Shown here piece after piece: positions 1 through 64,000 of a DNA stretch of 64,000 bases. How positions within the stretch are numbered: position 1 is the stretch's first letter; every line of letters starts with the position of its first letter. The stretch covers positions 620,001 through 684,000 of the forward strand of contig NZ_NIUY01000001.1 of assembly GCF_002205795.1 (NCBI RefSeq). The letters are read 5' to 3'. The notes beneath the pieces are model-generated. The model did not search any database and had not been told where the DNA came from. It worked only from the letters and a program-made list of their open reading frames with translations. This stretch comes from Chryseobacterium sp. VAUSW3 (GTDB taxonomy: Bacteria > Bacteroidota > Bacteroidia > Flavobacteriales > Weeksellaceae). A program made the translations under genes and the position numbers.

Positions 1-384
1 GAGTGCCGGCGGAACAATATTTAGAAGAATTACGAATAGCCCACGGTTTATAACATCCTTACGGAACAGCACTTTCCCAAGCCAAAAAGAACCGATCCCA
101 AAAAGAATACAGTTGAAAATGAGTAGCGGATAGATAAAATAATCGCCGAAATTCAACTGAAAAAAAGCAGACACCAAAACATAAAGATGCGTGGTGGACG
201 CCGAAAGCCTTTCTTCTCCGTTAAATCCTACAACTCCGTAATTTAGCAGGTTTTTTGCGACCCGCCAGGTAATAAACGAATCCTCCTGAATGTGCTTTGT
301 AAAAAATACAGGTATTTTGATGAGCACCGTGAGCAGCACCAGCAAAAAAGGATTGGAGAAAATACGGGGTAAAGATTTACTCAT
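1..384 (-). CDS. GT-C-like polytopic membrane protein, partial
   Basis: The frame opens with ATG at 384 and runs off the left edge, giving 128 visible residues and no stop. It starts with a hydrophobic segment at about residues 10-25, followed by a loop containing EDSFITWRVAKNLL and FNGEERLSASTTHLY, then two more hydrophobic stretches. An acidic pair after the first helix, an R-x-x-N pattern and an (F)N-x-G-E-R-x-x-x-x-T motif resemble the first periplasmic loop of GT-C lipid-linked glycosyltransferases such as the AftB type. The start overlaps the stop of the upstream FkbM gene by 8 nt (ATGAGTAA), so the two are translationally coupled. The catalytic assignment is inferred from this one loop. 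The rest of the protein is outside the window. Confidence 0.7.
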   Translation of the reverse strand, partial: MSKSLPRIFSNPFLLVLLTVLIKIPVFFTKHIQEDSFITWRVAKNLLNYGVVGFNGEERLSASTTHLYVLVSAFFQLNFGDYFIYPLLIFNCILFGIGSFWLGKVLFRKDVINRGLFVILLNIVPPAL

Positions 385-1228
385 AATCGTAATTAAGGTG
401 ATAACGGTTGTAGCGCGCATACATTTGGGTAATGTACGGGTTGTGTTTTTCCTCGATAAACCAAAAAATATGTAGCCGCTTATATCCCTGGGATTTCAGA
501 AACTCCACAAGTTTAGGAGATTTTTCAGCCCAAAGTTCGATGACAAAAAGTGGTTTATGGGTTTTTACAAACTCTTGCATACCTTCTATAACCTGTTCTT
601 CGTAACCCTCAACATCCACTTTTACAATACAGAAGTCGCTGATATCAAAATCTTTATAAAGATCATCAAACCGAAGAATCTGCACGGCATCTTTTCGGTC
701 GCCGTTTTTTTCGCTTACTGAAGCTTCGCCAAGTTCAAGACGGTTAAAATAAATTGTGCGGTTCTCGGCTTTATTACCCAATCCCGCATTGAAAATGTGC
801 ACATTACCGTTTGTAGTATTCACTTTCAAATTATTTTCCAGGGCCTGAAAATTGGTTTTCAAAGGCTCGAAAGAAATCACCTGCCATCCCTGTTTTGCCA
901 TTAGTGTACTGAACCGGCCAATATGTGCGCCTACATCAATGAAAGTTCCTTTTTCACCATTCAGGAATTCCGTAAGAAATTGGGTAAGATCGGGTTCATA
1001 GCTTTCGAGTGTGGCCCAAAAATCAATCGTGTCGGGGCGCGTTTCTAAAGTTACATTCTGGTACTTGAACTGAGCTTTCGGAAATTTGATGAAAACAGGA
1101 AGATTCAGATTCTTGGAAATATAATGATTATAAAAAGCCGCCAGAAAAAGTCTGCGGCTTCTGCGGTCGCCCACAAACTGGTTTTTGATGCTTTTTACCG
1201 TTTTTTTTAAGTGTTCTCTTCTAGTCAT
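377..1228 (-). CDS. FkbM family SAM-dependent methyltransferase
   Basis: A 283-residue class I methyltransferase. The SAM-binding glycine motif FIDVGAHIGRFS is at residues 96-107. The acidic end of strand 2, SFEP, is at 119-122. The FkbM-type signature KVDVEGYE is at 203-210. Family members O-methylate sugars and other small molecules, often in glycan biosynthesis. There is no signal peptide, so it should be cytosolic. It overlaps by 8 nt a membrane protein resembling glycosyltransferases, which supports a role in modifying a surface glycan or lipid-linked sugar. The substrate cannot be read from the sequence. Confidence 0.88.
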   Translation of the reverse strand: MTRREHLKKTVKSIKNQFVGDRRSRRLFLAAFYNHYISKNLNLPVFIKFPKAQFKYQNVTLETRPDTIDFWATLESYEPDLTQFLTEFLNGEKGTFIDVGAHIGRFSTLMAKQGWQVISFEPLKTNFQALENNLKVNTTNGNVHIFNAGLGNKAENRTIYFNRLELGEASVSEKNGDRKDAVQILRFDDLYKDFDISDFCIVKVDVEGYEEQVIEGMQEFVKTHKPLFVIELWAEKSPKLVEFLKSQGYKRLHIFWFIEEKHNPYITQMYARYNRYHLNYDYE

Positions 1229-1273
1229 ATAATTTTTGTTACCTGAATCGCATTTTTAGAATTTCAAAAAACA

Positions 1274-2350
1274 TCAGTTTTTCAGGAAACGGCTGTTTAA
1301 TTGTCCGCGTTTTGCCTCCTCGTATTCCAGTCGCGAACAGGGAATAAGATTTTCGGGCTTCTCATCATCACCAAAATACCATAAGCCGGAAAAACTGTCG
1401 CGCTGAAAAGCATACTGATCATCATCAATCATTACCCAAAACGTTTCGTATTGCCTTTCTTTCGGGTGCGAATGCTGAATATTGATCCCTTCAATCAAAT
1501 GCCAGATCATCTGTGCTAAAAGCTGATGATTTATAAAAGTTTCGGATTGGGCGTTGAAGTTGAAAATTCCTACCGATTTCAGATTTTCGCTTAACCCGAT
1601 TTCTTTCATATAAGCACAAATCTCGCGTCTGTTCAATCCGTTCACCTGAGGATTTACCGAGAACCCATCGCTCATACTTTCCACCGCATCGCAGTTTACG
1701 GTTACCAAATCGGCGCGGCGGAAAAAAGGTTCGGTTTTTTCGGTTGAATTCATCATTTCAGCGAGGCGAACCACATCAAACTCAACTTCTTTCATCAGCT
1801 TTACCGAATCGGTTTCGTTAAGATGCTTCTGATAACCGAGATGATGATAATTTTTAATGGTGAAATTTTTTGAACTCAAAATTCTGGAAAGAAAATTCTT
1901 CTCCGTGATTTCTTCGCCTTCATTTGAGAGCGAGATAATATTCGAAATCTGAGTATAATTAAGGTTTTTCTGATGAAAATTAAGGGCAGAAAAAAGGGAA
2001 AATGCCAAATCGTTGCTGCCGCCAATAATCACCGGAACAGCATTTTTGTAATGACACATCGAAAGCAATTCCTGTAGAACATAATGAGTGTCCTGGTAAG
2101 TGCGCCCGGAAATTAAATCGCCTAAATCACAAACCGGAATTTCGAAATCGAGTTTCGAAAGTCGGTAAAGCTCCCGTCTCACCGTTTTGAAATCGAGAAT
2201 TTCGGCTTCCCCATTCTTAATCCCGCGGTAATCTGAACAGAAAATGAGGACTATTCCGTTTTCCTGAATTTCCTGAGAAACAGCATGGCCAAGTTGCCAT
2301 TTTTCGGTATTGATTTTTCTTGGCGGAATAATGATGTCTTCAATGTTCAT
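1274..2350 (-). CDS. Arginase/formimidoylglutamase-fold protein, metal ligands lost
   Basis: A 358-residue protein with the overall layout of the ureohydrolase (arginase/agmatinase/formimidoylglutamase) family. VIIGGSNDLAF at about 108-117 occupies the place of the GGDHS motif. VNCDAVESMSDGF at 218-230 and NGLNRREI at 237-244 stand where the second metal site and following helix occur. The metal-binding His and Asp residues are missing: GGDHS reads GGSND, and no DAHxD is present (the corresponding stretch is SLSNEGEE). It is therefore probably not a Mn-dependent hydrolase, although databases often label such flavobacterial proteins formimidoylglutamase. It lies downstream of the T9SS cargo gene and is separated from it by a terminator hairpin. 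Confidence 0.7.
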   Translation of the reverse strand: MNIEDIIIPPRKINTEKWQLGHAVSQEIQENGIVLIFCSDYRGIKNGEAEILDFKTVRRELYRLSKLDFEIPVCDLGDLISGRTYQDTHYVLQELLSMCHYKNAVPVIIGGSNDLAFSLFSALNFHQKNLNYTQISNIISLSNEGEEITEKNFLSRILSSKNFTIKNYHHLGYQKHLNETDSVKLMKEVEFDVVRLAEMMNSTEKTEPFFRRADLVTVNCDAVESMSDGFSVNPQVNGLNRREICAYMKEIGLSENLKSVGIFNFNAQSETFINHQLLAQMIWHLIEGINIQHSHPKERQYETFWVMIDDDQYAFQRDSFSGLWYFGDDEKPENLIPCSRLEYEEAKRGQLNSRFLKN

Positions 2351-2382
2351 TTGGAAAATATAGGTTTTAGGCTCAACAAAAG

Positions 2383-2417
2383 TAACAAAAAAAGCACAAC
2401 CTCTGGATTGTGCTTTT
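2383..2417 (-). terminator. Intrinsic terminator after the T9SS cargo gene
   Basis: A perfect 10-bp stem (2390-2399 with 2408-2417) with an 8-nt loop is followed on the minus strand by seven T residues, starting within the stem end. It lies 18 nt beyond the stop of the minus-strand gene ending at 2435. The matching A/T flank could also work on the plus strand, but no plus-strand gene ends there. Confidence 0.85.
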
Positions 2418-2434
2418 GGTTATTCATGATCCAG

Positions 2435-5400
2435 TTACTGTTTTATCATTTTCTTACTGATTGCAGAACCGTCTTTCATGATAATTTTAATTACATAGAT
2501 GCCATTCTGCATCTTTTGAGCAGATACTTTCTGGTCATTAATTTTTCCTTTCAGCATAAGCTTACCGCTGAAATCATAGATCTCAAAACTCACAGCGTCA
2601 TCATTCTCAACATAAAATTCGTCTTTGAAAGGATTGGGATAAACCTTCAGCTCTTTGTTCTGAGGCTGCGAAATAATGGTTTGATTATTTTGAGTATTGA
2701 GGGTCTGGCTGTTTCGCTCCACCGCAACTCCCAGAAGTCTTTTATCATCTTTAGCACATCTCACACTCATGCCTGCCTGAGGGTAAACTCCGGTTCCAGA
2801 CTGCATTTTATTACCTTCAAACTGCATTGCCAAAGCAAAACCTGTATTCATATCTGCCAATGCTGCTGTCCACACACCGGTTCTTTCTAGGGTCACCGAA
2901 TTTCCTCCCAATTCCCCTCTTATGCCGTCTTTTGGGAAATTCCCGATATTGAACGAGGGGTTTTCGAATTTCCAGCCGTTATTACCAGTTGCAGTACCTT
3001 TATAGAAACTAGCTATATCATGCCACTGGTCCTGAATTACGCCCGGTTTGCCATAAGCATCTACATTATAGCTGTTATACCAGGGCGAATTGCCTTTGGA
3101 ACCTGTGTAAAGATGAGTAAAAGAAACATCGGGAACACGCCATCCGTCCGGACATGGATCGAAAGGCGATTTCTTGTCGGCATGTCCCCAGCGGTCCTCG
3201 GCTTTGCCACGATCATTCGAAACCCAGTCTTTTACTTTGTTCAAATCATTTGCATAATGGTTTCCACCGTTGTATATCTCGCCACTTCCTCTGTGATAAA
3301 GAAATTTGAGAGGATTCTGTACAGAATATTTAATATTGTCTCTTACTTTATCTCCAATATTAGCGCTTGAAGAACCGTACACTTCGTAAGAATCTGTGTA
3401 ATCGTACTGGTATTCTTTACCATTGAGTTCAGTATAATCAATAGGTTCGCCTTTTAGAGTTAAGTATGGCCAGAAGACTTGTAAACCTTTTACCTGAAGA
3501 TATAAAGTCTCATTTCTCACCGTAGAAAAAGATGGGATAGGATCTTTTCTTCCCCACTGATAATGCAGCCCGTTTGCCATACCGGAATTGATGTCGCTAC
3601 TTTCTGCACCCAGGTTTCTGTCCATAAAAACTGTTTTTAATGGCGGCAGTTTGCTTACGGTAGGATTCACAAAATTATAATTTACAGGGATGGTAGATTC
3701 TGTAATGTACGTCACCGCATTTACCGTGGGATCTTCTTTGGTTGCCCAGATATGCCAACTCCAAAGCGCTGGATTATCTTTATTATTATTGTGAAGGGAG
3801 ACTACCGCATTTCCGGTTTCAGATGGATTAAGTTTAAGGACGATCATCGATAAGCGCGCATCCTTAGGATGCAACTCAAGTTCAATATCCTGAATTAACG
3901 CGGTATTGGTTGTCCACAGGATATTAGCAGTTAAATTGTCATAATCCGGCATTTCCTGATCAGATAGCACTTGATTGTACACAGCGAACGCTTTGCTTAC
4001 AGGAATTTTTAATTCTTCCTGATTTACCACAACGTAAGAGTTGGGATTATTTAAACCTTCAGTAAAAATTTCTTTGGTATGTGTAAAATATTGTGTTGCA
4101 AAGTCACCAATTTTTGAAATGTTCGGATCTCTCATGCATTTTACCGGATTTCCTGATTTTGTAGGATTGGTTTCATTATTAAAAATTGCATGAAGCCCCA
4201 CACTCGTGTTAGTCCTGAAAGGATCTGAAACCATTGAAAAAACCCTGGCACCATCGTACGCATAAGTTGCACTCCAGAGTGCGCCGTTTGCGCTTTCATC
4301 CTGAAAAGTAATTCCTACAGGAGCATTCGGTGCGGCAGCATTGGGGTAATAGACATAACCCCCAGAGACCGGCAGTATGCCTAAATTTCTTGCTCCGCCC
4401 TGTGCGTTGGTAAAATCCATTCCCAACCCTGGGTATACTTTAATGCCCTGCAGATTCGGATTTGCAGAATCAGGAAAAAGCTGGCGGTTTGCTACTACTG
4501 CATCATCGTTATTCCAGTCCCGTTTTCCAAAAAAAGCCAAATTATTGTTCTGGGTTTCCCTGCCGTAATACGAGGGAACCCGCCATCCGTTAGGACAAGG
4601 ATCCAACTCAGATTTCAGTTCGTAGGAACGGCTTTCTTTCTTCAACGCTGCGTTGGAGCTGTTTCCGTTGCTGTTTCCGCCTTTGGCGTTATCCGACCAT
4701 AAATCCCAGGTTACATAATTAGGACTTACACCTGGAACTTTGTATCTGCTACTCGAAAACCAGTTTCCGGTACCATCTGTATTTATAATATAGGTAATGG
4801 GATTGTTTACAGAATATTTAATATTTTTTTCAATTTCATTAAAAGGCCGTACCTGAACGGGAATGGTATTTACAGGATCGATCTGGCGATGTCTTAAAAC
4901 CCCAACTTCGCCGGAGATTTCGTAGAAGTGGGCATCTTTGTACACCAACGGTGGAAACGGATCCTTTCGCCCCCACTCGTACATTAAACCCGAAGATTTC
5001 TGCCATTCATGATCAAGAAAACTTTTTGAAACCGCACCCAGATTCCTGTCCATATATTCAACATTAATCAGGTTGCCATCGATATCGGTCTCGGTTCCCT
5101 GGGAGTAGGTTACTCCGTTCTCAGGATTATCGGTGACCCAAATGTGCCAGCTCCAGTAAATGGTTCCGTCAACTTTAAAGGCTATTACTGCATTTCCCTT
5201 GCCTTTGCCTTTATTGATTCCGACTTTGATTTTAGAGTCTGCGGGAGTTGAGCCTGGTAGAATATTCACTTCAGTAACGAGCCCCGGAACATCTTCCCAA
5301 TAAACAGATGCAGACTGAATGCCCGCGGGAATAGGTGTAGCCGTACCATTGGTTTTTAAATATTCGTATTTCGCCCACATTTCATACGCTTTTTTTACAG

Positions 5401-5542
5401 GAATTTCAATGCCACCGTAATTTTTAGAATGGGCTAATTCTAAATCGTAAATATAACTGTTGGGAGCTTTTGCATAATTCGCTGTTTGCGAATATGCTGC
5501 TGTTGCTATAAAGCAAGAAACTAACAGATGAAGTTTTTTCAT
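2435..5542 (-). CDS. T9SS type A cargo with two FISUMP-like units
   Basis: A 1035-residue secreted protein. Residues 1-19 are a signal peptide (MKKLHLLVSCFIATAAYSQ). The last ~75 residues are a Por/T9SS type A sorting domain (KVYPNPF ... GKLMLKG ... NGIYVIKI ... KKMIKQ), so it should be exported by the type IX system and anchored or released at the cell surface. Between these are two related ~460-residue units. Each has MDRNLGA, a WGRKDP motif, DPCP(N/D)GWRVP (near residues 315 and 797) and a closing (V)(K/R)C motif. CP-x-GWRVP is the hallmark of the FISUMP/Fibrobacter major-paralogue domain. The ligand is unknown; adhesion or binding to polymers is a guess. A consensus -7 box lies 108 bp upstream. 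Confidence 0.88.
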   Translation of the reverse strand: MKKLHLLVSCFIATAAYSQTANYAKAPNSYIYDLELAHSKNYGGIEIPVKKAYEMWAKYEYLKTNGTATPIPAGIQSASVYWEDVPGLVTEVNILPGSTPADSKIKVGINKGKGKGNAVIAFKVDGTIYWSWHIWVTDNPENGVTYSQGTETDIDGNLINVEYMDRNLGAVSKSFLDHEWQKSSGLMYEWGRKDPFPPLVYKDAHFYEISGEVGVLRHRQIDPVNTIPVQVRPFNEIEKNIKYSVNNPITYIINTDGTGNWFSSSRYKVPGVSPNYVTWDLWSDNAKGGNSNGNSSNAALKKESRSYELKSELDPCPNGWRVPSYYGRETQNNNLAFFGKRDWNNDDAVVANRQLFPDSANPNLQGIKVYPGLGMDFTNAQGGARNLGILPVSGGYVYYPNAAAPNAPVGITFQDESANGALWSATYAYDGARVFSMVSDPFRTNTSVGLHAIFNNETNPTKSGNPVKCMRDPNISKIGDFATQYFTHTKEIFTEGLNNPNSYVVVNQEELKIPVSKAFAVYNQVLSDQEMPDYDNLTANILWTTNTALIQDIELELHPKDARLSMIVLKLNPSETGNAVVSLHNNNKDNPALWSWHIWATKEDPTVNAVTYITESTIPVNYNFVNPTVSKLPPLKTVFMDRNLGAESSDINSGMANGLHYQWGRKDPIPSFSTVRNETLYLQVKGLQVFWPYLTLKGEPIDYTELNGKEYQYDYTDSYEVYGSSSANIGDKVRDNIKYSVQNPLKFLYHRGSGEIYNGGNHYANDLNKVKDWVSNDRGKAEDRWGHADKKSPFDPCPDGWRVPDVSFTHLYTGSKGNSPWYNSYNVDAYGKPGVIQDQWHDIASFYKGTATGNNGWKFENPSFNIGNFPKDGIRGELGGNSVTLERTGVWTAALADMNTGFALAMQFEGNKMQSGTGVYPQAGMSVRCAKDDKRLLGVAVERNSQTLNTQNNQTIISQPQNKELKVYPNPFKDEFYVENDDAVSFEIYDFSGKLMLKGKINDQKVSAQKMQNGIYVIKIIMKDGSAISKKMIKQ

Positions 5543-5649
5543 TGATAAAAAAATATTACAAAGATTTACTTGTAAATTTTTTTAACATCGTTTGTGTGTT
5601 TTTCCTTAAATCATTTTGTATTTTTTTCCTAAATTCATCTGTGCGGAGG

Positions 5650-5657
5650 CAAATATA
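5650..5657 (-). promoter_or_regulatory. Candidate promoter -7 box for the T9SS cargo gene
   Basis: The minus strand reads TATATTTG, an exact match to the Bacteroidota TAnnTTTG element, followed by C. A TTTA tetramer 17 nt upstream could serve as a degenerate -33 element. The predicted leader would be about 100 nt. AT richness makes chance matches likely. Confidence 0.4.
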
Positions 5658-5885
5658 TAAATATATCTGATATTTAAACTAAAATTTTTCATTTTTAACC
5701 ACATGTGATTAAATATTTTTTTTAGCTACAAACCATTATGTCTTAGGTAAAAAACCTGCTGCAGACTGTTTGGTTACGATTATAAGCCGATGAAAATTTT
5801 TAACATCTGTAAAGAACACCGCATCATTCATTCAATCTCTTAATAAATTACGATCAATATCAGGAAAACTCTTTTCCTGTAATGG

Positions 5886-5925
5886 ATTAAAAAAACCTGA
5901 TAAATTTAATTATCAGGCCTTTTTT
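5886..5925 (-). terminator. Intrinsic terminator of topA
   Basis: CCTGATAA (5896-5903) pairs with TTATCAGG (5910-5917) around a 6-nt loop. A/T runs flank both sides. On the minus strand the stem is followed by a run of T, 18 nt after the topA stop. Confidence 0.85.
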
Positions 5926-5942
5926 ATCGTACTATCTAAATA

Positions 5943-8501
5943 CTATTTCTTTTTCGCTACGGCTTTTTTTACTGCTGGCTTTTTTACAGCCGTTTTCTTC
6001 GCTGGAACTTTTTTAGGTTTTTCCTTGAAAGCGTTTTTATCCTGGGCGGTAATCCATTTTTTTACCTCATCCAAAGATACTGCTGCTAATTCCTCAGCGG
6101 TATATTTTTCATCTTTCTTGGTTTTCGGAATTTTAAACATATTTTTTCCGAATTTGATGAAAGGGCCCCATCTTCCGTTTTCGATGGAAATTTTTTCTTT
6201 TTCCCACTGCTGGATATATCGGTTGGCCTCTTTTTCAAGCTTGGTATCAATAAGTTCATTAATGTCGCTCTGAGAAAGATTTTCGAAGTCGTATCGTTTT
6301 GGTACATTAATGAAAAGCGACTGGTATTTAATAAAAGGCCCGAATCTGCCGGTTCCTTTTGTCACCGGTTCACCTTTATAAGTTGCGATGGGCGCATCTG
6401 CAACCTTTTTTTCTTTAATAATTTCTTCTGCGCGTTCCTGTGTAACCGAAAGCGGATCCTCACCGCGTGGGATACTGATGAAAGTTTCGCCCCATTTCAC
6501 ATACGGACCGAATCTTCCGACACCAACAGTTACTGTCTTATCTTCAAAATCCTTTAAATCAAAAGGAATTTTAAAAAGTTCCAATGCTTCTTCAAGCGTA
6601 ATGGTTGCAATATTCTGGTTTGCCATTAAACTTGCGAAAATTGGTTTTTCTTCATCGTCCTGTTCGCCAATTTGCACCATCGGACCGAACCTTCCGATTC
6701 TGGTGATTACGTTTTTGCCGGTTTTCGGATCTACTCCTAAAATTCTTTCTCCATTCGCACGTTCTGCGTTTTCTTCTACATCTGCAATTTTCGGATGAAA
6801 TTCTTTATAGAATCCCTGAAGAACCTCCTTCCACTTTTCTGATCCGTTTGCGATCTCATCAAAATCCTGCTCTACTTTTGCAGTAAAACCATAATCTAAG
6901 ATTTCTGCAAAATTCTGGGTTAAAAAGTCGTTTACAACCTCGCCGATATCGGTAGGAACAAATTTATTTTTATCGCCGCCGAATTTTTCGGTAAGAATCT
7001 CTTTTTTGAGTTCGGTTTTTGTAAGAGACATCTTCATGATTTCTCTTTCCTGCGGAAGGATCTCTCTTTTATCAACGTATTCGCGATTCTGGATCGTCTG
7101 AATAGTTGGCGCATAAGTAGATGGTCTTCCGATACCGAGTTCTTCCAGCTTTTTCACCAAACCAGCCTCGGTGAATCTTGCTGCCGGTTTTGTGAATTTC
7201 TCGGTGGCTTCAATTTTTTTATAATCCAGAATTTCGCCTACCGAAACCTTTGGCAATAACTTTTCGTTGTTTTCCTCGTCATCTTCATCGGTTTTTGTAA
7301 TGCCATAAACCTTCAAGAAACCATCGAAAACAACTACTTCGCCTTGTGCTTCAAAATGCTGAGGCAATGAAGGATTACCTATTTCGATTACTGTTTTCTC
7401 TATTTTGGCATTTGCCATTTGGCTTGCCAAAGTTCTTTTATAAATTAATTGGTATAATTTGTTAAGCTGCTCATCACCAATTCGTTTTAGAGAAAAATCG
7501 GTTGGGCGTATCGCTTCGTGCGCTTCCTGTGCGGAGGCCGATTTGGTGGTAAAATTTCTTGGATTTGAATATTGCTCACCGAATTCTGAAACAATCTGGG
7601 ATTTTGCGCCGTTAATGGCTTCCTGAGAAAGATTTACGGAATCGGTTCTCATATAAGTAATATAACCTTCTTCATACAGCCTCTGCGCAACACGCATCGT
7701 TGTCGTAACGCCGTAACCAAGGCGGTTGCTCGCTTCCTGCTGCAGTGTTGAAGTTGTGAATGGTGCCGATGCCGAACGGGTTCCGGGCTTGGTTTCTACA
7801 TTAATGACTTTGAATTCGGTATTTTGTGACTGCTTCAGAAACTCTTCAGCTTCGGTTTCCTTGGCAAAATCCTTTTTAAGTTTGGCCGCAATTTCCTGCT
7901 TGTTTTTGTTCAGGAAAAGTCCGTCAACTTTAAATGCTGATTTAGGTTTGAAATTTCTAATTTCCAGCTCTCTTTCAACAACCAAACGCACAGCTACCGA
8001 CTGTACACGCCCTGCGGAAAGACCGGTTTTTACTTTCTTCCAGAGCACTGGTGACATTTCAAAACCAACTATTCTGTCTAAAACTCTTCGCGCTTGCTGC
8101 GCATTAACGAGATTCTGATCTATTTTGCGCGGGTTTTCAATAGCTTTCAGAATTGCGTTTTTGGTAATTTCGTGAAAAACGATTCTTTTTGTATGGTCTT
8201 CTTTTAATTTAAGTTCTTCTGCCAAATGCCAGGCAATAGCCTCACCCTCGCGGTCTTCATCGGAGGCCAGCCAAACTGTATCGGCTTTCTTAACTGCTGC
8301 TTTCAGTTCAGCGACAAGCTTCTTCTTATCGGGAGAAACTTCGTAATCGGGAGTGAAAGTTGCCAGATCGATCCCCATTCCCTTTTTGGGTAAATCACGG
8401 ATGTGACCGAAACTCGATTTCACTTCGAAATCTTTGCCCAGATACTTCTGAATGGTTTTCGCTTTTGCCGGAGACTCTACAATAACTAAATTTTTAGACA
8501 T
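5943..8501 (-). CDS. topA: DNA topoisomerase I (type IA)
   Basis: Relaxes negatively supercoiled DNA by a transient 5'-phosphotyrosine single-strand break. With an in-frame TTG one codon upstream counted as residue 1, the TOPRIM domain spans about 4-120 and contains ASDEDREGEA (80-89) with the metal-binding acidic residues. The active-site tyrosine is Y284 in ITYMRTDS. The C-terminal third carries repeated FGP(Y/F/M) units (for example GRFGPYVKWG) that replace the Cys4 zinc ribbons of E. coli TopA. The protein ends in a K/A/P-rich basic tail, a usual non-specific DNA-binding extension. I chose the ATG at 8501 over the TTG at 8504. It has its own terminator and a divergent neighbour, so it is probably monocistronic. 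Confidence 0.97.
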   Translation of the reverse strand: MSKNLVIVESPAKAKTIQKYLGKDFEVKSSFGHIRDLPKKGMGIDLATFTPDYEVSPDKKKLVAELKAAVKKADTVWLASDEDREGEAIAWHLAEELKLKEDHTKRIVFHEITKNAILKAIENPRKIDQNLVNAQQARRVLDRIVGFEMSPVLWKKVKTGLSAGRVQSVAVRLVVERELEIRNFKPKSAFKVDGLFLNKNKQEIAAKLKKDFAKETEAEEFLKQSQNTEFKVINVETKPGTRSASAPFTTSTLQQEASNRLGYGVTTTMRVAQRLYEEGYITYMRTDSVNLSQEAINGAKSQIVSEFGEQYSNPRNFTTKSASAQEAHEAIRPTDFSLKRIGDEQLNKLYQLIYKRTLASQMANAKIEKTVIEIGNPSLPQHFEAQGEVVVFDGFLKVYGITKTDEDDEENNEKLLPKVSVGEILDYKKIEATEKFTKPAARFTEAGLVKKLEELGIGRPSTYAPTIQTIQNREYVDKREILPQEREIMKMSLTKTELKKEILTEKFGGDKNKFVPTDIGEVVNDFLTQNFAEILDYGFTAKVEQDFDEIANGSEKWKEVLQGFYKEFHPKIADVEENAERANGERILGVDPKTGKNVITRIGRFGPMVQIGEQDDEEKPIFASLMANQNIATITLEEALELFKIPFDLKDFEDKTVTVGVGRFGPYVKWGETFISIPRGEDPLSVTQERAEEIIKEKKVADAPIATYKGEPVTKGTGRFGPFIKYQSLFINVPKRYDFENLSQSDINELIDTKLEKEANRYIQQWEKEKISIENGRWGPFIKFGKNMFKIPKTKKDEKYTAEELAAVSLDEVKKWITAQDKNAFKEKPKKVPAKKTAVKKPAVKKAVAKKK

Positions 8502-8515
8502 CAAGAAAATTTTTG

Positions 8516-8523
8516 CAAAAGTA
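8516..8523 (-). promoter_or_regulatory. Candidate topA promoter -7 box
   Basis: The minus strand reads TACTTTTG, matching TAnnTTTG, followed by C, as is common in this phylum. It ends 14 nt upstream of the topA ATG. A clear TTTG -33 element is not visible; TTTTC lies about 16 nt upstream. Confidence 0.4.
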
Positions 8524-8637
8524 GAAGTTTTTTTTTAATGAAAATTTTAACGCTCATTTTTTAGCCCGCAAATTCAAAATGCTTTTCTTTAATAATAATC
8601 ACTATACAATAATTTGCAACTATAAATAAGTACTTGT

Positions 8638-10185
8638 ATGTATAAAAAACTGTACTTATTGTCCTCATTATTATTTAAATACCTATTTTTGAAAAAAATC
8701 ATCCGCTCCATGTATGATTCCCTAACTTCCATTGTAGAGCGCGACGCCTACAACAGTATATTGTATGTGGTATTAGGTGGGATATTGCTGCTTTCTATAT
8801 TTCATCTCGTCATGTTTTTTCAGAACAGGGATCGCGCCTACCTTTTATACAGCGCTTATACTTTTTTTTCCTTTGTTGCGTATTTGCCTATGGCAGAAAG
8901 CGGTTTCGCAAAATCGATTTCGGAAGTACTGAACCTAGACCAATTTACTAAAGATTTCTTTACCATTATTTTCAATTGTTTTTATTTTTTCTTTTTTACA
9001 GAATTTCTTAACATCAAGAAGATCAGTATAAAATGGTACCGCATCATTGTTCTGCCGGTTTTTGTGATAATTTTCATAGCGTTTCTTAGTCTTTTCCTAC
9101 ATTATTTCCTAGGTTATGATGCGTTTTTCAATTATTTTAAAATGGTTTTCATTTATTTAGTGACCATCCAAACGGTGATTTCTTTTTACATCCTTTCGAA
9201 GGTCGATAACGATTTGAAATATTATATCGTTTTTGGGGGTCTCATTTTATTTGCTTGTTCCGTAATAGGAGACAAAGCGGTGAGGCAGATTCCGGGGATT
9301 GACATTAGCAGAAAAATGGGCGATTTTATATTTTTCCTTGGACTTTTAATCGAAAATATGGCCTTCTCTTTCGCATTGGGACACAAACAAAGGATGAATT
9401 ACCAGGACAAAGTAGCTTTTCAGCAGAATTTCATTGCGCAATTACAAAAAAATGAAATGCTAAAAGATGAAATAAACCGAGATAACGAAAAAAGACTCAT
9501 CATCGAAAATGAAAAAATAAAGTATCTGCAGGAAATTTCAAACTTGAAACTGTCTGTACTTCAAAGCCAGATGAATCCTCATTTTATTTTCAATGCTTTA
9601 AATTCAATAAAATACTATATCCTAGAAAGCGACACGCAAAACGCGGTGGATTACCTGACCAAATTTTCAAAAATCATCAGAACCATTCTTTTAGCATCTA
9701 AAGAAAAGGAGTTTACCCTTTCTCAGGAGCTTCAAACATTACAGCTCTATGTGGATATCGAAAACTTGCGATTTCACAATCACATTCAGTTTTCCATCAA
9801 CATCGCGCCCGAAATCGATGTGGACATTGTAAAATTGCCACCAATGGTTCTGCAACCTTTCATCGAAAATGCTATTATACACGGCGTGGCGACCGTGGAT
9901 GACAAAAAGATTACGATTAATGTGTCGGTAAAAGATCAAGCTGTTGAAATCTCTATTACCGATAACGGAATTGGAAGAAAGGAGGCCGGAAAAAGAAAAT
10001 CGGTCATTAAAAACAAAACCAAATCGCTCGGCACAGAAATAGCAGCAGAAATGCTTAAAAATTATTTTAACAACGAAGGATATAAGCTTCAATATATTGA
10101 TTTGTACGAAAACGATATCCCAACTGGAACCAAAATAATAATTTCCATACCCAAGCCCCGATATTTACGAAATAAATACGCTTAA
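8638..10185 (+). CDS. LytS/YehU-type sensor histidine kinase
   Basis: A 515-residue membrane kinase. The N-terminal half has about seven hydrophobic segments (about residues 35-245), resembling a 7TM sensor module. A coiled coil follows (about 255-305), then the His_kinase motif NPHFIFNALNSIKYYI with the phospho-accepting H315. An HATPase domain at the C-terminus has PFIENAIIHG (N box) and DNGIGR (G1 box). LytS-type kinases normally signal to LytTR response regulators, but none is encoded nearby. The start may instead be the ATG at 8710 (residue 25): the first 24 residues are a basic/hydrophobic stretch not needed by the family. It is transcribed divergently from topA. Confidence 0.88.
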   Translation: MYKKLYLLSSLLFKYLFLKKIIRSMYDSLTSIVERDAYNSILYVVLGGILLLSIFHLVMFFQNRDRAYLLYSAYTFFSFVAYLPMAESGFAKSISEVLNLDQFTKDFFTIIFNCFYFFFFTEFLNIKKISIKWYRIIVLPVFVIIFIAFLSLFLHYFLGYDAFFNYFKMVFIYLVTIQTVISFYILSKVDNDLKYYIVFGGLILFACSVIGDKAVRQIPGIDISRKMGDFIFFLGLLIENMAFSFALGHKQRMNYQDKVAFQQNFIAQLQKNEMLKDEINRDNEKRLIIENEKIKYLQEISNLKLSVLQSQMNPHFIFNALNSIKYYILESDTQNAVDYLTKFSKIIRTILLASKEKEFTLSQELQTLQLYVDIENLRFHNHIQFSINIAPEIDVDIVKLPPMVLQPFIENAIIHGVATVDDKKITINVSVKDQAVEISITDNGIGRKEAGKRKSVIKNKTKSLGTEIAAEMLKNYFNNEGYKLQYIDLYENDIPTGTKIIISIPKPRYLRNKYA

Positions 10186-10254
10186 AATTAACTAAAATTT
10201 GCTATATTCGCAAACTTAATGAAACCAAGATCATTCTTATAGAACTGACTGAAA

Positions 10255-13200
10255 ATGAATAAGTTTACCGAATATAAAAATCTAGACCTCACGGCGATTG
10301 CTAATGAGGTTTCAAAATTTTGGACTACGCACGAAACCTTTAAGAAATCAGTAGAAACCCGCGCCGGAAAACCGGAATATGTGTTCTACGAAGGACCACC
10401 TTCCGCAAACGGAATGCCGGGAATTCACCACGTGATGGCAAGAGCACTGAAAGATATTTTCTGCCGATACCAAACCCAAAACGGAAAACAAGTTTTTCGA
10501 AAAGCTGGTTGGGATACTCACGGTTTACCAATAGAATTGGGCGTTGAGAAAGAATTGGGCATCACCAAAGAAGACATCGGTAAGAAAATTTCGGTGGAAG
10601 ATTATAACCAGGCTTGTAGAAACGCGGTGATGCGCTACACCGATGTTTGGAACGATTTGACTGAAAAAATCGGTTATTGGGTAGATCTCGAAGATCCTTA
10701 TATTACCTACGAACCGAAATACATGGAAACCGTTTGGTGGCTTTTGAAGCAACTTTACGACAAAAAATTACTGTACAAAGGTTACACCATACAGCCATAC
10801 TCACCTGCTGCAGGAACAGGTTTGAGCTCCCACGAACTCAACCAACCGGGAACCTATCGTGATGTAAGCGACACGACCGTTGTAGCGCAGTTTAAAGTTA
10901 AAAAACTATCAGATGCTTTAAACGAAAGGCTGAACGGCGCAAGCAAAACCATTAATTTAGATAATGAAACCTGCGGTGGTGTTAATCATTGGGCTGAATT
11001 TGACAAAGAAAATCAGTTGCCAATCCATATTTTAGCATGGACTACGACGCCATGGACTTTACCTTCCAACACCGCTTTAGCAGTTGGACGGGATATTGAA
11101 TATGTTTTGGTGAAAACCTATAATCAATATACTTTCGAGCCCATTAACATCATTCTTGCAAAAGTTCTTTTGCAGAAGAATTTTGGAAAAAAATACGCAG
11201 TAGGAACCGATGAAGATTTCCAAAATTACACAGCAGAATCCAAAGTTATACCTTATCAAATCGTAGCGGAATTCACCGGTGAAGATGTTGCCGGAACCGA
11301 ATATGAGCAGTTGATTCCATGGTTTTTGCCTGCAGAAAATCCTGAAAATGCTTTTAGAGTGATCATCGGAGATTTTGTAACCACCGAAGACGGAACCGGA
11401 ATTGTACATATCGCGCCAACTTTTGGTGCAGACGATGCCCGTGTTGCAAAAGAAAACGGAATTTCGCCCATGCTTACCAAAGACGAAAACGAGAATCTAG
11501 TTCCTTTGGTGGATTTGCAAGGAAAATTTATTAAAGGTGGAAACACACCGGAATTATTTGCCGGAAAATATATTAAAAACGAATATTACGACGCAGGAAC
11601 CGCCCCGGAAAAATCTTGGGATGTGGAACTTGCGATCCTTTTAAAAACGGAGAACAAGGCCTTTAAGGTTGAAAAATATGTTCACAGCTACCCGCACTGC
11701 TGGAGAACCGATAAACCAGTTTTGTATTATCCTTTGGATTCCTGGTTTGTGAAAATGACGGCCGTGAAAAACCGTTTGGTAGAACTCAACGAAACCATCA
11801 ACTGGAAACCTAAATCTACCGGTGAAGGGCGTTTCGCTAACTGGCTTGAAAATGTAAACGACTGGAATCTTTCGCGGTCAAGATATTGGGGAATCCCATT
11901 GCCAATTTGGCGTAGCGAGGATTTGAAAGAAGAAATCATCATCGGATCGGTGGAAGAACTGATGAACGAAATGCAAAAATCTATCGCCGCAGGTTTCATG
12001 GAAAAGAATCCATTCGAAGGTTTTGAGACCGGTAACATGTCGGAGGAAAATTATGCGAAGATCGATTTGCATAAAAACATTGTGGATGAAATTATCTTGG
12101 TTTCAGATTCCGGAAAACCGATGAAACGCGAATCCGACTTGATCGATGTTTGGTTCGACTCCGGTTCGATGCCTTACGCACAACTGCATTATCCTTTTGA
12201 AAATAAAGAACTTATCGACAACAAAAAAGCATTTCCTGCCGATTTTATTGCGGAAGGAGTTGACCAAACAAGAGGTTGGTTCTACACCCTTCACGCGATT
12301 GGAACTTCTGTTTTCGATTCAGTTGCTTACAAAAATGTGATGTCGAATGGTTTGGTGTTGGACAAAAACGGACAGAAAATGTCTAAACGCCTTGGAAACG
12401 CGGTAGATCCTTTCGAAACGCTAAAAAAATACGGTCCCGATGCAACGCGTTGGTATATGATTTCGAATGCAAATCCTTGGGAAAATTTGAAATTTGATGT
12501 AGAAGGAATTGATGAAGTCCGCAGAAAATTCTTCGGAACCTTGTACAATACGTATTCGTTCTTCGCGCTGTATGCGAATGTGGACGGATTTAATTATTCC
12601 GAAAAAGATATTGAAAACCGTCCGGAAATCGACCGATGGATTCTTTCTGAACTCAATCTTTTGGTAAAAGAAGTTACCGAATTTTACAATGATTACGAAC
12701 CAACGAAAGTTGCAAGAGCGATCAACAATTTCGTAAATGACAACTTAAGTAATTGGTATGTAAGACTTTGTAGAAGACGTTTCTGGAAAGGAGATTATAC
12801 CGAAGACAAAATTTCGGCATACCAAACCTTGTACACTTGTCTGGAAACGATTGCTAAAATTTCGGCACCGATTGCTCCGTTTTTCATGGATCAACTCTTC
12901 CAGGATTTGAACAAAATTACCGGAAAGGATGAAGCTGAATCTGTGCACTTAACTAATTTTCCGGTCGCTGATGAAAATTTGATCGATCAGGATTTGGTGG
13001 AAAAAACGCATCTGGCGCAACAAATTACTTCCATGGTTTTCTCTTTAAGAAAGAAAGAAAATATCAAAGTCCGTCAACCTTTGCAAAAAGTGATGATTCC
13101 TGTTTTGGATTCGAAAACGGAAGCTCAGATTGTCGCAGTTTCGGAACTCATAAAACAAGAAGTAAATGTAAAAGAATTGGTTCTCATCAATTCTGATGAG

Positions 13201-13725
13201 GCTTCGCACTTGATTGTGAAACAGATTAAACCGAATTTCAAAACCTTAGGTTCGCGACTCGGAAAAGATATGAAAACCGTGGGAGCGGAAATTTCTAACT
13301 TAACCTCCGCAGAAATTGCTGATTTGGAAAAAGACGGAAAAATGACCATTCAAGGGTACGAAATTACCATAGATGATGTAGAAATCTTCACCAAAGATAT
13401 TCCGGGATGGACCGTGGCCAACGAAGGAAAAATGACTGTGGCATTAGATTTGACAATAACGGATGACCTAAAAGCGGAAGGAATCGCGAGAGAATTTATC
13501 AATAGAGTTCAGAACATCAGAAAAGATAAAGATTTTGAGCTAACAGACAGAATTTCAATTGAATTAGAAGCGAACTCGCCTTTCGAAAAAGAACTTATTA
13601 ACAATCGTGCATATATTTCGGAAGAAGTATTGTCAGATAAAATAGAAATTGTAAATTCACTTTCAAATTTTGATGAAATTGAAATTGACGACGTGAAATT
13701 TAAATTATTGGTAAACAAAGTTTGA
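10255..13725 (+). CDS. ileS: Isoleucyl-tRNA synthetase, IleRS2-like, with GIHH in place of HIGH
   Basis: Charges tRNA-Ile with isoleucine in the cytosol. At 1156 residues it matches the long, eukaryote-like IleRS2 type: the C-terminus lacks the CxxC zinc knuckles of IleRS1 and carries an extended anticodon-binding region. The class I core is clear. KMSKR is at 708-712, WTTTPWTLPSN of the editing domain lies near 263, and DVWFDSG lies before the second half. The first signature is ANGMPGIHH: residues 56-59 are GIHH where E. coli has HIGH, so the first and third positions are exchanged. This is established in the literature for a subset of IleRS2 enzymes that are nearly insensitive to mupirocin. 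A DksA-like gene follows. Confidence 0.97.
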   Translation: MNKFTEYKNLDLTAIANEVSKFWTTHETFKKSVETRAGKPEYVFYEGPPSANGMPGIHHVMARALKDIFCRYQTQNGKQVFRKAGWDTHGLPIELGVEKELGITKEDIGKKISVEDYNQACRNAVMRYTDVWNDLTEKIGYWVDLEDPYITYEPKYMETVWWLLKQLYDKKLLYKGYTIQPYSPAAGTGLSSHELNQPGTYRDVSDTTVVAQFKVKKLSDALNERLNGASKTINLDNETCGGVNHWAEFDKENQLPIHILAWTTTPWTLPSNTALAVGRDIEYVLVKTYNQYTFEPINIILAKVLLQKNFGKKYAVGTDEDFQNYTAESKVIPYQIVAEFTGEDVAGTEYEQLIPWFLPAENPENAFRVIIGDFVTTEDGTGIVHIAPTFGADDARVAKENGISPMLTKDENENLVPLVDLQGKFIKGGNTPELFAGKYIKNEYYDAGTAPEKSWDVELAILLKTENKAFKVEKYVHSYPHCWRTDKPVLYYPLDSWFVKMTAVKNRLVELNETINWKPKSTGEGRFANWLENVNDWNLSRSRYWGIPLPIWRSEDLKEEIIIGSVEELMNEMQKSIAAGFMEKNPFEGFETGNMSEENYAKIDLHKNIVDEIILVSDSGKPMKRESDLIDVWFDSGSMPYAQLHYPFENKELIDNKKAFPADFIAEGVDQTRGWFYTLHAIGTSVFDSVAYKNVMSNGLVLDKNGQKMSKRLGNAVDPFETLKKYGPDATRWYMISNANPWENLKFDVEGIDEVRRKFFGTLYNTYSFFALYANVDGFNYSEKDIENRPEIDRWILSELNLLVKEVTEFYNDYEPTKVARAINNFVNDNLSNWYVRLCRRRFWKGDYTEDKISAYQTLYTCLETIAKISAPIAPFFMDQLFQDLNKITGKDEAESVHLTNFPVADENLIDQDLVEKTHLAQQITSMVFSLRKKENIKVRQPLQKVMIPVLDSKTEAQIVAVSELIKQEVNVKELVLINSDEASHLIVKQIKPNFKTLGSRLGKDMKTVGAEISNLTSAEIADLEKDGKMTIQGYEITIDDVEIFTKDIPGWTVANEGKMTVALDLTITDDLKAEGIAREFINRVQNIRKDKDFELTDRISIELEANSPFEKELINNRAYISEEVLSDKIEIVNSLSNFDEIEIDDVKFKLLVNKV

Positions 13726-13741
13726 TGTTAACGGAAAATTA

Positions 13742-13764
13742 ATGAAGAATCCGAAATTCTTCAT
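13742..13764 (+). other. Hairpin between ileS and the DksA-like gene
   Basis: ATGAAGAAT (13742-13750) and ATTCTTCAT (13756-13764) form a perfect 9-bp stem with the loop CCGAA. No T run follows on the plus strand, so it is not a standard terminator for ileS. It may mark mRNA processing or a leader structure of the downstream gene. The upstream in-frame ATG at 13742 lies inside this hairpin, one reason not to start the DksA-like protein there. Confidence 0.5.
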
Positions 13765-13801
13765 CCTCCCAAAAAGCACAAACGATTTCAAAAAAGAAAA
13801 C

Positions 13802-14182
13802 ATGGCAGAAGAAAGACAACGTTACAGCGATAGTGATCTGAAAGAGTTTAAAGAACTTATTCAGCAAAAAATAGAAAAAGCAGAAAAGGATTTGATGCTG
13901 ATTAGAGAAAGCTTCATCAACGACCAAAATAATGGAACTGATGATACTTCGCCTACCTTTAAAGCATTTGAAGAAGGTGCAGAAACCCTGAGTAAAGAGC
14001 AAAATGCGATTTTGGCAGGAAGACAGGAGAAATTTGTGCGCGATTTGAAAAATGCATTAATCCGCATCGAAAACAAAACTTACGGAATCTGCAGAGTTAC
14101 GGGTAAATTAATCGGTAAAGACCGTTTGAGAGCCGTTCCGCATGCAACTTTAAGTATTGAGGCAAAAAATATGCAGCGCTAA
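13802..14182 (+). CDS. TraR/DksA family transcription factor, zinc finger degenerate
   Basis: A 126-residue protein with a long N-terminal coiled coil (about residues 10-90) and a C-terminal globular end, as in DksA, which inserts into the RNA polymerase secondary channel and acts with ppGpp. The DDTSPTFKAFEEG region matches the coiled-coil tip. The C-terminal finger motif YGICRVTGKLI ... RLRAVPHATLSIEAK keeps only C97. The other three cysteines are T100, S118 and A121, so zinc binding is unlikely. I chose the ATG at 13802 because a start at 13742 would add a 20-residue tail unlike the family. It sits between ileS and lspA. Confidence 0.88.
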   Translation: MAEERQRYSDSDLKEFKELIQQKIEKAEKDLMLIRESFINDQNNGTDDTSPTFKAFEEGAETLSKEQNAILAGRQEKFVRDLKNALIRIENKTYGICRVTGKLIGKDRLRAVPHATLSIEAKNMQR

Positions 14183-14208
14183 TTTACGCTCTTCAACTGT
14201 TTACCCAT

Positions 14209-14249
14209 TAGGTTTATAATGCACAGCGAAATCTTGCGTTATAAACCTA
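14209..14249 (+). repeat. 11-bp inverted repeat after the DksA-like gene
   Basis: TAGGTTTATAA (14209-14219) and TTATAAACCTA (14239-14249) are perfect inverted copies separated by 19 nt, which themselves contain a GC/GC pair. It lies 26 nt after the stop of the DksA-like gene. It may be a weak terminator, although only scattered T residues follow. Confidence 0.5.
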
Positions 14250-14273
14250 TTTGAATTTAAAATTTGCTGTCTT

Positions 14274-14513
14274 TTGGAAGTCCTGCTGATCATTTTGGCC
14301 GTTGGTGTAATTATTTATTTTTTCAGAAATTCTGTGAAAAAACCTTTCCTTGCGAAGGAAGAAAAATACCAGAGCATCGACGACAGATACAATGAGGAAA
14401 GAAGAAACCGCGAGCTTGAAATCGACAGTCTGTTAAGCAAAATGGGCAAAAACGGCATACAGGATCTTTCGGAAAAAGACCGAAAACGCCTGGAAGAACT
14501 TTCAAAAAAATAA
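14274..14513 (+). CDS. Small membrane-anchored protein, function unknown
   Basis: A 79-residue protein starting at TTG (14274), since no ATG precedes the membrane segment. Residues 3-17 form one transmembrane helix (LLIILAVGVIIYFF). The remainder is strongly charged and helical (ERRNRELEIDSLLSKMGKNG ... KDRKRLEELSKK) and should face the cytosol. The C-terminal part recalls the short basic-acidic helix found in several Bacteroidota membrane proteins, but I cannot name a family. It is followed after 8 nt by the next small gene and then lspA, probably co-transcribed. Confidence 0.7.
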   Translation: MEVLLIILAVGVIIYFFRNSVKKPFLAKEEKYQSIDDRYNEERRNRELEIDSLLSKMGKNGIQDLSEKDRKRLEELSKK

Positions 14514-14521
14514 ATCTAAGA

Positions 14522-14719
14522 ATGGAATCATTAATTGTACATCCAAAAAACCAGATGGAACTCAATGCACTGAAAAGTGTGATGAAAGATATGGGAATCC
14601 GATATGAAAAGTTTCACACCAGAAACGCAAAAACTTCCCCAAAATTTGAAACCAAATCCGCTCCGAAAAAAGACACCAAACCGGGCAATTTCAAAAATAA
14701 ACCAAAGACCGATCTGTAA
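14522..14719 (+). CDS. DUF2683-like small protein
   Basis: A 65-residue cytosolic protein. The N-terminus MESLIVHPKNQMELNALKSV is the typical opening of small Bacteroidota DUF2683 proteins, a beta strand plus helix that resembles the start of antitoxin-like ribbon-helix proteins. The C-terminal 30 residues are lysine-, threonine- and proline-rich and probably disordered. No toxin partner is adjacent, so a toxin-antitoxin role is not supported. Its TAA stop overlaps the lspA ATG by one base (TAATG), implying translational coupling. Confidence 0.75.
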   Translation: MESLIVHPKNQMELNALKSVMKDMGIRYEKFHTRNAKTSPKFETKSAPKKDTKPGNFKNKPKTDL

Positions 14720-15360
14720 TGAAGAAAATAGCATTAATTACCTTCATCATCCTTTTAATCGATCAGGTTTCTAAATTTTACATCAAAACCACCTTTCATC
14801 TTGGCGAGAGTGTTGATGTTTTTCCGGGATTCAAGCTCACTTTTGTAGAAAATCCGGGTATGGCGTACGGCTTTCATTTTGGCGGCCTACTGGGTAAATA
14901 TGCTTTGGTAATCCTCCGCGTTTTCCTCATTGGTGGCATGGTTTATCTTTTCAGAAAATGGTTGAAAGAAGGCATCCACAGCAATTATCTCCTTGTTCCA
15001 ATGGCCATGATTTTTGCCGGTGCGATTGGGAATTTAATTGACGGAATGTTCTACGGAATGATTTTCGACAGCGGCACAGTGTACGACGAAAGCGTGAACC
15101 ACTGGATCGATTACGGCGGAATTTCGAAAGTGGTACCGTTTGGTGAAGGTTACTCGAATTTTATGAAAGGCTGTGTAGTCGATATGCTGCATTTCCCGCT
15201 CGTAGACTGGTGGGTACCGGAAAACTGGCCACTGATTGGCGGCAAGCATATTGAGTTTTTCAAATACATCTTTAATGTTGCAGATTCTGCAATTACCGTT
15301 GGTGGAATTTTACTGCTCATTTTCAGAAAGAAAGCATTTCCAGACGGAATGGATTTTTAA
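14719..15360 (+). CDS. lspA: Lipoprotein signal peptidase (signal peptidase II)
   Basis: An inner-membrane aspartyl protease that removes signal peptides from diacylglyceryl-modified prolipoproteins. It has four predicted membrane helices. Conserved motifs are DQVSKF (15-20), VENPGMAYG (43-51), GNLIDG (104-109), VVDMLHFP with catalytic D155, and FNVADS with catalytic D189. At 213 residues it is longer than the ~165 of E. coli. The excess is a ~35-residue insertion between GNLIDG and VVDM (about residues 114-150), common in Bacteroidota. The gene overlaps the upstream DUF2683-like gene by one base. Confidence 0.97.
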   Translation: MKKIALITFIILLIDQVSKFYIKTTFHLGESVDVFPGFKLTFVENPGMAYGFHFGGLLGKYALVILRVFLIGGMVYLFRKWLKEGIHSNYLLVPMAMIFAGAIGNLIDGMFYGMIFDSGTVYDESVNHWIDYGGISKVVPFGEGYSNFMKGCVVDMLHFPLVDWWVPENWPLIGGKHIEFFKYIFNVADSAITVGGILLLIFRKKAFPDGMDF

Positions 15361-15473
15361 AAGTATTAAAGAAAAACTTCAGCAATTGTCTCAAGTTTTT
15401 TATTTCCCTATTTTTGCAAAACGCTTTTGATAAAGCAGTTTATCACTTATTTTTAACCAGAATTTTACAATAT

Positions 15474-16442
15474 ATGTCACGAATCCTCACCGGAATACAG
15501 GCTACAGGAACACCCCATTTGGGAAACCTTTTGGGCGCAATTATTCCTGCAATCGAATTGTCGAAAAAATCTGAAAACGAATCTTTTCTCTTCATCGCCA
15601 ACATGCATTCTTTAACCCAGATAAAAAATGCTGCTGAACTGAAAAAAAATACCTATGAAATTGCTGCTGCCTGGCTCGCATGCGGTTTGGATACCGAAAA
15701 GACTTTTTTCTACAGACAAAGCGACATTCCGGAAGTATGTGAACTTTCCTGGTACCTTTCGTGCTTTTTCCCATATCAGAGACTTACTTTGGCGCATTCT
15801 TTCAAAGACAAAGCCGATCGTTTGGAAGATGTGAATGCCGGACTTTTTACCTATCCCGTTTTAATGGCTGCAGATATTCTGCTTTATGACGCACAAGTGG
15901 TTCCTGTCGGCAAAGACCAGCTTCAGCATCTTGAAATGGCGCGTGACATGGGCGCAAGATTCAATCATCAAATGGGCGAAGTTTTTGTGTTACCGAATGC
16001 GGAACTTCAGGAAGACACCAAATATGTTCCCGGAACCGACGGACAGAAGATGAGCAAATCCCGAGGAAACATCATCAATATTTTTCTTCCGGAAAAAGAA
16101 CTGAAGAAACAGGTTATGGGAATTGAAACCGATTCTAAAACTCTGGAAGAACCAAAAGATCCTGAGACAGACAAGGTTTTTGCGATATATAAACTTATTG
16201 CAACAGCCGATGAAACTGCAGCTCTGGAGCAAAAATATCTTGCAGGTAATTTCGGTTACGGACATGCTAAAACAGAGCTTCTGAATCTTATTCTGACCAA
16301 ATTTGCAAAAGAAAGAGAACTTTTCTCTTATTACATGAACAATTTGCAGGAACTCGACGAGAAACTTCAACAAGGCGCCGATAAAACCCGAAAAGTAGCT
16401 TCAGAAACGCTGAAAAGAGTGCGTGAAAGTTTAGGAATGTAA
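15474..16442 (+). CDS. trpS: Tryptophanyl-tRNA synthetase
   Basis: A class Ic aminoacyl-tRNA synthetase of 322 residues that charges tRNA-Trp. The HIGH-like motif is TPHLGN (13-18) and the KMSKS loop is GQKMSKSRGN. The adenylate-binding region includes the D-x-Q pattern in VGKDQLQHLEMARD. I chose the ATG at 15474 because it puts the Rossmann strand RILTGIQATG right at the N-terminus, as in other TrpRS. An upstream in-frame start at 15414 would add 20 unrelated residues. It ends at a shared terminator facing the yjjG-like gene. Confidence 0.96.
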   Translation: MSRILTGIQATGTPHLGNLLGAIIPAIELSKKSENESFLFIANMHSLTQIKNAAELKKNTYEIAAAWLACGLDTEKTFFYRQSDIPEVCELSWYLSCFFPYQRLTLAHSFKDKADRLEDVNAGLFTYPVLMAADILLYDAQVVPVGKDQLQHLEMARDMGARFNHQMGEVFVLPNAELQEDTKYVPGTDGQKMSKSRGNIINIFLPEKELKKQVMGIETDSKTLEEPKDPETDKVFAIYKLIATADETAALEQKYLAGNFGYGHAKTELLNLILTKFAKERELFSYYMNNLQELDEKLQQGADKTRKVASETLKRVRESLGM

Positions 16443-16464
16443 AGAAACTTCGCAATAAAAATAT

Positions 16465-16495
16465 AAAAACCTTTCAGTGATGAAAGGTTTTTTTG
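16465..16495. terminator. Bidirectional terminator between trpS and the yjjG-like gene
   Basis: An 11-bp stem (16466-16476 with 16481-16491) closes a GTGA tetraloop. T runs extend on both strands. It serves two convergent genes. Confidence 0.9.
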
Positions 16496-17191
16496 TTAGA
16501 GCAAAGTCTTTATTTCCGACAGTTTTTTAATAACAGCAACGTCCGGCGCTTGATAATTATCGTTGAATACATCGAAGAAAATTACTTTTAGTCCGAAAGA
16601 TTTACCGCCTTCAACATCGGCAATCCAGTCGTCGCCAATCATCATTGATTCTTCTTTTTCTGCACCGGCTTTGTTCAATGCACATTCGTAAATTTCTGGG
16701 TGTGGCTTTCTGATATTGATTTCGTCTGCACTGGTAATGGTTTTAAAATAATTCTTAATTCCGGAAAGTTCGCATTTGCGGTACGTTACCTCCATGAAAC
16801 CATTGGAAAGTATGTGGAGTTTGTAATTTTTACCGGAAAGATATTCCAACAAATCGAATGCACCTTCCACCAGGTCGTTATAATTTAGAATTTCATCAAG
16901 AAAATTGTCTTCAAAAAGTTGAGCGAGCTCGAGATCATCAATTCCGAAAAACAGGAATGAATCATAAAATCGATGTTTTCTAAGGTAATCTTTATCAATT
17001 TCACCGTCTCGAATTTGCTCCCACAGTCGTTCATTAATGGTGAAATACTCTCGGTGGAAATCTTCAAAATTTAGGTTGTATTTTTCGCTTACTTTTTCTC
17101 TAATGAAAATATCTTTCAGGGTAAGATAAGCGTTGCGGCGGTGATCCCAAAGCGTATTATCGAGATCAAAAAAAATGTGCTGAATTTTCAT
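16496..17191 (-). CDS. yjjG: YjjG-family HAD nucleotidase
   Basis: A haloacid dehalogenase phosphatase of about 231 residues. Motif I is FFDLDNTLWD with the nucleophile and acid aspartates, motif II is ILSNG, the motif III lysine is in RKPHPEIYE, and motif IV is MIGDDWIAD. YjjG-like enzymes hydrolyse noncanonical pyrimidine nucleotides (house-cleaning 5'-nucleotidases). FFDLDNTLWDH and the C1-type helical cap match that group, but related HAD enzymes act on other phosphates, so the substrate is inferred. The ATG at 17191 is preferred; an upstream ATG would add only MCC. Confidence 0.85.
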   Translation of the reverse strand: MKIQHIFFDLDNTLWDHRRNAYLTLKDIFIREKVSEKYNLNFEDFHREYFTINERLWEQIRDGEIDKDYLRKHRFYDSFLFFGIDDLELAQLFEDNFLDEILNYNDLVEGAFDLLEYLSGKNYKLHILSNGFMEVTYRKCELSGIKNYFKTITSADEINIRKPHPEIYECALNKAGAEKEESMMIGDDWIADVEGGKSFGLKVIFFDVFNDNYQAPDVAVIKKLSEIKTLL

Positions 17192-17215
17192 ACAGCACAA
17201 ATTTAAGGATTAAGA

Positions 17216-17350
17216 TTAGTTCTTGGAAACAATTTGGTTTTTAGTTTTGGATTTCAAAACTGCGATGCTTTTCGAATAACTTAAGAGAAAATCAATTGTT
17301 TGTTTCTTTGGTTTCAAAAGTTTTTCGTTTAAAGTGTCAATTTTTTTCAT
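17216..17350 (-). CDS. 44-residue basic ORF downstream of the sigma factor
   Basis: A short ATG-to-TAA frame encoding 44 residues (start MKKIDTLNEKLLKPKKQTID, end NQIVSKN). It fills almost exactly the gap between the sigma-factor stop and the yjjG-like start. It is lysine-rich (11 of 44), predicted helical, without signal peptide or cysteine. It lies 48 nt after the sigma gene on the same strand, so it may be co-transcribed. I do not recognise a family. Its support is its placement and its regular amino-acid composition. Confidence 0.5.
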   Translation of the reverse strand: MKKIDTLNEKLLKPKKQTIDFLLSYSKSIAVLKSKTKNQIVSKN

Positions 17351-17398
17351 AGGCGAAAAAGTTGTTTCCCTAAAAACGAAAGTTTTTTTAAAATATTA

Positions 17399-17989
17399 TT
17401 ATCGGGTTAAAATAATATGATGTTGATCCATGATTTTTCTCAGGTTGATGAGCGCATAACGCACGCGGCCCAAAGTTGTATTGATGCTGGTCTCGGTTTG
17501 ATCTGCAATTTCTTTAAAACTTAACCCATCGAAAAACCTCAGCTTGATAACTTCCTGCTGATTCTCTGGCAAAAACACCAGCATCCGCGTTAAATCGTGC
17601 TGAATTTGCTCGCTGATGAGTTTTTCTTCAATATTTTCTTCGTTACCGGAAATCAGATCAAAAATCGAAAATTCGTCGTTATCATAAGAAGTTTCTGAAA
17701 CTTTAATATGTTTTGATTTCACACGGTAATGATCGATAATGAGGTTGTGGGCGATTCTTTTTGCCCAGAGAATGAATTTCCCTTCTTCGTTGTATCGCCC
17801 TTCTTTCAGCGTGACAATGATTTTCATAAAGGTATCCTGAAAGATATCGTTTGCCAGATCTTCATCCATCAATTTATAAAAAATGAAGGAAAAGAGATCT
17901 TTTTGATGCCGCTCTATAAGAATTGAAAGGGTTTTTTCGTTACCATTACGGTACTCGGAAATCAACCAGCTATCTGTATGTGTTTTCAT
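17399..17989 (-). CDS. ECF-like sigma-70 family RNA polymerase sigma factor
   Basis: A 196-residue two-domain sigma factor. Region 2 includes DEDLANDIFQDTFMKI and FILWAKRIAHNLIIDHYR. Region 4 ends in a helix-turn-helix with LPENQQEVIKLRFFDGLSF and IADQTETSINTTLGRVRYAL. There is no region 1.1 or 3, as in the ECF group. No anti-sigma gene is adjacent: the downstream neighbour is a 44-codon ORF and the upstream one a secreted protein. It may therefore be controlled by its own synthesis or by a distant partner. Target promoters are unknown. Confidence 0.92.
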   Translation of the reverse strand: MKTHTDSWLISEYRNGNEKTLSILIERHQKDLFSFIFYKLMDEDLANDIFQDTFMKIIVTLKEGRYNEEGKFILWAKRIAHNLIIDHYRVKSKHIKVSETSYDNDEFSIFDLISGNEENIEEKLISEQIQHDLTRMLVFLPENQQEVIKLRFFDGLSFKEIADQTETSINTTLGRVRYALINLRKIMDQHHIILTR

Positions 17990-18161
17990 AACCTACTTCT
18001 GTTTTGTAACCCGTACATCATCCCGATTATTGAATCAGGTTGTGTTTAACAGGCTTATTGTAAGAAGTAAAGTTTAATCGATAGCAATTGATTTATTTGG
18101 TGTGTAAAAATAATAAAAAAGTTAATACTCTGTTAAAAATTAAGGAGAATTTAAAGATAAT

Positions 18162-18653
18162 TTATTTTTTTAACAGATCATTTAACATTACAAGCGGAAG
18201 ATTGAGGGTAAAATTTATATTTAATCCTTTTAATTCTTTTCCGTTAATTCCCGAATTATCGATTGGGAATGCGTACCCTCCGGTTAAGTCGATGATTCCG
18301 AACAAGGTAGCTCCAATTTTAGGTGCGATATATTTTGTTGTAGCTTCTGCTCCTGCCAGAAAATAATAGGAATGATATAAATCGACATTTCTTTCAAAAT
18401 TGATTAAAATATCACCCTGTATTTTCGGTAGTACAGCAAATTTACCATTAGCCGAACCGAGCAATGCGGCAGCGCCGACACGGTAAATCGTATCATCATT
18501 TTCTAAAAAAAGCAACCTCCCGCCCAGTTCTGCAAAACTCTGGTTCTGGTAAACATAGCCCACATGAATGAGTTTATGCATGGTAAACTGCGCCTTTGCA
18601 GATTGGTTTGCAAGCATTATCAGCAGCGCTGTAAATCCCAGAATTTTCTTCAT
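18162..18653 (-). CDS. Secreted or outer-membrane protein, function unknown
   Basis: A 163-residue protein with a signal peptide (residues 1-22, ending SAKAQ). The rest consists of alternating polar/hydrophobic strands with aromatic residues (for example YHSYYFLAGAEATTKYIAP and LFGIIDLTGGYAF), consistent with a small outer-membrane beta-barrel or beta-sandwich. No sorting tail or lipobox is present. I do not recognise the family. It lies between the sigma factor and metK, downstream of the metK terminator, so it is probably transcribed on its own. Confidence 0.75.
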   Translation of the reverse strand: MKKILGFTALLIMLANQSAKAQFTMHKLIHVGYVYQNQSFAELGGRLLFLENDDTIYRVGAAALLGSANGKFAVLPKIQGDILINFERNVDLYHSYYFLAGAEATTKYIAPKIGATLFGIIDLTGGYAFPIDNSGINGKELKGLNINFTLNLPLVMLNDLLKK

Positions 18654-18680
18654 TGTAAGATTTTAGATGGTGGTAAAGGT

Positions 18681-18718
18681 AAAAAAAAACTGCTTTATCC
18701 TTTCGAATAAAGCAGTTT
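18681..18718 (-). terminator. Intrinsic terminator of metK
   Basis: A perfect 12-bp stem (18687-18698 with 18707-18718) with an 8-nt loop. On the minus strand it runs into nine T residues. It starts 19 nt after the metK stop. Confidence 0.92.
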
Positions 18719-18737
18719 AAAATATTTATCTCTGGAA

Positions 18738-20018
18738 TTAAATGCCGAACTCTTTTTTAATTTCGTCTACTTTGTCTAACTTTTCCCAGGTGAAAAATTC
18801 CAGATTATCGATCGTTAATTCATTCTTTTTTCCTTTATTAAAAGTTTTGCTTCCAACATAAGCATCTCTTCCCATATGCCCGTAAGAAGCTGTTTCCTGA
18901 TAAATTGGGTTTCTCAGTTTCAGATTCTGCTCAATGGCATAAGGTCTGAGATCGAAAATCTTCTGAACTTTTTCGGCAATTTCCCCATCGTGGAAGTTTA
19001 CTTTTGAAGTTCCGTACGTATTGATATAAAGTCCACAAGGCTCTGCGACACCAATCGCATAAGAAACCTGAACAAGAACTTCGTCTGCAATACCTGCTGC
19101 TACAAGATTTTTTGCGATGTGTCTTACCGCATACGCAGCACTTCTGTCAACTTTAGAAGGATCTTTTCCGGAGAATGCACCACCACCGTGGGCACCTTTT
19201 CCACCGTAGGTATCAACGATAATTTTTCGTCCTGTTAATCCGGTATCTCCGTGAGGCCCGCCGATGACAAATTTACCGGTAGGGTTAATGTGATATTTGA
19301 TTTTATCATTGAAAAGCGCCTGAATTTCTGGTTTTTGCGCAGATCTAACTTTCGGGATAAGAATTTCGATGATATCTTTTCGGATTTTAGCAAGCATTGC
19401 ATCATCACTCCCGAACTCGTCGTGCTGCGTAGATAAAACGATAGAGTCGATTCGTACAGGTTTGTGATCATCAGAATATTCTATGGTTACCTGAGATTTG
19501 GCATCGGGACGCAGATATGGAATCGCGTCGCTTTCCCGCCGCAATTTTGATAGTTCACGTAGAATGGTGTGCGCTAAATCCAAAGCAAGCGGCATGTAGT
19601 TTTCAGTTTCGTTGGTAGCATACCCGAACATCATTCCCTGGTCTCCGGCTCCCTGTGCATCTGCTTTTGTCTCGAAATCTGCATTATCATGAGCACGCTC
19701 AACTCCCTGATTAATATCTGGCGACTGTTCGTGAATTGCAGAAATTACGCCACAGGAATCTCCGTTGAACATATATTCGCCTTTTGTATAACCAATTTCG
19801 TTAATTACTTTTCGGGCAATATCCTGCACATCAAGGTAAGCCTCAGACTTTACTTCACCGGCCAAAACGACCTGTCCGGTAGTTACCAAAGTTTCGCAGG
19901 CCACTTTTGAATTGGGGTCATACGCCAAAAAATTATCAATAAGAGCGTCGGAAATTTGGTCTGCAATTTTATCAGGATGGCCTTCTGAAACAGATTCGGA
20001 TGTAAATAGATAGGACAT
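18738..20018 (-). CDS. metK: S-adenosylmethionine synthetase
   Basis: Makes SAM from methionine and ATP. A 426-residue member of the bacterial MAT family with [18 protein letters not shown] at the N-terminus, the hexapeptide-type motif [12 protein letters not shown], and the P-loop-like [19 protein letters not shown]. It is about 40 residues longer than E. coli MetK because of insertions in the central domain (around residues 155-200), a usual Flavobacteriia feature. A near-consensus promoter lies upstream and leaves a leader of about 135 nt. A strong terminator closes the gene, so it is monocistronic. Confidence 0.97.
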
Positions 20019-20157
20019 ATTTCTTTTGTTTTATTTAATTAAAATTTAAGAAAAAAGGTAGAATGATTACAAAAGAAACTAAAATAGAAATTCTGTTTTA
20101 GCATTTTTTATGGAGGTTGCAATCAGTTCAAATTTTTCCTCATGAAATTATCGTCTG

Positions 20158-20187
20158 CAAATTTAAAGATATTTGTTGAAACACAAA
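20158..20187 (-). promoter_or_regulatory. metK promoter (TTTG-N18-TAAATTTG)
   Basis: On the minus strand TTTG (20187-20184) is followed 18 nt later by TAAATTTG (20165-20158), then C. Both elements match the Bacteroidota sigma-A consensus. Transcription would begin near 20154, leaving an untranslated leader of about 135 nt before metK. Confidence 0.75.
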
Positions 20188-20207
20188 ACTTATTCACCTA
20201 ATTAAAA

Positions 20208-21155
20208 TCATTGTGGTTTTATGCTTACATACTCCTCCGGATTTTTATTATAATTCAGTTTTTCAGCCAGGGAATTCTTAACCGAAAGCGCCATTTCGTC
20301 TAAAATTTTCTGCTTATACGTTGGCTTATAATAAATTAAACTGATTTCGCGATACGGAAACGGCTTTCTGAAGCGCGCAATTTTTTCTTTCTGTAAATCA
20401 GACAACTGCGGAATCGCAAGTTCGGGAAGAATAGTAATTCCCCCAACCTTATCCACCATCTGAATTAATGTGTTGATGTTTGAAGCAAGAAAATCGAGAT
20501 TTTTAGGCTTTAAAGAGTTTTCTTTCAGAGGACAAATGTTTTCAAACTGTGTACGAAGACAGTTTCCTTCTTCCAGAAGCCAGACTTTATTGCTGTCGAG
20601 TTCTTCAGGAACAACAAAGGAATCATCTTTGGTTGTACTTTCCGAAGAGTAAATCATCAGTTCTTCATTAAAGAGAAAATGTTGGTAAAATTCGTTCGCA
20701 GTATCATACGGTGTGGAAATAATTCCTGCATCTAATTCGCCAGATTTTAGGGCTTTGATGATACTGTCCGTCGTCATTTCCTTTACATTAAGTTCTATTT
20801 TTGGATTTTCATGTAAAAAATCAAAAATCTCGCTTGGAAGTATATAACTGGAAACCGTTGGAATAATCCCCAGATTAAGCTTACCGGCCAAAACATTATT
20901 CAGTAGACTTGCCTTGTTGCGCAATTCATTTACCGCATCGATCACCCTTTTGGCTTCTTCAATAATTTGAACTCCAACATCAGTCGTGCGGATGGGATGC
21001 GTGGTTCGGTCGAAAATTTTTACATCCAACTCATCCTCAAATTTCTGAATCATGGCGCTAAGTGTGGGCTGCGTAATAAAACACGCCTGCGCCGCTTTAC
21101 CAAAATGTTTGTATTTATCTACCGCGATAAGATATTCTAATTGCTGAATGTTCAT
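20208..21155 (-). CDS. oxyR: OxyR hydrogen-peroxide-sensing LysR regulator
   Basis: A LysR-family activator of 315 residues. The winged HTH at 1-60 includes YKHFGKAAQACFITQPTLS. The effector domain carries the two redox cysteines exactly at C199 and C208 (NCLRTQFENIC), the same numbers as in E. coli OxyR, where they form the regulatory disulfide. ILPELAIPQL is also OxyR-like. It should sense peroxide in the cytosol and activate antioxidant genes. It is divergent from katA with a 109-bp shared control region, a classic arrangement. Its own -7 box lies about 20 nt upstream. Confidence 0.95.
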   Translation of the reverse strand: MNIQQLEYLIAVDKYKHFGKAAQACFITQPTLSAMIQKFEDELDVKIFDRTTHPIRTTDVGVQIIEEAKRVIDAVNELRNKASLLNNVLAGKLNLGIIPTVSSYILPSEIFDFLHENPKIELNVKEMTTDSIIKALKSGELDAGIISTPYDTANEFYQHFLFNEELMIYSSESTTKDDSFVVPEELDSNKVWLLEEGNCLRTQFENICPLKENSLKPKNLDFLASNINTLIQMVDKVGGITILPELAIPQLSDLQKEKIARFRKPFPYREISLIYYKPTYKQKILDEMALSVKNSLAEKLNYNKNPEEYVSIKPQ

Positions 21156-21167
21156 TTGATTAAGTTT

Positions 21168-21183
21168 ATCTATTACAAAGATA
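21168..21183 (-). promoter_or_regulatory. oxyR -7 box with overlapping imperfect palindrome
   Basis: The minus strand reads TATCTTTG (21183-21176), an exact TAnnTTTG box 21 nt from the oxyR start. It overlaps ATCT-N7-AGAT (21168-21182), a short dyad of the LysR T-N11-A kind. OxyR binding here, giving autorepression, would be typical but is inferred. Confidence 0.5.
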
Positions 21184-21237
21184 CGTTGTTTTCTTCATTT
21201 TGCCCGAAATTAAAGCCTGCTAAAGCACTAAAATCCT

Positions 21238-21245
21238 TAAATTTG
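21238..21245 (+). promoter_or_regulatory. katA -7 box without a -33 element
   Basis: TAAATTTG matches the consensus -7 element 19 nt before the katA ATG. No TTTG or TTG is present 17-23 nt upstream, as expected for a promoter that needs an activator such as OxyR. Confidence 0.5.
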
Positions 21246-21264
21246 TTACTTTAAAAAGTTAATC

Positions 21265-22761
21265 ATGGACTCAAAAAAACTTACTTCCGGCTCAGGAGCG
21301 CCCTACTTCGAACATCAGGATTCCCAGACTGTTGGCAGTAGAGGGCCCGTTTTACTGCAGGATTTTATGCTTCAGGAAAATTTAGCTCATTTCGTAAGAG
21401 AACGTATTCCTGAAAGAGTTGTTCATGCCAAAGGCAGCGGCGCTTACGGAAAGTTTACCGTAACACATGATATTTCGAAATACACAAAAGCAAAACTCTT
21501 CGCTAAAGTTGGAAACCAGTGCAGGATGTTTGCCAGATTCTCCACCGTAGGCGGTGAAAAAGGCAGCGCAGATACAGAACGGGACCCAAGAGGTTTTGCA
21601 TTGAAATTTTATACTGAAGACGGAAACTGGGATTTAGTGGGCAATAACACGCCTGTTTTTTTCATTAAAGATGCCAAAAAATTTCCCGATTTTATTCATA
21701 CCCAAAAGAGAGTTCCAAAAACAAATTTGAAGAGCGCTACCATGATGTGGGATTTTTGGAGTCTGAATCCAGAATCACTTCACCAGGTACTGATTTTAAT
21801 GTCGGATCGCGGGACACCTTATGGCTACCGACATATGCATGGTTTCGGATCACACACTTTTTCAATGATTAATCTCGATAACGAAAGAGTTTGGGTGAAA
21901 TTTCATTTTAAAACACAACAGGGTATTAAAAATTTCAGTCACGACGACGCGGTAAAAATGAAAGGCGAAAACCCTGATTTTGCGCAGGAAGATTTAGTCA
22001 CGGCAATCGAAAACGGAAATTTCCCGAAATGGACACTTTATATTCAGGTAATGACTGAGGAACAGGCAAAAGAATTCCGCTGGAATCCGTTTGATGTTAC
22101 AAAAGTTTGGCTGAAAAACGAATTCCCACTTATCGAAGTCGGTGAAATGGAACTGAACGAGATTCCTGCCAACTTCTTTGCCCATGTAGAACAGGCAACA
22201 TTTTCGCCAAGCAATTTGATTAACGGAATCAGTTTTTCACCTGATAAAATGTTGCAGGGAAGAGTATTTTCTTATCCCGACGCGCACCGTTACCGTGTGG
22301 GCGTTAATGCAAATCAACTTGAGGTAAACCGGTGTCCGTTTGCGGTTAACAATTATCAGAGAGATGGTGCAATGGCAGATTCCAGCAGATATAATGATAT
22401 GCCAAATTACTTCCCTAACAGTTTTGATGATATAAAGCCCGATCCGCAGTACAAAAATTTCGAGTACGATTTAGACAGCACCAACGTGGCACATTTCAAC
22501 CGAAATGAAGACGACGACGACCATTACACCCAACCCGGCTTGCTTTACACCAAAGCAATGAATCAGGAAGACCGCGATCGTCTTATTTACAATATCATCA
22601 GTTCCATGCGAGGAATTTCGGGACCGAAGAGAGATGAAATCATTAACCGTCAGCTCTGCCATTTCTTCCGAGCAAACATTGAATTGGGGATGAAAATTGC
22701 GATGGGATTGCAGATCAATATCGATGCAAATATGATGAATCACTCGAAAACTGAGTTTTAA
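21265..22761 (+). CDS. katA: Monofunctional haem catalase (small subunit, clade 3-like)
   Basis: Dismutates hydrogen peroxide to water and oxygen. A 498-residue protein, the size of small-subunit catalases. The distal histidine is H54 in RVVHAKGSGAYG and the distal asparagine is N127 in LVGNNTPVFF. The proximal haem-ligand tyrosine is Y337 in RVFSYPDAHRYR, with R333 stabilising it. FARFSTVGGEKGSAD is also conserved. There is no signal peptide, so it should be cytosolic. It is divergent from oxyR and probably under its control. Confidence 0.97.
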   Translation: MDSKKLTSGSGAPYFEHQDSQTVGSRGPVLLQDFMLQENLAHFVRERIPERVVHAKGSGAYGKFTVTHDISKYTKAKLFAKVGNQCRMFARFSTVGGEKGSADTERDPRGFALKFYTEDGNWDLVGNNTPVFFIKDAKKFPDFIHTQKRVPKTNLKSATMMWDFWSLNPESLHQVLILMSDRGTPYGYRHMHGFGSHTFSMINLDNERVWVKFHFKTQQGIKNFSHDDAVKMKGENPDFAQEDLVTAIENGNFPKWTLYIQVMTEEQAKEFRWNPFDVTKVWLKNEFPLIEVGEMELNEIPANFFAHVEQATFSPSNLINGISFSPDKMLQGRVFSYPDAHRYRVGVNANQLEVNRCPFAVNNYQRDGAMADSSRYNDMPNYFPNSFDDIKPDPQYKNFEYDLDSTNVAHFNRNEDDDDHYTQPGLLYTKAMNQEDRDRLIYNIISSMRGISGPKRDEIINRQLCHFFRANIELGMKIAMGLQINIDANMMNHSKTEF

Positions 22762-22843
22762 TTTCCTCATTTAAAGCATCAAAGCTTGAACAGCTCGAAA
22801 AAAAGAACTAATTTGCGAAAAACCGAATAAAAGCAACATAAAG

Positions 22844-23611
22844 ATGAATTTCGAAAATATTATCCTTGAAAATGAGGACAAAACCGCTCTCATCACAATC
22901 AACCGTCCGGAAAGCCTTAATGCACTGAATTATAAAACTATACAGGAATTAAGCAATGCTTTTGAAAACCTAAATAATGATTCTTCCGTTCGTGTTATAA
23001 TTTTAACCGGAAGTGGCGAAAAATCTTTCGTTGCGGGTGCAGATATCAAAGAATTTGCAGACTTCGGAACAAATGAAGCAGAAAACTTAGCAAGAAACGG
23101 CCAGCAAACACTTTTCAACAAAATTGAAAATCTCGGTAAACCCGTAATTGCGGCTGTAAACGGATTTGCGCTGGGTGGCGGATTAGAACTTGCCATGGCC
23201 TGCCATATCCGTTACGCATCACAAAATGCTAAACTCGGACTTCCGGAAGTGACTTTAGGACTTATTCCAGGTTACGGAGGCACCCAAAGACTACCTCAAC
23301 TGGTAGGAAAAGGCATTGCAAACGAACTTATTTTTTCCGCAAAAATGATAAGCGCAGAACGAGCGAAAGAAATTGGCCTGGTAAACGAAGTTTTTAGTTC
23401 TGAAGAAATTTTACCAAAAACAAAGGAACTTGCTTCATTAATTGCGAGAAATTCACCGATGGGAATCTCGAAAGCAATCGCAGCAGTAAACCTTGCCGGA
23501 ACCAAAGAAGGTTTTGAAAGAGAGATAAAATCCTTCGGCGAACTCTTCGAAATGGAAGATAAAAAAGAAGGAGTTGCCGCATTTTTAGAAAAAAGAAAAC
23601 CGGCTTTTTAA
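22844..23611 (+). CDS. Enoyl-CoA hydratase/isomerase family protein
   Basis: A crotonase-fold enzyme of 255 residues. The oxyanion-hole strand AGADIKEF (64-71) and the catalytic glutamates E115 (GGGLELAMAC) and E135 (LPEVTLGLIPGYGGTQRL) are present, as expected for hydration of trans-2-enoyl-CoA in fatty-acid or amino-acid breakdown. The C-terminal helix ends EKRKPAF. The neighbours do not specify a pathway. A 3-hydroxybutyryl-CoA dehydratase or short-chain hydratase fits best. Confidence 0.92.
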   Translation: MNFENIILENEDKTALITINRPESLNALNYKTIQELSNAFENLNNDSSVRVIILTGSGEKSFVAGADIKEFADFGTNEAENLARNGQQTLFNKIENLGKPVIAAVNGFALGGGLELAMACHIRYASQNAKLGLPEVTLGLIPGYGGTQRLPQLVGKGIANELIFSAKMISAERAKEIGLVNEVFSSEEILPKTKELASLIARNSPMGISKAIAAVNLAGTKEGFEREIKSFGELFEMEDKKEGVAAFLEKRKPAF

Positions 23612-23640
23612 GGTAAACATTTAAATAAAATATTCTTTTT

Positions 23641-24066
23641 TTGGAATCTACTAAATTTGACAAAGCCTACCTGAAAATGGCGATGGAATGGGCAAAACTC
23701 TCCTACTGCAAAAGAAAACAGGTGGGCGCACTTATCGTAAAAGACCGGATGATTATTTCCGACGGTTATAACGGGACCCCATCAGGATTTGAAAACTGCT
23801 GCGAAGATGGTGCAGGAAAAACCCATTGGTACGTGCTTCATGCAGAAGCCAACGCTATTTTAAAATTAGCTGGTTCTACTCAGTCGGCAAAAGATGCCAC
23901 CCTCTATCTTACTTTATCGCCTTGCAAAGAGTGCAGCAAACTGGTTGTACAGGCGGGGATAAAAAAAATAGTTTACATGGATGATTATTCAGATAATGCC
24001 GGGGTCGAGTTTCTTCGGAATCATGGAATAGAAATTCTCCAAATTTCGAAAGAAAACCTTTTATAA
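23641..24066 (+). CDS. dCMP deaminase-like zinc deaminase
   Basis: A 141-residue cytidine/deoxycytidylate deaminase-fold protein. The zinc site is H67 and E69 in VLHAEAN with C95 and C98 in SPCKEC. The deoxynucleotide-binding loop SDGYNGTPSGFENC is typical of dCMP deaminases, which make dUMP for thymidylate synthesis; ComEB proteins share it. The start is TTG at 23641: the next ATG (residue 13) would remove the first helix that all family members have. It lies 29 nt after the enoyl-CoA hydratase and 13 nt before xerD. Confidence 0.9.
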   Translation: MESTKFDKAYLKMAMEWAKLSYCKRKQVGALIVKDRMIISDGYNGTPSGFENCCEDGAGKTHWYVLHAEANAILKLAGSTQSAKDATLYLTLSPCKECSKLVVQAGIKKIVYMDDYSDNAGVEFLRNHGIEILQISKENLL

Positions 24067-24079
24067 AAACACAAATACT

Positions 24080-24985
24080 ATGACCTGGGATGAAAAAATT
24101 AAAGATTTCGAAAATTTTCTAAGATTCGAAAGGAACTTTTCCGACAATACACTCGATGCCTATCTCCGCGACGTGAGAAAGCTACGTGATTTTGCAGAAT
24201 TTGACATGAATGATACCGGGCCGCTGGTTATAACTTACGAGAACATTCAGGAATTTCTCTATCACCTTTCCAAGAAAAAATTCAGCGAACGAACCCAAGC
24301 AAGATGGATCTCTTCCATAAAAGCTTTTTTTAAATATTTAGTTGAAGACGAAGCGCGTGAGGATAACCCGGCAACCCTTCTCGAAGGGCCAAAACTCGGA
24401 CTTTATCTTCCGGATACTTTAAGTTTTGATGATGTAAACAGAATCATTAAGGCCATTAATATTTCCACTGATTTAGGGCGCAGAAACCACTGCATGATCG
24501 AAGTACTTTACGGATGCGGACTACGGGTTTCGGAACTTATTGATCTGAAGATGTCGAATATCAACTTCAAAGAATCGTACCTAAAAGTCGAGGGAAAAGG
24601 AGACAAAGCCCGTTTTGTACCTTTGGCAGCTTATACTGCAGAACTCATCAAACAATATATTAAGGAAATCCGTTCGAAATATAAAATCAACAAAAAATGT
24701 GAAGACATCCTCTTCCTCAACAGCCGCGGATCTTCTATGTCGAGGGTGATTGTATTTATCATCATTAAAGAATTAACTGAAAAAGCCGGCATCAACAAGA
24801 AAATTTCACCGCATACCTTCCGCCATTCCTTTGCAACACATCTGCTGCAAAACGGCGCGGATTTAAGATATATTCAGGAAATGCTGGGGCATTCGAGCAT
24901 CACGACCACCGAAATTTATACCCACTTGAAAAACGAAGAACTTCGGGATGTCATTCTGAATTATCATCCGAGAAATAAAGAATAA
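24080..24985 (+). CDS. xerD: Site-specific tyrosine recombinase XerD
   Basis: A 301-residue tyrosine recombinase that resolves chromosome dimers at dif with XerC during division. It has an N-terminal SAM-like core-binding domain (1-100) and a C-terminal catalytic domain with R149 (GCGLRVSEL), K173 (GKGDKARFVP), H245 and R248 (PHTFRHSFATHLL), H271 (LGHSS) and the nucleophile Y280 (TTEIYTHL). The complete catalytic set and chromosomal setting favour the housekeeping enzyme over a mobile-element integrase. It abuts the next gene with no intervening base. Confidence 0.92.
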   Translation: MTWDEKIKDFENFLRFERNFSDNTLDAYLRDVRKLRDFAEFDMNDTGPLVITYENIQEFLYHLSKKKFSERTQARWISSIKAFFKYLVEDEAREDNPATLLEGPKLGLYLPDTLSFDDVNRIIKAINISTDLGRRNHCMIEVLYGCGLRVSELIDLKMSNINFKESYLKVEGKGDKARFVPLAAYTAELIKQYIKEIRSKYKINKKCEDILFLNSRGSSMSRVIVFIIIKELTEKAGINKKISPHTFRHSFATHLLQNGADLRYIQEMLGHSSITTTEIYTHLKNEELRDVILNYHPRNKE

Positions 24986-25498
24986 ATGGATTATCTTAAG
25001 TTTTGTCCGAAATGCGGCAATAAAAGCCTAAAATGGGACCAAGAGAAAAAATGGAACTGTAAAGTTTGCGATTATGTACTTTTTCACAATGTTGCAGGAG
25101 CGGTTGCTGTGGTGATTAAGTGTGGCGATGAAATTCTGCTGACGAGGCGTAATCAGGAACCTAAAAAAGGTAAACTCGATTTGGCCGGTGGTTTTGTAGA
25201 TCCAAAAGAAAGTGCTGAAGAAACCTGTGCTCGGGAACTTTTCGAAGAAATGAAGATGAGGATTGATATTTCAAAACTGAAATATCTCACCAGCCTACCC
25301 AACATTTATGAGTACAAAAACATCATTTACAACACTTTAGATCTTTTTTACGAATACGAATCAGATGAAAAATTTGAAGTAAATCTGGAAATTTCTGAAA
25401 TTTCTGAAACAATTTGGCTGAAAATTCAAGACATTAATCCAGATGATATTGCCTTCGATTCGCAACGCATCTTTCTGGAAAAATATAAAACCCTATAA
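24986..25498 (+). CDS. NUDIX hydrolase with N-terminal zinc ribbon
   Basis: A 170-residue protein. An N-terminal zinc ribbon (C7, C10, C25, C28) precedes a NUDIX fold with the box GGFVDPKESAEETCARELFEE (68-88), which binds Mg and cleaves nucleoside-diphosphate-X bonds. The usual glycine after the EE is replaced (EEMKM). The ribbon-NUDIX layout resembles NudC-like NADH/NAD-cap pyrophosphatases, but the NudC-specific downstream SQPWPFPxS motif is absent, so the substrate is open. Its ATG directly follows the xerD stop codon. Confidence 0.88.
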   Translation: MDYLKFCPKCGNKSLKWDQEKKWNCKVCDYVLFHNVAGAVAVVIKCGDEILLTRRNQEPKKGKLDLAGGFVDPKESAEETCARELFEEMKMRIDISKLKYLTSLPNIYEYKNIIYNTLDLFYEYESDEKFEVNLEISEISETIWLKIQDINPDDIAFDSQRIFLEKYKTL

Positions 25499-25520
25499 TT
25501 TTTAAGCGGAGTTTTATTTG

Positions 25521-25528
25521 TAATTTTG
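25521..25528 (+). promoter_or_regulatory. Candidate -7 box upstream of the RluA-type gene
   Basis: TAATTTTG matches TAnnTTTG and lies 19 nt upstream of the ATG at 25548. Only a T tract stands at the -33 distance. Confidence 0.35.
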
Positions 25529-25547
25529 AAGTCCCGAAATTTCATCC

Positions 25548-26252
25548 ATGCAGGAATCCCCAAATAACATCGAATCACAGATTGTTTTTGAAGACAACCA
25601 TCTTCTGATCATCAACAAAAAAACCGGTCAACTCGTGCAGGGTGACAAAACGGGCGATGCCTCACTGTTGTATTTAATTAAAGGTTTCATCAAAAAAAGA
25701 GACCAAAAACCAGGCAACGTCTTCCTTGGGCTGGTTCACAGAATCGACAGGCCAACTTCGGGACTTGTCATTTACGCAAAAACCTCAAAAGCACTTACCC
25801 GACTGACGCAAATGGTAAAAAACCGGGAAATAAAAAAGACGTATTGGGCGGTTGTTGCCAAAGAAATGATTCCCCAAAGCCAAAGGCTGGTTCATTATCT
25901 TCACAAAAACGAGAAAACAAACAAATCTACCGTTTTCATAAAACCTACAGAAAACGCGAAAGAATCGATACTCAACTATCAGATAATAAAAACTTTAGAT
26001 AACTTTCAGCTTCTTGAAGTTGATTTAGAAACAGGCCGGCATCACCAAATCCGCGCGCAACTTTCAAAAATTGGTGTTCCGATAAAAGGAGACTTAAAAT
26101 ATGGTTCACCCAGATCCAATCCCGATGGTGGCATTCATCTTCACGCGAGGAGATTAGAGTTTATTCATCCCGTCACCAAAGAGAATCTTGTAGTTGTAGC
26201 ACCTGTTCCGCAAAATGACTCAGTTTGGGCAGCTTGTGAAAGCGAAAATTAA
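25548..26252 (+). CDS. RluA-family pseudouridine synthase
   Basis: A 234-residue RNA pseudouridine synthase. The catalytic aspartate is D67 in GLVHRIDRPTSGL. GRHHQIRAQL and KGDLKYG are the other conserved family motifs. There is no N-terminal S4 domain, as in RluA/RluC-short or TruC-like enzymes that modify 23S rRNA or tRNA. Which uridine it modifies cannot be told. It has its own promoter box and a terminator overlapping the stop codon. Confidence 0.93.
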   Translation: MQESPNNIESQIVFEDNHLLIINKKTGQLVQGDKTGDASLLYLIKGFIKKRDQKPGNVFLGLVHRIDRPTSGLVIYAKTSKALTRLTQMVKNREIKKTYWAVVAKEMIPQSQRLVHYLHKNEKTNKSTVFIKPTENAKESILNYQIIKTLDNFQLLEVDLETGRHHQIRAQLSKIGVPIKGDLKYGSPRSNPDGGIHLHARRLEFIHPVTKENLVVVAPVPQNDSVWAACESEN

Positions 26253-26278
26253 AGTCTGAATCTTTTCAGGCTTTTTTT
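26251..26278 (+). terminator. Intrinsic terminator of the RluA-type gene
   Basis: A 10-bp stem (26251-26260 with 26265-26274, one T/G wobble) has a TCTT loop and is followed by a T run. It begins inside the stop codon. Confidence 0.85.
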
Positions 26279-26302
26279 GGCAGAAATAAATCCCTATTTT
26301 TG
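26276..26302 (+). promoter_or_regulatory. Candidate promoter of the GT4-flippase module
   Basis: TTTG at 26276-26279, within the terminator T run, precedes TATTTTTG at 26295-26302 by 15 nt. The spacing is shorter than the usual 17-23 nt. Transcription would begin only ~10 nt before the ATG at 26318. Confidence 0.4.
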
Positions 26303-26317
26303 TTTGTTTATAAAAGC

Positions 26318-27439
26318 ATGCGGCACAAAATCCTCTTTATTTCCTCGTGGTATCCGAACAAATTAGAGCCTACCAACGGTAATTTTGTTCAGCGCCATGC
26401 CGAAGCGGTTTCTACACTTCATGAGGTAGAAGTTCTTCACGCAATCGGTGACCGGGCGCAGCAGGAAAAATTTATCTTCGACGACAAAAATATAAACAGC
26501 CTGCGCACTTTAATTGTTTATTATAAGCAAACCCAGAATCCTGCACTAAATTTTGTAAGGCGAATGCAGGCCTATAAAAAGGGGTTTTCGAAACTCAACA
26601 AACCCGATTTAGTGCATGCAAACGTTCTTCAGAACAACATGTTTTTTGCGGTTTATTTAAAAAACAAATATAAAATTCCTTTTGTCGTCACCGAACATTG
26701 GTCAGGATTTTTACAGATAAACAGACACAGACTTTCTAAACTTCAGCTTTTTACAGCAAAAAGAATTGCAGAAAAAGCGTCATTCCTTTTACCTGTAAGT
26801 CAATATCTCTCCAAGGATTTAAAAACAGCAGGCATTCAAACAAAAATAGAAGTAATTGGAAATGTAGTAGATACAGATTTGTTTAATATAAAAAAAGCAA
26901 CGCCCGCAAAGTTTACGTTTTTACATATTTCAAATCTTATCTGCATCAAAAATCCTGATAAAATTATCGCTGCGGCAGTTCGTTTATCCAAAGAATTTTC
27001 GAATTTTGAACTTCAGATTGGCGGTGACGGTGATGTGGATACCTTGAATAAGCTGATTAAATCTCAGCATGCAGAAGGTTTTATTAAAACTTTTCCGATG
27101 CTAACTTCAAAGGAAGTTTCAGATAAAATGAGAAACAGCAACTGTTTTATTCTCTTCAGCGATTATGAAAATTTTCCCTGTGTTCTTCTGGAGTCGCTTT
27201 CGACAGGAACGCCTGCAATCGCAACAAAAGTAGGTGGAATTCCTGAAATTTTAAATGAGAAAAACGGGATTTTGATCGGAAATTCTGAAGATGAACTATA
27301 TCACGCCATGAAAAAAGTTCTTACTGCACAAATACATTTTGAGGAGCCGAACAAACTGCATGAATATGTAGAGAATAATTTTTCTATCAATAAAATTGCG
27401 CAAAAATACTCGCATATTTATAGTCAGGTTTTGAACTAA
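26318..27439 (+). CDS. Glycosyltransferase family 4 (GT-B)
   Basis: A 373-residue retaining glycosyltransferase. The N-terminal Rossmann half starts KILFISSWYPNKLEPTNG with a glycine-poor donor loop. The C-terminal half has FLHISNLICIKNPD, LQIGGDGD and the donor-binding E-x7-E region (SDYENFPCVLLESLSTGTP). It lacks membrane segments and should work at the cytoplasmic face. It is followed by an asparagine-synthetase-like gene and a flippase, suggesting a surface polysaccharide or glycolipid. The ATG at 26318 is chosen over a TTG 18 nt upstream because the beta strand begins there. Confidence 0.92.
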   Translation: MRHKILFISSWYPNKLEPTNGNFVQRHAEAVSTLHEVEVLHAIGDRAQQEKFIFDDKNINSLRTLIVYYKQTQNPALNFVRRMQAYKKGFSKLNKPDLVHANVLQNNMFFAVYLKNKYKIPFVVTEHWSGFLQINRHRLSKLQLFTAKRIAEKASFLLPVSQYLSKDLKTAGIQTKIEVIGNVVDTDLFNIKKATPAKFTFLHISNLICIKNPDKIIAAAVRLSKEFSNFELQIGGDGDVDTLNKLIKSQHAEGFIKTFPMLTSKEVSDKMRNSNCFILFSDYENFPCVLLESLSTGTPAIATKVGGIPEILNEKNGILIGNSEDELYHAMKKVLTAQIHFEEPNKLHEYVENNFSINKIAQKYSHIYSQVLN

Positions 27440-27514
27440 TTTCCCGAAAAACCAAAGTTTCTTTAGAATTTTATGTAAATTGACTTCTCTAAACTATTTT
27501 CACACATACCCATT

Positions 27515-29161
27515 ATGAGAAAAGGGTTTTCTATAAAAATTTCGGACAAAAAAACAGATATAAAATCATTTATTTCAGGAGAATATGATAATTTATATCT
27601 TCAGACCGAACATTTTGATTTTCTTTTGGAAGGAGTGTTGCTCAACAAAAAAAAATTACTCACAGAATATGCGTTAAAAGATTTCGAAACATTAATCCGG
27701 GAAATTTATACACAGAAAAAACAGAGATTAATACAGGAATTTGAAGGCGAATTCCGGGGTTTTATCTGGAACAGAAAAGAGGCAAAACTGTATGTTTTTA
27801 CGAATCCAACGTCTACCCAACGGGTTTTTTATTCTAAATTTAGAAATGAAATTTTTATTGATACCAGCTTGGTACGGCTCAATAAAACTTTATTAAGTTC
27901 GGGGATTACAACGACTCCGAATTTGGAATCCATCTACCAGTTGCTGTGTTTCAGTAATCTGCCTGAAAGAAAAACCCCGATTGAAAATATAGCAAAATTG
28001 CTCGACGGACACTACCTGGAAGTCAATTTCCGCGATTTAAGTTTCAGTGAAAAAGAATATTTTAATCTTTCGGAAATTCCGGTATTCAAAGGAACTAAAG
28101 CAGCTGCTGTCGATCAAATTCACGAGATTTTTGCCCAATCAGTGATCATGGAATACCAGAAAGATACCGAGTTGGGAAAAAACCATCTCGCGCTGCTGAG
28201 CGGCGGTTTAGACAGCCGTGTTGCGATGTTATATGCGATTAAAAACAATGAGGTACCGGGAAACGCTCTTTGCTTCTCACAGTCTGGTTATTTCGACCAT
28301 ACTATTTCGGAAAAAATAGCCGAGGACTTCGGAATTCACTATGAATTTATACCGTTGGATGGCGGAAATTTTCTTAAAAAGATAGATGAACTTACTGAAA
28401 TTTCGGAAGGGATGGTTTTCTACACGGGAGGCATTCATGTGAAATACGCTGTAGAAAAAATGCAGTATGAATATTTTGCACTCTTCCACAGTGGGCAGAT
28501 TGGCGATGGGGTTTTAGGAGGATTTAATACCGAACCGAAAAGGAAAAAGCCCAGTAATTTTAAGATGGTGGTTAATCACCATTTTCTTCCTGAAGTTGAG
28601 AAAAGTTTAGATGATATTTTAAAAAATTACGAAACGGAAGAGCTTTTCCTTTTAAGAAACGTAGCATACAACCGAACCGTTTTGGGAGCACATGTTTTTC
28701 AGGAAAAAAGATACCAGACTTCGCCGTTTATGACCAGAGATTTTCTGAAGCTGGCCATTTCTTTACCTGAAGAATGGAAGTTTAGCCACCGGTTTTACAT
28801 CGACTGGATCAACACCCACTGTAAAGAAGCGACCAATTACCGTTGGGAAAGAACTTTAATGAAACCTAATGCACACTGGAAAACTGTTTTCGGAGATCAG
28901 TTCATGAAAAGAGGTTTTAAAATTCTTAATGAAAAGATTCTTAAAACCCCACAGCATTCCAGTATGTATCCGTACCACTTTTACTTCGATAATAACACTG
29001 AAATCCAACGATATTACCAGCAATATTTTGATGAAAACCTACACCGGATCGAAAGTTATCCTGAGCTCTACAACGACGTTAAAAAACTTTTCGTCTCTGA
29101 AGATTTTCATTCGAAGTCCCAGGCAGTAAATATTTTATCTGTTTTTAAACTCTATTTTTAA
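27515..29161 (+). CDS. Asparagine synthetase-like protein without glutaminase cysteine
   Basis: A 548-residue protein related to AsnB. The ATP pyrophosphatase loop LSGGLDSRVA (from S229) is intact, so it probably adenylates a carboxylate. The N-terminal ~190 residues resemble the class II glutamine amidotransferase fold (FEGEFRGFIWNRKEAKLYVF), but the essential N-terminal Cys is missing: the protein begins MRKGFSIK. It thus cannot release ammonia from glutamine in the usual way. Such AsnB-like proteins in polysaccharide loci are thought to amidate uronic acids or act on other carboxylates. It lies between a GT4 and a flippase, 3 nt before the latter. Confidence 0.85.
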   Translation: MRKGFSIKISDKKTDIKSFISGEYDNLYLQTEHFDFLLEGVLLNKKKLLTEYALKDFETLIREIYTQKKQRLIQEFEGEFRGFIWNRKEAKLYVFTNPTSTQRVFYSKFRNEIFIDTSLVRLNKTLLSSGITTTPNLESIYQLLCFSNLPERKTPIENIAKLLDGHYLEVNFRDLSFSEKEYFNLSEIPVFKGTKAAAVDQIHEIFAQSVIMEYQKDTELGKNHLALLSGGLDSRVAMLYAIKNNEVPGNALCFSQSGYFDHTISEKIAEDFGIHYEFIPLDGGNFLKKIDELTEISEGMVFYTGGIHVKYAVEKMQYEYFALFHSGQIGDGVLGGFNTEPKRKKPSNFKMVVNHHFLPEVEKSLDDILKNYETEELFLLRNVAYNRTVLGAHVFQEKRYQTSPFMTRDFLKLAISLPEEWKFSHRFYIDWINTHCKEATNYRWERTLMKPNAHWKTVFGDQFMKRGFKILNEKILKTPQHSSMYPYHFYFDNNTEIQRYYQQYFDENLHRIESYPELYNDVKKLFVSEDFHSKSQAVNILSVFKLYF

Positions 29162-29163
29162 TT

Positions 29164-30411
29164 GTGAAGAGCCTTCAGGAATTTTTGCAGCATTTCCTCA
29201 GTAACAAAGGACAACATGTCTTTCTGTCGCTTCTAGTTGCGAAAGTATGCGCGTTTTTAGGCTCACTTTTTATTATCAGGATTTTACCGGAAAGCGAGTT
29301 CGGTACCGTAAGTATTGTGGCCTCTGTTTTTGCTGTTTTTGCTCCGTTCAGCGGGTTTGGCAGCCAGCAAAGCCTCTTGCGTTTCGGCTCTTTGACTGAT
29401 GAAACGGCTGACAAAAAATGGCTTTCAAGCTACCTTTTACTTAAAGGATTTGGACGCCAGGTGCTGTTAACGGCAGTTTTTTTTCTGGTGAGTCTGTTTT
29501 ATGTAAACCGGTACGAGGACATTCTGTATATTTTTCTGTTTTTTTCGGTACGTTTAATCGGTTTTTATTTTTTCAACCACCTTCAGTCCGAGCTCAGAAT
29601 ATTCGGTAAAAACGCGGAGTTCGCGAGGCTGAACAATACTGTAAATATTTCAGGAGTAATTTTATTGCTGGCTTTGTCTTATTTCTGGGGACTTCAGGGA
29701 TATCTCACCGCTTTAGCAGCAACACCGTTTTTAGCTTTTTTTTGGTTTAAGCGGGATCATCTCACAAACATCACCGAAACATTTAGTTTCAATAAAAAAG
29801 AAATATGGAATTATGGCCTGCATGCCTCCGGAACCGCTTTGCTTTCGGACACACTTTTCTCTGCTGATGTTTTATTACTGAGTTTTTTAATGAATGAAAC
29901 TGCCGTAGCTGATTATAAAGTCGCCATCCTTATTCCCGCCAACATTACTTTCCTTGCGCTCACTTTCATGCAGAGTGATTTTCCTGTTTTGGCAAAAAAC
30001 TATCAGAATAAAGCTTTTCTAAAGAATTATATCTTCAATTATTACAAAATATTCTTACCTGTTACAGCATTGATATTTGGAATCGGTTTCATTTTTAAAA
30101 GCGAAGTCATTCAACTCTTTTTCACTTCCAAATATGAGGAAAGTACGCTGCCTTTTATCATTCTATTAGCCGCATTTTGTGGGAATATGTTGTTAAGAAA
30201 TCTGTACGGAAATCTGCTCTCAGCCGTGGGAAAAATGAAAGCCAACACTTTAATTTCGTTATTTACATTAGTCATGCTTCCGATCTTCGCTCTTTTTCTT
30301 GTTGGGCAATATGGCGTGACAGGAATGGCCGTAAGTTTAAGCTTAAGCATGCTTCTGAACGGATTTATGCTGATGATTTCGTTTTATATCTACCTCAAAA
30401 ATTTAAAATAA
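29164..30411 (+). CDS. Oligosaccharide flippase (MATE/Wzx-like)
   Basis: A 415-residue polytopic membrane protein with about 12 hydrophobic segments. It has the typical start HVFLSLLVAKVCAFLGSLFIIRILPESEFG and the positive-inside pattern of PST/Wzx exporters, which flip lipid-linked sugar units to the periplasmic face. The start is GTG at 29164, 2 nt after the stop of the asparagine-synthetase-like gene. Without a nearby Wzy polymerase the exported unit may be a short glycan. Confidence 0.9.
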   Translation: MKSLQEFLQHFLSNKGQHVFLSLLVAKVCAFLGSLFIIRILPESEFGTVSIVASVFAVFAPFSGFGSQQSLLRFGSLTDETADKKWLSSYLLLKGFGRQVLLTAVFFLVSLFYVNRYEDILYIFLFFSVRLIGFYFFNHLQSELRIFGKNAEFARLNNTVNISGVILLLALSYFWGLQGYLTALAATPFLAFFWFKRDHLTNITETFSFNKKEIWNYGLHASGTALLSDTLFSADVLLLSFLMNETAVADYKVAILIPANITFLALTFMQSDFPVLAKNYQNKAFLKNYIFNYYKIFLPVTALIFGIGFIFKSEVIQLFFTSKYEESTLPFIILLAAFCGNMLLRNLYGNLLSAVGKMKANTLISLFTLVMLPIFALFLVGQYGVTGMAVSLSLSMLLNGFMLMISFYIYLKNLK

Positions 30412-30426
30412 ATTATCTTTGTCTTA

Positions 30427-30924
30427 ATGAAAAACCTGTTTTTCTTTTCCGTGATTGCTTTTTTTGCATTTCTTTCCTGTAGAAATGACGAAGATACCGT
30501 GCAGAAAATCGATCAGATAATCCAGCTCTACATCGATTCTGCGGATCAGGACATGCTGAATACCAATATTAAAGGCGGCTATACCAATGCAAGAATGAAC
30601 GATGTGTACGGCCTTACCGATACAGCTCCGGTAAATTTCAGTCCAAAAAAAGACAACGATACGGCAAGCTATATCGAATATATCGCAGGTGCCCGAAGAA
30701 TCGGAATCGACTCCTCCGGAAGTTTAAAAACATACGAATCGAAGATCGCATTATCCTTTACCAAAAGCATTACCGATTCCACCACAGCGACCATTAATGA
30801 CACCATGACGGTGCAATATCGGTTAACTCCGGAAGTCTTCCAGGTTTCGAAAATTTGGTACAACAATGTTTTACAGTTCACAAAGGTTGCAGACGAACCT
30901 AATATTGTGAAGATTCGAAAGTAA
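30427..30924 (+). CDS. Small lipoprotein, function unknown
   Basis: A 165-residue protein with a lipobox at the end of the signal peptide (AFLSCRNDED). The acidic residues just after the cysteine fit the surface lipoprotein export signal described in Bacteroidota, so it may be exposed at the cell surface. The mature part has serine-, threonine- and aspartate-rich strands (for example SITDSTTATINDTMTV), suggesting a beta fold. I do not recognise the family. It lies 15 nt after the flippase gene and is probably co-transcribed. Confidence 0.78.
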   Translation: MKNLFFFSVIAFFAFLSCRNDEDTVQKIDQIIQLYIDSADQDMLNTNIKGGYTNARMNDVYGLTDTAPVNFSPKKDNDTASYIEYIAGARRIGIDSSGSLKTYESKIALSFTKSITDSTTATINDTMTVQYRLTPEVFQVSKIWYNNVLQFTKVADEPNIVKIRK

Positions 30925-30953
30925 ATCACTACCCAAATCCTCTTTAAAAATTG

Positions 30954-30961
30954 TAAATTTG
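30954..30961 (+). promoter_or_regulatory. Candidate serS promoter -7 box
   Basis: TAAATTTG followed by C matches the consensus, 51 nt before the serS ATG. No TTTG at the -33 position was found. Confidence 0.45.
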
Positions 30962-31012
30962 CGGGAACTTTGATTTTAGACCATCTAAAATCCCCATTTA
31001 AAATTAGATTTA

Positions 31013-32281
31013 ATGTTACAGGTTAATTTTTTGCGCGAAAATAAAGAACGCGTTACGGCAGGTTTAAATAAAAGAAACTTCAAACAGATTGAGTTGGTTG
31101 ACGAAGCCATTTCTACCGATGATGAAAGGAAAAAACTTCAGTTCGAACTCGATCAGAACCTGACTGAGATGAATAAAATCTCGAAAGAAATTGGGATTTT
31201 GATGAAAGAAGGTAAAAAAGAAGAAGCTGAAACTGCCAAATCAAAAACCGCTGAATACAAAGAAAACTCACAGATTCTTCAGCAGAAATTAAAGGATGCA
31301 GAAGCCAGACTTGCAGAAATTCTTTATCTAATTCCCAATATTCCTTACGAAAAGGTAGTTGCAGGAACTTCTGCAGACGATAACGAAATCGTTTACCAGT
31401 CGCACGATGTTGAAGGTTTGGGCGAAGGCGCAATTCCGCATTGGGAACTTGCAAAAAAATACAATCTTATTGATTTCGAACTTGGGGTGAAAATCGCCGG
31501 CGCAGGTTTTCCGGTGTATTTCGGGAAGGGTGCGAGACTTCAGAGAGCTCTGGTGCAGTATTTCCTTGATAAAAATACAGATGCCGGTTATGTGGAAGTA
31601 AATCCGCCACATGTGGTGAACGAGGCTTCTGGCTACGGAACCGGGCAGCTACCTGATAAAGAAGGACAGATGTATTTCGTGAACGAAGATAATTTATATC
31701 TCATCCCAACCGCAGAAGTACCGGTAACGAATCTATACCGTGATGTTTTGTTGGACGAAAAGGATTTACCGATAAAAAATACGGCATTTTCGCAGTGTTA
31801 CCGACGTGAAGCCGGAAGTTATGGCGCGCACGTACGTGGCTTGAACCGACTTCACCAGTTCGAAAAAGTAGAAATTGTACGTCTGGAAAAACCTGAAAAT
31901 TCATACGCTGCATTGGAAGAAATGGTGGAACATGTAAAATCGATTCTTGTTGATCTTGAACTTCCTTTCAGGATTTTAAGACTTTGCGGTGGTGATATGG
32001 GTTTCACTTCCGCGATGACTTATGACTTCGAAGTTTGGAGTGCAGCACAGGAAAAATGGCTTGAAGTTTCTTCGGTTTCCAATTTTGAAACCTTTCAGGC
32101 AAACCGCTTGAAATGCAGATTTAAAAACGGAGGGAAAACACAGTTGGTTCACACGTTAAACGGTTCTGCAATGGCTTTGCCGCGAATTATGGCCGCTCTT
32201 CTCGAGAACAATCAAACCGAAGACGGCATTAAAATTCCGTCGAAAATTGCTGCTTATACCCGATTTGATGTTATCGATTAG
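31013..32281 (+). CDS. serS: Seryl-tRNA synthetase
   Basis: A 422-residue class II synthetase that charges tRNA-Ser and tRNA-Sec-type substrates. The N-terminal ~110 residues form the long antiparallel coiled-coil arm that contacts the tRNA variable loop (EMNKISKEIGILMKEGKKEE). Motif 2 is FSQCYRREAGSYG ... RLHQFEKVE and motif 3 is NGSAMALPRIMAALLE. It has its own promoter box and a bidirectional terminator. Confidence 0.97.
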   Translation: MLQVNFLRENKERVTAGLNKRNFKQIELVDEAISTDDERKKLQFELDQNLTEMNKISKEIGILMKEGKKEEAETAKSKTAEYKENSQILQQKLKDAEARLAEILYLIPNIPYEKVVAGTSADDNEIVYQSHDVEGLGEGAIPHWELAKKYNLIDFELGVKIAGAGFPVYFGKGARLQRALVQYFLDKNTDAGYVEVNPPHVVNEASGYGTGQLPDKEGQMYFVNEDNLYLIPTAEVPVTNLYRDVLLDEKDLPIKNTAFSQCYRREAGSYGAHVRGLNRLHQFEKVEIVRLEKPENSYAALEEMVEHVKSILVDLELPFRILRLCGGDMGFTSAMTYDFEVWSAAQEKWLEVSSVSNFETFQANRLKCRFKNGGKTQLVHTLNGSAMALPRIMAALLENNQTEDGIKIPSKIAAYTRFDVID

Positions 32282-32300
32282 AAAAAATATAAATCACATA

Positions 32301-32330
32301 AAAAACCACCGGATTTCGGTGGTTTTTTTG
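32301..32330. terminator. Bidirectional terminator between serS and a lipoprotein gene
   Basis: AAAAACCACCG (32301-32311) pairs with CGGTGGTTTTT (32317-32327) around a GATTT loop, with a T run continuing to 32329. It separates convergent genes. Confidence 0.9.
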
Positions 32331-33122
32331 TTATTCTGTGGTGATAATAATCTTTTTGTCTTTATTGGTAAGGACTTTTCCGTTGTCCAAAAGATCGTTT
32401 GTCCTTACGTTAATCTGTATCGTTTTGTTATCAATCTGTTTTACAAAATCATGCTTCCCTACGATGGATTTTATGGGTTTCTGAAACTTCATTGTGCTGT
32501 TCAGATTCATATTAAACATTTTCATCATTCCAACCATTCCTTTTGCCATCTGCTTACCATAAACTTCAAGGGAATCACTTTTCGTTTTAGGCTTGGTGTT
32601 CTCTGAATCCGGCGTGTTCTTAGCAATTTCATTCAGGAATTCAGTTGAATTGAATTTTTCGGTGTCGATGGTTAAAACCTTCCCATTCCAGCTTGCCACA
32701 TTCTGTAAAGGCAGATTTTTAAGTTGTTTGCTTTGCGACAGAAGACTGGCGATTTCTCCCGGCAACAGTTTATCATATTTAAGTGAAAGTCCATACACCT
32801 GCCCCTGGTCTTTATTAATCTTCAGGAAAAGTTTTTGCAGGACTTTCGCGGAGTCTTTGTTCAGCGTAATTTTACCGTTTTTTTGGATATCGTACAAACT
32901 TTTCCATTCGGTGGAAAGAGCCCTTAATTCTTTGGAATTCTCGATTAGATCTTTGTTTTCGCCCATCATGCTCATCATTCCGAGCATGCTTTGATCCACT
33001 ATAATATTAGATTCCATGCTCGTAGCAGAATCTTTATAATACGTAGTTTCTGTATTCACAGAACACGAATTTAAGACTGCAAAGGCAAATGCTGATACCC
33101 AAATTCTCATCTGATTAACCAT
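32331..33122 (-). CDS. Lipoprotein, function unknown
   Basis: A 263-residue protein with a signal peptide ending in the lipobox LNSCSVN. It is lysine- and serine-rich and has a methionine-rich stretch (SMLGMMSMMGE near residue 50, and MVGMMKMFNMN further on). No catalytic motif is visible and I do not recognise the family. An internal ATG at 33110 would also give a complete signal peptide. It ends at the terminator shared with serS. Confidence 0.75.
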   Translation of the reverse strand: MVNQMRIWVSAFAFAVLNSCSVNTETTYYKDSATSMESNIIVDQSMLGMMSMMGENKDLIENSKELRALSTEWKSLYDIQKNGKITLNKDSAKVLQKLFLKINKDQGQVYGLSLKYDKLLPGEIASLLSQSKQLKNLPLQNVASWNGKVLTIDTEKFNSTEFLNEIAKNTPDSENTKPKTKSDSLEVYGKQMAKGMVGMMKMFNMNLNSTMKFQKPIKSIVGKHDFVKQIDNKTIQINVRTNDLLDNGKVLTNKDKKIIITTE

Positions 33123-33229
33123 AATTTTTTCTTTTTAAGTACTGCAATTCGATTCAAATTTTGTACCTAAGTTAAAAATACGTGAACGAGGGAGTTGGAT
33201 GTTTTATCTATTTAAAACTCCCTTAAAAA

Positions 33230-33865
33230 TTACTGAGTTTGAACTAAAAGATCTTGAAGATAAGAAATATCCAGTGCTAAACCTGCTACCAGACTGGCAT
33301 CCGGTTCCTTCCTCCATTTTTTGCGTTTTGTATACAGATTCGCAGTTTTTCCTGTATAGCCTGAAATGGTAGGATTAAAAGGCAAGTTCGGCGTCTTGAC
33401 ATTACCCTTTATTTCATTTTCTTTGGAAAGCACCCATTCAAAACCGATGAAATATCCATTTTCCGGAACTTTAATATTGAGTTTTGATAAATCCGCAGTA
33501 ATCAAAGTCTTACGGGTTGGAATGTAGACAAGATATTTTGCTTCATCAAGTAGTTTCCCAGGGAAACCATTGTCGTTTTCATAAATGCAAAGGTAAATTT
33601 CCGAAGGTTTCTTGCTGAAATTAATGCTTTTGAATCTGATCTGATGAAAAAATGTCTGACTTTTTTCAGTTATATTGCTTTCAACAAAAGTTGCGTACGC
33701 CCGCCTCTCGTTGCTTCCAATAACTCCAATCCCATCATCCGAAGTTTGTATTTTTTCATATTTAAATGAAACACTTTCATTGGATAATTTGTCACTTTTT
33801 TCCTGAGAAAACATCAAAGAATTTAATAGGATCAGAAAGAGAATTAATTTTGAATCCATAACCAT
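33230..33865 (-). CDS. Secreted protein, function unknown
   Basis: A 211-residue protein with an N-terminal hydrophobic signal sequence (about residues 3-20, ending LMFSQ). The mature part has alternating strands such as IYLCIYENDNGFPGKLL and ENGYFIGFEWVL, the pattern of a jelly-roll/beta-sandwich domain. It ends without a sorting tail. An ATG at 33859 is an equally good start. No family name can be supported. It lies 24 nt upstream of the SafE-like gene stop, at the edge of the cbb3 locus but on the distal side. Confidence 0.72.
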   Translation of the reverse strand: MVMDSKLILFLILLNSLMFSQEKSDKLSNESVSFKYEKIQTSDDGIGVIGSNERRAYATFVESNITEKSQTFFHQIRFKSINFSKKPSEIYLCIYENDNGFPGKLLDEAKYLVYIPTRKTLITADLSKLNIKVPENGYFIGFEWVLSKENEIKGNVKTPNLPFNPTISGYTGKTANLYTKRKKWRKEPDASLVAGLALDISYLQDLLVQTQ

Positions 33866-33889
33866 CGTTTAGACTCAAATATAGCGAAT

Positions 33890-34633
33890 TTAATGACAGG
33901 TCTCGTGGTTGCCCTGCTGATGTTCAGTAGAATTGTTGTGAATGATGTGTAATGCCTCTTCTTTTGGAGAAATATAAGGAATACCGAGTTCCAGACCGCG
34001 AAGAATGAAAAGCCCGCCTAAAACAAGCATCATTACCGGTACAAACTTTAAAATTTTAATTCTGAATGCTGTTGTCATCAGGTTTCCAAGCAAAACGACG
34101 AAAAACATAAAAGGCAAAGTTCCAAGTCCAAATAAAGCCATGAAAGTAGCCCCCTGCCAGATTCCGCCTGCCGCCAGACTTGCGGTAAGTGCCATATACA
34201 CCATTCCGCACGGTAAAAAACCATTAAGAATTCCAGTGCTGAAGCGGGATCTGTAATCCGCTTTCTGCATAAACTTCCCTAAATTAATTTTCACTTTGAA
34301 AAGAAACTGGGATAAAAATGGAATTTTAGAAGCGAAATCTTTTCCACCGAAAGAAAATACGGCCATGATGATAAGCAGTATGCCCGCTCCAATTGTAAGG
34401 TATTTCTGGAATCCAGCCATTTCAAACCCCTGACCCAAAATTCCCAGCAAAGCGCCCAGTAACGAATAGGTCACAATGCGCCCGAACTGATAAGTAAGAT
34501 TCTGAAGATAATAATTCGCCGCCTGCTTTTTAGTTAAACCCAATGACAGTGCTATAGGTCCACACATTCCGATGCAATGAAACCCTGACGCAAATCCCAA
34601 CGCTAGTGCCGAAAAGATAAGTGCTATTTCCAT
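33890..34633 (-). CDS. SafE/TauE-like membrane protein of the cbb3 locus, metal-binding tail
   Basis: A 247-residue polytopic protein with about six membrane helices and the signature HCIGMCGPIALSLG near residue 19. This matches the DsbD/SafE-like family that regularly accompanies ccoG-ccoH and is thought to help copper or redox supply for cbb3 oxidase. The C-terminus after the last helix is rich in histidine and ends ETCH (H-x2-H, then H, H and CH within about 20 residues), a plausible copper-binding tail. Its start overlaps the ccoH stop by 10 nt. Confidence 0.83.
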   Translation of the reverse strand: MEIALIFSALALGFASGFHCIGMCGPIALSLGLTKKQAANYYLQNLTYQFGRIVTYSLLGALLGILGQGFEMAGFQKYLTIGAGILLIIMAVFSFGGKDFASKIPFLSQFLFKVKINLGKFMQKADYRSRFSTGILNGFLPCGMVYMALTASLAAGGIWQGATFMALFGLGTLPFMFFVVLLGNLMTTAFRIKILKFVPVMMLVLGGLFILRGLELGIPYISPKEEALHIIHNNSTEHQQGNHETCH

Positions 34634-35079
34634 TGGATGTCGTAATCGACCTGATAAGGTTTTTTATTGTTTTCCCACTTCACTTTCAAAGTATAGGAGC
34701 CCGGAAAAATTACTTTTGCGGGAATCTGGAACTGATTTTTACCATCAAGCGGGATGTCTTTTTTCACATCAAGATTCGAGTCATCGGTTCTGAAAAGTTC
34801 AAAGTGTATATTGGCATTTTCGGGCTTTACACTTTGAGGAAAAGTAATTGTAATTCCTTCTTTGTTTTGATGATAAACGGGCTTTTCGGTCAGCAGATCA
34901 GCATTGTTTTTTGCATTAATGATTTCCTGATAAGCCAGCTCATCTTCATAATAACTGTCTGAAATAAGTTCAGAATTTTGCATTCCGCTGGAGAATACAA
35001 AAATCAGAAAAAGTATAAAGGACATAAATAAGCCGAGTGCTACAGCAACACCGTGTCCCCAGCTGAAATTTTTGAACAT
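34624..35079 (-). CDS. ccoH: FixH/CcoH family cbb3 assembly protein
   Basis: A 151-residue protein with a single N-terminal membrane helix (about residues 10-30) and a periplasmic beta-sandwich domain, as in FixH/CcoH, which stabilises assembling cbb3 oxidase. The stretch SYYEDELAYQEIINAKNNA is typical of the family. It starts 2 nt after the ccoG stop and overlaps the SafE-like gene by 10 nt, so ccoG-ccoH-SafE are one translationally coupled unit. Confidence 0.9.
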   Translation of the reverse strand: MFKNFSWGHGVAVALGLFMSFILFLIFVFSSGMQNSELISDSYYEDELAYQEIINAKNNADLLTEKPVYHQNKEGITITFPQSVKPENANIHFELFRTDDSNLDVKKDIPLDGKNQFQIPAKVIFPGSYTLKVKWENNKKPYQVDYDIQWK

Positions 35080-35081
35080 AA

Positions 35082-36530
35082 TTAAAATTGTAATTTAAAT
35101 GGTCCTTCAAAATAAGTTTCGAAGGTGTCGAGCAGTTCGCCTTTTTGATCGTAAACTCCGATTTTCACATTCTGTTTAGAGAGTTTTACTTCTTTCTCAG
35201 GGAAACTTATATTCACCGTACCTTTGGTCATTTGATCTCTCTTCACAAGAATCTTGTCGGAAGCACTTACGGTAATTTCTCCATGCTGCGGTTCGATAAC
35301 CTTAATCGTAACGACCTGATCCTGATTCGATTTGTTAAGGAAAGTATAATTATACGTGTTATTAATTTTTCCATCTCTCACGAAGAAGGATGAGCCGGCA
35401 GGTTTGATAAATTTAGCTTCCATGGCACCCCGGTTATTCAGGAGAAATCCTAAGAAACCTATCAAAAGAAGCAATATGGCGGTATATGCCTTCATTCTTC
35501 CGGTGAATTTGAATTTCGTTTCTTTTTCGATTTCGTCTTCTGTTGCGTATCTGATAAGGCCTTTCGGAAGTCCCACTTTTACCATCACTTCATCACAGGC
35601 ATCGATACACGCCGTACAGTTTACACATTCGAGCTGTTGGCCGTCTCTGATATCGATTCCGGTGGGACACACTACAACACATTGGTTACAGTCGATACAG
35701 TCGCCTTTTCCAGCTGCTTTTCGGTCTTCACCTTTTCTCCATTTTGCGCGGTTCTCGCCTCTCTTAAAATCGTAGTAAACGTTAATGGTCTGCTTATCAA
35801 TGAGTACGCCCTGTAATCTTCCGTATGGGCATACAAGCGTACAAACCTGCTCACGGAACCATGCGAAAGTAAAATAAAACGCAGCGGTAAAGATAATCAT
35901 CACCAGAAAACTTGTAAAGTTGGTGAACGGGCCTTCCTGAATCATATCAAAAACTTCCTGATAACCTACGATGTACATAAACATCCAGTGGGTAATGATC
36001 AGGGAGATAATGATGAATATTGACCATTTTAAAGACCGTTTCCAGATTTTCTCGGTATTCCATTCCTGACGGTCGAGTTTCATCTGCTTGTTCCGGTCAC
36101 CTTCAATAAGATAATCAATTTTACGGAAAATCATTTCAAGGAAAATGGTTTGGGGACAAATCCATCCACAGAAAATTCTTCCGAAAACAACAGTAAATAA
36201 AATAATGAAAACAATGGAAGTAATTGCACCTAACGCCAGAATGAAAAAATCCTGCAGATAAAATGGCTGACCTGCGATAAAGAACTGCCTGTCGATTACA
36301 TTAATTAAAAGGAAAGGATTCCCGTTAATTTTAACAAATGGTAGTGCAAAAAAAACTGCGAGAAGAAACCAGGCTACAAGTGTGCGGTAATTGGTATATC
36401 TGCCACTGGGTTTTCTAGGGAATACCCACTTTCGCTTCCCAGCCTGATCCATGGTGCCAACAGAATCCCTGAAAGTTTCTGCTTCTACTACTTGTCCTTG
36501 TCCACCTTTGAAATTCTGATCATCCGACAT
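35082..36530 (-). CDS. ccoG: Cytochrome c oxidase accessory protein CcoG
   Basis: A 482-residue membrane iron-sulfur protein (FixG/RdxA family), implicated in reducing Cu(II) for insertion into cbb3 oxidase. Conserved CxxxCP motifs lie in membrane loops (FCGWICP and CTLVCPYGR). A ferredoxin-like domain holds two [4Fe-4S] motifs (CIDCNQCVVVCP and CVNCTACIDACD). The C-terminal ~130 residues form a periplasmic Ig-like domain. It begins the second half of the locus, downstream of a hairpin that also contains a promoter. Confidence 0.95.
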   Translation of the reverse strand: MSDDQNFKGGQGQVVEAETFRDSVGTMDQAGKRKWVFPRKPSGRYTNYRTLVAWFLLAVFFALPFVKINGNPFLLINVIDRQFFIAGQPFYLQDFFILALGAITSIVFIILFTVVFGRIFCGWICPQTIFLEMIFRKIDYLIEGDRNKQMKLDRQEWNTEKIWKRSLKWSIFIIISLIITHWMFMYIVGYQEVFDMIQEGPFTNFTSFLVMIIFTAAFYFTFAWFREQVCTLVCPYGRLQGVLIDKQTINVYYDFKRGENRAKWRKGEDRKAAGKGDCIDCNQCVVVCPTGIDIRDGQQLECVNCTACIDACDEVMVKVGLPKGLIRYATEDEIEKETKFKFTGRMKAYTAILLLLIGFLGFLLNNRGAMEAKFIKPAGSSFFVRDGKINNTYNYTFLNKSNQDQVVTIKVIEPQHGEITVSASDKILVKRDQMTKGTVNISFPEKEVKLSKQNVKIGVYDQKGELLDTFETYFEGPFKLQF

Positions 36531-36553
36531 TTTTTCTTAACTTTTTTTAAATC

Positions 36554-36605
36554 AAAAAACATAATCCGTTATCTGATTTTACAAAGATAACGAATTATGT
36601 TTTTT
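36554..36605 (-). terminator. Long hairpin between ccoP and ccoG
   Basis: A 12-bp and an 8-bp stem stacked over one mismatch (36554-36565 and 36567-36574 pair with 36594-36605 and 36585-36592) around a 10-nt loop. The minus strand ends in TTTTTT. It lies 26 nt after the ccoP stop and should terminate or attenuate ccoSNOQP transcription before ccoG. Confidence 0.8.
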
Positions 36606-36609
36606 CAAA
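36582..36609 (-). promoter_or_regulatory. Candidate ccoG promoter inside the hairpin
   Basis: The minus strand has TTTG (36609-36606), 16 nt, then TATCTTTG (36589-36582), an exact -7 element formed by the hairpin arm and loop. Spacing is a little short. It would give a ~50-nt leader for ccoG. Confidence 0.5.
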
Positions 36610-36630
36610 TTATACAGTTTATGTTAAACT

Positions 36631-37509
36631 TTATTTCTCCCAGTTTGCTGGTGTTCCTTGTGGAGCAGCACCGCCTTTATCTGGAGTTATTGGGGTCTGT
36701 TCCTGGTTTATATGATAAATATATGCCGCTACATTCTGGATATCAAAACCTGTAAGAACGCCGTTTTTCCCAAATGCCTGCATGGTAGGGTTGTTCGGAC
36801 TTCCGTTTTCAACCATGTGGAATACGTTTTTGAATAAAGTTTTTTCAGGCTGGTTGATCCAGGTATTATCTGTTAAGTTAGGTCCAATTCCACCTTTACC
36901 TCCGTCACCGTGACAAGAAACACAGTTGGTTTTAAATACCTCCTCACCTGCAGCAATATTGTCTGGTGAATAAACCGCGTCTTCAATGGTTGGTGGCGGG
37001 GTTTCTTCCATCCATTTAGCAATGCTCGCCGTTTGTGCCTTGTATTCCTCATCATACTCAATGCCTTGATCAGCAAAATCTGACACGAAATAAGATACCA
37101 TATAAACCGCGCAGTATGCAACACCGAACCAGAATAAGCCAAGCCACCATTTCGGCAACTGGTTATCAAGCTCCATAATTCCGTCGAAACCGTGGTCTAT
37201 AAGAATATCCTTTTCTTCTGTAGCCGATTGTTTTTTGAATGCACTGTTATAAAGACTTTTAAAGTAAGGAACTTTTTTAGACTCGAGATACAATTTCTTT
37301 TCTTCATCAGAGAGTGCTTTAAATTTAGCATTTTCTACCAAATCACCTATTGAATGCTGTATCATCGCAATAATGGAAGCAATAATTACAGTTCCCCAAA
37401 AATACGGCGACGCAAGGAAAGAAGTATTCTGAACAAACATATAGAGCACGATAAATAATAGGCACACTATAATGAGAATGGTTATGTAAACCGGCGTTCT
37501 TTGTTTCAT
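36631..37509 (-). CDS. ccoP: cbb3 oxidase subunit CcoP, single haem c
   Basis: A 292-residue membrane c-type cytochrome, the electron-entry subunit of cbb3 oxidase. The first ~50 residues contain two membrane helices. The FixP-type N-terminal helix (NQLPKWWLGLFWFG) follows at about 115-140. Only one CxxCH haem site is present (CVSCH, 196-200), with a distal methionine candidate in NPTMQAFG. Textbook CcoP has one N-terminal helix and two haem c sites. The C-terminal tail is P/G/A-rich. It follows ccoQ by 18 nt. Confidence 0.92.
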   Translation of the reverse strand: MKQRTPVYITILIIVCLLFIVLYMFVQNTSFLASPYFWGTVIIASIIAMIQHSIGDLVENAKFKALSDEEKKLYLESKKVPYFKSLYNSAFKKQSATEEKDILIDHGFDGIMELDNQLPKWWLGLFWFGVAYCAVYMVSYFVSDFADQGIEYDEEYKAQTASIAKWMEETPPPTIEDAVYSPDNIAAGEEVFKTNCVSCHGDGGKGGIGPNLTDNTWINQPEKTLFKNVFHMVENGSPNNPTMQAFGKNGVLTGFDIQNVAAYIYHINQEQTPITPDKGGAAPQGTPANWEK

Positions 37510-37527
37510 TGTAGTTAATTTAAAAAA

Positions 37528-37719
37528 TTATAAGTTTTTATCTTCAATATCATCATCTAAAGGTGCATTTGCTTCTTCATCATAGTGTTTTTTCGGACGG
37601 GAAAAAACATAATATACAATCCCCAGAAAAAAGAAAAGAAAGAGCAACATTGCCAATGTCTGGTAAAAACCCACATTTTCGCCGTTGGAAAGAATATCTT
37701 TTACATTTTGCGGTATCAT
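37528..37719 (-). CDS. ccoQ: cbb3 oxidase small subunit CcoQ
   Basis: A 63-residue single-span membrane protein: one helix (about residues 17-38) followed by FSRPKKHYDEEANAPLDDD. The pattern of a helix plus SRPKK and an acidic tail is characteristic of CcoQ/FixQ, which stabilises the oxidase. It sits between ccoNO and ccoP with gaps of 23 and 18 nt. Confidence 0.9.
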   Translation of the reverse strand: MIPQNVKDILSNGENVGFYQTLAMLLFLFFFLGIVYYVFSRPKKHYDEEANAPLDDDIEDKNL

Positions 37720-37742
37720 GGATGCACTTTATTTATTAGTGA

Positions 37743-40022
37743 TTAATTTGAACTTGCAGTTTTGATTTCGGTAGTTTTAATATCTGTACCTAATCTCTGC
37801 AGGTAAGCGATTAAAGCAACGATTTCTTTCTTTTCCAGCGGAGTAAAGTTAGCGCCTTCTGCTGCTTTTCTTTGCTCGTAGGCCAGTTTTACGTCTGCTG
37901 CTTCAGAATAAATCTGCTTCACAATGAATGCCGCCTGGTTATCTGCCCACTGGTCTGCCGAATCAATCTGTGCCTGGGTATAAGGAACATCAAAAGTATT
38001 CTTCATCAGTTTTACCTTATCTACCATTTTACTTCTGTCGAGGTCATTAGCAATTAACCATGGATAACGGGGCATAATAGATCCTGCGGAAGTAACCCGT
38101 GGATTCAGCATGTGTTTGTAATGCCATGAACTTGGGTTTTTACCACCCTGACGGTGCAAATCCGGACCGGTTCTCTTAGAACCCCAAAGGAACGGTCTGT
38201 CATAAACAAATTCACCTGCTTTAGAGTACTGTCCGTTTTTCCCGTTGAATCTTACCACCTCATCTCTGAAGGGTCTGATCATTTGGGAGTGACAAGAATT
38301 ACAGCCTTCTCTGATGTATAAATCCCTACCTTCCAATTCAAGTGGTGAATAAGGTTTCACTGCCGCAATGGTAGGAACGTTATCTTTAATTGCAAGCGTA
38401 GGTACAATTTCTACAAATCCCCCAATGGCTACAGCAACAAAAGAAAGTATTGTTAGTAACACAGGTGTTCTTTCTAACCAAAGGTGAAGACCTTCTCCTT
38501 CTTTTCTTTGCTTGGTAACATTAGCAAGTGCTGGTGCTTCAGCAGGAACTTCTTTCTGGAATGATCCCTGTCTTACCGTAGCAACGACATTCACCACCAT
38601 TAAAATAGCTCCGGCGATATAAAGCAAACCACCAACAAATCTCATTTGATAGTAAGGAATAATGGCAGTTACAGTATCCAACCAGTTTTTATACACTAAT
38701 GTTCCGTCTGGATTGAACTGTTTCCACATTAACCCTTGAGTAAATCCTGAGATATATAAAGGAACCGCGTAGAAAATAATTCCTAAAGTTCCTAACCAGA
38801 AATGCCAGTTAGCTAATTTTACAGACCATAGTTTTGTCCTCCAAAGGATTGGTAAGAGGAAGTAAACCATACCGAATGTCATAAATCCGTTCCAGCCAAG
38901 TGCGCCTACGTGAACGTGACCAATAACCCAGTCTGTATAGTGACCGATTTTATTTAAAGTTTTAGTTGCTAAAAGCGGTCCTTCGAAAGTTGCCATACCA
39001 TAACAAGTTACTGCAACGACAAAGAATTTAAGAACAGGATCTTCACGGACTTTATCCCAGGCACCTCTTAAAGTAAGAAGCCCGTTCAGCATACCTCCCC
39101 AAGACGGTGCGATAAGCATAATAGAGAAACCTGTAGCCAAAGCTTGCGCCCATCCCGGTACAGCAGTGTATTGTAAGTGGTGTGGCCCCGCCCAGATATA
39201 AACAAATATAAGTGACCAGAAGTGAATGATTGATAATTTATAGGAAAATACTGGTCTGTTTGCTGCTTTAGGCAAGAAGTAATACATCAAACCAAGAACC
39301 GGTGTTGTAAGTACAAACGCTACCGCATTATGCCCGTACCACCACTGAACCAATGCATCTTTCACCCCTGCGTATGCAGAATAAGATTTCCAGCCGGTAA
39401 AGGAAAGTGGAACTTCTAAGTTATTGAAAATGTGAAGCATCGCAATCGCAACCCATGTTCCCAAATAGAACCAAATTGCAACGTACAGGTGACGCACTCT
39501 TCTTCTTGCAATGGTACCGAACATGTTGATACCGAAGATCACCCAAATAATGGTAATCAAAATATCAATCGGCCATTCGTGTTCTGCATATTCTTTGGAA
39601 GTATTGATTCCCATTAAGAAGGTAATAACAACAGCAACAATCATCAGCTGCCATCCCCAGAAGTGAATCCAGGAAAGGGTATCACTGAACATTCTTGTTT
39701 TAAGCAAGCGCTGCATAGAGTAATAGGCACCCGCGAAGAAACCATTACATACGAATGCAAAAATTACTGCGCTGGTGTGCAGCATCCTGATCCGCCCAAA
39801 ACCAAATGCCCCCTGGGAATTGATTAATCCCTGCAGATCACCGCTTCGTAAACTTACGATGGTTGGGTCGTCTGTCCCAAGAAAATACTCAGGAAGTTCC
39901 GGATAGAATAGCATCCATGCGGCGGTAAGTCCTAATAAAAAACCGACAAGCCCGAAGACTACGGTTGCATAAAGAAACGCACGCACAATACTGTTGTCAT
40001 AACTAAACTTTTGTGTTTCCAT
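37743..40022 (-). CDS. ccoNO: cbb3 oxidase subunits I and II fused (CcoN-CcoO)
   Basis: A 759-residue fusion. Residues 1 to about 500 are the haem-copper catalytic subunit CcoN, with about 12 membrane helices and the histidine ligands of the binuclear centre (WWYGHNAVAF, GPHHLQYT, GHVHVGALGWNG). After a linker and one more helix, residues from about 530 form the CcoO mono-haem cytochrome with CNSCH at 574-578. It reduces oxygen with high affinity and pumps protons. The fusion is common in Bacteroidota, whereas Proteobacteria have separate genes. Confidence 0.97.
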   Translation of the reverse strand: METQKFSYDNSIVRAFLYATVVFGLVGFLLGLTAAWMLFYPELPEYFLGTDDPTIVSLRSGDLQGLINSQGAFGFGRIRMLHTSAVIFAFVCNGFFAGAYYSMQRLLKTRMFSDTLSWIHFWGWQLMIVAVVITFLMGINTSKEYAEHEWPIDILITIIWVIFGINMFGTIARRRVRHLYVAIWFYLGTWVAIAMLHIFNNLEVPLSFTGWKSYSAYAGVKDALVQWWYGHNAVAFVLTTPVLGLMYYFLPKAANRPVFSYKLSIIHFWSLIFVYIWAGPHHLQYTAVPGWAQALATGFSIMLIAPSWGGMLNGLLTLRGAWDKVREDPVLKFFVVAVTCYGMATFEGPLLATKTLNKIGHYTDWVIGHVHVGALGWNGFMTFGMVYFLLPILWRTKLWSVKLANWHFWLGTLGIIFYAVPLYISGFTQGLMWKQFNPDGTLVYKNWLDTVTAIIPYYQMRFVGGLLYIAGAILMVVNVVATVRQGSFQKEVPAEAPALANVTKQRKEGEGLHLWLERTPVLLTILSFVAVAIGGFVEIVPTLAIKDNVPTIAAVKPYSPLELEGRDLYIREGCNSCHSQMIRPFRDEVVRFNGKNGQYSKAGEFVYDRPFLWGSKRTGPDLHRQGGKNPSSWHYKHMLNPRVTSAGSIMPRYPWLIANDLDRSKMVDKVKLMKNTFDVPYTQAQIDSADQWADNQAAFIVKQIYSEAADVKLAYEQRKAAEGANFTPLEKKEIVALIAYLQRLGTDIKTTEIKTASSN

Positions 40023-40027
40023 ATTAA

Positions 40028-40243
40028 CTAATCACTTTTTGCTTCTGTTATTTTTTTTAATTCTGGTTTATTTTCTTCTTCAGATCCCGGCTCGTCTTTG
40101 ATAATTTCTGAGTCGAGAAGTATCCGGACCGCGGGAGATTCATCATCCTCGAACTGTCCTTTTTTTACGTTTACAATAAAAACGATTAAAAAGACCACAG
40201 CCAGCGACACGCTGCAAAGAATCATTAAATATAATATATCCAT
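40028..40243 (-). CDS. ccoS: cbb3 oxidase assembly protein CcoS
   Basis: A 71-residue protein with one N-terminal membrane helix (MDILYLMILCSVSLAVVFL) and a cytosolic acidic tail. FEDDESPAVRILLDSE is the CcoS family signature (D(D/L)xxPAxRIL). It is needed for cofactor insertion into cbb3 oxidase. I start at the ATG at 40243. A longer frame to 40276 begins at a non-family stretch and would run over the proposed promoter. It is 5 nt upstream of ccoNO. Confidence 0.9.
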   Translation of the reverse strand: MDILYLMILCSVSLAVVFLIVFIVNVKKGQFEDDESPAVRILLDSEIIKDEPGSEEENKPELKKITEAKSD

Positions 40244-40273
40244 GTGCGGTGCAAATTTAGGGATAAACCGGTT

Positions 40274-40305
40274 CAAATTTACTTAAAAAATATGATATTC
40301 CTCAA
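40274..40305 (-). promoter_or_regulatory. Promoter of the ccoS-ccoNO-ccoQ-ccoP operon
   Basis: On the minus strand TTG (40305-40303), 21 nt, then TAAATTTG (40281-40274). Transcription would start near 40270, giving a ~27-nt leader. A second TAAATTTG lies at 40259-40252. The weak TTG element overlaps a palindrome, as expected for an activator-dependent promoter. Confidence 0.6.
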
Positions 40306-40323
40306 CAAACGTTAAAGTTTGTT
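40304..40323. promoter_or_regulatory. Candidate operator: 20-bp palindrome before the cco operon
   Basis: AACAAAC-GTTAAA-GTTTGTT is symmetric at 18 of 20 positions. Its centre lies about 43 bp upstream of the predicted start of ccoS transcription, close to the distance of class II CRP/FNR activation. The locus encodes a CRP/FNR-type regulator 2.6 kb away. Binding is inferred. Confidence 0.5.
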
Positions 40324-40414
40324 AATTTAAAATCTCTCTAAATAATCAAATTTCTCGGTTTAAGTTTTTGATTCTGAATTACGTAGAGAAATTCGCACGG
40401 TTAAACCTTCTTTT

Positions 40415-42802
40415 TTATTTGATTTTAAAATATTTCGTACTTCGCCACCAAGTGGAAATTGACGTAAACGCCACCACACTTATCGAACTAATCGGCATTA
40501 AGATCGCCGCAAACAATGGCGACATGTGTCCCGTAACCGCAAAACTCAAACCGATAATATTGTAGAAAAAACTGATCGCAAAAGTAATCTTTACAATCAC
40601 CATCGCGTCTTTGGAAAAACTAAGATAATCATTCAGTTTCTCCAGTTTTTCGCCGGACATAATCACATCGGAGGAGGGGGTGAAAGAATTGGTATCATCT
40701 GCAACCGCAATTCCCACGTTACTTTGCTTCAGTGCGCCTGCATCATTAAGCCCATCACCCAACATGGCCACTTTTTCGCCGCGGTCCTGCAGTTTCTTAA
40801 TGTAATTTAGTTTATCTTCAGGATTTTGGTTAAATGCCATTCCATCAAAATCAGGAATAATTTTCTTGAGCTGCGTTTCCTCAGATGCATTGTCGCCGCT
40901 CAACACATGAACACGGTAACCTGCAAGATTTTTAAATAAAGTACTTAGATTTTTCCGGTATTCATTCTTGAAGACAAACTTCCCAATAAAGACATTGTTT
41001 TTACTGATATAAACCGCGGTTTCCAGATTTTTAGCTTCTTCACCAATCAGTTTTGCAGAACCTATCTTATAAAGTGTCCCGCGGACTTCTGCTTCGTAGC
41101 CCTTTCCGGGAGTTTCCGCAAATTTTTCAACAGGAAAATATTCGTCCTCAACTTTCAGAAAATCATATAGCGCTTTTGATAATGGATGGTTTGAATTTTT
41201 GACGAGCGACTTTATATTTTTCAGATCAAAATCTTCAATCTCATTGCCTTCAAAATGAATATTTGCTTCCTTATTGTGAGTGATTGTACCGGTTTTATCG
41301 AACACCAAAGTGCTGATTTTCGAAATTTTTTCGATGGTTAAAGTGTCTTTTACATAGAATTTATTCCTTCCCAAAATCCGCATCACGTGCCCAAAAGTAA
41401 ACGGTGCCGAAAGGGCCAGCGCGCACGGGCAGGCAATAATAAGAATCGCAGCAACGACCTGAAACATTTTTTCAAAATCAATTCTTCCCCAATAAATTCC
41501 GGCAATCAGGGTAATTCCCAAAATTATAAAAGTGAAATATTTGGAAATATGGTTGGTTAATGTATCTAAACCTGTTTCGTGCTTTCTGAACGCTTCCTTA
41601 TTCCATAACTGAGTTAAGTAACTCTGGTTCACAGTCTTAATCACTTCAAGTTCCAGCGCTGATCCCACCTGTTTCCCGCCGGCAAAAATCTTGTCACCAG
41701 GTTTTTTAGGTACCGAAGCACTTTCACCTGTAATAAAACTATTGTCGATATTGCCTTCACCGTTAATCAAAATAGCATCCACCGGGATAATCTCCTGATT
41801 ACGGACCATAATCCGGTACCCCACTTTCAGATCCGAAAGCAAAATATTTTCCTGTTTCCCGTTGAAATCAACTTTGGTAACGGCAATCGGATAAAAAGAT
41901 TTGTAATCTCTGTCGTAGGAAAGCGCGCTGTAAGTTCTTTTCTGAAAAAGTTTCCCTAAAAGCATGAAAAAAAGCAGTCCGCAAAGCGTATCGAAATATC
42001 CTGGGCCGTAATCCGTCAACACCTCATAAATACTTCTGCCATAAAGCATGATAATTCCAAGAACAATCGGGACATCAATATTTACAATCTTGTTCTTCAG
42101 CCCAAACCATGCGGATTTAAAATAATCTGAAGCGGAATAAAAAACCACCGGGGTAGCCAGCAAGAACATGATAAACCGGAAAAGATGCTTGTACTTCGCC
42201 ATCCAGAAATCGGTTGTTCCCATTACGTGTTCAGCATATTCCGGATAGCTGAAAAACATGCCGTTCCCGAAAGCAAAACCTGCAACTGCAAGTTTAATCA
42301 CCAGGGATTTGTCTAAAGATTCTTCTTTTTTCTCTGCAGTTTCAAGGTTCACCACAGGTTTGTAACCTAAACTTGTAAGGAATTTCGCCAGTTCGCTTAG
42401 TTTCAGTTCATTATGATTGAAGGAAATCTGTACCGTTTTGCGGGTAAAATTGACCTGAGAATAATTGATATTGGGATTTAGCGACTGCAGGCTTTCTAAA
42501 AGCCAGATACATGATGAACAGTGAATAACAGGAATCTTAAAATTCACAAGACTGGTATTTCCCTCAGAAAAATCGGTTACTTTCTCGAAGATTTCCGGCG
42601 TGTCGAGATAATCGAACTGGGACGTATTGTCGTCATTTGGCCGGATTCCGGATTTTTTATTGAGTTCATAAAAATCGCTAAGATTATTCAGATTCAGGAT
42701 TTCGTAAACGGATTTGCATCCATTGCAGCAAAAGATCTTTTCATCGAATGAAATTCGCTCTTTCTCTATGTTTTGTCCGCAATGAAAACAGTTTTCAGGC
42801 AT
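40415..42802 (-). CDS. ccoI: Copper-translocating P1B-type ATPase CcoI
   Basis: A 795-residue heavy-metal P-type ATPase required to deliver copper to cbb3 oxidase. The N-terminus has a cysteine-rich metal-binding module (C5, C8, C25, C26, C29). An HMA domain follows with CSSC at 95-98. Eight membrane helices include the CPC ion motif (IACPCALALSAPF). The phosphorylation site is DKTGTIT, and the hinge is GDGLNDAGAL. The N-terminal Cys cluster (FixI-type) and the position next to ccoS identify it as CcoI rather than a detoxification exporter. It is divergent from the CRP/FNR gene. Confidence 0.94.
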   Translation of the reverse strand: MPENCFHCGQNIEKERISFDEKIFCCNGCKSVYEILNLNNLSDFYELNKKSGIRPNDDNTSQFDYLDTPEIFEKVTDFSEGNTSLVNFKIPVIHCSSCIWLLESLQSLNPNINYSQVNFTRKTVQISFNHNELKLSELAKFLTSLGYKPVVNLETAEKKEESLDKSLVIKLAVAGFAFGNGMFFSYPEYAEHVMGTTDFWMAKYKHLFRFIMFLLATPVVFYSASDYFKSAWFGLKNKIVNIDVPIVLGIIMLYGRSIYEVLTDYGPGYFDTLCGLLFFMLLGKLFQKRTYSALSYDRDYKSFYPIAVTKVDFNGKQENILLSDLKVGYRIMVRNQEIIPVDAILINGEGNIDNSFITGESASVPKKPGDKIFAGGKQVGSALELEVIKTVNQSYLTQLWNKEAFRKHETGLDTLTNHISKYFTFIILGITLIAGIYWGRIDFEKMFQVVAAILIIACPCALALSAPFTFGHVMRILGRNKFYVKDTLTIEKISKISTLVFDKTGTITHNKEANIHFEGNEIEDFDLKNIKSLVKNSNHPLSKALYDFLKVEDEYFPVEKFAETPGKGYEAEVRGTLYKIGSAKLIGEEAKNLETAVYISKNNVFIGKFVFKNEYRKNLSTLFKNLAGYRVHVLSGDNASEETQLKKIIPDFDGMAFNQNPEDKLNYIKKLQDRGEKVAMLGDGLNDAGALKQSNVGIAVADDTNSFTPSSDVIMSGEKLEKLNDYLSFSKDAMVIVKITFAISFFYNIIGLSFAVTGHMSPLFAAILMPISSISVVAFTSISTWWRSTKYFKIK

Positions 42803-42822
42803 TTTATATAAAAAATTTCATG

Positions 42823-42830
42823 CAAAATTA
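42823..42830 (-). promoter_or_regulatory. Candidate ccoI promoter -7 box
   Basis: The minus strand reads TAATTTTG followed by C, an exact TAnnTTTG match 20 nt upstream of the ccoI ATG. No -33 TTTG is visible at the right distance. Confidence 0.45.
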
Positions 42831-42841
42831 TAATAAATAAA

Positions 42842-42873
42842 TTTGTGGCTGGCTTATAAATACCCTATTTTTG
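42842..42873 (+). promoter_or_regulatory. Promoter of the CRP/FNR-type regulator gene
   Basis: TTTG (42842-42845), 20 nt, then TATTTTTG (42866-42873) followed by C. Both elements match the Bacteroidota consensus at good spacing. The start would lie about 15 nt before the ATG at 42894. It is divergent from the ccoI promoter. Confidence 0.7.
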
Positions 42874-42893
42874 CTGATAAATGTCATAAAAAA

Positions 42894-43607
42894 ATGTCGT
42901 TAGAAAAACAAACCCTAATTGAGGAAAACCTCTTGAAAGTGTTCAGCGATGAGTCCTTCCAGGAAATGCTTTCACCCGAAGATTATAAAAAATATCTTTC
43001 TGTAAAACAGAATCTTAAATTTCATAAAGGTGAAACCATCTTCGAGGATGGTGGGACTCCCAACGGAGTTTATTTCCTTAAAAAAGGAACAGCAAAACTT
43101 TCTAAACAGGGCGTTTACGGCAAAGAGCAAATTCTGCGTTTCATCAAAGAAGGCGATTTAATCGGTTACCGTTCATTGCTTTGCGGTGAGCAGTTTCAGG
43201 CAAAAGCTGAAGCAATGACTGATGTGGAAGCCACGTTTCTGCCTTCCGATATTTTTCTTCACCTTTTGGAAGTAGGTCCGAAGCTTTCTTTTGTAATGTT
43301 ACAGAAAATCGCTTTCGAACTGGGCGAATCTTCAAATACCGTCACTTTTTTAGCACAAAAAACCGTGCGCGAAAGACTTGCAGAAATTTTGCTTCTGCTG
43401 GAACAAAAATTAGGAACCGATCCTGAAGGTTTCATTAAAATCTCCTTAACCCGCGAAGAAATTGCCAATATTATCGGAACGGCAACCGAAAGTGCAATCC
43501 GCTTAATTTCTGAATTCAAACAGGATGAACTCATCGAAGTTGAAGGCAGAACCATTAAGATTTTAAATCACGAAAAACTCATAAAACTGGGTCACGTTAC
43601 GCTGTAA
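42894..43607 (+). CDS. CRP/FNR family regulator without cluster-binding cysteines
   Basis: A 237-residue activator with an N-terminal cyclic-nucleotide-binding fold (KFHKGETIFEDGGTPNGVYFLKKG) and a C-terminal winged helix (LTREEIANIIGTATESAIRLISEF). The recognition helix TATESAIRLIS carries the E-S-x-x-R pattern of FNR-type readers. The protein has only one cysteine (in LLCGEQ), so it cannot hold the FNR [4Fe-4S] cluster. It lies divergent from ccoI and is a candidate regulator of the cbb3 genes. I start at 42894; the longer frame would overlap its own promoter. Confidence 0.9.
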   Translation: MSLEKQTLIEENLLKVFSDESFQEMLSPEDYKKYLSVKQNLKFHKGETIFEDGGTPNGVYFLKKGTAKLSKQGVYGKEQILRFIKEGDLIGYRSLLCGEQFQAKAEAMTDVEATFLPSDIFLHLLEVGPKLSFVMLQKIAFELGESSNTVTFLAQKTVRERLAEILLLLEQKLGTDPEGFIKISLTREEIANIIGTATESAIRLISEFKQDELIEVEGRTIKILNHEKLIKLGHVTL

Positions 43608-43682
43608 ATAATTATTGAAGATCGCAGGTGAATGAATATTCTTTCACCTGTGATTCTCAGTAACCAAAAACAACCATCGATC

Positions 43683-44498
43683 ATGTCTGTACATTCTGAA
43701 ATTAAAAAAATCACCACCGAGACTTTGCGAAAAATGAAATTCGACAAAGAAAAAATCACCATGCTTACCGCATATGATTTCACAACTGCTAAAATGGTGG
43801 ATGCAGGCGGTGTAGACTCTATCCTGATCGGCGATTCTGCAGCCAACGTAATGGCAGGTTTCGAAACTACGCTTCCGATTACGCTGGATCAGATGATTTA
43901 CCATACCCAGTGTGTGGTGCGCGGTGTTGAAAGAGCTTTGGTTGTGGCAGATTTACCTTTCGGAACTTACCAGAGCAACCCGGAAAAAGCACTGGAATCA
44001 GCCGTAAGAATGATGAAGGAAGGCGGTGCACATTCCATTAAAATTGAAGGAGGAGCAGAGATTGAAGAGTCTATCAGAAAAATTGTGAACGCTGGAATTC
44101 CGGTAATGGGACATTTGGGATTAACGCCTCAATCAATTTACAAATTCGGAACGTATAAAGTGCGCGCGAAAGAGGATGCAGAAGCTGAAAAACTGATGAG
44201 TGACGCGAAACTTCTGGAAGAACTGGGCTGTTTCGCGCTGGTTCTCGAAAAAATTCCTGCAGATTTGGCGAAGAAGGTTTCAGAAAGTATTTCCATTCCT
44301 ACCATTGGAATCGGTGCCGGACCTGACTGCGACGGACAGGTTCTTGTTTACCACGATATGGTGGGCATGAATCAGGGCTTTTCACCAAAATTTTTAAGAA
44401 GATATTTAGACTTATATACCGAAATCACCGGAGCAGTTTCTCACTATGTAAAAGATGTGAAATCCGCAGATTTCCCTAACAAATCAGAAAGTTATTAA
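43683..44498 (+). CDS. panB: Ketopantoate hydroxymethyltransferase
   Basis: Catalyses formation of ketopantoate from alpha-ketoisovalerate with methylenetetrahydrofolate, the first step of pantothenate/CoA synthesis. The 271-residue protein has the family motifs [50 protein letters not shown] and [14 protein letters not shown], including Mg-binding aspartates. The ATG at 43683 is chosen; an upstream start at 43632 adds 17 residues not found in PanB. Its stop overlaps the next start by one base (TAATG). Confidence 0.95.
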
Positions 44499-44827
44499 TG
44501 AATACCAATACACAGACCATCCAGGGAATTTTATCAATTGCAGCACTTTTGTGCTTAATTGTAGGATTTTTTAACCTTTTTTCTCCGGAAATCAATGATT
44601 TCCTTTACCACAGAGTTTTCTACGTTTTAATCGGAGCAAGTTTCTTTTTCCAGGCTCCTACTTTAACGAATAAAAACTTTCTTTATCCGATGTATGCCGC
44701 AGCTGCGCTTTGTATTATCGGTGCTTTTTTACCGCCGGATTCCAAGTTTACTTCCATTAAGACCATTGGTCTTTTTGCAGGCGTTATTCTTTCCATCTTC
44801 AACAGACCGAGACCTGTAAGAAGATAA
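44498..44827 (+). CDS. Small membrane protein coupled to panB
   Basis: A 109-residue protein with three to four hydrophobic helices (about 10-30, 38-52, 63-80, 87-101) and a basic tail (RPRPVRR), so the C-terminus should be cytosolic. I do not recognise the family. It overlaps panB by one base and is surely co-translated, but there is no evidence that it works in pantothenate synthesis. Confidence 0.8.
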   Translation: MNTNTQTIQGILSIAALLCLIVGFFNLFSPEINDFLYHRVFYVLIGASFFFQAPTLTNKNFLYPMYAAAALCIIGAFLPPDSKFTSIKTIGLFAGVILSIFNRPRPVRR

Positions 44828-45286
44828 TCAGTAGCGCTCTGATTTCAGAATATCTTCGAAATAATTTATAAGTAAAGTTCTTTCTGCCGTGGTAAGATTG
44901 GCTTCAGGATGTTGCGCAATGTAGCCTGGCGAAGGCATGGTATAGTCCTTTATTGAACGTACCGAATTCTGCAGCATGCTTTTCTTCAGATCACGGTTAA
45001 AATTCCCCCATTCCGAGAAATTAAGATGTTCTCTCCCTTCACTGACATGGTTTTTTATCGACCACGAAATCGGGGCTACATAAGCATAATCCGGATACAC
45101 CGTTTCGTTGGAGTGGCAATCGTAACAGGCATTTTTCAGAATACTTTTTACATTCGGCGGCGTATTGAAAACCGCAACGAAATTTACTTTCTGATCCACC
45201 GGTTTGTTCGTTCTATCTACCGGAATAAACTGAATTAAAGCGATCACAATAAGCGACCAGTAAACAATATTTTTAAAAGTTTTCAT
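44828..45286 (-). CDS. Haem-binding domain protein (single haem c)
   Basis: A 152-residue protein with an N-terminal membrane helix (about 7-21) and a periplasmic domain holding one CxxCH site, CYDCH at 54-58. YAYVAPISWSIKNHV and REHLNFSEW are typical of the Bacteroidota haem_bd family. It is probably an anchored mono-haem cytochrome of unknown electron partner. It overlaps the upstream Ig-like lipoprotein gene by 14 nt, so the two are coupled. Confidence 0.88.
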   Translation of the reverse strand: MKTFKNIVYWSLIVIALIQFIPVDRTNKPVDQKVNFVAVFNTPPNVKSILKNACYDCHSNETVYPDYAYVAPISWSIKNHVSEGREHLNFSEWGNFNRDLKKSMLQNSVRSIKDYTMPSPGYIAQHPEANLTTAERTLLINYFEDILKSERY

Positions 45287-46973
45287 CTGACGGTTTAGGC
45301 TGTTCCACAGGAATTGTCGGTTTTATTTCACTGGCTGGATCTGCAGATATTGTTGTTTCAGCAACCGGCTGAAGGTTCCATTTTTCACGGATCTCCCAAA
45401 GCGGCCTTATTTCCACATTTTTTTCGAAGATATAGACGTCTTCAGCAAATTCTCCGGCAAGGAAATCGGCAGAATCCCAGATTCCGTTCTCATTATTATC
45501 AACCAGAATTCTTATCTGATATTTGCCCGGTTTCACCGATCTGAAGGTTAGATTGGATTCTTTTCCGTATTTTGAATAGGAAACATTTCCGTTTTCGCTC
45601 AACAACTGCAGCCAGAATATTTGCTCAGGTGCATTTTCTAATGTTAAGACCAATGTTCCGTAATTTTCGGTTTTATCAGATTCAAAATCAAATCGGTAAG
45701 ACTTCTGAATGGTTTCATAGAAAGACGAAACTGTTTCTTTCGGGACGGTTAAAGAATACTTTTTACCTTCTTTAAACTGCGACTGAATACGGACTTCAAA
45801 TGGATTTTTTTCAGAAATCTGCGCCGTGAAATCCTGCTGAATACTGTCGGAAACCAAAGTCCATTTTTCCGGCTGAATCCTGTCGATAAAATAATTTGAA
45901 GTGATCACAAAATCCTGGTTTGGAGGCAAAATATTACCCTTTGAATTGGAAAGTGCCATTTCGTTCTTCGTATTCAGACGGTAAAAAACCGATACAGTAT
46001 CCTGCTTCACGCCATCATCATAACTGAATTTCAGGTTTTCACTGGTTGCGATTCCTACATTTTGTTTTTTAGCATCAAACCAAACAGTTACAGAATCCGA
46101 TTTTGGCGTATGCGTCACTTTATAATCCTGCAGTTTTTCATTCAAGGAAAGAACCTTTACATTCTGGGGATTCCCTTCAAACGTCATTAAAATTCCTCCC
46201 GGCATTTCCTTCATTTCTACATATTTCTGGGCTTTTCGGGAAGGATATAAATTGAGTTTAAGTCCTGATATATTTTTATCTAAAACAATTTTGTCTTTCA
46301 GGAAACCTACTTTTTCTTTTCCAGGGTCGTAAACTGAATTCGAATTACTGTCTTCAAAAGCCAGAATCCTGTATGTTCCGGGTGAAAGATAATTCAGTTC
46401 AAAATAACCGTCTGGATCAGCTTTGGCGATATAATAAGGTTTCTGGCGGTAATCCATGGAATCTTTATCCTGATAAAGCCCTACCACCAAATTCGGTTCG
46501 GATGATTTCTGATCTTTATCGCTGATCAGACTTTTCAGGTCTCCGCTGATGTAGAGATCATCGATTTTATCACCGGTAGAAAACGCGAAATTATAATACT
46601 GAAGCGCATTTCCCTCGTTATTGTCTACAATCGCATTCCCGAAATTGAAATTATAAGTAGTGTTGGCCTGCAAAGTGTCTTCCCATTTAATCAGCAGGTA
46701 TTTATTGGCCATTCCTGAGGGAAGAATTTTGGTCATTTTGCGGAGCGGCGGCGAAATAATCAGGTGCTTATTGATTTCTTTCAGCGTAATATATTCATCA
46801 AAATCGATGCGCAGCTCCTTGATATCTCTCGGAACATTCACCCGCGACGAATCGATATTCGTACCCACCACTTTGGGCGGAATTGAATCTTTGGCGCCGC
46901 CTACAGGCGAACCCACCCTTGCACAGGAAAGTAAAATGAGACTAAGCAGGAAAAGAAAACACAGTTTCTTCAT
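45273..46973 (-). CDS. Ig-like (Big_5) lipoprotein
   Basis: A 566-residue lipoprotein: signal peptide with lipobox LLSCARVGSPVGGAKDSIPP, then an N-terminal Big_5 Ig-like domain (PPKVVGTNIDSSRVNVPRD ... LRIDFDEYI), several further beta domains, and repeated SdrD/CNA-like units (PGTYRILAFEDSNSNSVYDPG and PGKYQIRILVDNNENGIWD). This protein is widespread in Bacteroidota but its function is unknown. It overlaps the haem-binding gene downstream by 14 nt. Confidence 0.87.
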   Translation of the reverse strand: MKKLCFLFLLSLILLSCARVGSPVGGAKDSIPPKVVGTNIDSSRVNVPRDIKELRIDFDEYITLKEINKHLIISPPLRKMTKILPSGMANKYLLIKWEDTLQANTTYNFNFGNAIVDNNEGNALQYYNFAFSTGDKIDDLYISGDLKSLISDKDQKSSEPNLVVGLYQDKDSMDYRQKPYYIAKADPDGYFELNYLSPGTYRILAFEDSNSNSVYDPGKEKVGFLKDKIVLDKNISGLKLNLYPSRKAQKYVEMKEMPGGILMTFEGNPQNVKVLSLNEKLQDYKVTHTPKSDSVTVWFDAKKQNVGIATSENLKFSYDDGVKQDTVSVFYRLNTKNEMALSNSKGNILPPNQDFVITSNYFIDRIQPEKWTLVSDSIQQDFTAQISEKNPFEVRIQSQFKEGKKYSLTVPKETVSSFYETIQKSYRFDFESDKTENYGTLVLTLENAPEQIFWLQLLSENGNVSYSKYGKESNLTFRSVKPGKYQIRILVDNNENGIWDSADFLAGEFAEDVYIFEKNVEIRPLWEIREKWNLQPVAETTISADPASEIKPTIPVEQPKPSDENF

Positions 46974-47001
46974 GAAAAAGTTTTACGCAAAATTACTAAA
47001 A

Positions 47002-48273
47002 TTATTCGCTGTAGGAATCGTTACCATTCAGAGAATCTGCTGCGGAACTATTTTTTATCGTATCGTTCTGGTTTAATGTCTTCACTAATTTCTCGGTTTC
47101 GTACGGGAAATCTTCAAATAAACCTGAAAGCGCCAACGAGGTATAAACCCTGCTCGAATATTTATTGCCTATTGCGATAATGGTGACATTCGATTTCAAT
47201 AAATGGCCGAAAACCGAGTTGGTACCATGCCACCAGCCGTTGTGGTACGTGAGTTTTTCATTTTCATTAAAGACCTTCATCCTGAAACCAAGACCGTAAT
47301 TGTTAATTCCCGGCCGTTCGTTGCTGTAAGGCTCGAAAACCATTTTGTACAGATCTTCACGCAGAAAGTTTTTGGCAAACATGGCTTTTGAAAAATTAAG
47401 AAGATCCCTCGGTGTAGTGTAAACATTTTTGTCACCATAAATCAGATCCAGCCTGTCATATGGATAAACGCGTGGGCCGCGCTGGTAAAAAGATTTTGCT
47501 GCGCTTTCCATATCTTTTTCCTGAAGAATATAGGTATGTTTCATCTTCAGAGGGCGAAAGACAATCTGCTGCATCGCTTCCGGAAAAGGGATTTTGGTAG
47601 CATGCTCTACCAACAGGGCCAGTAACGCATAATTCGTATTGCAGTACATAAATCCGGTGTTGGTTTCCCGCGCCAGATCGGGTTTATAACGGATCAACAG
47701 ATTGAGGATATCCTGATTGGAAATATATTCTTTGGAAAGTTCGGCAGGTTCAGGCTCTATTTTCTCAATAAAATATTCGTATTTCGGCAAACCGCTCCGT
47801 TGGGAAAGCAGTGTGAACACAGTAACCTTAGGATAAGGAAATTTGGGAAAATACTGGGTTAAGGGAGCATGCAGCTCCAGTTTTCCGGCTTCAATCAGTT
47901 TCATGACAGCCATTGCCGTAATCGATTTTGAAATGGAAGCTACGTGCAGCGCAACCGTATCGTTCACCGGGCCCTGTTTATTGTCCTGGGTAAAACCTCG
48001 GTAACCCTCATAAAGAATTTCATCGCCTATCGCTACTAAAAAACCGCCCCAGAGATCACCTTTTTCCCAGACATTTTTGTAGTAACTGTCGATGACAGAA
48101 ACAATAGAATCTCTGTTCTTAAGTTTGTTTTCTTTAAAAACTTCGTCGAGTTCTACATTTCCGAAATTCGGTAAAGTTGTTTTGGTTTCTTCGCTGTCTG
48201 TATTTTCCTTTTTGCACGAAAACAAGACCAGACTAAAAATGGCAAGAAAAAAAATAATTCGGAATAATTTCAT
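47002..48273 (-). CDS. Serine hydrolase of the class C beta-lactamase family (lipoprotein)
   Basis: A 423-residue periplasmic or surface lipoprotein (lipobox VLFSCKKEN, Cys20). It carries the SxxK pair S113-K116 (ASISKSITA), YxN at Y210-N212 (MYCNTNY), and HNGWWHG in the place of the third KTG-type motif. These are the active-site elements of class C beta-lactamases, DD-peptidases and esterases. Most such enzymes in this phylum are peptidases or esterases rather than drug-resistance beta-lactamases. The substrate is unknown. Confidence 0.87.
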   Translation of the reverse strand: MKLFRIIFFLAIFSLVLFSCKKENTDSEETKTTLPNFGNVELDEVFKENKLKNRDSIVSVIDSYYKNVWEKGDLWGGFLVAIGDEILYEGYRGFTQDNKQGPVNDTVALHVASISKSITAMAVMKLIEAGKLELHAPLTQYFPKFPYPKVTVFTLLSQRSGLPKYEYFIEKIEPEPAELSKEYISNQDILNLLIRYKPDLARETNTGFMYCNTNYALLALLVEHATKIPFPEAMQQIVFRPLKMKHTYILQEKDMESAAKSFYQRGPRVYPYDRLDLIYGDKNVYTTPRDLLNFSKAMFAKNFLREDLYKMVFEPYSNERPGINNYGLGFRMKVFNENEKLTYHNGWWHGTNSVFGHLLKSNVTIIAIGNKYSSRVYTSLALSGLFEDFPYETEKLVKTLNQNDTIKNSSAADSLNGNDSYSE

Positions 48274-48360
48274 TGAAGAGTTTTTAACCTGAAAAATGCC
48301 CGCAAGATAAGGGATTTCGCATCAGTTTTATAAGACTCAAATCATAAAAATTTGTTAATC

Positions 48361-49293
48361 CTAAGCAAACCCGGCCAGGATTTTGTCTACAATAACCTGC
48401 GCAAGTTTTTCTTTACTCTGTACAGTCCATCCCGCAATATGAGGCGTTACAATCACTTTTTCGGACTGCAGCAGAAATGCGGAATCAGTATTTTCTATTT
48501 CCAGATTTTCAAATGAAGCCTTTTCATATTCCAAAACATCGAGGCAGGCACCTTTTACTTTTCCGGAACGTACTGCTTCAACTAAATCACTCGTTTTCAC
48601 ATTTTTTCCTCTAGCAGTATTGATGAAATAAAAATCTTTTTTCATCCCGGAAATAAACTGCGCATCAATTAAATGATAGGTTTCGTCGGTAATCGGGATG
48701 TGAAGACTTAAAATATCAGCTTCATTCTTTAAAGTTTCCAGTGAAACCTGCGTTGCGAATTCATCGGAAAGATTGGGCAGGATATCATGAAAAATCACTT
48801 TAACGCCGAAGCCTGAAAGTCTTCTGGCAACGGCTTTTCCCATGTTTCCGTAGCCGATGATTCCGAAAGTTTTTCCCAGAAGTTCGTCCCCGCGGTTTTC
48901 TTCACGCTTCCAGATTCCGTTTTTTACTTCAGCTGAAGCGATGAAGAGTCTGTGCATCAGAATAAGCAACATTCCCACCACGTGCTCCGCTACAGAATCG
49001 CGGTTTCCCTCCGGAGAACTGATGAGTTTTATTCCCCGTTCTTCCGCAAAACGCACATCGATATTTTCCATCCCGGCGCCTACTCTTGCAATAAACTTCA
49101 GGTTTTTGGCGTGCTCGAGAAAATTTTGATCAACAGGAATTCTGCTTCGTATAATAATGCCTTCATAATCTGCAATCTTTTCCAGCACTTCATCATAAGT
49201 GGACGTGGTGTCTTCATCCAGCATAAAACCTTTTGCAGAAAGCTGTTCTGTAATTAAACGATGGTTGGTATCGAGCTGAAGGATTTTCATCAT
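48361..49293 (-). CDS. D-2-hydroxyacid dehydrogenase (SerA/phosphoglycerate dehydrogenase-like)
   Basis: A 310-residue NAD-dependent dehydrogenase. The Rossmann motif is FGIIGYGNMGKAVARRL. The catalytic arginine lies in the INTARG region after ADILSLHIP, and the histidine is in VTPHIAGWT. It resembles the catalytic part of 3-phosphoglycerate dehydrogenase but has no ACT domain, so other 2-hydroxy acids are possible. Its ATG directly follows the stop of the thioesterase gene, which implies coupling. Confidence 0.85.
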   Translation of the reverse strand: MMKILQLDTNHRLITEQLSAKGFMLDEDTTSTYDEVLEKIADYEGIIIRSRIPVDQNFLEHAKNLKFIARVGAGMENIDVRFAEERGIKLISSPEGNRDSVAEHVVGMLLILMHRLFIASAEVKNGIWKREENRGDELLGKTFGIIGYGNMGKAVARRLSGFGVKVIFHDILPNLSDEFATQVSLETLKNEADILSLHIPITDETYHLIDAQFISGMKKDFYFINTARGKNVKTSDLVEAVRSGKVKGACLDVLEYEKASFENLEIENTDSAFLLQSEKVIVTPHIAGWTVQSKEKLAQVIVDKILAGFA

Positions 49294-49809
49294 TTACACC
49301 GAGAACAGTTTTTTCAGTTCGGTGGAATCTGCCGCCTTCATTCTTCCGGAAAGAATAAGCGAAAGTTCTTTTCTTCGTAAAGCGGCATCAAATCTGAGTT
49401 TTTCCATATCAGTTTCGGGCTCCATTTTGGGGATCGGAATCGGACGGTTAAATTCATCTACCGCAACAAACGTATAAATTCCTTCGTTGGTATGAATTTT
49501 TTTCTGATTGATCGGATCATCGAGCCACACATCCACATAAATTTCCATTGAGGTTGAAAATGCGCGCGAAACTTTGGATTCCAGCACTACAATTCCGCCT
49601 TCCGGAATCGGATGATTGAATGACACGTGATTTACAGAAGCCGTTACCACACGCCTTTCACAATGACGCGCTGCAGATATTGATGCGCAACGGTCCATTT
49701 TTGCGAGCAGTTCGCCACCGAAAAGATTTCTAAGAGAATTGGTTTCGTTGGGCAAAACGATATTCGTCATCACCGTTAATGATTCTGACGCTTTTTTGAT
49801 TTTTTCCAT
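49294..49809 (-). CDS. Acyl-CoA thioesterase (hot-dog fold)
   Basis: About 171 residues with the hot-dog motifs RNLFGGELLAKMDRCASISA and NHVSFNHPIPEGGIV, as in YciA/BFIT-type acyl-CoA hydrolases. It cleaves acyl-CoA to free fatty acid and CoA in the cytosol. I prefer the ATG at 49809 (MEKIKKASES) over one at 49839. Its N-terminus overlaps the 3' end of the upstream HU-CCDC81 gene by 34 nt, and it is followed without a gap by the 2-hydroxyacid dehydrogenase gene. Confidence 0.9.
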   Translation of the reverse strand: MEKIKKASESLTVMTNIVLPNETNSLRNLFGGELLAKMDRCASISAARHCERRVVTASVNHVSFNHPIPEGGIVVLESKVSRAFSTSMEIYVDVWLDDPINQKKIHTNEGIYTFVAVDEFNRPIPIPKMEPETDMEKLRFDAALRRKELSLILSGRMKAADSTELKKLFSV

Positions 49810-50567
49810 TTTGATTTTGAGTATTTTTGGGAACTCCATTTTTTTCCCGGAACGGGTGCAATGGCTTTAGATTTTAAAGAATCTGTTTTTGCAGAATCCA
49901 TCACCGGATTCATCAGCGTGGCAGAATCCTGTTTAACTGAATCTTTTTTAATGGAAGCCTTTACAATTTTAGTTGCAGGTGCAGGTTCCAGACCGTTTCC
50001 GAAAGATTTTTTTCCTAAAATAATTTCCGGCTGGGTAATTCCAAAATAAGCCAGTCCTGAAACCCCTAAAAGCAACGGAACGAGCCAGTAAAGCGTTTTA
50101 CTGAAACGGTAAGAAGTCTGATGATCCTCAGGTTTACTTAACGCTACGGAATTTTTTATTTCAGAAAGGTGAATTTCTTCCAAACCGTAAAAATCAGGCG
50201 AAAGGTTTTCGGTCCGGTTTCCGGTAAAGTGAATCTGGCTGTCGTCTAGAATAAAAGTCCCAATATTTTCGAGTACAAACTTCCCTTCTTTCTCCAGAAT
50301 CGAATACCAGAAATTGGTTTGCTTTTTCACCTCAATTTCAGCATCGATCACCGGAATATTTTTTTGCTGCGCGACAAAACGTACAAACGAATCATCTGCC
50401 GCTGAATTCCCAATCTGAAAGGCGACTTCTTTTCCGGGAGGCAAAATACTTTTCCCGCCTTCATCCACCAAAGCATTGGTGTTTTTCAGATAAAAAGTCC
50501 CAAAACCCGGCACCAAAACCTGGCCCTGTTGCTTCAGAAATTCGAGAATGAGAAAAGAGAAATTCAT
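49776..50567 (-). CDS. HU-CCDC81-like membrane protein
   Basis: A 263-residue protein. The first ~115 residues contain two HU/CCDC81-type units, each with the beta-arm motif (V/L)xPGFGTFYL or ENIGTFIL. A single membrane helix follows at about 159-177 (LYWLVPLLLGVSGLAYFG). Beyond it is a serine/lysine-rich, probably disordered periplasmic tail (SKSKWKKSKKRQNH). Similar Bacteroidota proteins often end in a SPOR peptidoglycan-binding domain, which is not seen here. It may link the cytosolic side to the envelope. It overlaps the thioesterase gene. Confidence 0.78.
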   Translation of the reverse strand: MNFSFLILEFLKQQGQVLVPGFGTFYLKNTNALVDEGGKSILPPGKEVAFQIGNSAADDSFVRFVAQQKNIPVIDAEIEVKKQTNFWYSILEKEGKFVLENIGTFILDDSQIHFTGNRTENLSPDFYGLEEIHLSEIKNSVALSKPEDHQTSYRFSKTLYWLVPLLLGVSGLAYFGITQPEIILGKKSFGNGLEPAPATKIVKASIKKDSVKQDSATLMNPVMDSAKTDSLKSKAIAPVPGKKWSSQKYSKSKWKKSKKRQNH

Positions 50568-50609
50568 ATGGCCGCAAATTTATGTTTTTTGTACCATTTA
50601 ATCAAAAAT

Positions 50610-50639
50610 AAAAAAGACCGCTCCTAAAAAGCGATCTCT
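50610..50639 (-). terminator. Terminator of the small T9SS cargo gene
   Basis: An 8-bp stem (50615-50622 with 50630-50637, one U/G wobble) has a 7-nt loop and is followed on the minus strand by a T run. It lies 21 nt past the stop. Confidence 0.75.
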
Positions 50640-50658
50640 GAATCAGTTGATAAATCAA

Positions 50659-51345
50659 TTATTCGGCAAATTTCACTACTTCGCTTTCAGAACCGTTTGT
50701 GATTTTCACCAAATACAATCCGTTTCGTGACACATTCAGTTCAATTGGAGTTCCGTTGGCCACTGCTTTGAATGATCTTACAAGTTTCCCCGACATTTCG
50801 TAAACAGAAATTTCAAGATTACCTTTACTGGACGGATAAAGTTTACCTGCGATAACACTGGATTTTTTACCCGTCACAGGATTAGAAACCGCCAAAGTAG
50901 CATCTGTAGTTGTACTGGTAAACCCATAAGTGGTTGCTGCAAGGTCTCCAGACTGTTTCGTTGCGCCATTCTGCTGGTCTTTAAAAACAAAACCTAAATT
51001 ATTAACCATAGTTCCGGAAGGGAAAGTTTTGTTTCCATTGGTAAAAACTTTGGTGTTCAGGTTAATTGTCCCTACATAGGCACCGGCACTGCTGTCCCAA
51101 TTCATCGAGACTGTAGAATTGGTCCACGCATCATCATACACAGTTCCCGTACTGTTGTCTGCGGCATTACTCCACACATGAACCCAAAAAGTTGGAACTT
51201 CGAAACCCGGCTCATAAATCGAATAGTCGTTGGTAGCACCGTAAGTCAGTTTTACAACACCCTGGGAAACAGTCTGCACTGTTAGTTGCGCAGAAAATGC
51301 AGCCGCAGCGCATACTGCTAAAAATAAAGAGGAAAGTTTTTTCAT
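50659..51345 (-). CDS. Small T9SS type A cargo, possible carbohydrate-binding module
   Basis: A 228-residue secreted protein with signal peptide (residues 1-19, AFSAQ). The middle is a beta-sandwich of ~130 residues with FWVHVWSNAADNSTG and NLGFVFKDQQNGATKQSGDL. This resembles starch-binding or Sus-type carbohydrate modules, but that is only a likeness. The C-terminal ~70 residues form a Por sorting domain (GNLEISVYEMSGKLVRSF ... NGLYLVKIT ... VVKFAE). It should be exported by the type IX system. A longer frame from 51384 precedes the signal peptide and was rejected. Confidence 0.85.
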   Translation of the reverse strand: MKKLSSLFLAVCAAAAFSAQLTVQTVSQGVVKLTYGATNDYSIYEPGFEVPTFWVHVWSNAADNSTGTVYDDAWTNSTVSMNWDSSAGAYVGTINLNTKVFTNGNKTFPSGTMVNNLGFVFKDQQNGATKQSGDLAATTYGFTSTTTDATLAVSNPVTGKKSSVIAGKLYPSSKGNLEISVYEMSGKLVRSFKAVANGTPIELNVSRNGLYLVKITNGSESEVVKFAE

Positions 51346-51447
51346 ATTTCTTGTTTTTAAAATTGTAGAATCTAAATTACGCAATTTTAGAAAAACAAGA
51401 ACATTTTTCTCATTTATTTATAATACAACTGTCAGTTTAACATTAGG

Positions 51448-53559
51448 CTATTGAAACTTCAGGCTTACACCAAACATAAAATTAACACCTGCCTGAGAAA
51501 AATAAACCGGTCCGTCGTACACATAGCCGTTGTTTACGTATTTTTTATTGAAGATATTGTTGAGCAAAAATTTAAAATCAACATCGGTTTTCTTTAGATT
51601 TAAAGTATATTTTGCATTGAAATCGCTAAGGAAATAATCGTCGAGTTTCAGGCTTTCATTGTTGGTGTTATCTAAAAACTGACTTCCAACATATTGGTTC
51701 TGAATTCCTAAGCTGAATTTTTCAGTCGGATTAAACTGAAGTAACACGTTCGCAATTACCTCCGGAGAAAATGAGATTGGCGTATTTCCAAGCATTTCAA
51801 TGCCGGAAGAAGTCTCGTTTTTAAAATCCTTGTTTTGGTTTTTGCTCAACGTTAAATTTCCTGAGGCGTTCAACTTTTCCGAAAGTTTTGCAATCGCGCC
51901 AAGTTCAATTCCCATTCGATAACTTTGGCCAGAATTTACGCGGATGAATTCTCCCACATTGTTAATCTGTCCGTTCAGTACCAACTGATTTACATAATTC
52001 ATGTAATAAAGGTTTCCTGTGAACGAAACATTTCCCAGCGTCTTTTCAATTCCGGCTTCGAAATCATAAAGTTTTTCTGCTTCGGTTTCAGGATTGGCGA
52101 AAAGATCATCCCGGTTCGGCTCGCGGTGCGCAACGGCCGCGGAAAGGAAAATTTTTCCTGCCGGGATTTTATAATTGATTCCTGCTTTTGGGTTAAAGAA
52201 GGTCCATTTCTTATCGAGATTCACTCCTTCATCATCTCCTTGTTGTACAATTTTGGTGTCGTAACTGATGTTTCTCAGCTGTAGATCTCCGAAAAACTCA
52301 AATCTGTTTTTAGAAACAATAAACTTGGCAAAACCTGCGATTTCGTTTTTCAGCGAGTTGTTTCTGTAATATTCGTGTTCAAAAATCTGTGGGCGGAACA
52401 CATCAGAAACATTCCCAAAATGCCTGCCGTAATATTGGTTTCCAACGATTCCGAAATTCAGATCCAAATTTTCAAACTTTCCGTAAAGCGTAGAAACGGC
52501 TCCGTAAAAATCGTTATCGAGCCATTTTTTACGGATGAAATCGCTGCGTTTGATTTCAGCACCGTTTTCTAAAATATTGGGAAGGTTGTATTTTGAAAAT
52601 TTCGCATCCTGTTTGTAATTTTCGTAATACCCCTTGCCAATGGTATAATGGAAAGTAGTTTCCAGATTCCAGCGGTCACTAAGGTTCTGCTCCCACAACA
52701 GCTGATAATGATTTTGGCGGTAATTGTCGGTTTCGTTATCGTAAAATCCTACGATATTTTCCCAGTTTTGATCATAGATCGCTCCGGAATAATTGAATTT
52801 AGGATTGGTTTCCCAGGTTGTTTTATCAACGCCGTTCCAGGCCTGATAGGTTTTTTCCTTTCCACCAAAAGCCATGAGCCGGATTTTCGTTCTGTTTTCT
52901 TCAAAAAGCCCGGTAAAGTTGTAAGAATTAAGATCAGAAAAAGCCCTGTCGATATACCCATCCGAATGAATATTGGTGTAACGCCCCATCAGAGAAAGTC
53001 TGTCATTCCAGAATTCACCGGAACCTACTTCTGCAGAATATTTATAGGTATTGAAAGAGCCGTAACTGTTATCCGATTTCACATAAAATTTTTCATCCGG
53101 ATTTTTAGAAATCACGTTGACGCTTGCTCCGAACGCCGAAACTCCGTTGGTGGAAGTTCCCACGCCTCGTTGGATCACAATTTGCGATGCAGAACTTGTT
53201 AAGTCCGGAACATTCACAAAAAAGGTTCCCTGAGATTCGGAATCGTTATAAGGCACGCCGTTCAGCATAACATTAATTCCATTGCCGCCGACCCCACGAA
53301 TTCTGAAACCGGTGTATCCAACGCCGTTTCCGGCATCCGAAGTGGAAATAACCGAAGTTTGGTTTTTCAGCAAGATCGGTAGATCCTGACCGAGATTTTT
53401 AATCCCCAAATCCTTTTCAACGTTGATAATTTCTTTGGAAACAGGTAATCTTTTTGTGAAATTCACACTTTCGATTTCGTGAATTTTCAAAGTGTCTTGC
53501 GTCGATTGTGCAAGATAAAACGGGCCTGCGAACAGCCCTAAAATAACAAATCCTTTCAT
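51448..53559 (-). CDS. TonB-dependent receptor, probable thiamine importer
   Basis: A 703-residue outer-membrane receptor: signal peptide, plug domain (NGVGYTGFRIRGVGGNGINVM, VPYNDSESQG, GVGTSTNGVSAFGASVNV) and a 22-strand barrel with a C-terminal VNFMFGVSLKFQ strand. No carboxypeptidase-like N-terminal domain is present, so it is not a SusC type. A TPP riboswitch in the leader marks it as a thiamine-regulated receptor of the OMR1 type, predicted to import thiamine or its precursors with TonB energy. The stop is followed by 60 bp and the small T9SS cargo gene. Confidence 0.93.
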   Translation of the reverse strand: MKGFVILGLFAGPFYLAQSTQDTLKIHEIESVNFTKRLPVSKEIINVEKDLGIKNLGQDLPILLKNQTSVISTSDAGNGVGYTGFRIRGVGGNGINVMLNGVPYNDSESQGTFFVNVPDLTSSASQIVIQRGVGTSTNGVSAFGASVNVISKNPDEKFYVKSDNSYGSFNTYKYSAEVGSGEFWNDRLSLMGRYTNIHSDGYIDRAFSDLNSYNFTGLFEENRTKIRLMAFGGKEKTYQAWNGVDKTTWETNPKFNYSGAIYDQNWENIVGFYDNETDNYRQNHYQLLWEQNLSDRWNLETTFHYTIGKGYYENYKQDAKFSKYNLPNILENGAEIKRSDFIRKKWLDNDFYGAVSTLYGKFENLDLNFGIVGNQYYGRHFGNVSDVFRPQIFEHEYYRNNSLKNEIAGFAKFIVSKNRFEFFGDLQLRNISYDTKIVQQGDDEGVNLDKKWTFFNPKAGINYKIPAGKIFLSAAVAHREPNRDDLFANPETEAEKLYDFEAGIEKTLGNVSFTGNLYYMNYVNQLVLNGQINNVGEFIRVNSGQSYRMGIELGAIAKLSEKLNASGNLTLSKNQNKDFKNETSSGIEMLGNTPISFSPEVIANVLLQFNPTEKFSLGIQNQYVGSQFLDNTNNESLKLDDYFLSDFNAKYTLNLKKTDVDFKFLLNNIFNKKYVNNGYVYDGPVYFSQAGVNFMFGVSLKFQ

Positions 53560-53587
53560 TCTTTTAATTTTTAAGATTAATTGAATA

Positions 53588-53709
53588 AAAGGGGTCGAAA
53601 AAAATTATACAATAAATAGGTCCGCAGACCGCTCCCTAAACAGCATTACCTGTTCCAGGTTCATTGGGTATAATCTCAGCTTTTTACAGCACCCCTTTAA
53701 TTTCAGCGG
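53588..53709 (-). promoter_or_regulatory. TPP riboswitch (THI element) upstream of the TonB receptor
   Basis: The aptamer runs 53709-53629 on the minus strand. P1 is CCGCT/AGCGG. P2 is GGGGT with ACCC, and the THI-box pieces GCTGAGA, ACCC, TGAACCTG, CAGGTAATGCTG and TAGGGA are all present in order. Downstream, ACCCCTTT (53595-53588) is perfectly complementary to AAAGGGGT (53698-53691) of the P2 5' arm, an evident alternative structure 28 nt before the start codon. Thiamine pyrophosphate should shut expression off. Confidence 0.93.
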
Positions 53710-53729
53710 CGAAAGTACAAAATTTTTAA

Positions 53730-54473
53730 TTAATAACGAATATTATTGGAATCTACGTAATAATAATTTTTCCCGTCTTTGGTCACTTCAAAAAGCCGCG
53801 CAAGCTTCCAGCTGAAATTTCTTTTGATGTCGCTGTATTCGAAAGGGATCACCACTTTATTATTGATGTCGATTACCCCAAATTTATTTTTGTGCGACGC
53901 AATAATCATTGGATTTTTGAGATCATCACCTTCCAGAATATGCAGATAATCGTATTGAGGATAGATTGTAAACTGTCGGTAATCCCCGGGATTTTCAAAT
54001 TTAGAATCTTCGATAATTCCATAGGCGTGATTCATAACGTAGGCATGAAAAAGCTGTGCTTTAAATTCAGGCGTACATTGTCCGAGATCAGTTTTTTTGA
54101 ACTGATAGACACGGATTCCGGCCTGATTGATACGGAAATCCTGACCGTTTAAACGAACAGAGGCATATTTGGAAGAGCCGAATTTCTTCACCTTTGGATT
54201 GGGAGAATTCAGCAGATTGCAGTCTTCTGTAAAAAATCCGACATTGCTGTACTCAGGTTTAATAATGGTTTTGCCTTTTTGATTAACAAATCCGAATTTC
54301 CCGTTGATCTTATGTGGAATCAGGGCAGGAATCGAATCATTGATTTTAACGAGATCGGTATTGACCTTTGCAGAAACTGTTTTTGTAACCGTTTTCTTTT
54401 TAGCGACATTGTGTTTCTGACCAGATAAGATCAGGGCGAAGCTGATTAAAATCAAACTTAAAACGTTCTTCAT
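53730..54473 (-). CDS. WG-repeat protein, secreted
   Basis: A 247-residue protein with a signal peptide (about residues 1-18, LILSGQ). It carries WG/KWG-type repeats (INGKFGFVNQKGKTIIKPEY near residue 57 and KNKFGVIDINNKVVIPFEY near 195), forming strands of a putative beta-propeller-like or repeat surface. The central part is less regular. WG-repeat proteins have been linked to binding roles, but the function here is unknown. It lies upstream of the TPP riboswitch, on the same strand. Confidence 0.85.
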   Translation of the reverse strand: MKNVLSLILISFALILSGQKHNVAKKKTVTKTVSAKVNTDLVKINDSIPALIPHKINGKFGFVNQKGKTIIKPEYSNVGFFTEDCNLLNSPNPKVKKFGSSKYASVRLNGQDFRINQAGIRVYQFKKTDLGQCTPEFKAQLFHAYVMNHAYGIIEDSKFENPGDYRQFTIYPQYDYLHILEGDDLKNPMIIASHKNKFGVIDINNKVVIPFEYSDIKRNFSWKLARLFEVTKDGKNYYYVDSNNIRY

Positions 54474-54511
54474 GACTTTCTTTTTGCAAACTTAGGTCCA
54501 AAAATAACGTT

Positions 54512-54775
54512 TTAAATGTTTCTGAAAATAAAGAACAAAACCAATATGGCCATAATAACATACAATGCGTTTTGCCCATACAGGAATTTTCTCGTTTTTG
54601 GATAGCGGGTTTTTAAACTTTCAGTACTAAAAGCAATGCCTAAAGTGATATAGGGAATGGAGGCGACCAATAAAGGATTGTATGCGAAAGCTTCTTTGAA
54701 ATTGAGATGAAGAAGTTCATGAATGGCGCGTTGAGAGCCACAGCCGGGGCAGCTGTATCCGGAAAGGTATTTCAC
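54512..54775 (-). CDS. DUF2752 membrane protein (5' end unclear)
   Basis: The visible GTG-started frame gives 87 residues, with the DUF2752 signature SCPGCGSQRAIHELLHL and two helices. The same frame continues upstream without a stop to about 54942 and encodes the expected family N-terminus: a hydrophobic helix (LLLAGSGILILGIIYFSY), then PANSGFFPQCPV. There is no ATG, GTG or TTG in that extension. The only candidates are ATA at 54892 or ATC at 54889. The gene probably starts there with an unusual codon, or is damaged. An in-frame TAA lies further up. Function unknown. Confidence 0.6.
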   Translation of the reverse strand: MKYLSGYSCPGCGSQRAIHELLHLNFKEAFAYNPLLVASIPYITLGIAFSTESLKTRYPKTRKFLYGQNALYVIMAILVLFFIFRNI

Positions 54776-55024
54776 CGGACACTGCGGAAAAAAACCACTG
54801 TTCGCCGGGCTGTAGGAAAAGTAAATAATTCCCAGTATAAGAATGCCGGAACCTGCTAGCAGTAAATTAAATTGTTTTTTGATGGTGATTATACGTTTTT
54901 GAATGAAATAGGTGACTGCTAAATTTATTTGCCGCAGGCGAACTTTTGTTTAACTATCTTTCATAAAACAACCCGGGGCAGAGACTAAAGGAATGAGGCT
55001 CAATATATTTATTAGCCTTAGTTT

Positions 55025-55756
55025 TTATTTGTTTTCGTCGATTTCTTTAAATAATTTCTTTTCAATCAAAGTTGGTAAGAATAATCTTTCGAGCTTTGCA
55101 TATTTGTGTAGTGGAGTTGTATCTTTATTAATCAAAGAAATTCCAAGTACTAGTTCTTCCAGATTATTCAGATTCTCTAAGAAATATAAATCATTCATTT
55201 TAGTTGCAGGACTATTAACTGAACCCGCTATAGTCAGTGTTTTTAAAGAATGTAACTTACCCAATTTTGAAAAATCATTAATTGATTTAAAGTTTTCAAG
55301 TTCAAGATGTTCAATGTTCTTTAAATGTTCAATTCCATGCAGTGATTCTATCCTGGGATTGCTCCCGAAATATAAATGTTTTAAATTTTGAAGATTTTGA
55401 AGATTTTGAATTGATTCAATTTTTCCCCACTTAATATATAAGCCTTTTAATTGCGGCATTTGACATACAGTATCGAAAAACTCTTGATCAATTTGGTGAG
55501 TTGTCATTAGATATTCAACATTTCTTAAATGTGATAATGCATTTATCCAATGATTTCTTATTGTCTTTTTTTGTTTTGTAGACAAATAATAAAATTCAGG
55601 ATTCATGGCTGAAGTATCAACTATGAGGACATTTGTATCGAAAATATTCGCGTCATCATGTCGAAAAGAATTTCCTTTCCAGAAATCTAAATTAAAATTC
55701 CAGAACCCAAAATTTAGTTTAGTCGAGTCTTTCATAAAATTGCGGCTAATTAGCAT
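55025..55756 (-). CDS. Leucine-rich-repeat protein
   Basis: A 243-residue protein. Residues about 80-225 contain LRR units (LKGLYIKWGKIESIQNL, LKHLYFGSNPRIESLHGI, IEHLELENFKSIND, LKTLTIAGS, LEELVLGISL). The N-terminal ~70 residues are not repeats, and no signal peptide, membrane helix or sorting tail is visible, so it may be cytosolic and bind protein. The start could also be the ATG at 55735 (MKDSTKL). I do not know its partner. No strong terminator follows. Confidence 0.75.
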   Translation of the reverse strand: MLISRNFMKDSTKLNFGFWNFNLDFWKGNSFRHDDANIFDTNVLIVDTSAMNPEFYYLSTKQKKTIRNHWINALSHLRNVEYLMTTHQIDQEFFDTVCQMPQLKGLYIKWGKIESIQNLQNLQNLKHLYFGSNPRIESLHGIEHLKNIEHLELENFKSINDFSKLGKLHSLKTLTIAGSVNSPATKMNDLYFLENLNNLEELVLGISLINKDTTPLHKYAKLERLFLPTLIEKKLFKEIDENK

Positions 55757-56077
55757 ATATGTTCTACTTCGTCAGACAAAACCACCTGTTTTGTGGGGAT
55801 TGGCCTGAAAATTCTATGGCTTATTTCCGTTCTCTAAGATATATTTTTTTCTTTATAAATTATCAAACGCATTTCTGATTTGCTGAAGAATTTTTGTAAT
55901 GCCATGAGCCGGGCATGCTAGGTTTCTTTAGCGCTGATGTCTTTATATCTAAATATCTTCAGGAATACCTCAGGTCTGAATACAGATATAAGGATTTAAT
56001 GATTAAACTGTATTGTTATTTCAGAACGGGTTACCTTCTTCTGTGGCTCTCACCTGGTCCAATCTTTCTCCGGTATA

Positions 56078-56121
56078 AATCCAATACAAATCCATTACAG
56101 GTCCAATACAGATCCAATAAA
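56078..56121. repeat. 11-bp tandem repeat, four copies
   Basis: Four consecutive units, AATCCAATACA, AATCCATTACA, GGTCCAATACA and GATCCAATAAA, share TCCA(A/T)TA(C/A)A. A partial fifth copy (GGTCCAATC) lies 22 bp upstream at 56056-56064. It is in non-coding DNA. Period 11 is close to one helical turn. Confidence 0.8.
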
Positions 56122-56463
56122 CTACTGGATCAACAATGGCTTTACAATGTTTCATTAAGGGATCATGAGCGAAGTAAACCCAATGAAGGTCAAACGAAGA
56201 CTGAACTTCAGCACATGATTTTCAATAAGAGGTTAAGACACCCAACGGACTATGGCAATCTAACGAAACTTCCGGTTCTAAAGGCTCTCCAGTCTTTACT
56301 CTTCCTGAAAAACAACCGCAAAGGCTGCCCATACTTATATAAGAAAAGTATTACTTTAAACCTTCACCTCAGTTTTTTTTTACGAATCACCGAAAATAGA
56401 TTCTCAGCATAGTATTTATATTTAATCTAAATGATATTCATCAGTTTTAAGGTTAAAATTTTG

Positions 56464-56471
56464 TAATTTTG
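56464..56471 (+). promoter_or_regulatory. Candidate aconitase promoter -7 box
   Basis: TAATTTTG matches TAnnTTTG and ends 32 nt before the ATG at 56504. The -33 region has only a TTTT tract. Confidence 0.45.
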
Positions 56472-56503
56472 AACTTCTTTAATTTTAACAAAAAATAACA
56501 GAT

Positions 56504-58780
56504 ATGACTTTCGACATTGACATGATCAAAAAAGTGTATGAGCGTTATCCTGAAAGGGTTGCTGCAGCAAGAGCAGTCGTGGGAAAACCGTTGACACTTT
56601 CTGAAAAAATCCTTTATACACACCTTTGGGAAGGCAATGCAACCCAGGCTTACGAAAGAGGGAATTCTTATGTAGATTTCGCTCCGGACCGTGTTGCGAT
56701 GCAGGATGCTACCGCGCAGATGGCACTTTTACAGTTCATGCAGGCAGGTAAATCCAAAGTGGCAGTTCCATCGACAGCGCATGCCGATCACCTTATTCAG
56801 GCAAGAGTGGGTGCTGAAGCAGATTTGCAGGAAGGAATCAATAAAAACTCAGAAGTTTTCAATTTCTTAAGTTCAGTTTGCGATAAATACGGCATCGGTT
56901 TCTGGAAACCAGGCGCAGGAATTATTCACCAGGTGGTGCTTGAAAATTACGCATTTCCAGGCGGAATGATGATCGGTACCGATTCTCACACAGTGAATGC
57001 AGGTGGTTTAGGAATGGTTGCCATTGGTGTTGGTGGTGCCGATGCAGTAGATGTAATGGCCGGAATGGCCTGGGAACTGAAGATGCCTAAATTAATTGGT
57101 GTAAAATTAACAGGTAAACTCAACGGATGGACTTCTGCAAAAGATGTTATCTTAAAGGTTGCCGGAATTTTAACCGTAAAAGGCGGTACAGGTTGCATCG
57201 TAGAATATTTCGGTGAAGGTGCGGAAAACCTTTCTGCTACTGGTAAAGGTACCATCTGTAACATGGGTGCTGAAATCGGTGCTACCACTTCTACTTTCGG
57301 TTATGACGATTCGATGAGAAGATATTTAGCTGCAACCGGAAGACAGGATGTGGTAGATGCTGCCGATACTATTGCAGAACACTTGACAGGTGATGCTGAA
57401 GTTTATGCAAACCCTGAGCAGTATTTCGATCAGGTGATTGAAATTAATCTTGATGAATTGGCGCCACACTTAAACGGACCGTTCACACCGGATTTGGCAA
57501 CACCGGTTTCAGAATTCAGAGCAAAAGCTGAAGCTAACGGATGGCCGCTTGACGTTGAATGGGCACTGATCGGTTCATGTACCAACTCATCTTACGAAGA
57601 TTTATCAAGAGCCGCTTCAATTGTTGAAGACGCAGTGGCTAAAGGAGTGAAACCAAAAGCAATTCTCGGGATTAACCCAGGTTCTGAGCAGGTGAAATTC
57701 ACCGCAGAAAGAGATGGTTTCCTTAACTCATTTAGAAAGTTTGATTCAGCAAGAATCTTTACCAATGCATGCGGACCTTGTATCGGTCAGTGGGATCGTG
57801 AAGGTGCTGAAAAAGGCGAGAAAAACTCCATCATTCACTCTTTCAACAGAAACTTTGCAAAAAGAGCCGATGGTAACCCAAATACCCACGCGTTCGTAGC
57901 CTCCCCGGAAATGGTAGCTGCAGTAGCAATTTCAGGTAGACTTGATTTCAACCCGATTACCGATACCTTAACCAACCAAAACGGCGAGCAGATTATGCTT
58001 GATGAGCCTAAAGGTTTTGAACTTCCGGAAAAAGGTTTTGCGGTAGACGATAACGGTTATCAGGCGCCTTCAGAAGACGGTTCTTCGGTAAAGGTTGTAG
58101 TGAACCCCGATTCCGACAGACTTCAGTTGCTGGAGCCTTTCCAGCCTTGGGACGGACAAAACATTACCGGTGCTAAAGTGTTAATTAAAGCGTTCGGTAA
58201 ATGTACCACCGATCACATTTCTATGGCAGGCCCATGGTTGAAATACAGAGGTCATTTGGATAATATCTCGAACAACATGTTAATTGGTGCAGTGAACGCT
58301 TATAACATGGAAACCAATAAAGTTAAAAACGCGCTGACTGGAGAATACGGCGAAGTTCCTGCGGTGGCAAGAGCTTACAAAGCTGCCGGAGTTCCTACCA
58401 TTGTTGTAGGTGACCAAAACTATGGTGAAGGTTCTTCCAGAGAACACGCAGCCATGGAACCAAGACATTTGGGCGTTCGCGCAGTTTTGGTAAAATCTTT
58501 TGCGAGAATTCACGAAACGAATCTTAAAAAGCAAGGAATGCTAGGCCTTACATTTGTGGATCCTGAAGAATACGACAAAATCCGTGAAGATGACACCGTA
58601 AACTTCTTAGATTTGGATCAGTTTGCACCAAACCGTCCGCTTCAACTGGAGTTTGTACATTCCGACGGAACGAAGGATATTATTCTCGCAAACCACACGT
58701 ATAATGAGCAACAGATCGGTTGGTTTAAAGCAGGTTCTGCATTGAACTTAATCGCTGAGGAGGCGCGTAACAACGCTTAA
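56504..58780 (+). CDS. acn: Aconitate hydratase (mitochondrial type)
   Basis: Interconverts citrate and isocitrate in the TCA cycle with a labile [4Fe-4S] cluster. The 758-residue protein has the mitochondrial-aconitase domain order. Cluster ligands are C359 ([11 protein letters not shown]), C423 and C426 ([10 protein letters not shown]). Other active-site motifs are [14 protein letters not shown] and [17 protein letters not shown]. It has the length of mitochondrial aconitase rather than the ~890 residues of AcnA or the AcnB domain order. It is expressed from its own promoter box and ends at a strong terminator. Confidence 0.96.
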
Positions 58781-58799
58781 TATCTTCAAATATCATAAA

Positions 58800-58830
58800 A
58801 AAACCGTTCAACAATTTGAACGGTTTTTTT
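58800..58830. terminator. Bidirectional terminator between aconitase and the converging unit
   Basis: AAACCGTTCA (58801-58810) pairs with TGAACGGTTT (58817-58826) over a 6-nt loop, followed by a run of T. A residues on the left give the same on the minus strand. It separates convergent genes. Confidence 0.9.
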
Positions 58831-58849
58831 TATATCACTTAAAAGGCAG

Positions 58850-59341
58850 TTAATCTACATAAATCCCAGCCCAGCTTTCTTTCAGCGGCAAAAGGAAATC
58901 GCTCAGAAAAGCAACATATGTATTCTTCGAAAAGTCGAAAACTTCAATATCATGGGAAATTTCGCCTTCCTTTAAACCTTTCCGGAAGTCCTGCAGCTTC
59001 ATGGTTTTAAGTTCGCCGTTTTCTATGAAACTGGCTTTCATTCTGTCGAATAATCCCAGCTGAAATTCAGCATCAATTTCTCTCATCACCTTTCCTAAAG
59101 CATCGATAGAACAGCCTGAAGCGGCTTCTTTCTCCTCATCAACACAAATCACGATAAACTGATTCTTCTCGATCTTGAATGAAGATGAAAGTGGTTTTCC
59201 GTGTGCTGCCCAGGTGGCCAGAAAGTCGTATAATTTTTCAGTAATTATTTTACTTTCTTTAGGTGCAAAAGGGCGCGAAGCAGGGTAAATAATCACTCTG
59301 TAATCACTGGTTTCTACAATATTTGATTCTTCTATTTTCAT
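58850..59341 (-). CDS. Conserved protein of unknown function (often mislabelled ABC ATPase)
   Basis: A 163-residue cytosolic protein starting MKIEESNIVETSDY. It has an alpha/beta pattern with YDFLATWAAHGKPLSSSF, IVICVDEEKEAASGCSIDAL and a final SWAGIYVD. I see no Walker A or signature motif, so the database label ABC transporter ATPase that such proteins often carry is not supported. It is the last gene of the MCE/Fe-S unit, 73 nt downstream of the CCG-domain gene. The ATG at 59341 is preferred over 59371. Confidence 0.75.
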   Translation of the reverse strand: MKIEESNIVETSDYRVIIYPASRPFAPKESKIITEKLYDFLATWAAHGKPLSSSFKIEKNQFIVICVDEEKEAASGCSIDALGKVMREIDAEFQLGLFDRMKASFIENGELKTMKLQDFRKGLKEGEISHDIEVFDFSKNTYVAFLSDFLLPLKESWAGIYVD

Positions 59342-59414
59342 ATTTACAAAGAGTTTAGATACTCGATTCAAGATTCAAGACAAGAACAGTAAAGTCCTGA
59401 AATCTGTTGTCATT

Positions 59415-60200
59415 TTATAAATCCTCCGCTTCTGCTAAAAGTTCCACAATATCCTTAACGGCAACTTCTTCATTTTTATTGAAATGTTTCACCCCGTCGG
59501 TCATCATCGTATTGCAGAACGGGCATCCGGTAGCGATGATATTCGGAGTTTCAGAGAGCGCTTCTTCTGTACGCTCCACATTGATGTCTTTGTCGCCTTT
59601 TTCGGGCTCTTTGAACATCTGTGCACCTCCCGCTCCACAACATAAACCATTGGATTTGCATCGCTTCATTTCTACCAATTCCGCATCGAGTTTCTCAAGA
59701 AGCATCCTTGGCGCTTCGTATTCGCCGTTAGCTCTGCCAAGATAACACGGATCGTGGAAGGTGATTTTCTTTCCTTTAAAACTTCCGCCTTCTACCTTCA
59801 AACGGCCTTCTTCCATCAGTTTTCTGAGGAACTGGGTGTGATGCATAACTTCATAGTTTCCGCCCAATCCAGGATACTCGTTTTTAATGATATTGAAACA
59901 ATGTGGACATGCCGTTACGATTTTTTTTACTTCGTAAGCATTCATGATTTCGATGTTCGTAAGGGCCATCATCTGGAAGATGAATTCGTTTCCGGCACGT
60001 TTTGCAGGATCGCCGTTGCAGCTTTCTTCCTGGCCCAGCACAGCAAATTCAACGCCTACTTTGTGTAGAATCTTACAGAACGCTTTGGTGATTTTCTTCG
60101 CTCTGTCGTCGAAACTTCCGGCGCAGCCAACAAAAAATAAAACTTCAGGTGACTTTCCTTCGGCAGCATATTCTGCCATTGTTTTTATTGTGAAATCCAT
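59415..60200 (-). CDS. CCG-domain (Fe-S)-binding protein, HdrB-like
   Basis: A 261-residue soluble protein with two cysteine-rich CCG domains as in HdrB, GlpC and LutA. In the second, C152, C187-C188 and C226/C229 are all present (HDPCYLG, LCCGAGG, GCPFCN). In the first, C26, C61 and C98/C101 are present but the CC pair is reduced to CN (EESCNGDPA). It should hold a noncubane or ordinary Fe-S cluster and partner the membrane protein encoded directly upstream, passing electrons between a soluble donor and the quinone pool. Confidence 0.88.
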   Translation of the reverse strand: MDFTIKTMAEYAAEGKSPEVLFFVGCAGSFDDRAKKITKAFCKILHKVGVEFAVLGQEESCNGDPAKRAGNEFIFQMMALTNIEIMNAYEVKKIVTACPHCFNIIKNEYPGLGGNYEVMHHTQFLRKLMEEGRLKVEGGSFKGKKITFHDPCYLGRANGEYEAPRMLLEKLDAELVEMKRCKSNGLCCGAGGAQMFKEPEKGDKDINVERTEEALSETPNIIATGCPFCNTMMTDGVKHFNKNEEVAVKDIVELLAEAEDL

Positions 60201-60283
60201 TTTTTCAATTTGAAAATGTGAGAATTTGAGAATTTGAAAATGTAATTAAATAACTTCCAAATTTTGAAATTGATTTTATCTAA

Positions 60284-61612
60284 TTATTCTTTTGCCCAGT
60301 TTAAGCGATCGGCCTGATTATAAGCCCATGGAGCTGCGTTGTTCTCCACATTGGTCATCATCACGTTCAATTCGCTTGGCGCGGAAGACTGTTCCATGAC
60401 CAAAAATCTACGCATTTCGAAAATAATCGACAGTGGGTCAATCAATACAGGACAGGCTTCTACGCAGGCGTTACACGTGGTACACGCCCAAAGTTCTTCT
60501 CTCTGGATATGATCATCGAGCAGTTTTTTGCCGTCGTCGACAAATTTGCCGTTTTTGTTGATGTTTCTTGCCACTTCATCGATGCGGTCTCTTGTATCCA
60601 TCATGATCTTACGTGGAGAAAGTTTCTTGCCTGTAAGATTGGCAGGACAAACGGCAGTACAACGGCCACATTCAGTACATGAATACGCATTGAGCAACTG
60701 AACCTGATTAAGATCAAAGATATCGTTCGCCCCAAATTTATCGGGAACAGCATTAGGATCTGTATCCGGCGCTGCGGCGTAAGGATCTGCATTTGGATCC
60801 ATCATCAGCTTTATCTCTTTGGTAACAGAATCTAAATTATTGAATTTCCCTTTCGGCTGCAGATTAGCAAACCAGGTGTTAGGAAACGCAAGAATGATAT
60901 GGAGGTGTTTTGAGTAATAAAGGTAATTCATGAAGAACAGAATTCCAACAAAATGAAACCACCAGGCTCCTCTTTCAAGGAAGACCAAAGTGCTGTCGCC
61001 TAAATTGCTGAAAAGAGGTGCAATCAACCCAGATGAAACAGGGAAGCTGCCGTGTTCGGCAAGCACTCCTCTCTGCTGAAGAACCCAGTCTGCAGAATTC
61101 ATCGTGAAAAATGCTGTCATTAAAGCAAATTCAATAATCAGAATCCAGTTGGCATCCTGTTTTGGCCAGCCGAAAAGTTCTTTCATAGTTAGTCTTCTTA
61201 CACCGTAGAAATTTCTTCTGATAAAGAATATTACGACTGCGATTATGACTAAAAGTGCTAAAATTTCAAGTGTCGCTGTAAAGGCTGCATAAAAAGAATC
61301 ACCAAGAATTCCTGCAAGGAAACGGTGAGTCCCGAAAATTCCGTCGACAATAATCTCAATCAATTCAATATTGATAATAACAAATCCTACATACACGAAC
61401 ATATGCAGAATCCCGGCAATTGGTCTTTTGCCCATTTTGCTTTGCCCTAAGGCGACTCTTGCCATTGTTTTCCAGCGTAGATCCGGATGATCGGTGCGAT
61501 CGATTTTCTTTCCGAGCTGTATGTTTCGGTAAATTTCCTTTAAGCTTTTAAAGAAGAGTCCAAAGCCCGCAATAAGGGCAATGATGAAAATAATATTGTC
61601 AATATATTGCAT
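60284..61612 (-). CDS. Membrane Fe-S quinone oxidoreductase, NarI-like plus ferredoxin domain
   Basis: A 442-residue protein. The N-terminal half (about 5-240) has five to six membrane helices with histidines (H70, H220, H236, H238) that could hold b haems, like NarI/DsrM. The C-terminal half has two [4Fe-4S] motifs: C312, C315, C318, C322 and C377, C380, C383, C387. Together with the CCG-domain partner this equals a split form of the mycobacterial EtfD/Rv0338c-type ETF:menaquinone oxidoreductase or a DsrMK-like pair. That role is inferred. It follows the MCE protein by 14 nt. Confidence 0.85.
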   Translation of the reverse strand: MQYIDNIIFIIALIAGFGLFFKSLKEIYRNIQLGKKIDRTDHPDLRWKTMARVALGQSKMGKRPIAGILHMFVYVGFVIINIELIEIIVDGIFGTHRFLAGILGDSFYAAFTATLEILALLVIIAVVIFFIRRNFYGVRRLTMKELFGWPKQDANWILIIEFALMTAFFTMNSADWVLQQRGVLAEHGSFPVSSGLIAPLFSNLGDSTLVFLERGAWWFHFVGILFFMNYLYYSKHLHIILAFPNTWFANLQPKGKFNNLDSVTKEIKLMMDPNADPYAAAPDTDPNAVPDKFGANDIFDLNQVQLLNAYSCTECGRCTAVCPANLTGKKLSPRKIMMDTRDRIDEVARNINKNGKFVDDGKKLLDDHIQREELWACTTCNACVEACPVLIDPLSIIFEMRRFLVMEQSSAPSELNVMMTNVENNAAPWAYNQADRLNWAKE

Positions 61613-61626
61613 ATTGAAGGGGGTTT

Positions 61627-62583
61627 TTAGTCTTTAGGCGTGCTGTTCTTTCCGAATACGGAGAAATTAAGATATCTTTTCGGATTGGCTTTCAGGTCCA
61701 GAATAAGATTATTTAAGTTCGCCGAGGATTCATTAAGATTATTGTAAAGTTGCGCATCTTTTGTGAGTTTACCAAGCGATCCTTCACCATTTTGTATGCC
61801 GGAAATAATACCGTTGAGCTTATCTGCCGTTAAACTTAATTTATCAATGGTATTGTTGAGTTTCTGCACATCAACTTCATCGGCAACCCGTCCATATTTA
61901 TCGATGGTGGTTTTTGCGCTTACCGTAGCAAGATTTGCATTATCGAGCATTTTTTGAATGCGCGGATCATTATTGGCAAGCAGCGCATTGGTTTGTTGTG
62001 AGGTCGATTCAAATGAAGTTACTGTACGGTTAAGACTCGAAAGCAGTGCACGTATTGCCTGCTGATTCTGCGCATCGGTCATTGCGTTAGCATTCATCAT
62101 CAAGCTGTCAACTCTTTTCAATACGATTTGCAGCTGGTCTTTCACCGGCCCCACCTGCGATGAGATATTATTCATCATCGAAAGCTTGAAAGCGCCCTTC
62201 AATGTATCCCCGTCCTTTGCCATAGGACTTCCGTAGGCAAGGTTTACCCTCATTTCTTTTCCTGACATTAATCCTGGTTCGAAAATTTCTAAAGTAGAGC
62301 GTTTGGAGAACTCGAAATTATCGTCTACCGTAACTTTTACTACGAAATGAATCTTCCCGTCGGGTTCTGTGATCGGAATGATCTGATCAACCTGCCCCAC
62401 CTTTAATCCATTGATTGACACCGGATTAGAAGCCTCTAAACCTTCTACATTATCAAATTTTGCGTAAAAAATATTGTCGGTTGTGAAAAGGCTTTTGCCT
62501 TTCATGAATTGGAACAGAATTATAAATCCTACAATTGCTAAAATTGCGATTAACCCTGCTTTTATTTCTTTTGTGAACTTCAC
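61627..62583 (-). CDS. MCE family (MlaD-like) protein
   Basis: A 318-residue protein anchored by one N-terminal helix (about 9-25) and followed by an MCE domain (NVEGLEASNPVSINGLKVGQV). The rest is a long helical region rich in N, Q, S and T, ending near KRYLNFSVFGKN. MCE proteins carry phospholipids between membranes, as MlaD does in the Mla system. No permease or ATPase is next to it in this window, so its partners lie elsewhere. It is the first gene of a four-gene minus-strand unit. Confidence 0.9.
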   Translation of the reverse strand: MKFTKEIKAGLIAILAIVGFIILFQFMKGKSLFTTDNIFYAKFDNVEGLEASNPVSINGLKVGQVDQIIPITEPDGKIHFVVKVTVDDNFEFSKRSTLEIFEPGLMSGKEMRVNLAYGSPMAKDGDTLKGAFKLSMMNNISSQVGPVKDQLQIVLKRVDSLMMNANAMTDAQNQQAIRALLSSLNRTVTSFESTSQQTNALLANNDPRIQKMLDNANLATVSAKTTIDKYGRVADEVDVQKLNNTIDKLSLTADKLNGIISGIQNGEGSLGKLTKDAQLYNNLNESSANLNNLILDLKANPKRYLNFSVFGKNSTPKD

Positions 62584-62652
62584 TTTTTCTTAATTTTTAA
62601 TGGACAAATATAATACATTTTCAACGAAATTTTTAAATCTCCGGTCAGCAAT

Positions 62653-62680
62653 GCAAAAAGCGACCCATAAGGATCGCTTT
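62653..62680 (-). terminator. Terminator after the PpiC/SurA-type gene
   Basis: A 10-bp stem (62657-62666 with 62671-62680, one U/G wobble) closes a 4-nt loop. On the minus strand it ends in a short T run. It lies 24 nt after the stop of the isomerase gene. Confidence 0.75.
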
Positions 62681-62704
62681 GATATTATTAAATTACTTTT
62701 CGAC

Positions 62705-64000
62705 TTATTGCTGTGCAGCCTGGTTATAAACCTCAATCCTGTAATCTTCGATTTTAGCATTGTCCTGAAGGCTCTTCAGCAATGCCTGACCGAACTGCTG
62801 TGAATTCTGGCTGGCTAATGCCTGGGTTACCTGCTTGATGTCTCCCGGTTGTTTGTTAAGTGTTTCAGATTTTTTTACTAAAACATAAACTCCCGTCATT
62901 CCTTCTACCGGATTTGAAACTTTACCCTTTGCAACACCAAATGCTGCACCGGCTACTTTAGGCTCCATAGCTCCGGCAATCTGAGGGCTCAACATATTCA
63001 CCTGTGCAGTTTGCTTCGCAGACCCGAACATTTTAGCGATCTGATCTAAGCTTGTTGCTTTGGCAGCGGTAATTTTATCTGAAATCTGTTTTGCTAAAAT
63101 TCTGTTTTTAACAATTGGCTCAATTTGATCACGAACAGCTTCCGGATCGGCAGTCCCCGGATCCTGAATTCCATTGAGGTAAGCTACGATTCTGTCTCCT
63201 GTACCATCAACCGTGAAGATATCAGCATCGCTTTTTTCACGTTTCTTATTAAATGCCCACGCAATAATTTCTTCGTCTTTATCCGTACCCAATCCTGGTA
63301 ACTGACCCTGGAAACGGCCAACTTCTTTTGGATTGAAGAACTGGTAATTGTTTTTCTTCGCTATATTGGCAAAATCATTAAATGTTTTACCCTGAATCTG
63401 CTGAATAAATCTTGTCGCCTTCGTATAAACCTCGCTTTCAGTTTTGTCTGAAGGTTTTATTGCTTTTACGAGGTTGGCAACTTTATAAGTCATCGCACCG
63501 GATTTCTTGTCCTCGATATTGATGATATGATAACCAAACTGTGTTTCCACAACTCCAGTGGCTCCTTTTCCATTATTCGCAAGGAAACTTAAATATTCCG
63601 GAACGAATGGCGTTGCAGGAGTTGTCCAGCCTACGCTTCCACCCTGTCCTGCAGATCCCGGATCAGAAGAATATTTCAGGAATTCTGCAAATTTAGCAGG
63701 CGTTGCTTTCAAAACAGCACCGATGGAATCTGCTAATTTTTTCGCTTCTTCTTTTGTTCTAGTCTCATTTGCACCAGCCTGATTTCCTTTATAAGAAACG
63801 AGAATATGTCTGGACAGTGTAGAGTCTGAAGGTTTTTTATCTAAAAGTTTAGATACAACATAAAAGTTCTGCTCTTTGTAAGGACCAAAAGTTGTTCCTA
63901 CTGCCGCACCTGCCACTTTATCTTTAATGGCAGCCGGCAGCTGTTCCGCTGAAAAGTAAGTTGGGTTATAAGGTAGGTCGGAATTAAGTGAAACAAACAT
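62705..64000 (-). CDS. Peptidyl-prolyl isomerase (PpiC/PpiD-SurA type), N-terminus cut off
   Basis: At least 431 residues, with the 5' end beyond the window. A parvulin domain runs at about residues 70-165 (SRHILVSYKG, FLKYSSDPGSAGQGGSVGW, VVETQFGYHIINIEDKKSG). The last ~150 residues resemble the C-terminal part of PpiD-like chaperones (DGTGDRIVAYLNGIQDP, NPVEGMTGVYVLVKK). It probably helps fold envelope proteins in the periplasm. The visible part contains no membrane helix. PpiD usually has one at the N-terminus, which is not visible here. Confidence 0.88.
   Translation of the reverse strand: MFVSLNSDLPYNPTYFSAEQLPAAIKDKVAGAAVGTTFGPYKEQNFYVVSKLLDKKPSDSTLSRHILVSYKGNQAGANETRTKEEAKKLADSIGAVLKATPAKFAEFLKYSSDPGSAGQGGSVGWTTPATPFVPEYLSFLANNGKGATGVVETQFGYHIINIEDKKSGAMTYKVANLVKAIKPSDKTESEVYTKATRFIQQIQGKTFNDFANIAKKNNYQFFNPKEVGRFQGQLPGLGTDKDEEIIAWAFNKKREKSDADIFTVDGTGDRIVAYLNGIQDPGTADPEAVRDQIEPIVKNRILAKQISDKITAAKATSLDQIAKMFGSAKQTAQVNMLSPQIAGAMEPKVAGAAFGVAKGKVSNPVEGMTGVYVLVKKSETLNKQPGDIKQVTQALASQNSQQFGQALLKSLQDNAKIEDYRIEVYNQAAQQ

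Follow-up and report, generated by a model that had tools for sequence, protein, structure and literature searches.

A compact TPP-type aptamer without the pyrophosphate loop in front of TonB-dependent receptor genes of Flavobacteriales, a predicted translational off switch

The window analyzed here, i.e., the whole stretch of 64,000 nucleotides from Chryseobacterium sp. VAUSW3, carries a TonB-dependent receptor gene behind a TPP-type aptamer of compact form, in which the pyrophosphate-sensing J4/5-J5/4 loop is gone and P4-P5 is nearly a single helix. We predict, with moderate confidence, that this TPP-derived aptamer acts as a translational off switch of the receptor mRNA. The compact form has changed repeatedly, is tied to receptors and lacks the pyrophosphate site, which makes it, as far as sequence comparison goes, a strong candidate for a changed ligand specificity. 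Papers are cited by their PMC identifiers and from excerpts of their text.

The aptamer in front of the receptor gene

The whole element and the receptor gene lie on the minus strand. The features referred to below are the following (coordinates of the window):

53710 to 53717, minus strand: -7 promoter box TACTTTCG, consensus TAnnTTTG
53616 to 53706, minus strand: TPP-type aptamer, compact form (RF00059 cmscan match, below the gathering score)
53691 to 53698, minus strand: strand A, AAAGGGGT, the P2 5' arm (GGGGT) plus AAA (from the sequence)
53674 to 53679, minus strand: CTGAGA, the J3/2 core of the pyrimidine sensor, intact (sequence and covariance-model alignment)
53635 to 53659, minus strand: compact P4-P5 arm, CCT-G-GAACAG-GTAATG-CTGTTT-AGG (arm parser and covariance-model alignment)
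53619 to 53630, minus strand: spacer hairpin GGTC-TGCG-GACC, 4 bp with a UNCG-type loop, lineage-specific
53583 to 53595, minus strand: strand B, ACCCCTTTTATTC, with a part ACCCCTTT that pairs with A and a part CCTTTTATTC that pairs with C
53552 to 53561, minus strand: strand C, GAATGAAAGG, the start codon (53559-53557) with codons 2 and 3
51448 to 53559, minus strand: TonB-dependent receptor, 703 aa, predicted thiamine receptor (OMthi-like)
50659 to 51345, minus strand: small protein with a T9SS C-terminal sorting domain (PF18962/TIGR04183), directly behind the receptor

The cmscan match to RF00059 (53706-53616, minus strand) has an E value of 5.7e-7 and covers model positions 1 to 105, the full length, in the covariance-model alignment. 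Its score of 41.7 bits is below the Rfam gathering score of 54.3, and the aptamer is missing from the cmscan list at the gathering threshold; the Rfam search proposed in the initial annotation thus came out positive by E value and length and short by score. At E 0.001, the genome (2.63 Mb, 99.96% complete) contains no other TPP-type match. The THI-box segments seen are GGGGUG, CUGAGA, ACCC, and GAACC...AGGGA, and the pyrimidine sensor P2-P3 is intact, with CUGAGA and ACCC found both in the sequence and in the covariance-model alignment. All THI-box segments had been annotated as present; most are, but the conserved CG of J5/4 is missing. The assignment to a TPP-family riboswitch before a TonB receptor is supported by the RF00059 match and by the receptor-linked aptamers of relatives. 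Elsewhere in the window, an ordinary SAM-II riboswitch (20088-20147, minus strand, 63.5 bits) precedes an ORF (20018-18738, minus strand) recognized by eye as S-adenosylmethionine synthetase.

The receptor and the supply of thiamine

The receptor has a Plug domain (PF07715, E 3.6e-7) and a weak similarity to TonB-B12, and its nearest titled relatives come from Kaistella and Chryseobacterium records, with up to 88% identity; the search against PDB gave no chain at E 0.001. Homologs stand behind TPP-type aptamers in other Bacteroidia as well. By homology and context, in analogy to OMthi of Bacteroides (PMC5613172, in excerpt), the receptor is predicted to import thiamine. The small T9SS protein, with a homolog in 13 of 80 receptor loci, is possibly cotranscribed with the receptor and is a possible candidate for a thiamine-binding surface partner.

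None of the 36 genomes of the window's genus encodes ThiC, and all 36 encode thiamine pyrophosphokinase (TPK) and a permease of the PnuC/PnuT family, within which the family search cannot separate PnuT from PnuC; neither gene is adjacent to the receptor in the window's genome. A ThiE-family protein was over the cut-off in a single genome of the 36. At E 0.001 there were nine, of which eight, including that of the window's genome, were weak (20 to 22 bits, where the cut-off is 27) and left uncounted. With no ThiC, with TPK and the permease, and with ThiE in one genome, the genus most likely needs imported thiamine.

A helix in place of the pyrophosphate loop

Both the covariance-model alignment and the arm parser find the CG of J5/4 (C77 and G78) absent from the window aptamer. 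In canonical form, for example in the aptamers that precede thiS in genus g2 (probably Chryseobacterium), the arm reads CCU-GAU-P5-CGU-AGG, and that of the window reads CCU-G-GAACAG-GUAAUG-CUGUUU-AGG. G60, C77 and G78 contact one of the metal ions coordinating the pyrophosphate, and direct contact with the pyrophosphate is made by G78 alone among the three (PMC3764141, in excerpt).

Compact arms were collected with a pattern that fixes the loop and P4, so that only P5 and the junction letters were free to vary in the covariation analysis, from which L182, L194 and L195 were left out. In the 6+6 form (30 distinct arms), 97.9% of the pair cells were standard, two-sided changes occurred in six of the eight pairs, and the covariation score was 0.556, whereas shuffled controls gave 0.194 and slid ones no more than 0.187. 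This set supersedes an earlier one of 22 hand-picked arms (98.9% paired, score 0.601), to which it adds less well fitting arms. The pair adjacent to the junction exchanges freely (AU 9, GC 9, CG 5, GU 4, other 3; n = 30), a G lies on the 5' side between P4 and P5 in 29 of the 30 arms, and an A faces it in 28. The 7+6 form, to which the window belongs, varies less (15 distinct arms): every cell is paired (100%), two-sided changes occurred in three of nine pairs, and the score was 0.170 (shuffled, 0.079; slid, 0.089 at most). Covariation thus points to the compact P4-P5 as a helix under selection. The P3 segment is also shorter in the compact forms (median 11.5 versus 15 nt in 38 and 21 pattern-fitting aptamers, respectively). 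As an alternative fold, a CCUG-GAA-CAGG hairpin inside the P4-P5 arm was discarded; it exists in the window and not in the GGGCAG-type relatives.

Distribution of compact and CG-keeping aptamers

The comparison covered 37 Flavobacteriales genomes picked from 294, mostly one per genus (order and genus names of some genomes were inferred from named relatives), and all of their 72 TPP-type matches were fetched. An aptamer counted as receptor-linked if tblastn (E 1e-5) found a homolog of the window's receptor encoded behind it. Receptor-linked aptamers, one per genome, lacked the CG in 37/37 genomes, and 36 of these 37 score under the Rfam cut-off. Of the other 35 TPP aptamers in the same genomes, which precede genes identified by eye from their first residues (thiS, thiM, pnuT-like and others), 31 keep the CG (26 by the parser and five by eye) and four do not; the parser failed in seven, read by eye as five with and two without CG. 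Twenty-six of the 37 genomes contain both kinds. A Fisher test of the link between compact form and receptor gives p = 2.4e-16, a value that ignores kinship and is not usable as a probability. Among 80 receptor loci from titled records, 75 are without CG, two (L104 and L109, both outside Flavobacteriales by title) keep it and three were unparsed, two of which are compact by eye and one of which is a contig starting inside the receptor. Canonical TPP aptamers were also seen before a protein of ca. 240 aa with a motif like WQGRKEWFFNR (L153, L155, L157, L159, L163, and L165).

In other Bacteroidia, the CG is kept in 19 of the 21 receptor-linked aptamers among the 40 matches fetched out of 65 listed. 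The 25 dropped matches comprise three of G000/G037 (covered otherwise), two of G039 (same family) and 20 others, 14 of which are under the cut-off; one dropped genome, G367, has a compact aptamer. Parser failures here (3/21 receptor-linked and 1/19 other aptamers) were read as CG. One further non-receptor aptamer, L222, is without CG.

Across the phylum, the compact-form pattern gave 63 matches in 63 of 392 genomes, and its reversed version gave none among the matches listed for the same 392 genomes. Thirty of the 63 loci were returned, six of them repeating loci already in the set, and 29 of the 30 precede a receptor homolog. The compact form occurs outside the order in at least seven genomes (G343, G367, G400, G422, G504, G582, and G645). 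L255 was the only compact aptamer of the 30 that is not before a receptor, and its next ORF resembles, by eye, a THI4-type thiazole synthase. Within the window's genus, a TPP-type match is found in 36/36 genomes, over the cut-off in one and with none over it in the other 35. That one is a second aptamer, in G025, with the CG kept; some 1.8 kb behind it there is a gene of the ThiE family.

On the receptor tree, the compact/CG label needs 10 changes, against 19.6 in shuffles, and at least four are forced by the starred branches. This is a quick tree of 117 rows with long-branch warnings, for which L031 to L084 were thinned to one in six, and six repeats as well as short rows were dropped. Such numbers of changes indicate that the compact form arose or was lost repeatedly.

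A different kind of element was seen in L174, L182, L194, and L195 (G100, G305, and G151, all of the window's order), stand-alone TPP-like RNAs without the CG of J5/4. A terminator-like hairpin and a T run follow directly, and the next large mechanical ORF is convergent in 4/4. BLAST with the L182 RNA gave matches in 10 of the 294 genomes, covering most of the RNA in G305, G151, G100, G230, and G244 and only a core of 37 to 45 nt in the other five. These could be small RNAs sensing the ligand.

Two readings of the ligand

Since the pyrimidine pocket is kept and the pyrophosphate loop is replaced by a helix, a thiamine or other non-pyrophosphate (or pyrophosphate-independent) form would be expected as ligand. 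We consider this about equally likely as unchanged TPP binding by other contacts. The gene-wise split of the two aptamer kinds within one genome speaks for a different ligand, and the THI4-like gene behind L255 speaks for TPP. 

An ordinary TPP riboswitch, with the same switch mechanism and a compact arm that still binds TPP, is accordingly a serious possibility; metal-bridged backbone contacts or the conserved G.A mismatch might then take the place of C77 and G78. The pyrimidine sensor and the L5 loop are indeed kept and the family match is clear, but G78, which touches the pyrophosphate, is gone, with a freely exchanging pair near its place. The G between P4 and P5 (29/30) and its facing A (28/30) in the 6+6 arms would suit such a replacement, TPP would be a natural signal given TPK in all 36 genomes of the genus, and the compact aptamer before the THI4-like gene fits TPP; against this, the other TPP aptamers of the same genomes retain the CG in 31 of 35 cases. 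With about as much hesitation, we propose that the compact form may be a separate class, sensing free thiamine or another pyrimidine-bearing, non-pyrophosphate form, that evolved more than once from receptor-linked TPP riboswitches. De novo synthesis is not known to pass through free thiamine, and a thiamine sensor would therefore report import alone.

Predicted strand exchange at the start codon

Two pairings compete for a short stretch of the leader. Strand A (AAAGGGGU) contains the P2 5' arm, whose partner within the aptamer is ACCC (53669-53666), and strand B (ACCCCUUUUAUUC) spans positions -36 to -24 relative to the start codon. As initially annotated, the P2 arm is perfectly complementary to a segment near the receptor start: AAAGGGGT (53698-53691) and ACCCCTTT (53595-53588) form 8 bp with -10.9 kcal/mol. 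The best duplex between arm and leader (-11.8 kcal/mol, where 100 shuffled leaders average -7.4) has a p of 0.04 for the window alone. The initial annotation had deduced a simple on/off switch in which this 3' copy competes with the bound fold; the alternative P2 pairing is there, and conserved in many relatives, but a second partner had been missed. Strand B also pairs, through CCUUUUAUUC, with GAAUGAAAGG of strand C, giving a 10-bp hairpin of -11.4 kcal/mol with the AUG inside. Both A:B and B:C use the CCUUU of strand B and are therefore mutually exclusive at full length.

With the aptamer enforced, the unpaired probability of the AUG is 0.002, and opening positions -3 to +6 costs 8.1 kcal/mol; with A:B enforced, the values are 0.38 and 2.1 kcal/mol. 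The unconstrained leader gives 0.13. The receptor start is the most hidden of the 43 mechanical ORFs of the window (0.002 versus a median of 0.61; last 45 and first 12 nt folded, ORFs of ≥180 aa, a mechanical set with spurious ones included). The enforced states have -39.9 (A:B) and -37.0 kcal/mol (aptamer, the energy of the ligand not included), and the free minimum fold, at -41.0 kcal/mol, has the start hairpin and neither P2 nor the whole A:B, so the calculation alone does not show a switch. In a shorter stretch, the minimum fold consists of A:B and a 6-bp start hairpin.

In the model that we propose, binding of the ligand, a thiamine compound, would lock GGGGU in P2 and leave strand B free; CCUUUUAUUC and GAAUGAAAGG would then pair, the start codon would be buried and little receptor would be made. 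When the ligand is scarce, ACCCCUUU of strand B would pair with AAAGGGGU of the aptamer and break P2, shortening the start hairpin and admitting ribosomes. The output would thus be masking of the start codon itself. Flavobacteria lack Shine-Dalgarno sequences (PMC9723704, in excerpt), and such masking would suit a phylum in which translation start does not rely on them. In Bacteroides thetaiotaomicron, the mRNA of the OMthi and PnuT operons showed no significant change with thiamine, whereas that of the biosynthesis operon does change (PMC5613172, in excerpt). Translational control would explain the unchanged OMthi and PnuT mRNA.

Conservation of the competing pairings

In 108 compact leaders, with start codons assigned by a rule that was wrong or doubtful for several (including L094, L184, and L208), the median unpaired probability of the start is 0.002, against 0.43 in dinucleotide shuffles. 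It is below 0.1 in 85, and p is ≤0.05 in 74. The initial annotation had made conservation in related genomes a point to check, and A:B is largely kept (p ≤ 0.05 in 79/108). Among the 39 nonredundant leaders (<60% positional identity), the start is below 0.1 in 22, with p ≤ 0.05 in 15, and A:B has p ≤ 0.05 in 23. Native B:C duplexes of these 39 are more stable than cross-species swaps (-9.21 versus -5.79 kcal/mol, Wilcoxon p 1.3e-6); the starts of L192 and L200 were corrected in this comparison and not in the other leader statistics, and L202 was dropped for its short leader. The start hairpin is rebuilt with other letters in Flavobacterium (L093, GUAA/UUAC) and Gelidibacter (L092, CGAUUA/UAAUCG).

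The start is open (≥0.1) in 23 of the 108, some through doubtful start calls, and these include L085, L086, L089, L090, L091, L095, L098, L102, and L108. Thus, the competing pairings with the aptamer and the start codon appear to be conserved in relatives, not in every clade. Canonical receptor leaders, mostly of other orders, have the start below 0.1 in only 4/18 (A:B p ≤ 0.05 in 7/18), and for this reason the model is not extended to them.

Two further arrangements were noticed. In L092, L096, L197, and L201 (Gelidibacter, Winogradskyella, and two others), strand B is immediately preceded by an extra strand, AGAAUAA, that complements UUAUUC of B and looks like the start strand GAAUGA, so that a third competing hairpin may form. 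In the thiS leaders of genus g2 (L114, L117, L115, and similar ones), inspection by eye shows AUUCCUAAA pairing with UUUAGGAAUG at the start, and CCUAAAG as the complement of CUUUAGG of the aptamer 5' arm. The canonical biosynthesis aptamers of this genus seem to follow the same logic with other letters.

Promoter box, P1, and the spacer hairpin

The -7 box, TACTTTCG (53717-53710), follows the consensus TAnnTTTG (PMC9723704, in excerpt) and ends 14 nt before GGGG. TAnnTTYG stands 12 to 16 nt before GGGG in 48 of 52 leaders (the window and 51 of L031 to L084), and 98 of 109 compact leaders have a -7 box no more than 40 nt away. We infer a transcript start a few bases past the box, at about 53702-53706. 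From the box position, the RNA is expected to start at or after the P1 5' arm, which renders P1 doubtful and probably absent. P1 was also rejected as a competitor, since the promoter box occupies the place of its 5' arm.

The GGTC/GACC hairpin described earlier does exist (53630-53619, 4 bp), but its supposed overlap with the P1 3' arm loses its meaning with P1 itself in doubt. Hairpins with UNCG-type loops and changing stems occupy the same place in only 7 of 52 near-relative leaders, which speaks against a role in the switch; in the others, the linkers differ and are often longer. It was therefore rejected as switch element or terminator, being also uncalled by the terminator scan, and we regard it as a probable spacer.

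Transcription attenuation, with a terminator favored by the ligand-bound fold and A:B as the antiterminator, is improbable. The terminator could be this hairpin with the U-rich stretch that follows, where a run of seven U is present downstream, but the gap between them is 14 nt and the hairpin is as rare, and as invisible to the scan, as stated. Alternatively, it could be either of two terminator-like sites scanned in the leader and the coding start (two on the minus strand of 53500-53800, against 0.2 in shuffles), one within the P4-P5 arm (53660-53648), the other in the coding sequence (53538-53522), both unlikely to be real terminators. Moreover, attenuation leaves the conserved start-codon hairpin unexplained. 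Slightly less probable still is a decayed, nonbinding riboswitch whose start hairpin keeps expression constantly low or responds to temperature or a protein. The subthreshold score and lost key residues would fit it, but covariation of the compact helix, repeated changes on the tree and 37/37 receptors stand against it, all pointing to selection on the aptamer.

Relation to known systems

The compact form shares with RF00059 and E. coli thiM the P2-P3-J3/2 part (CUGAGA), P4, P5, the UAAU loop L5, the order of segments and, in its predicted role, the control of thiamine genes. It differs in that J4/5-J5/4, GAU/CGU in canonical aptamers of the same order, is reduced to G/A, a single bulge or none, that P1 is probably missing and that it mostly scores under the Rfam cut-off. 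Variant riboswitch classes with altered ligand specificity exist, and, as in these, residues that contact the ligand have been lost in a subset of a known aptamer family that is tied to particular genes; none of TPP type was described in the full-text literature searched. The HMP-PP (thiS motif) riboswitch likewise senses a compound of the thiamine pathway other than TPP, but its aptamer is of another kind and terminator-embedded (PMC6478431, in excerpt).

That a TPP riboswitch precedes a BtuB-like receptor is already known (PMC2211319 and PMC5613172, in excerpt): a THI-element precedes omr, a btuB homolog (PMC2211319), and a TPP-type aptamer precedes the BtuB-like TonB receptor OMthi (BT2390) of Bacteroides (PMC5613172). 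The arrangement in the window is alike, but receptor aptamers of other orders mostly keep the CG (19/21 of those fetched), and the predicted strand exchange at the start codon, seen in Flavobacteriales, is weak outside them (the 4/18 above). The mode of action of TPP riboswitches in Bacteroidetes was called uncertain in 2017 (PMC5613172, in excerpt), and, by its title as given in the reference list of PMC7366714, a preprint of Costliow et al. (2019) has Bacteroides TPP riboswitches control transcription or translation. No aptamer form that lacks the pyrophosphate loop is described in the full-text literature searched; the compact form is new as far as that literature goes, and priority is not certain.

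What the analysis offers is a concrete model of strand exchange with the start codon as its target, in a phylum without Shine-Dalgarno dependence. If the compact aptamers do sense thiamine, the canonical TPP aptamers of the same cell would report the finished cofactor and the compact ones import. Compact aptamers are mostly invisible at the Rfam threshold, and a widespread family of bacterial vitamin sensors, which may respond to a different form of the vitamin, may thus be overlooked.
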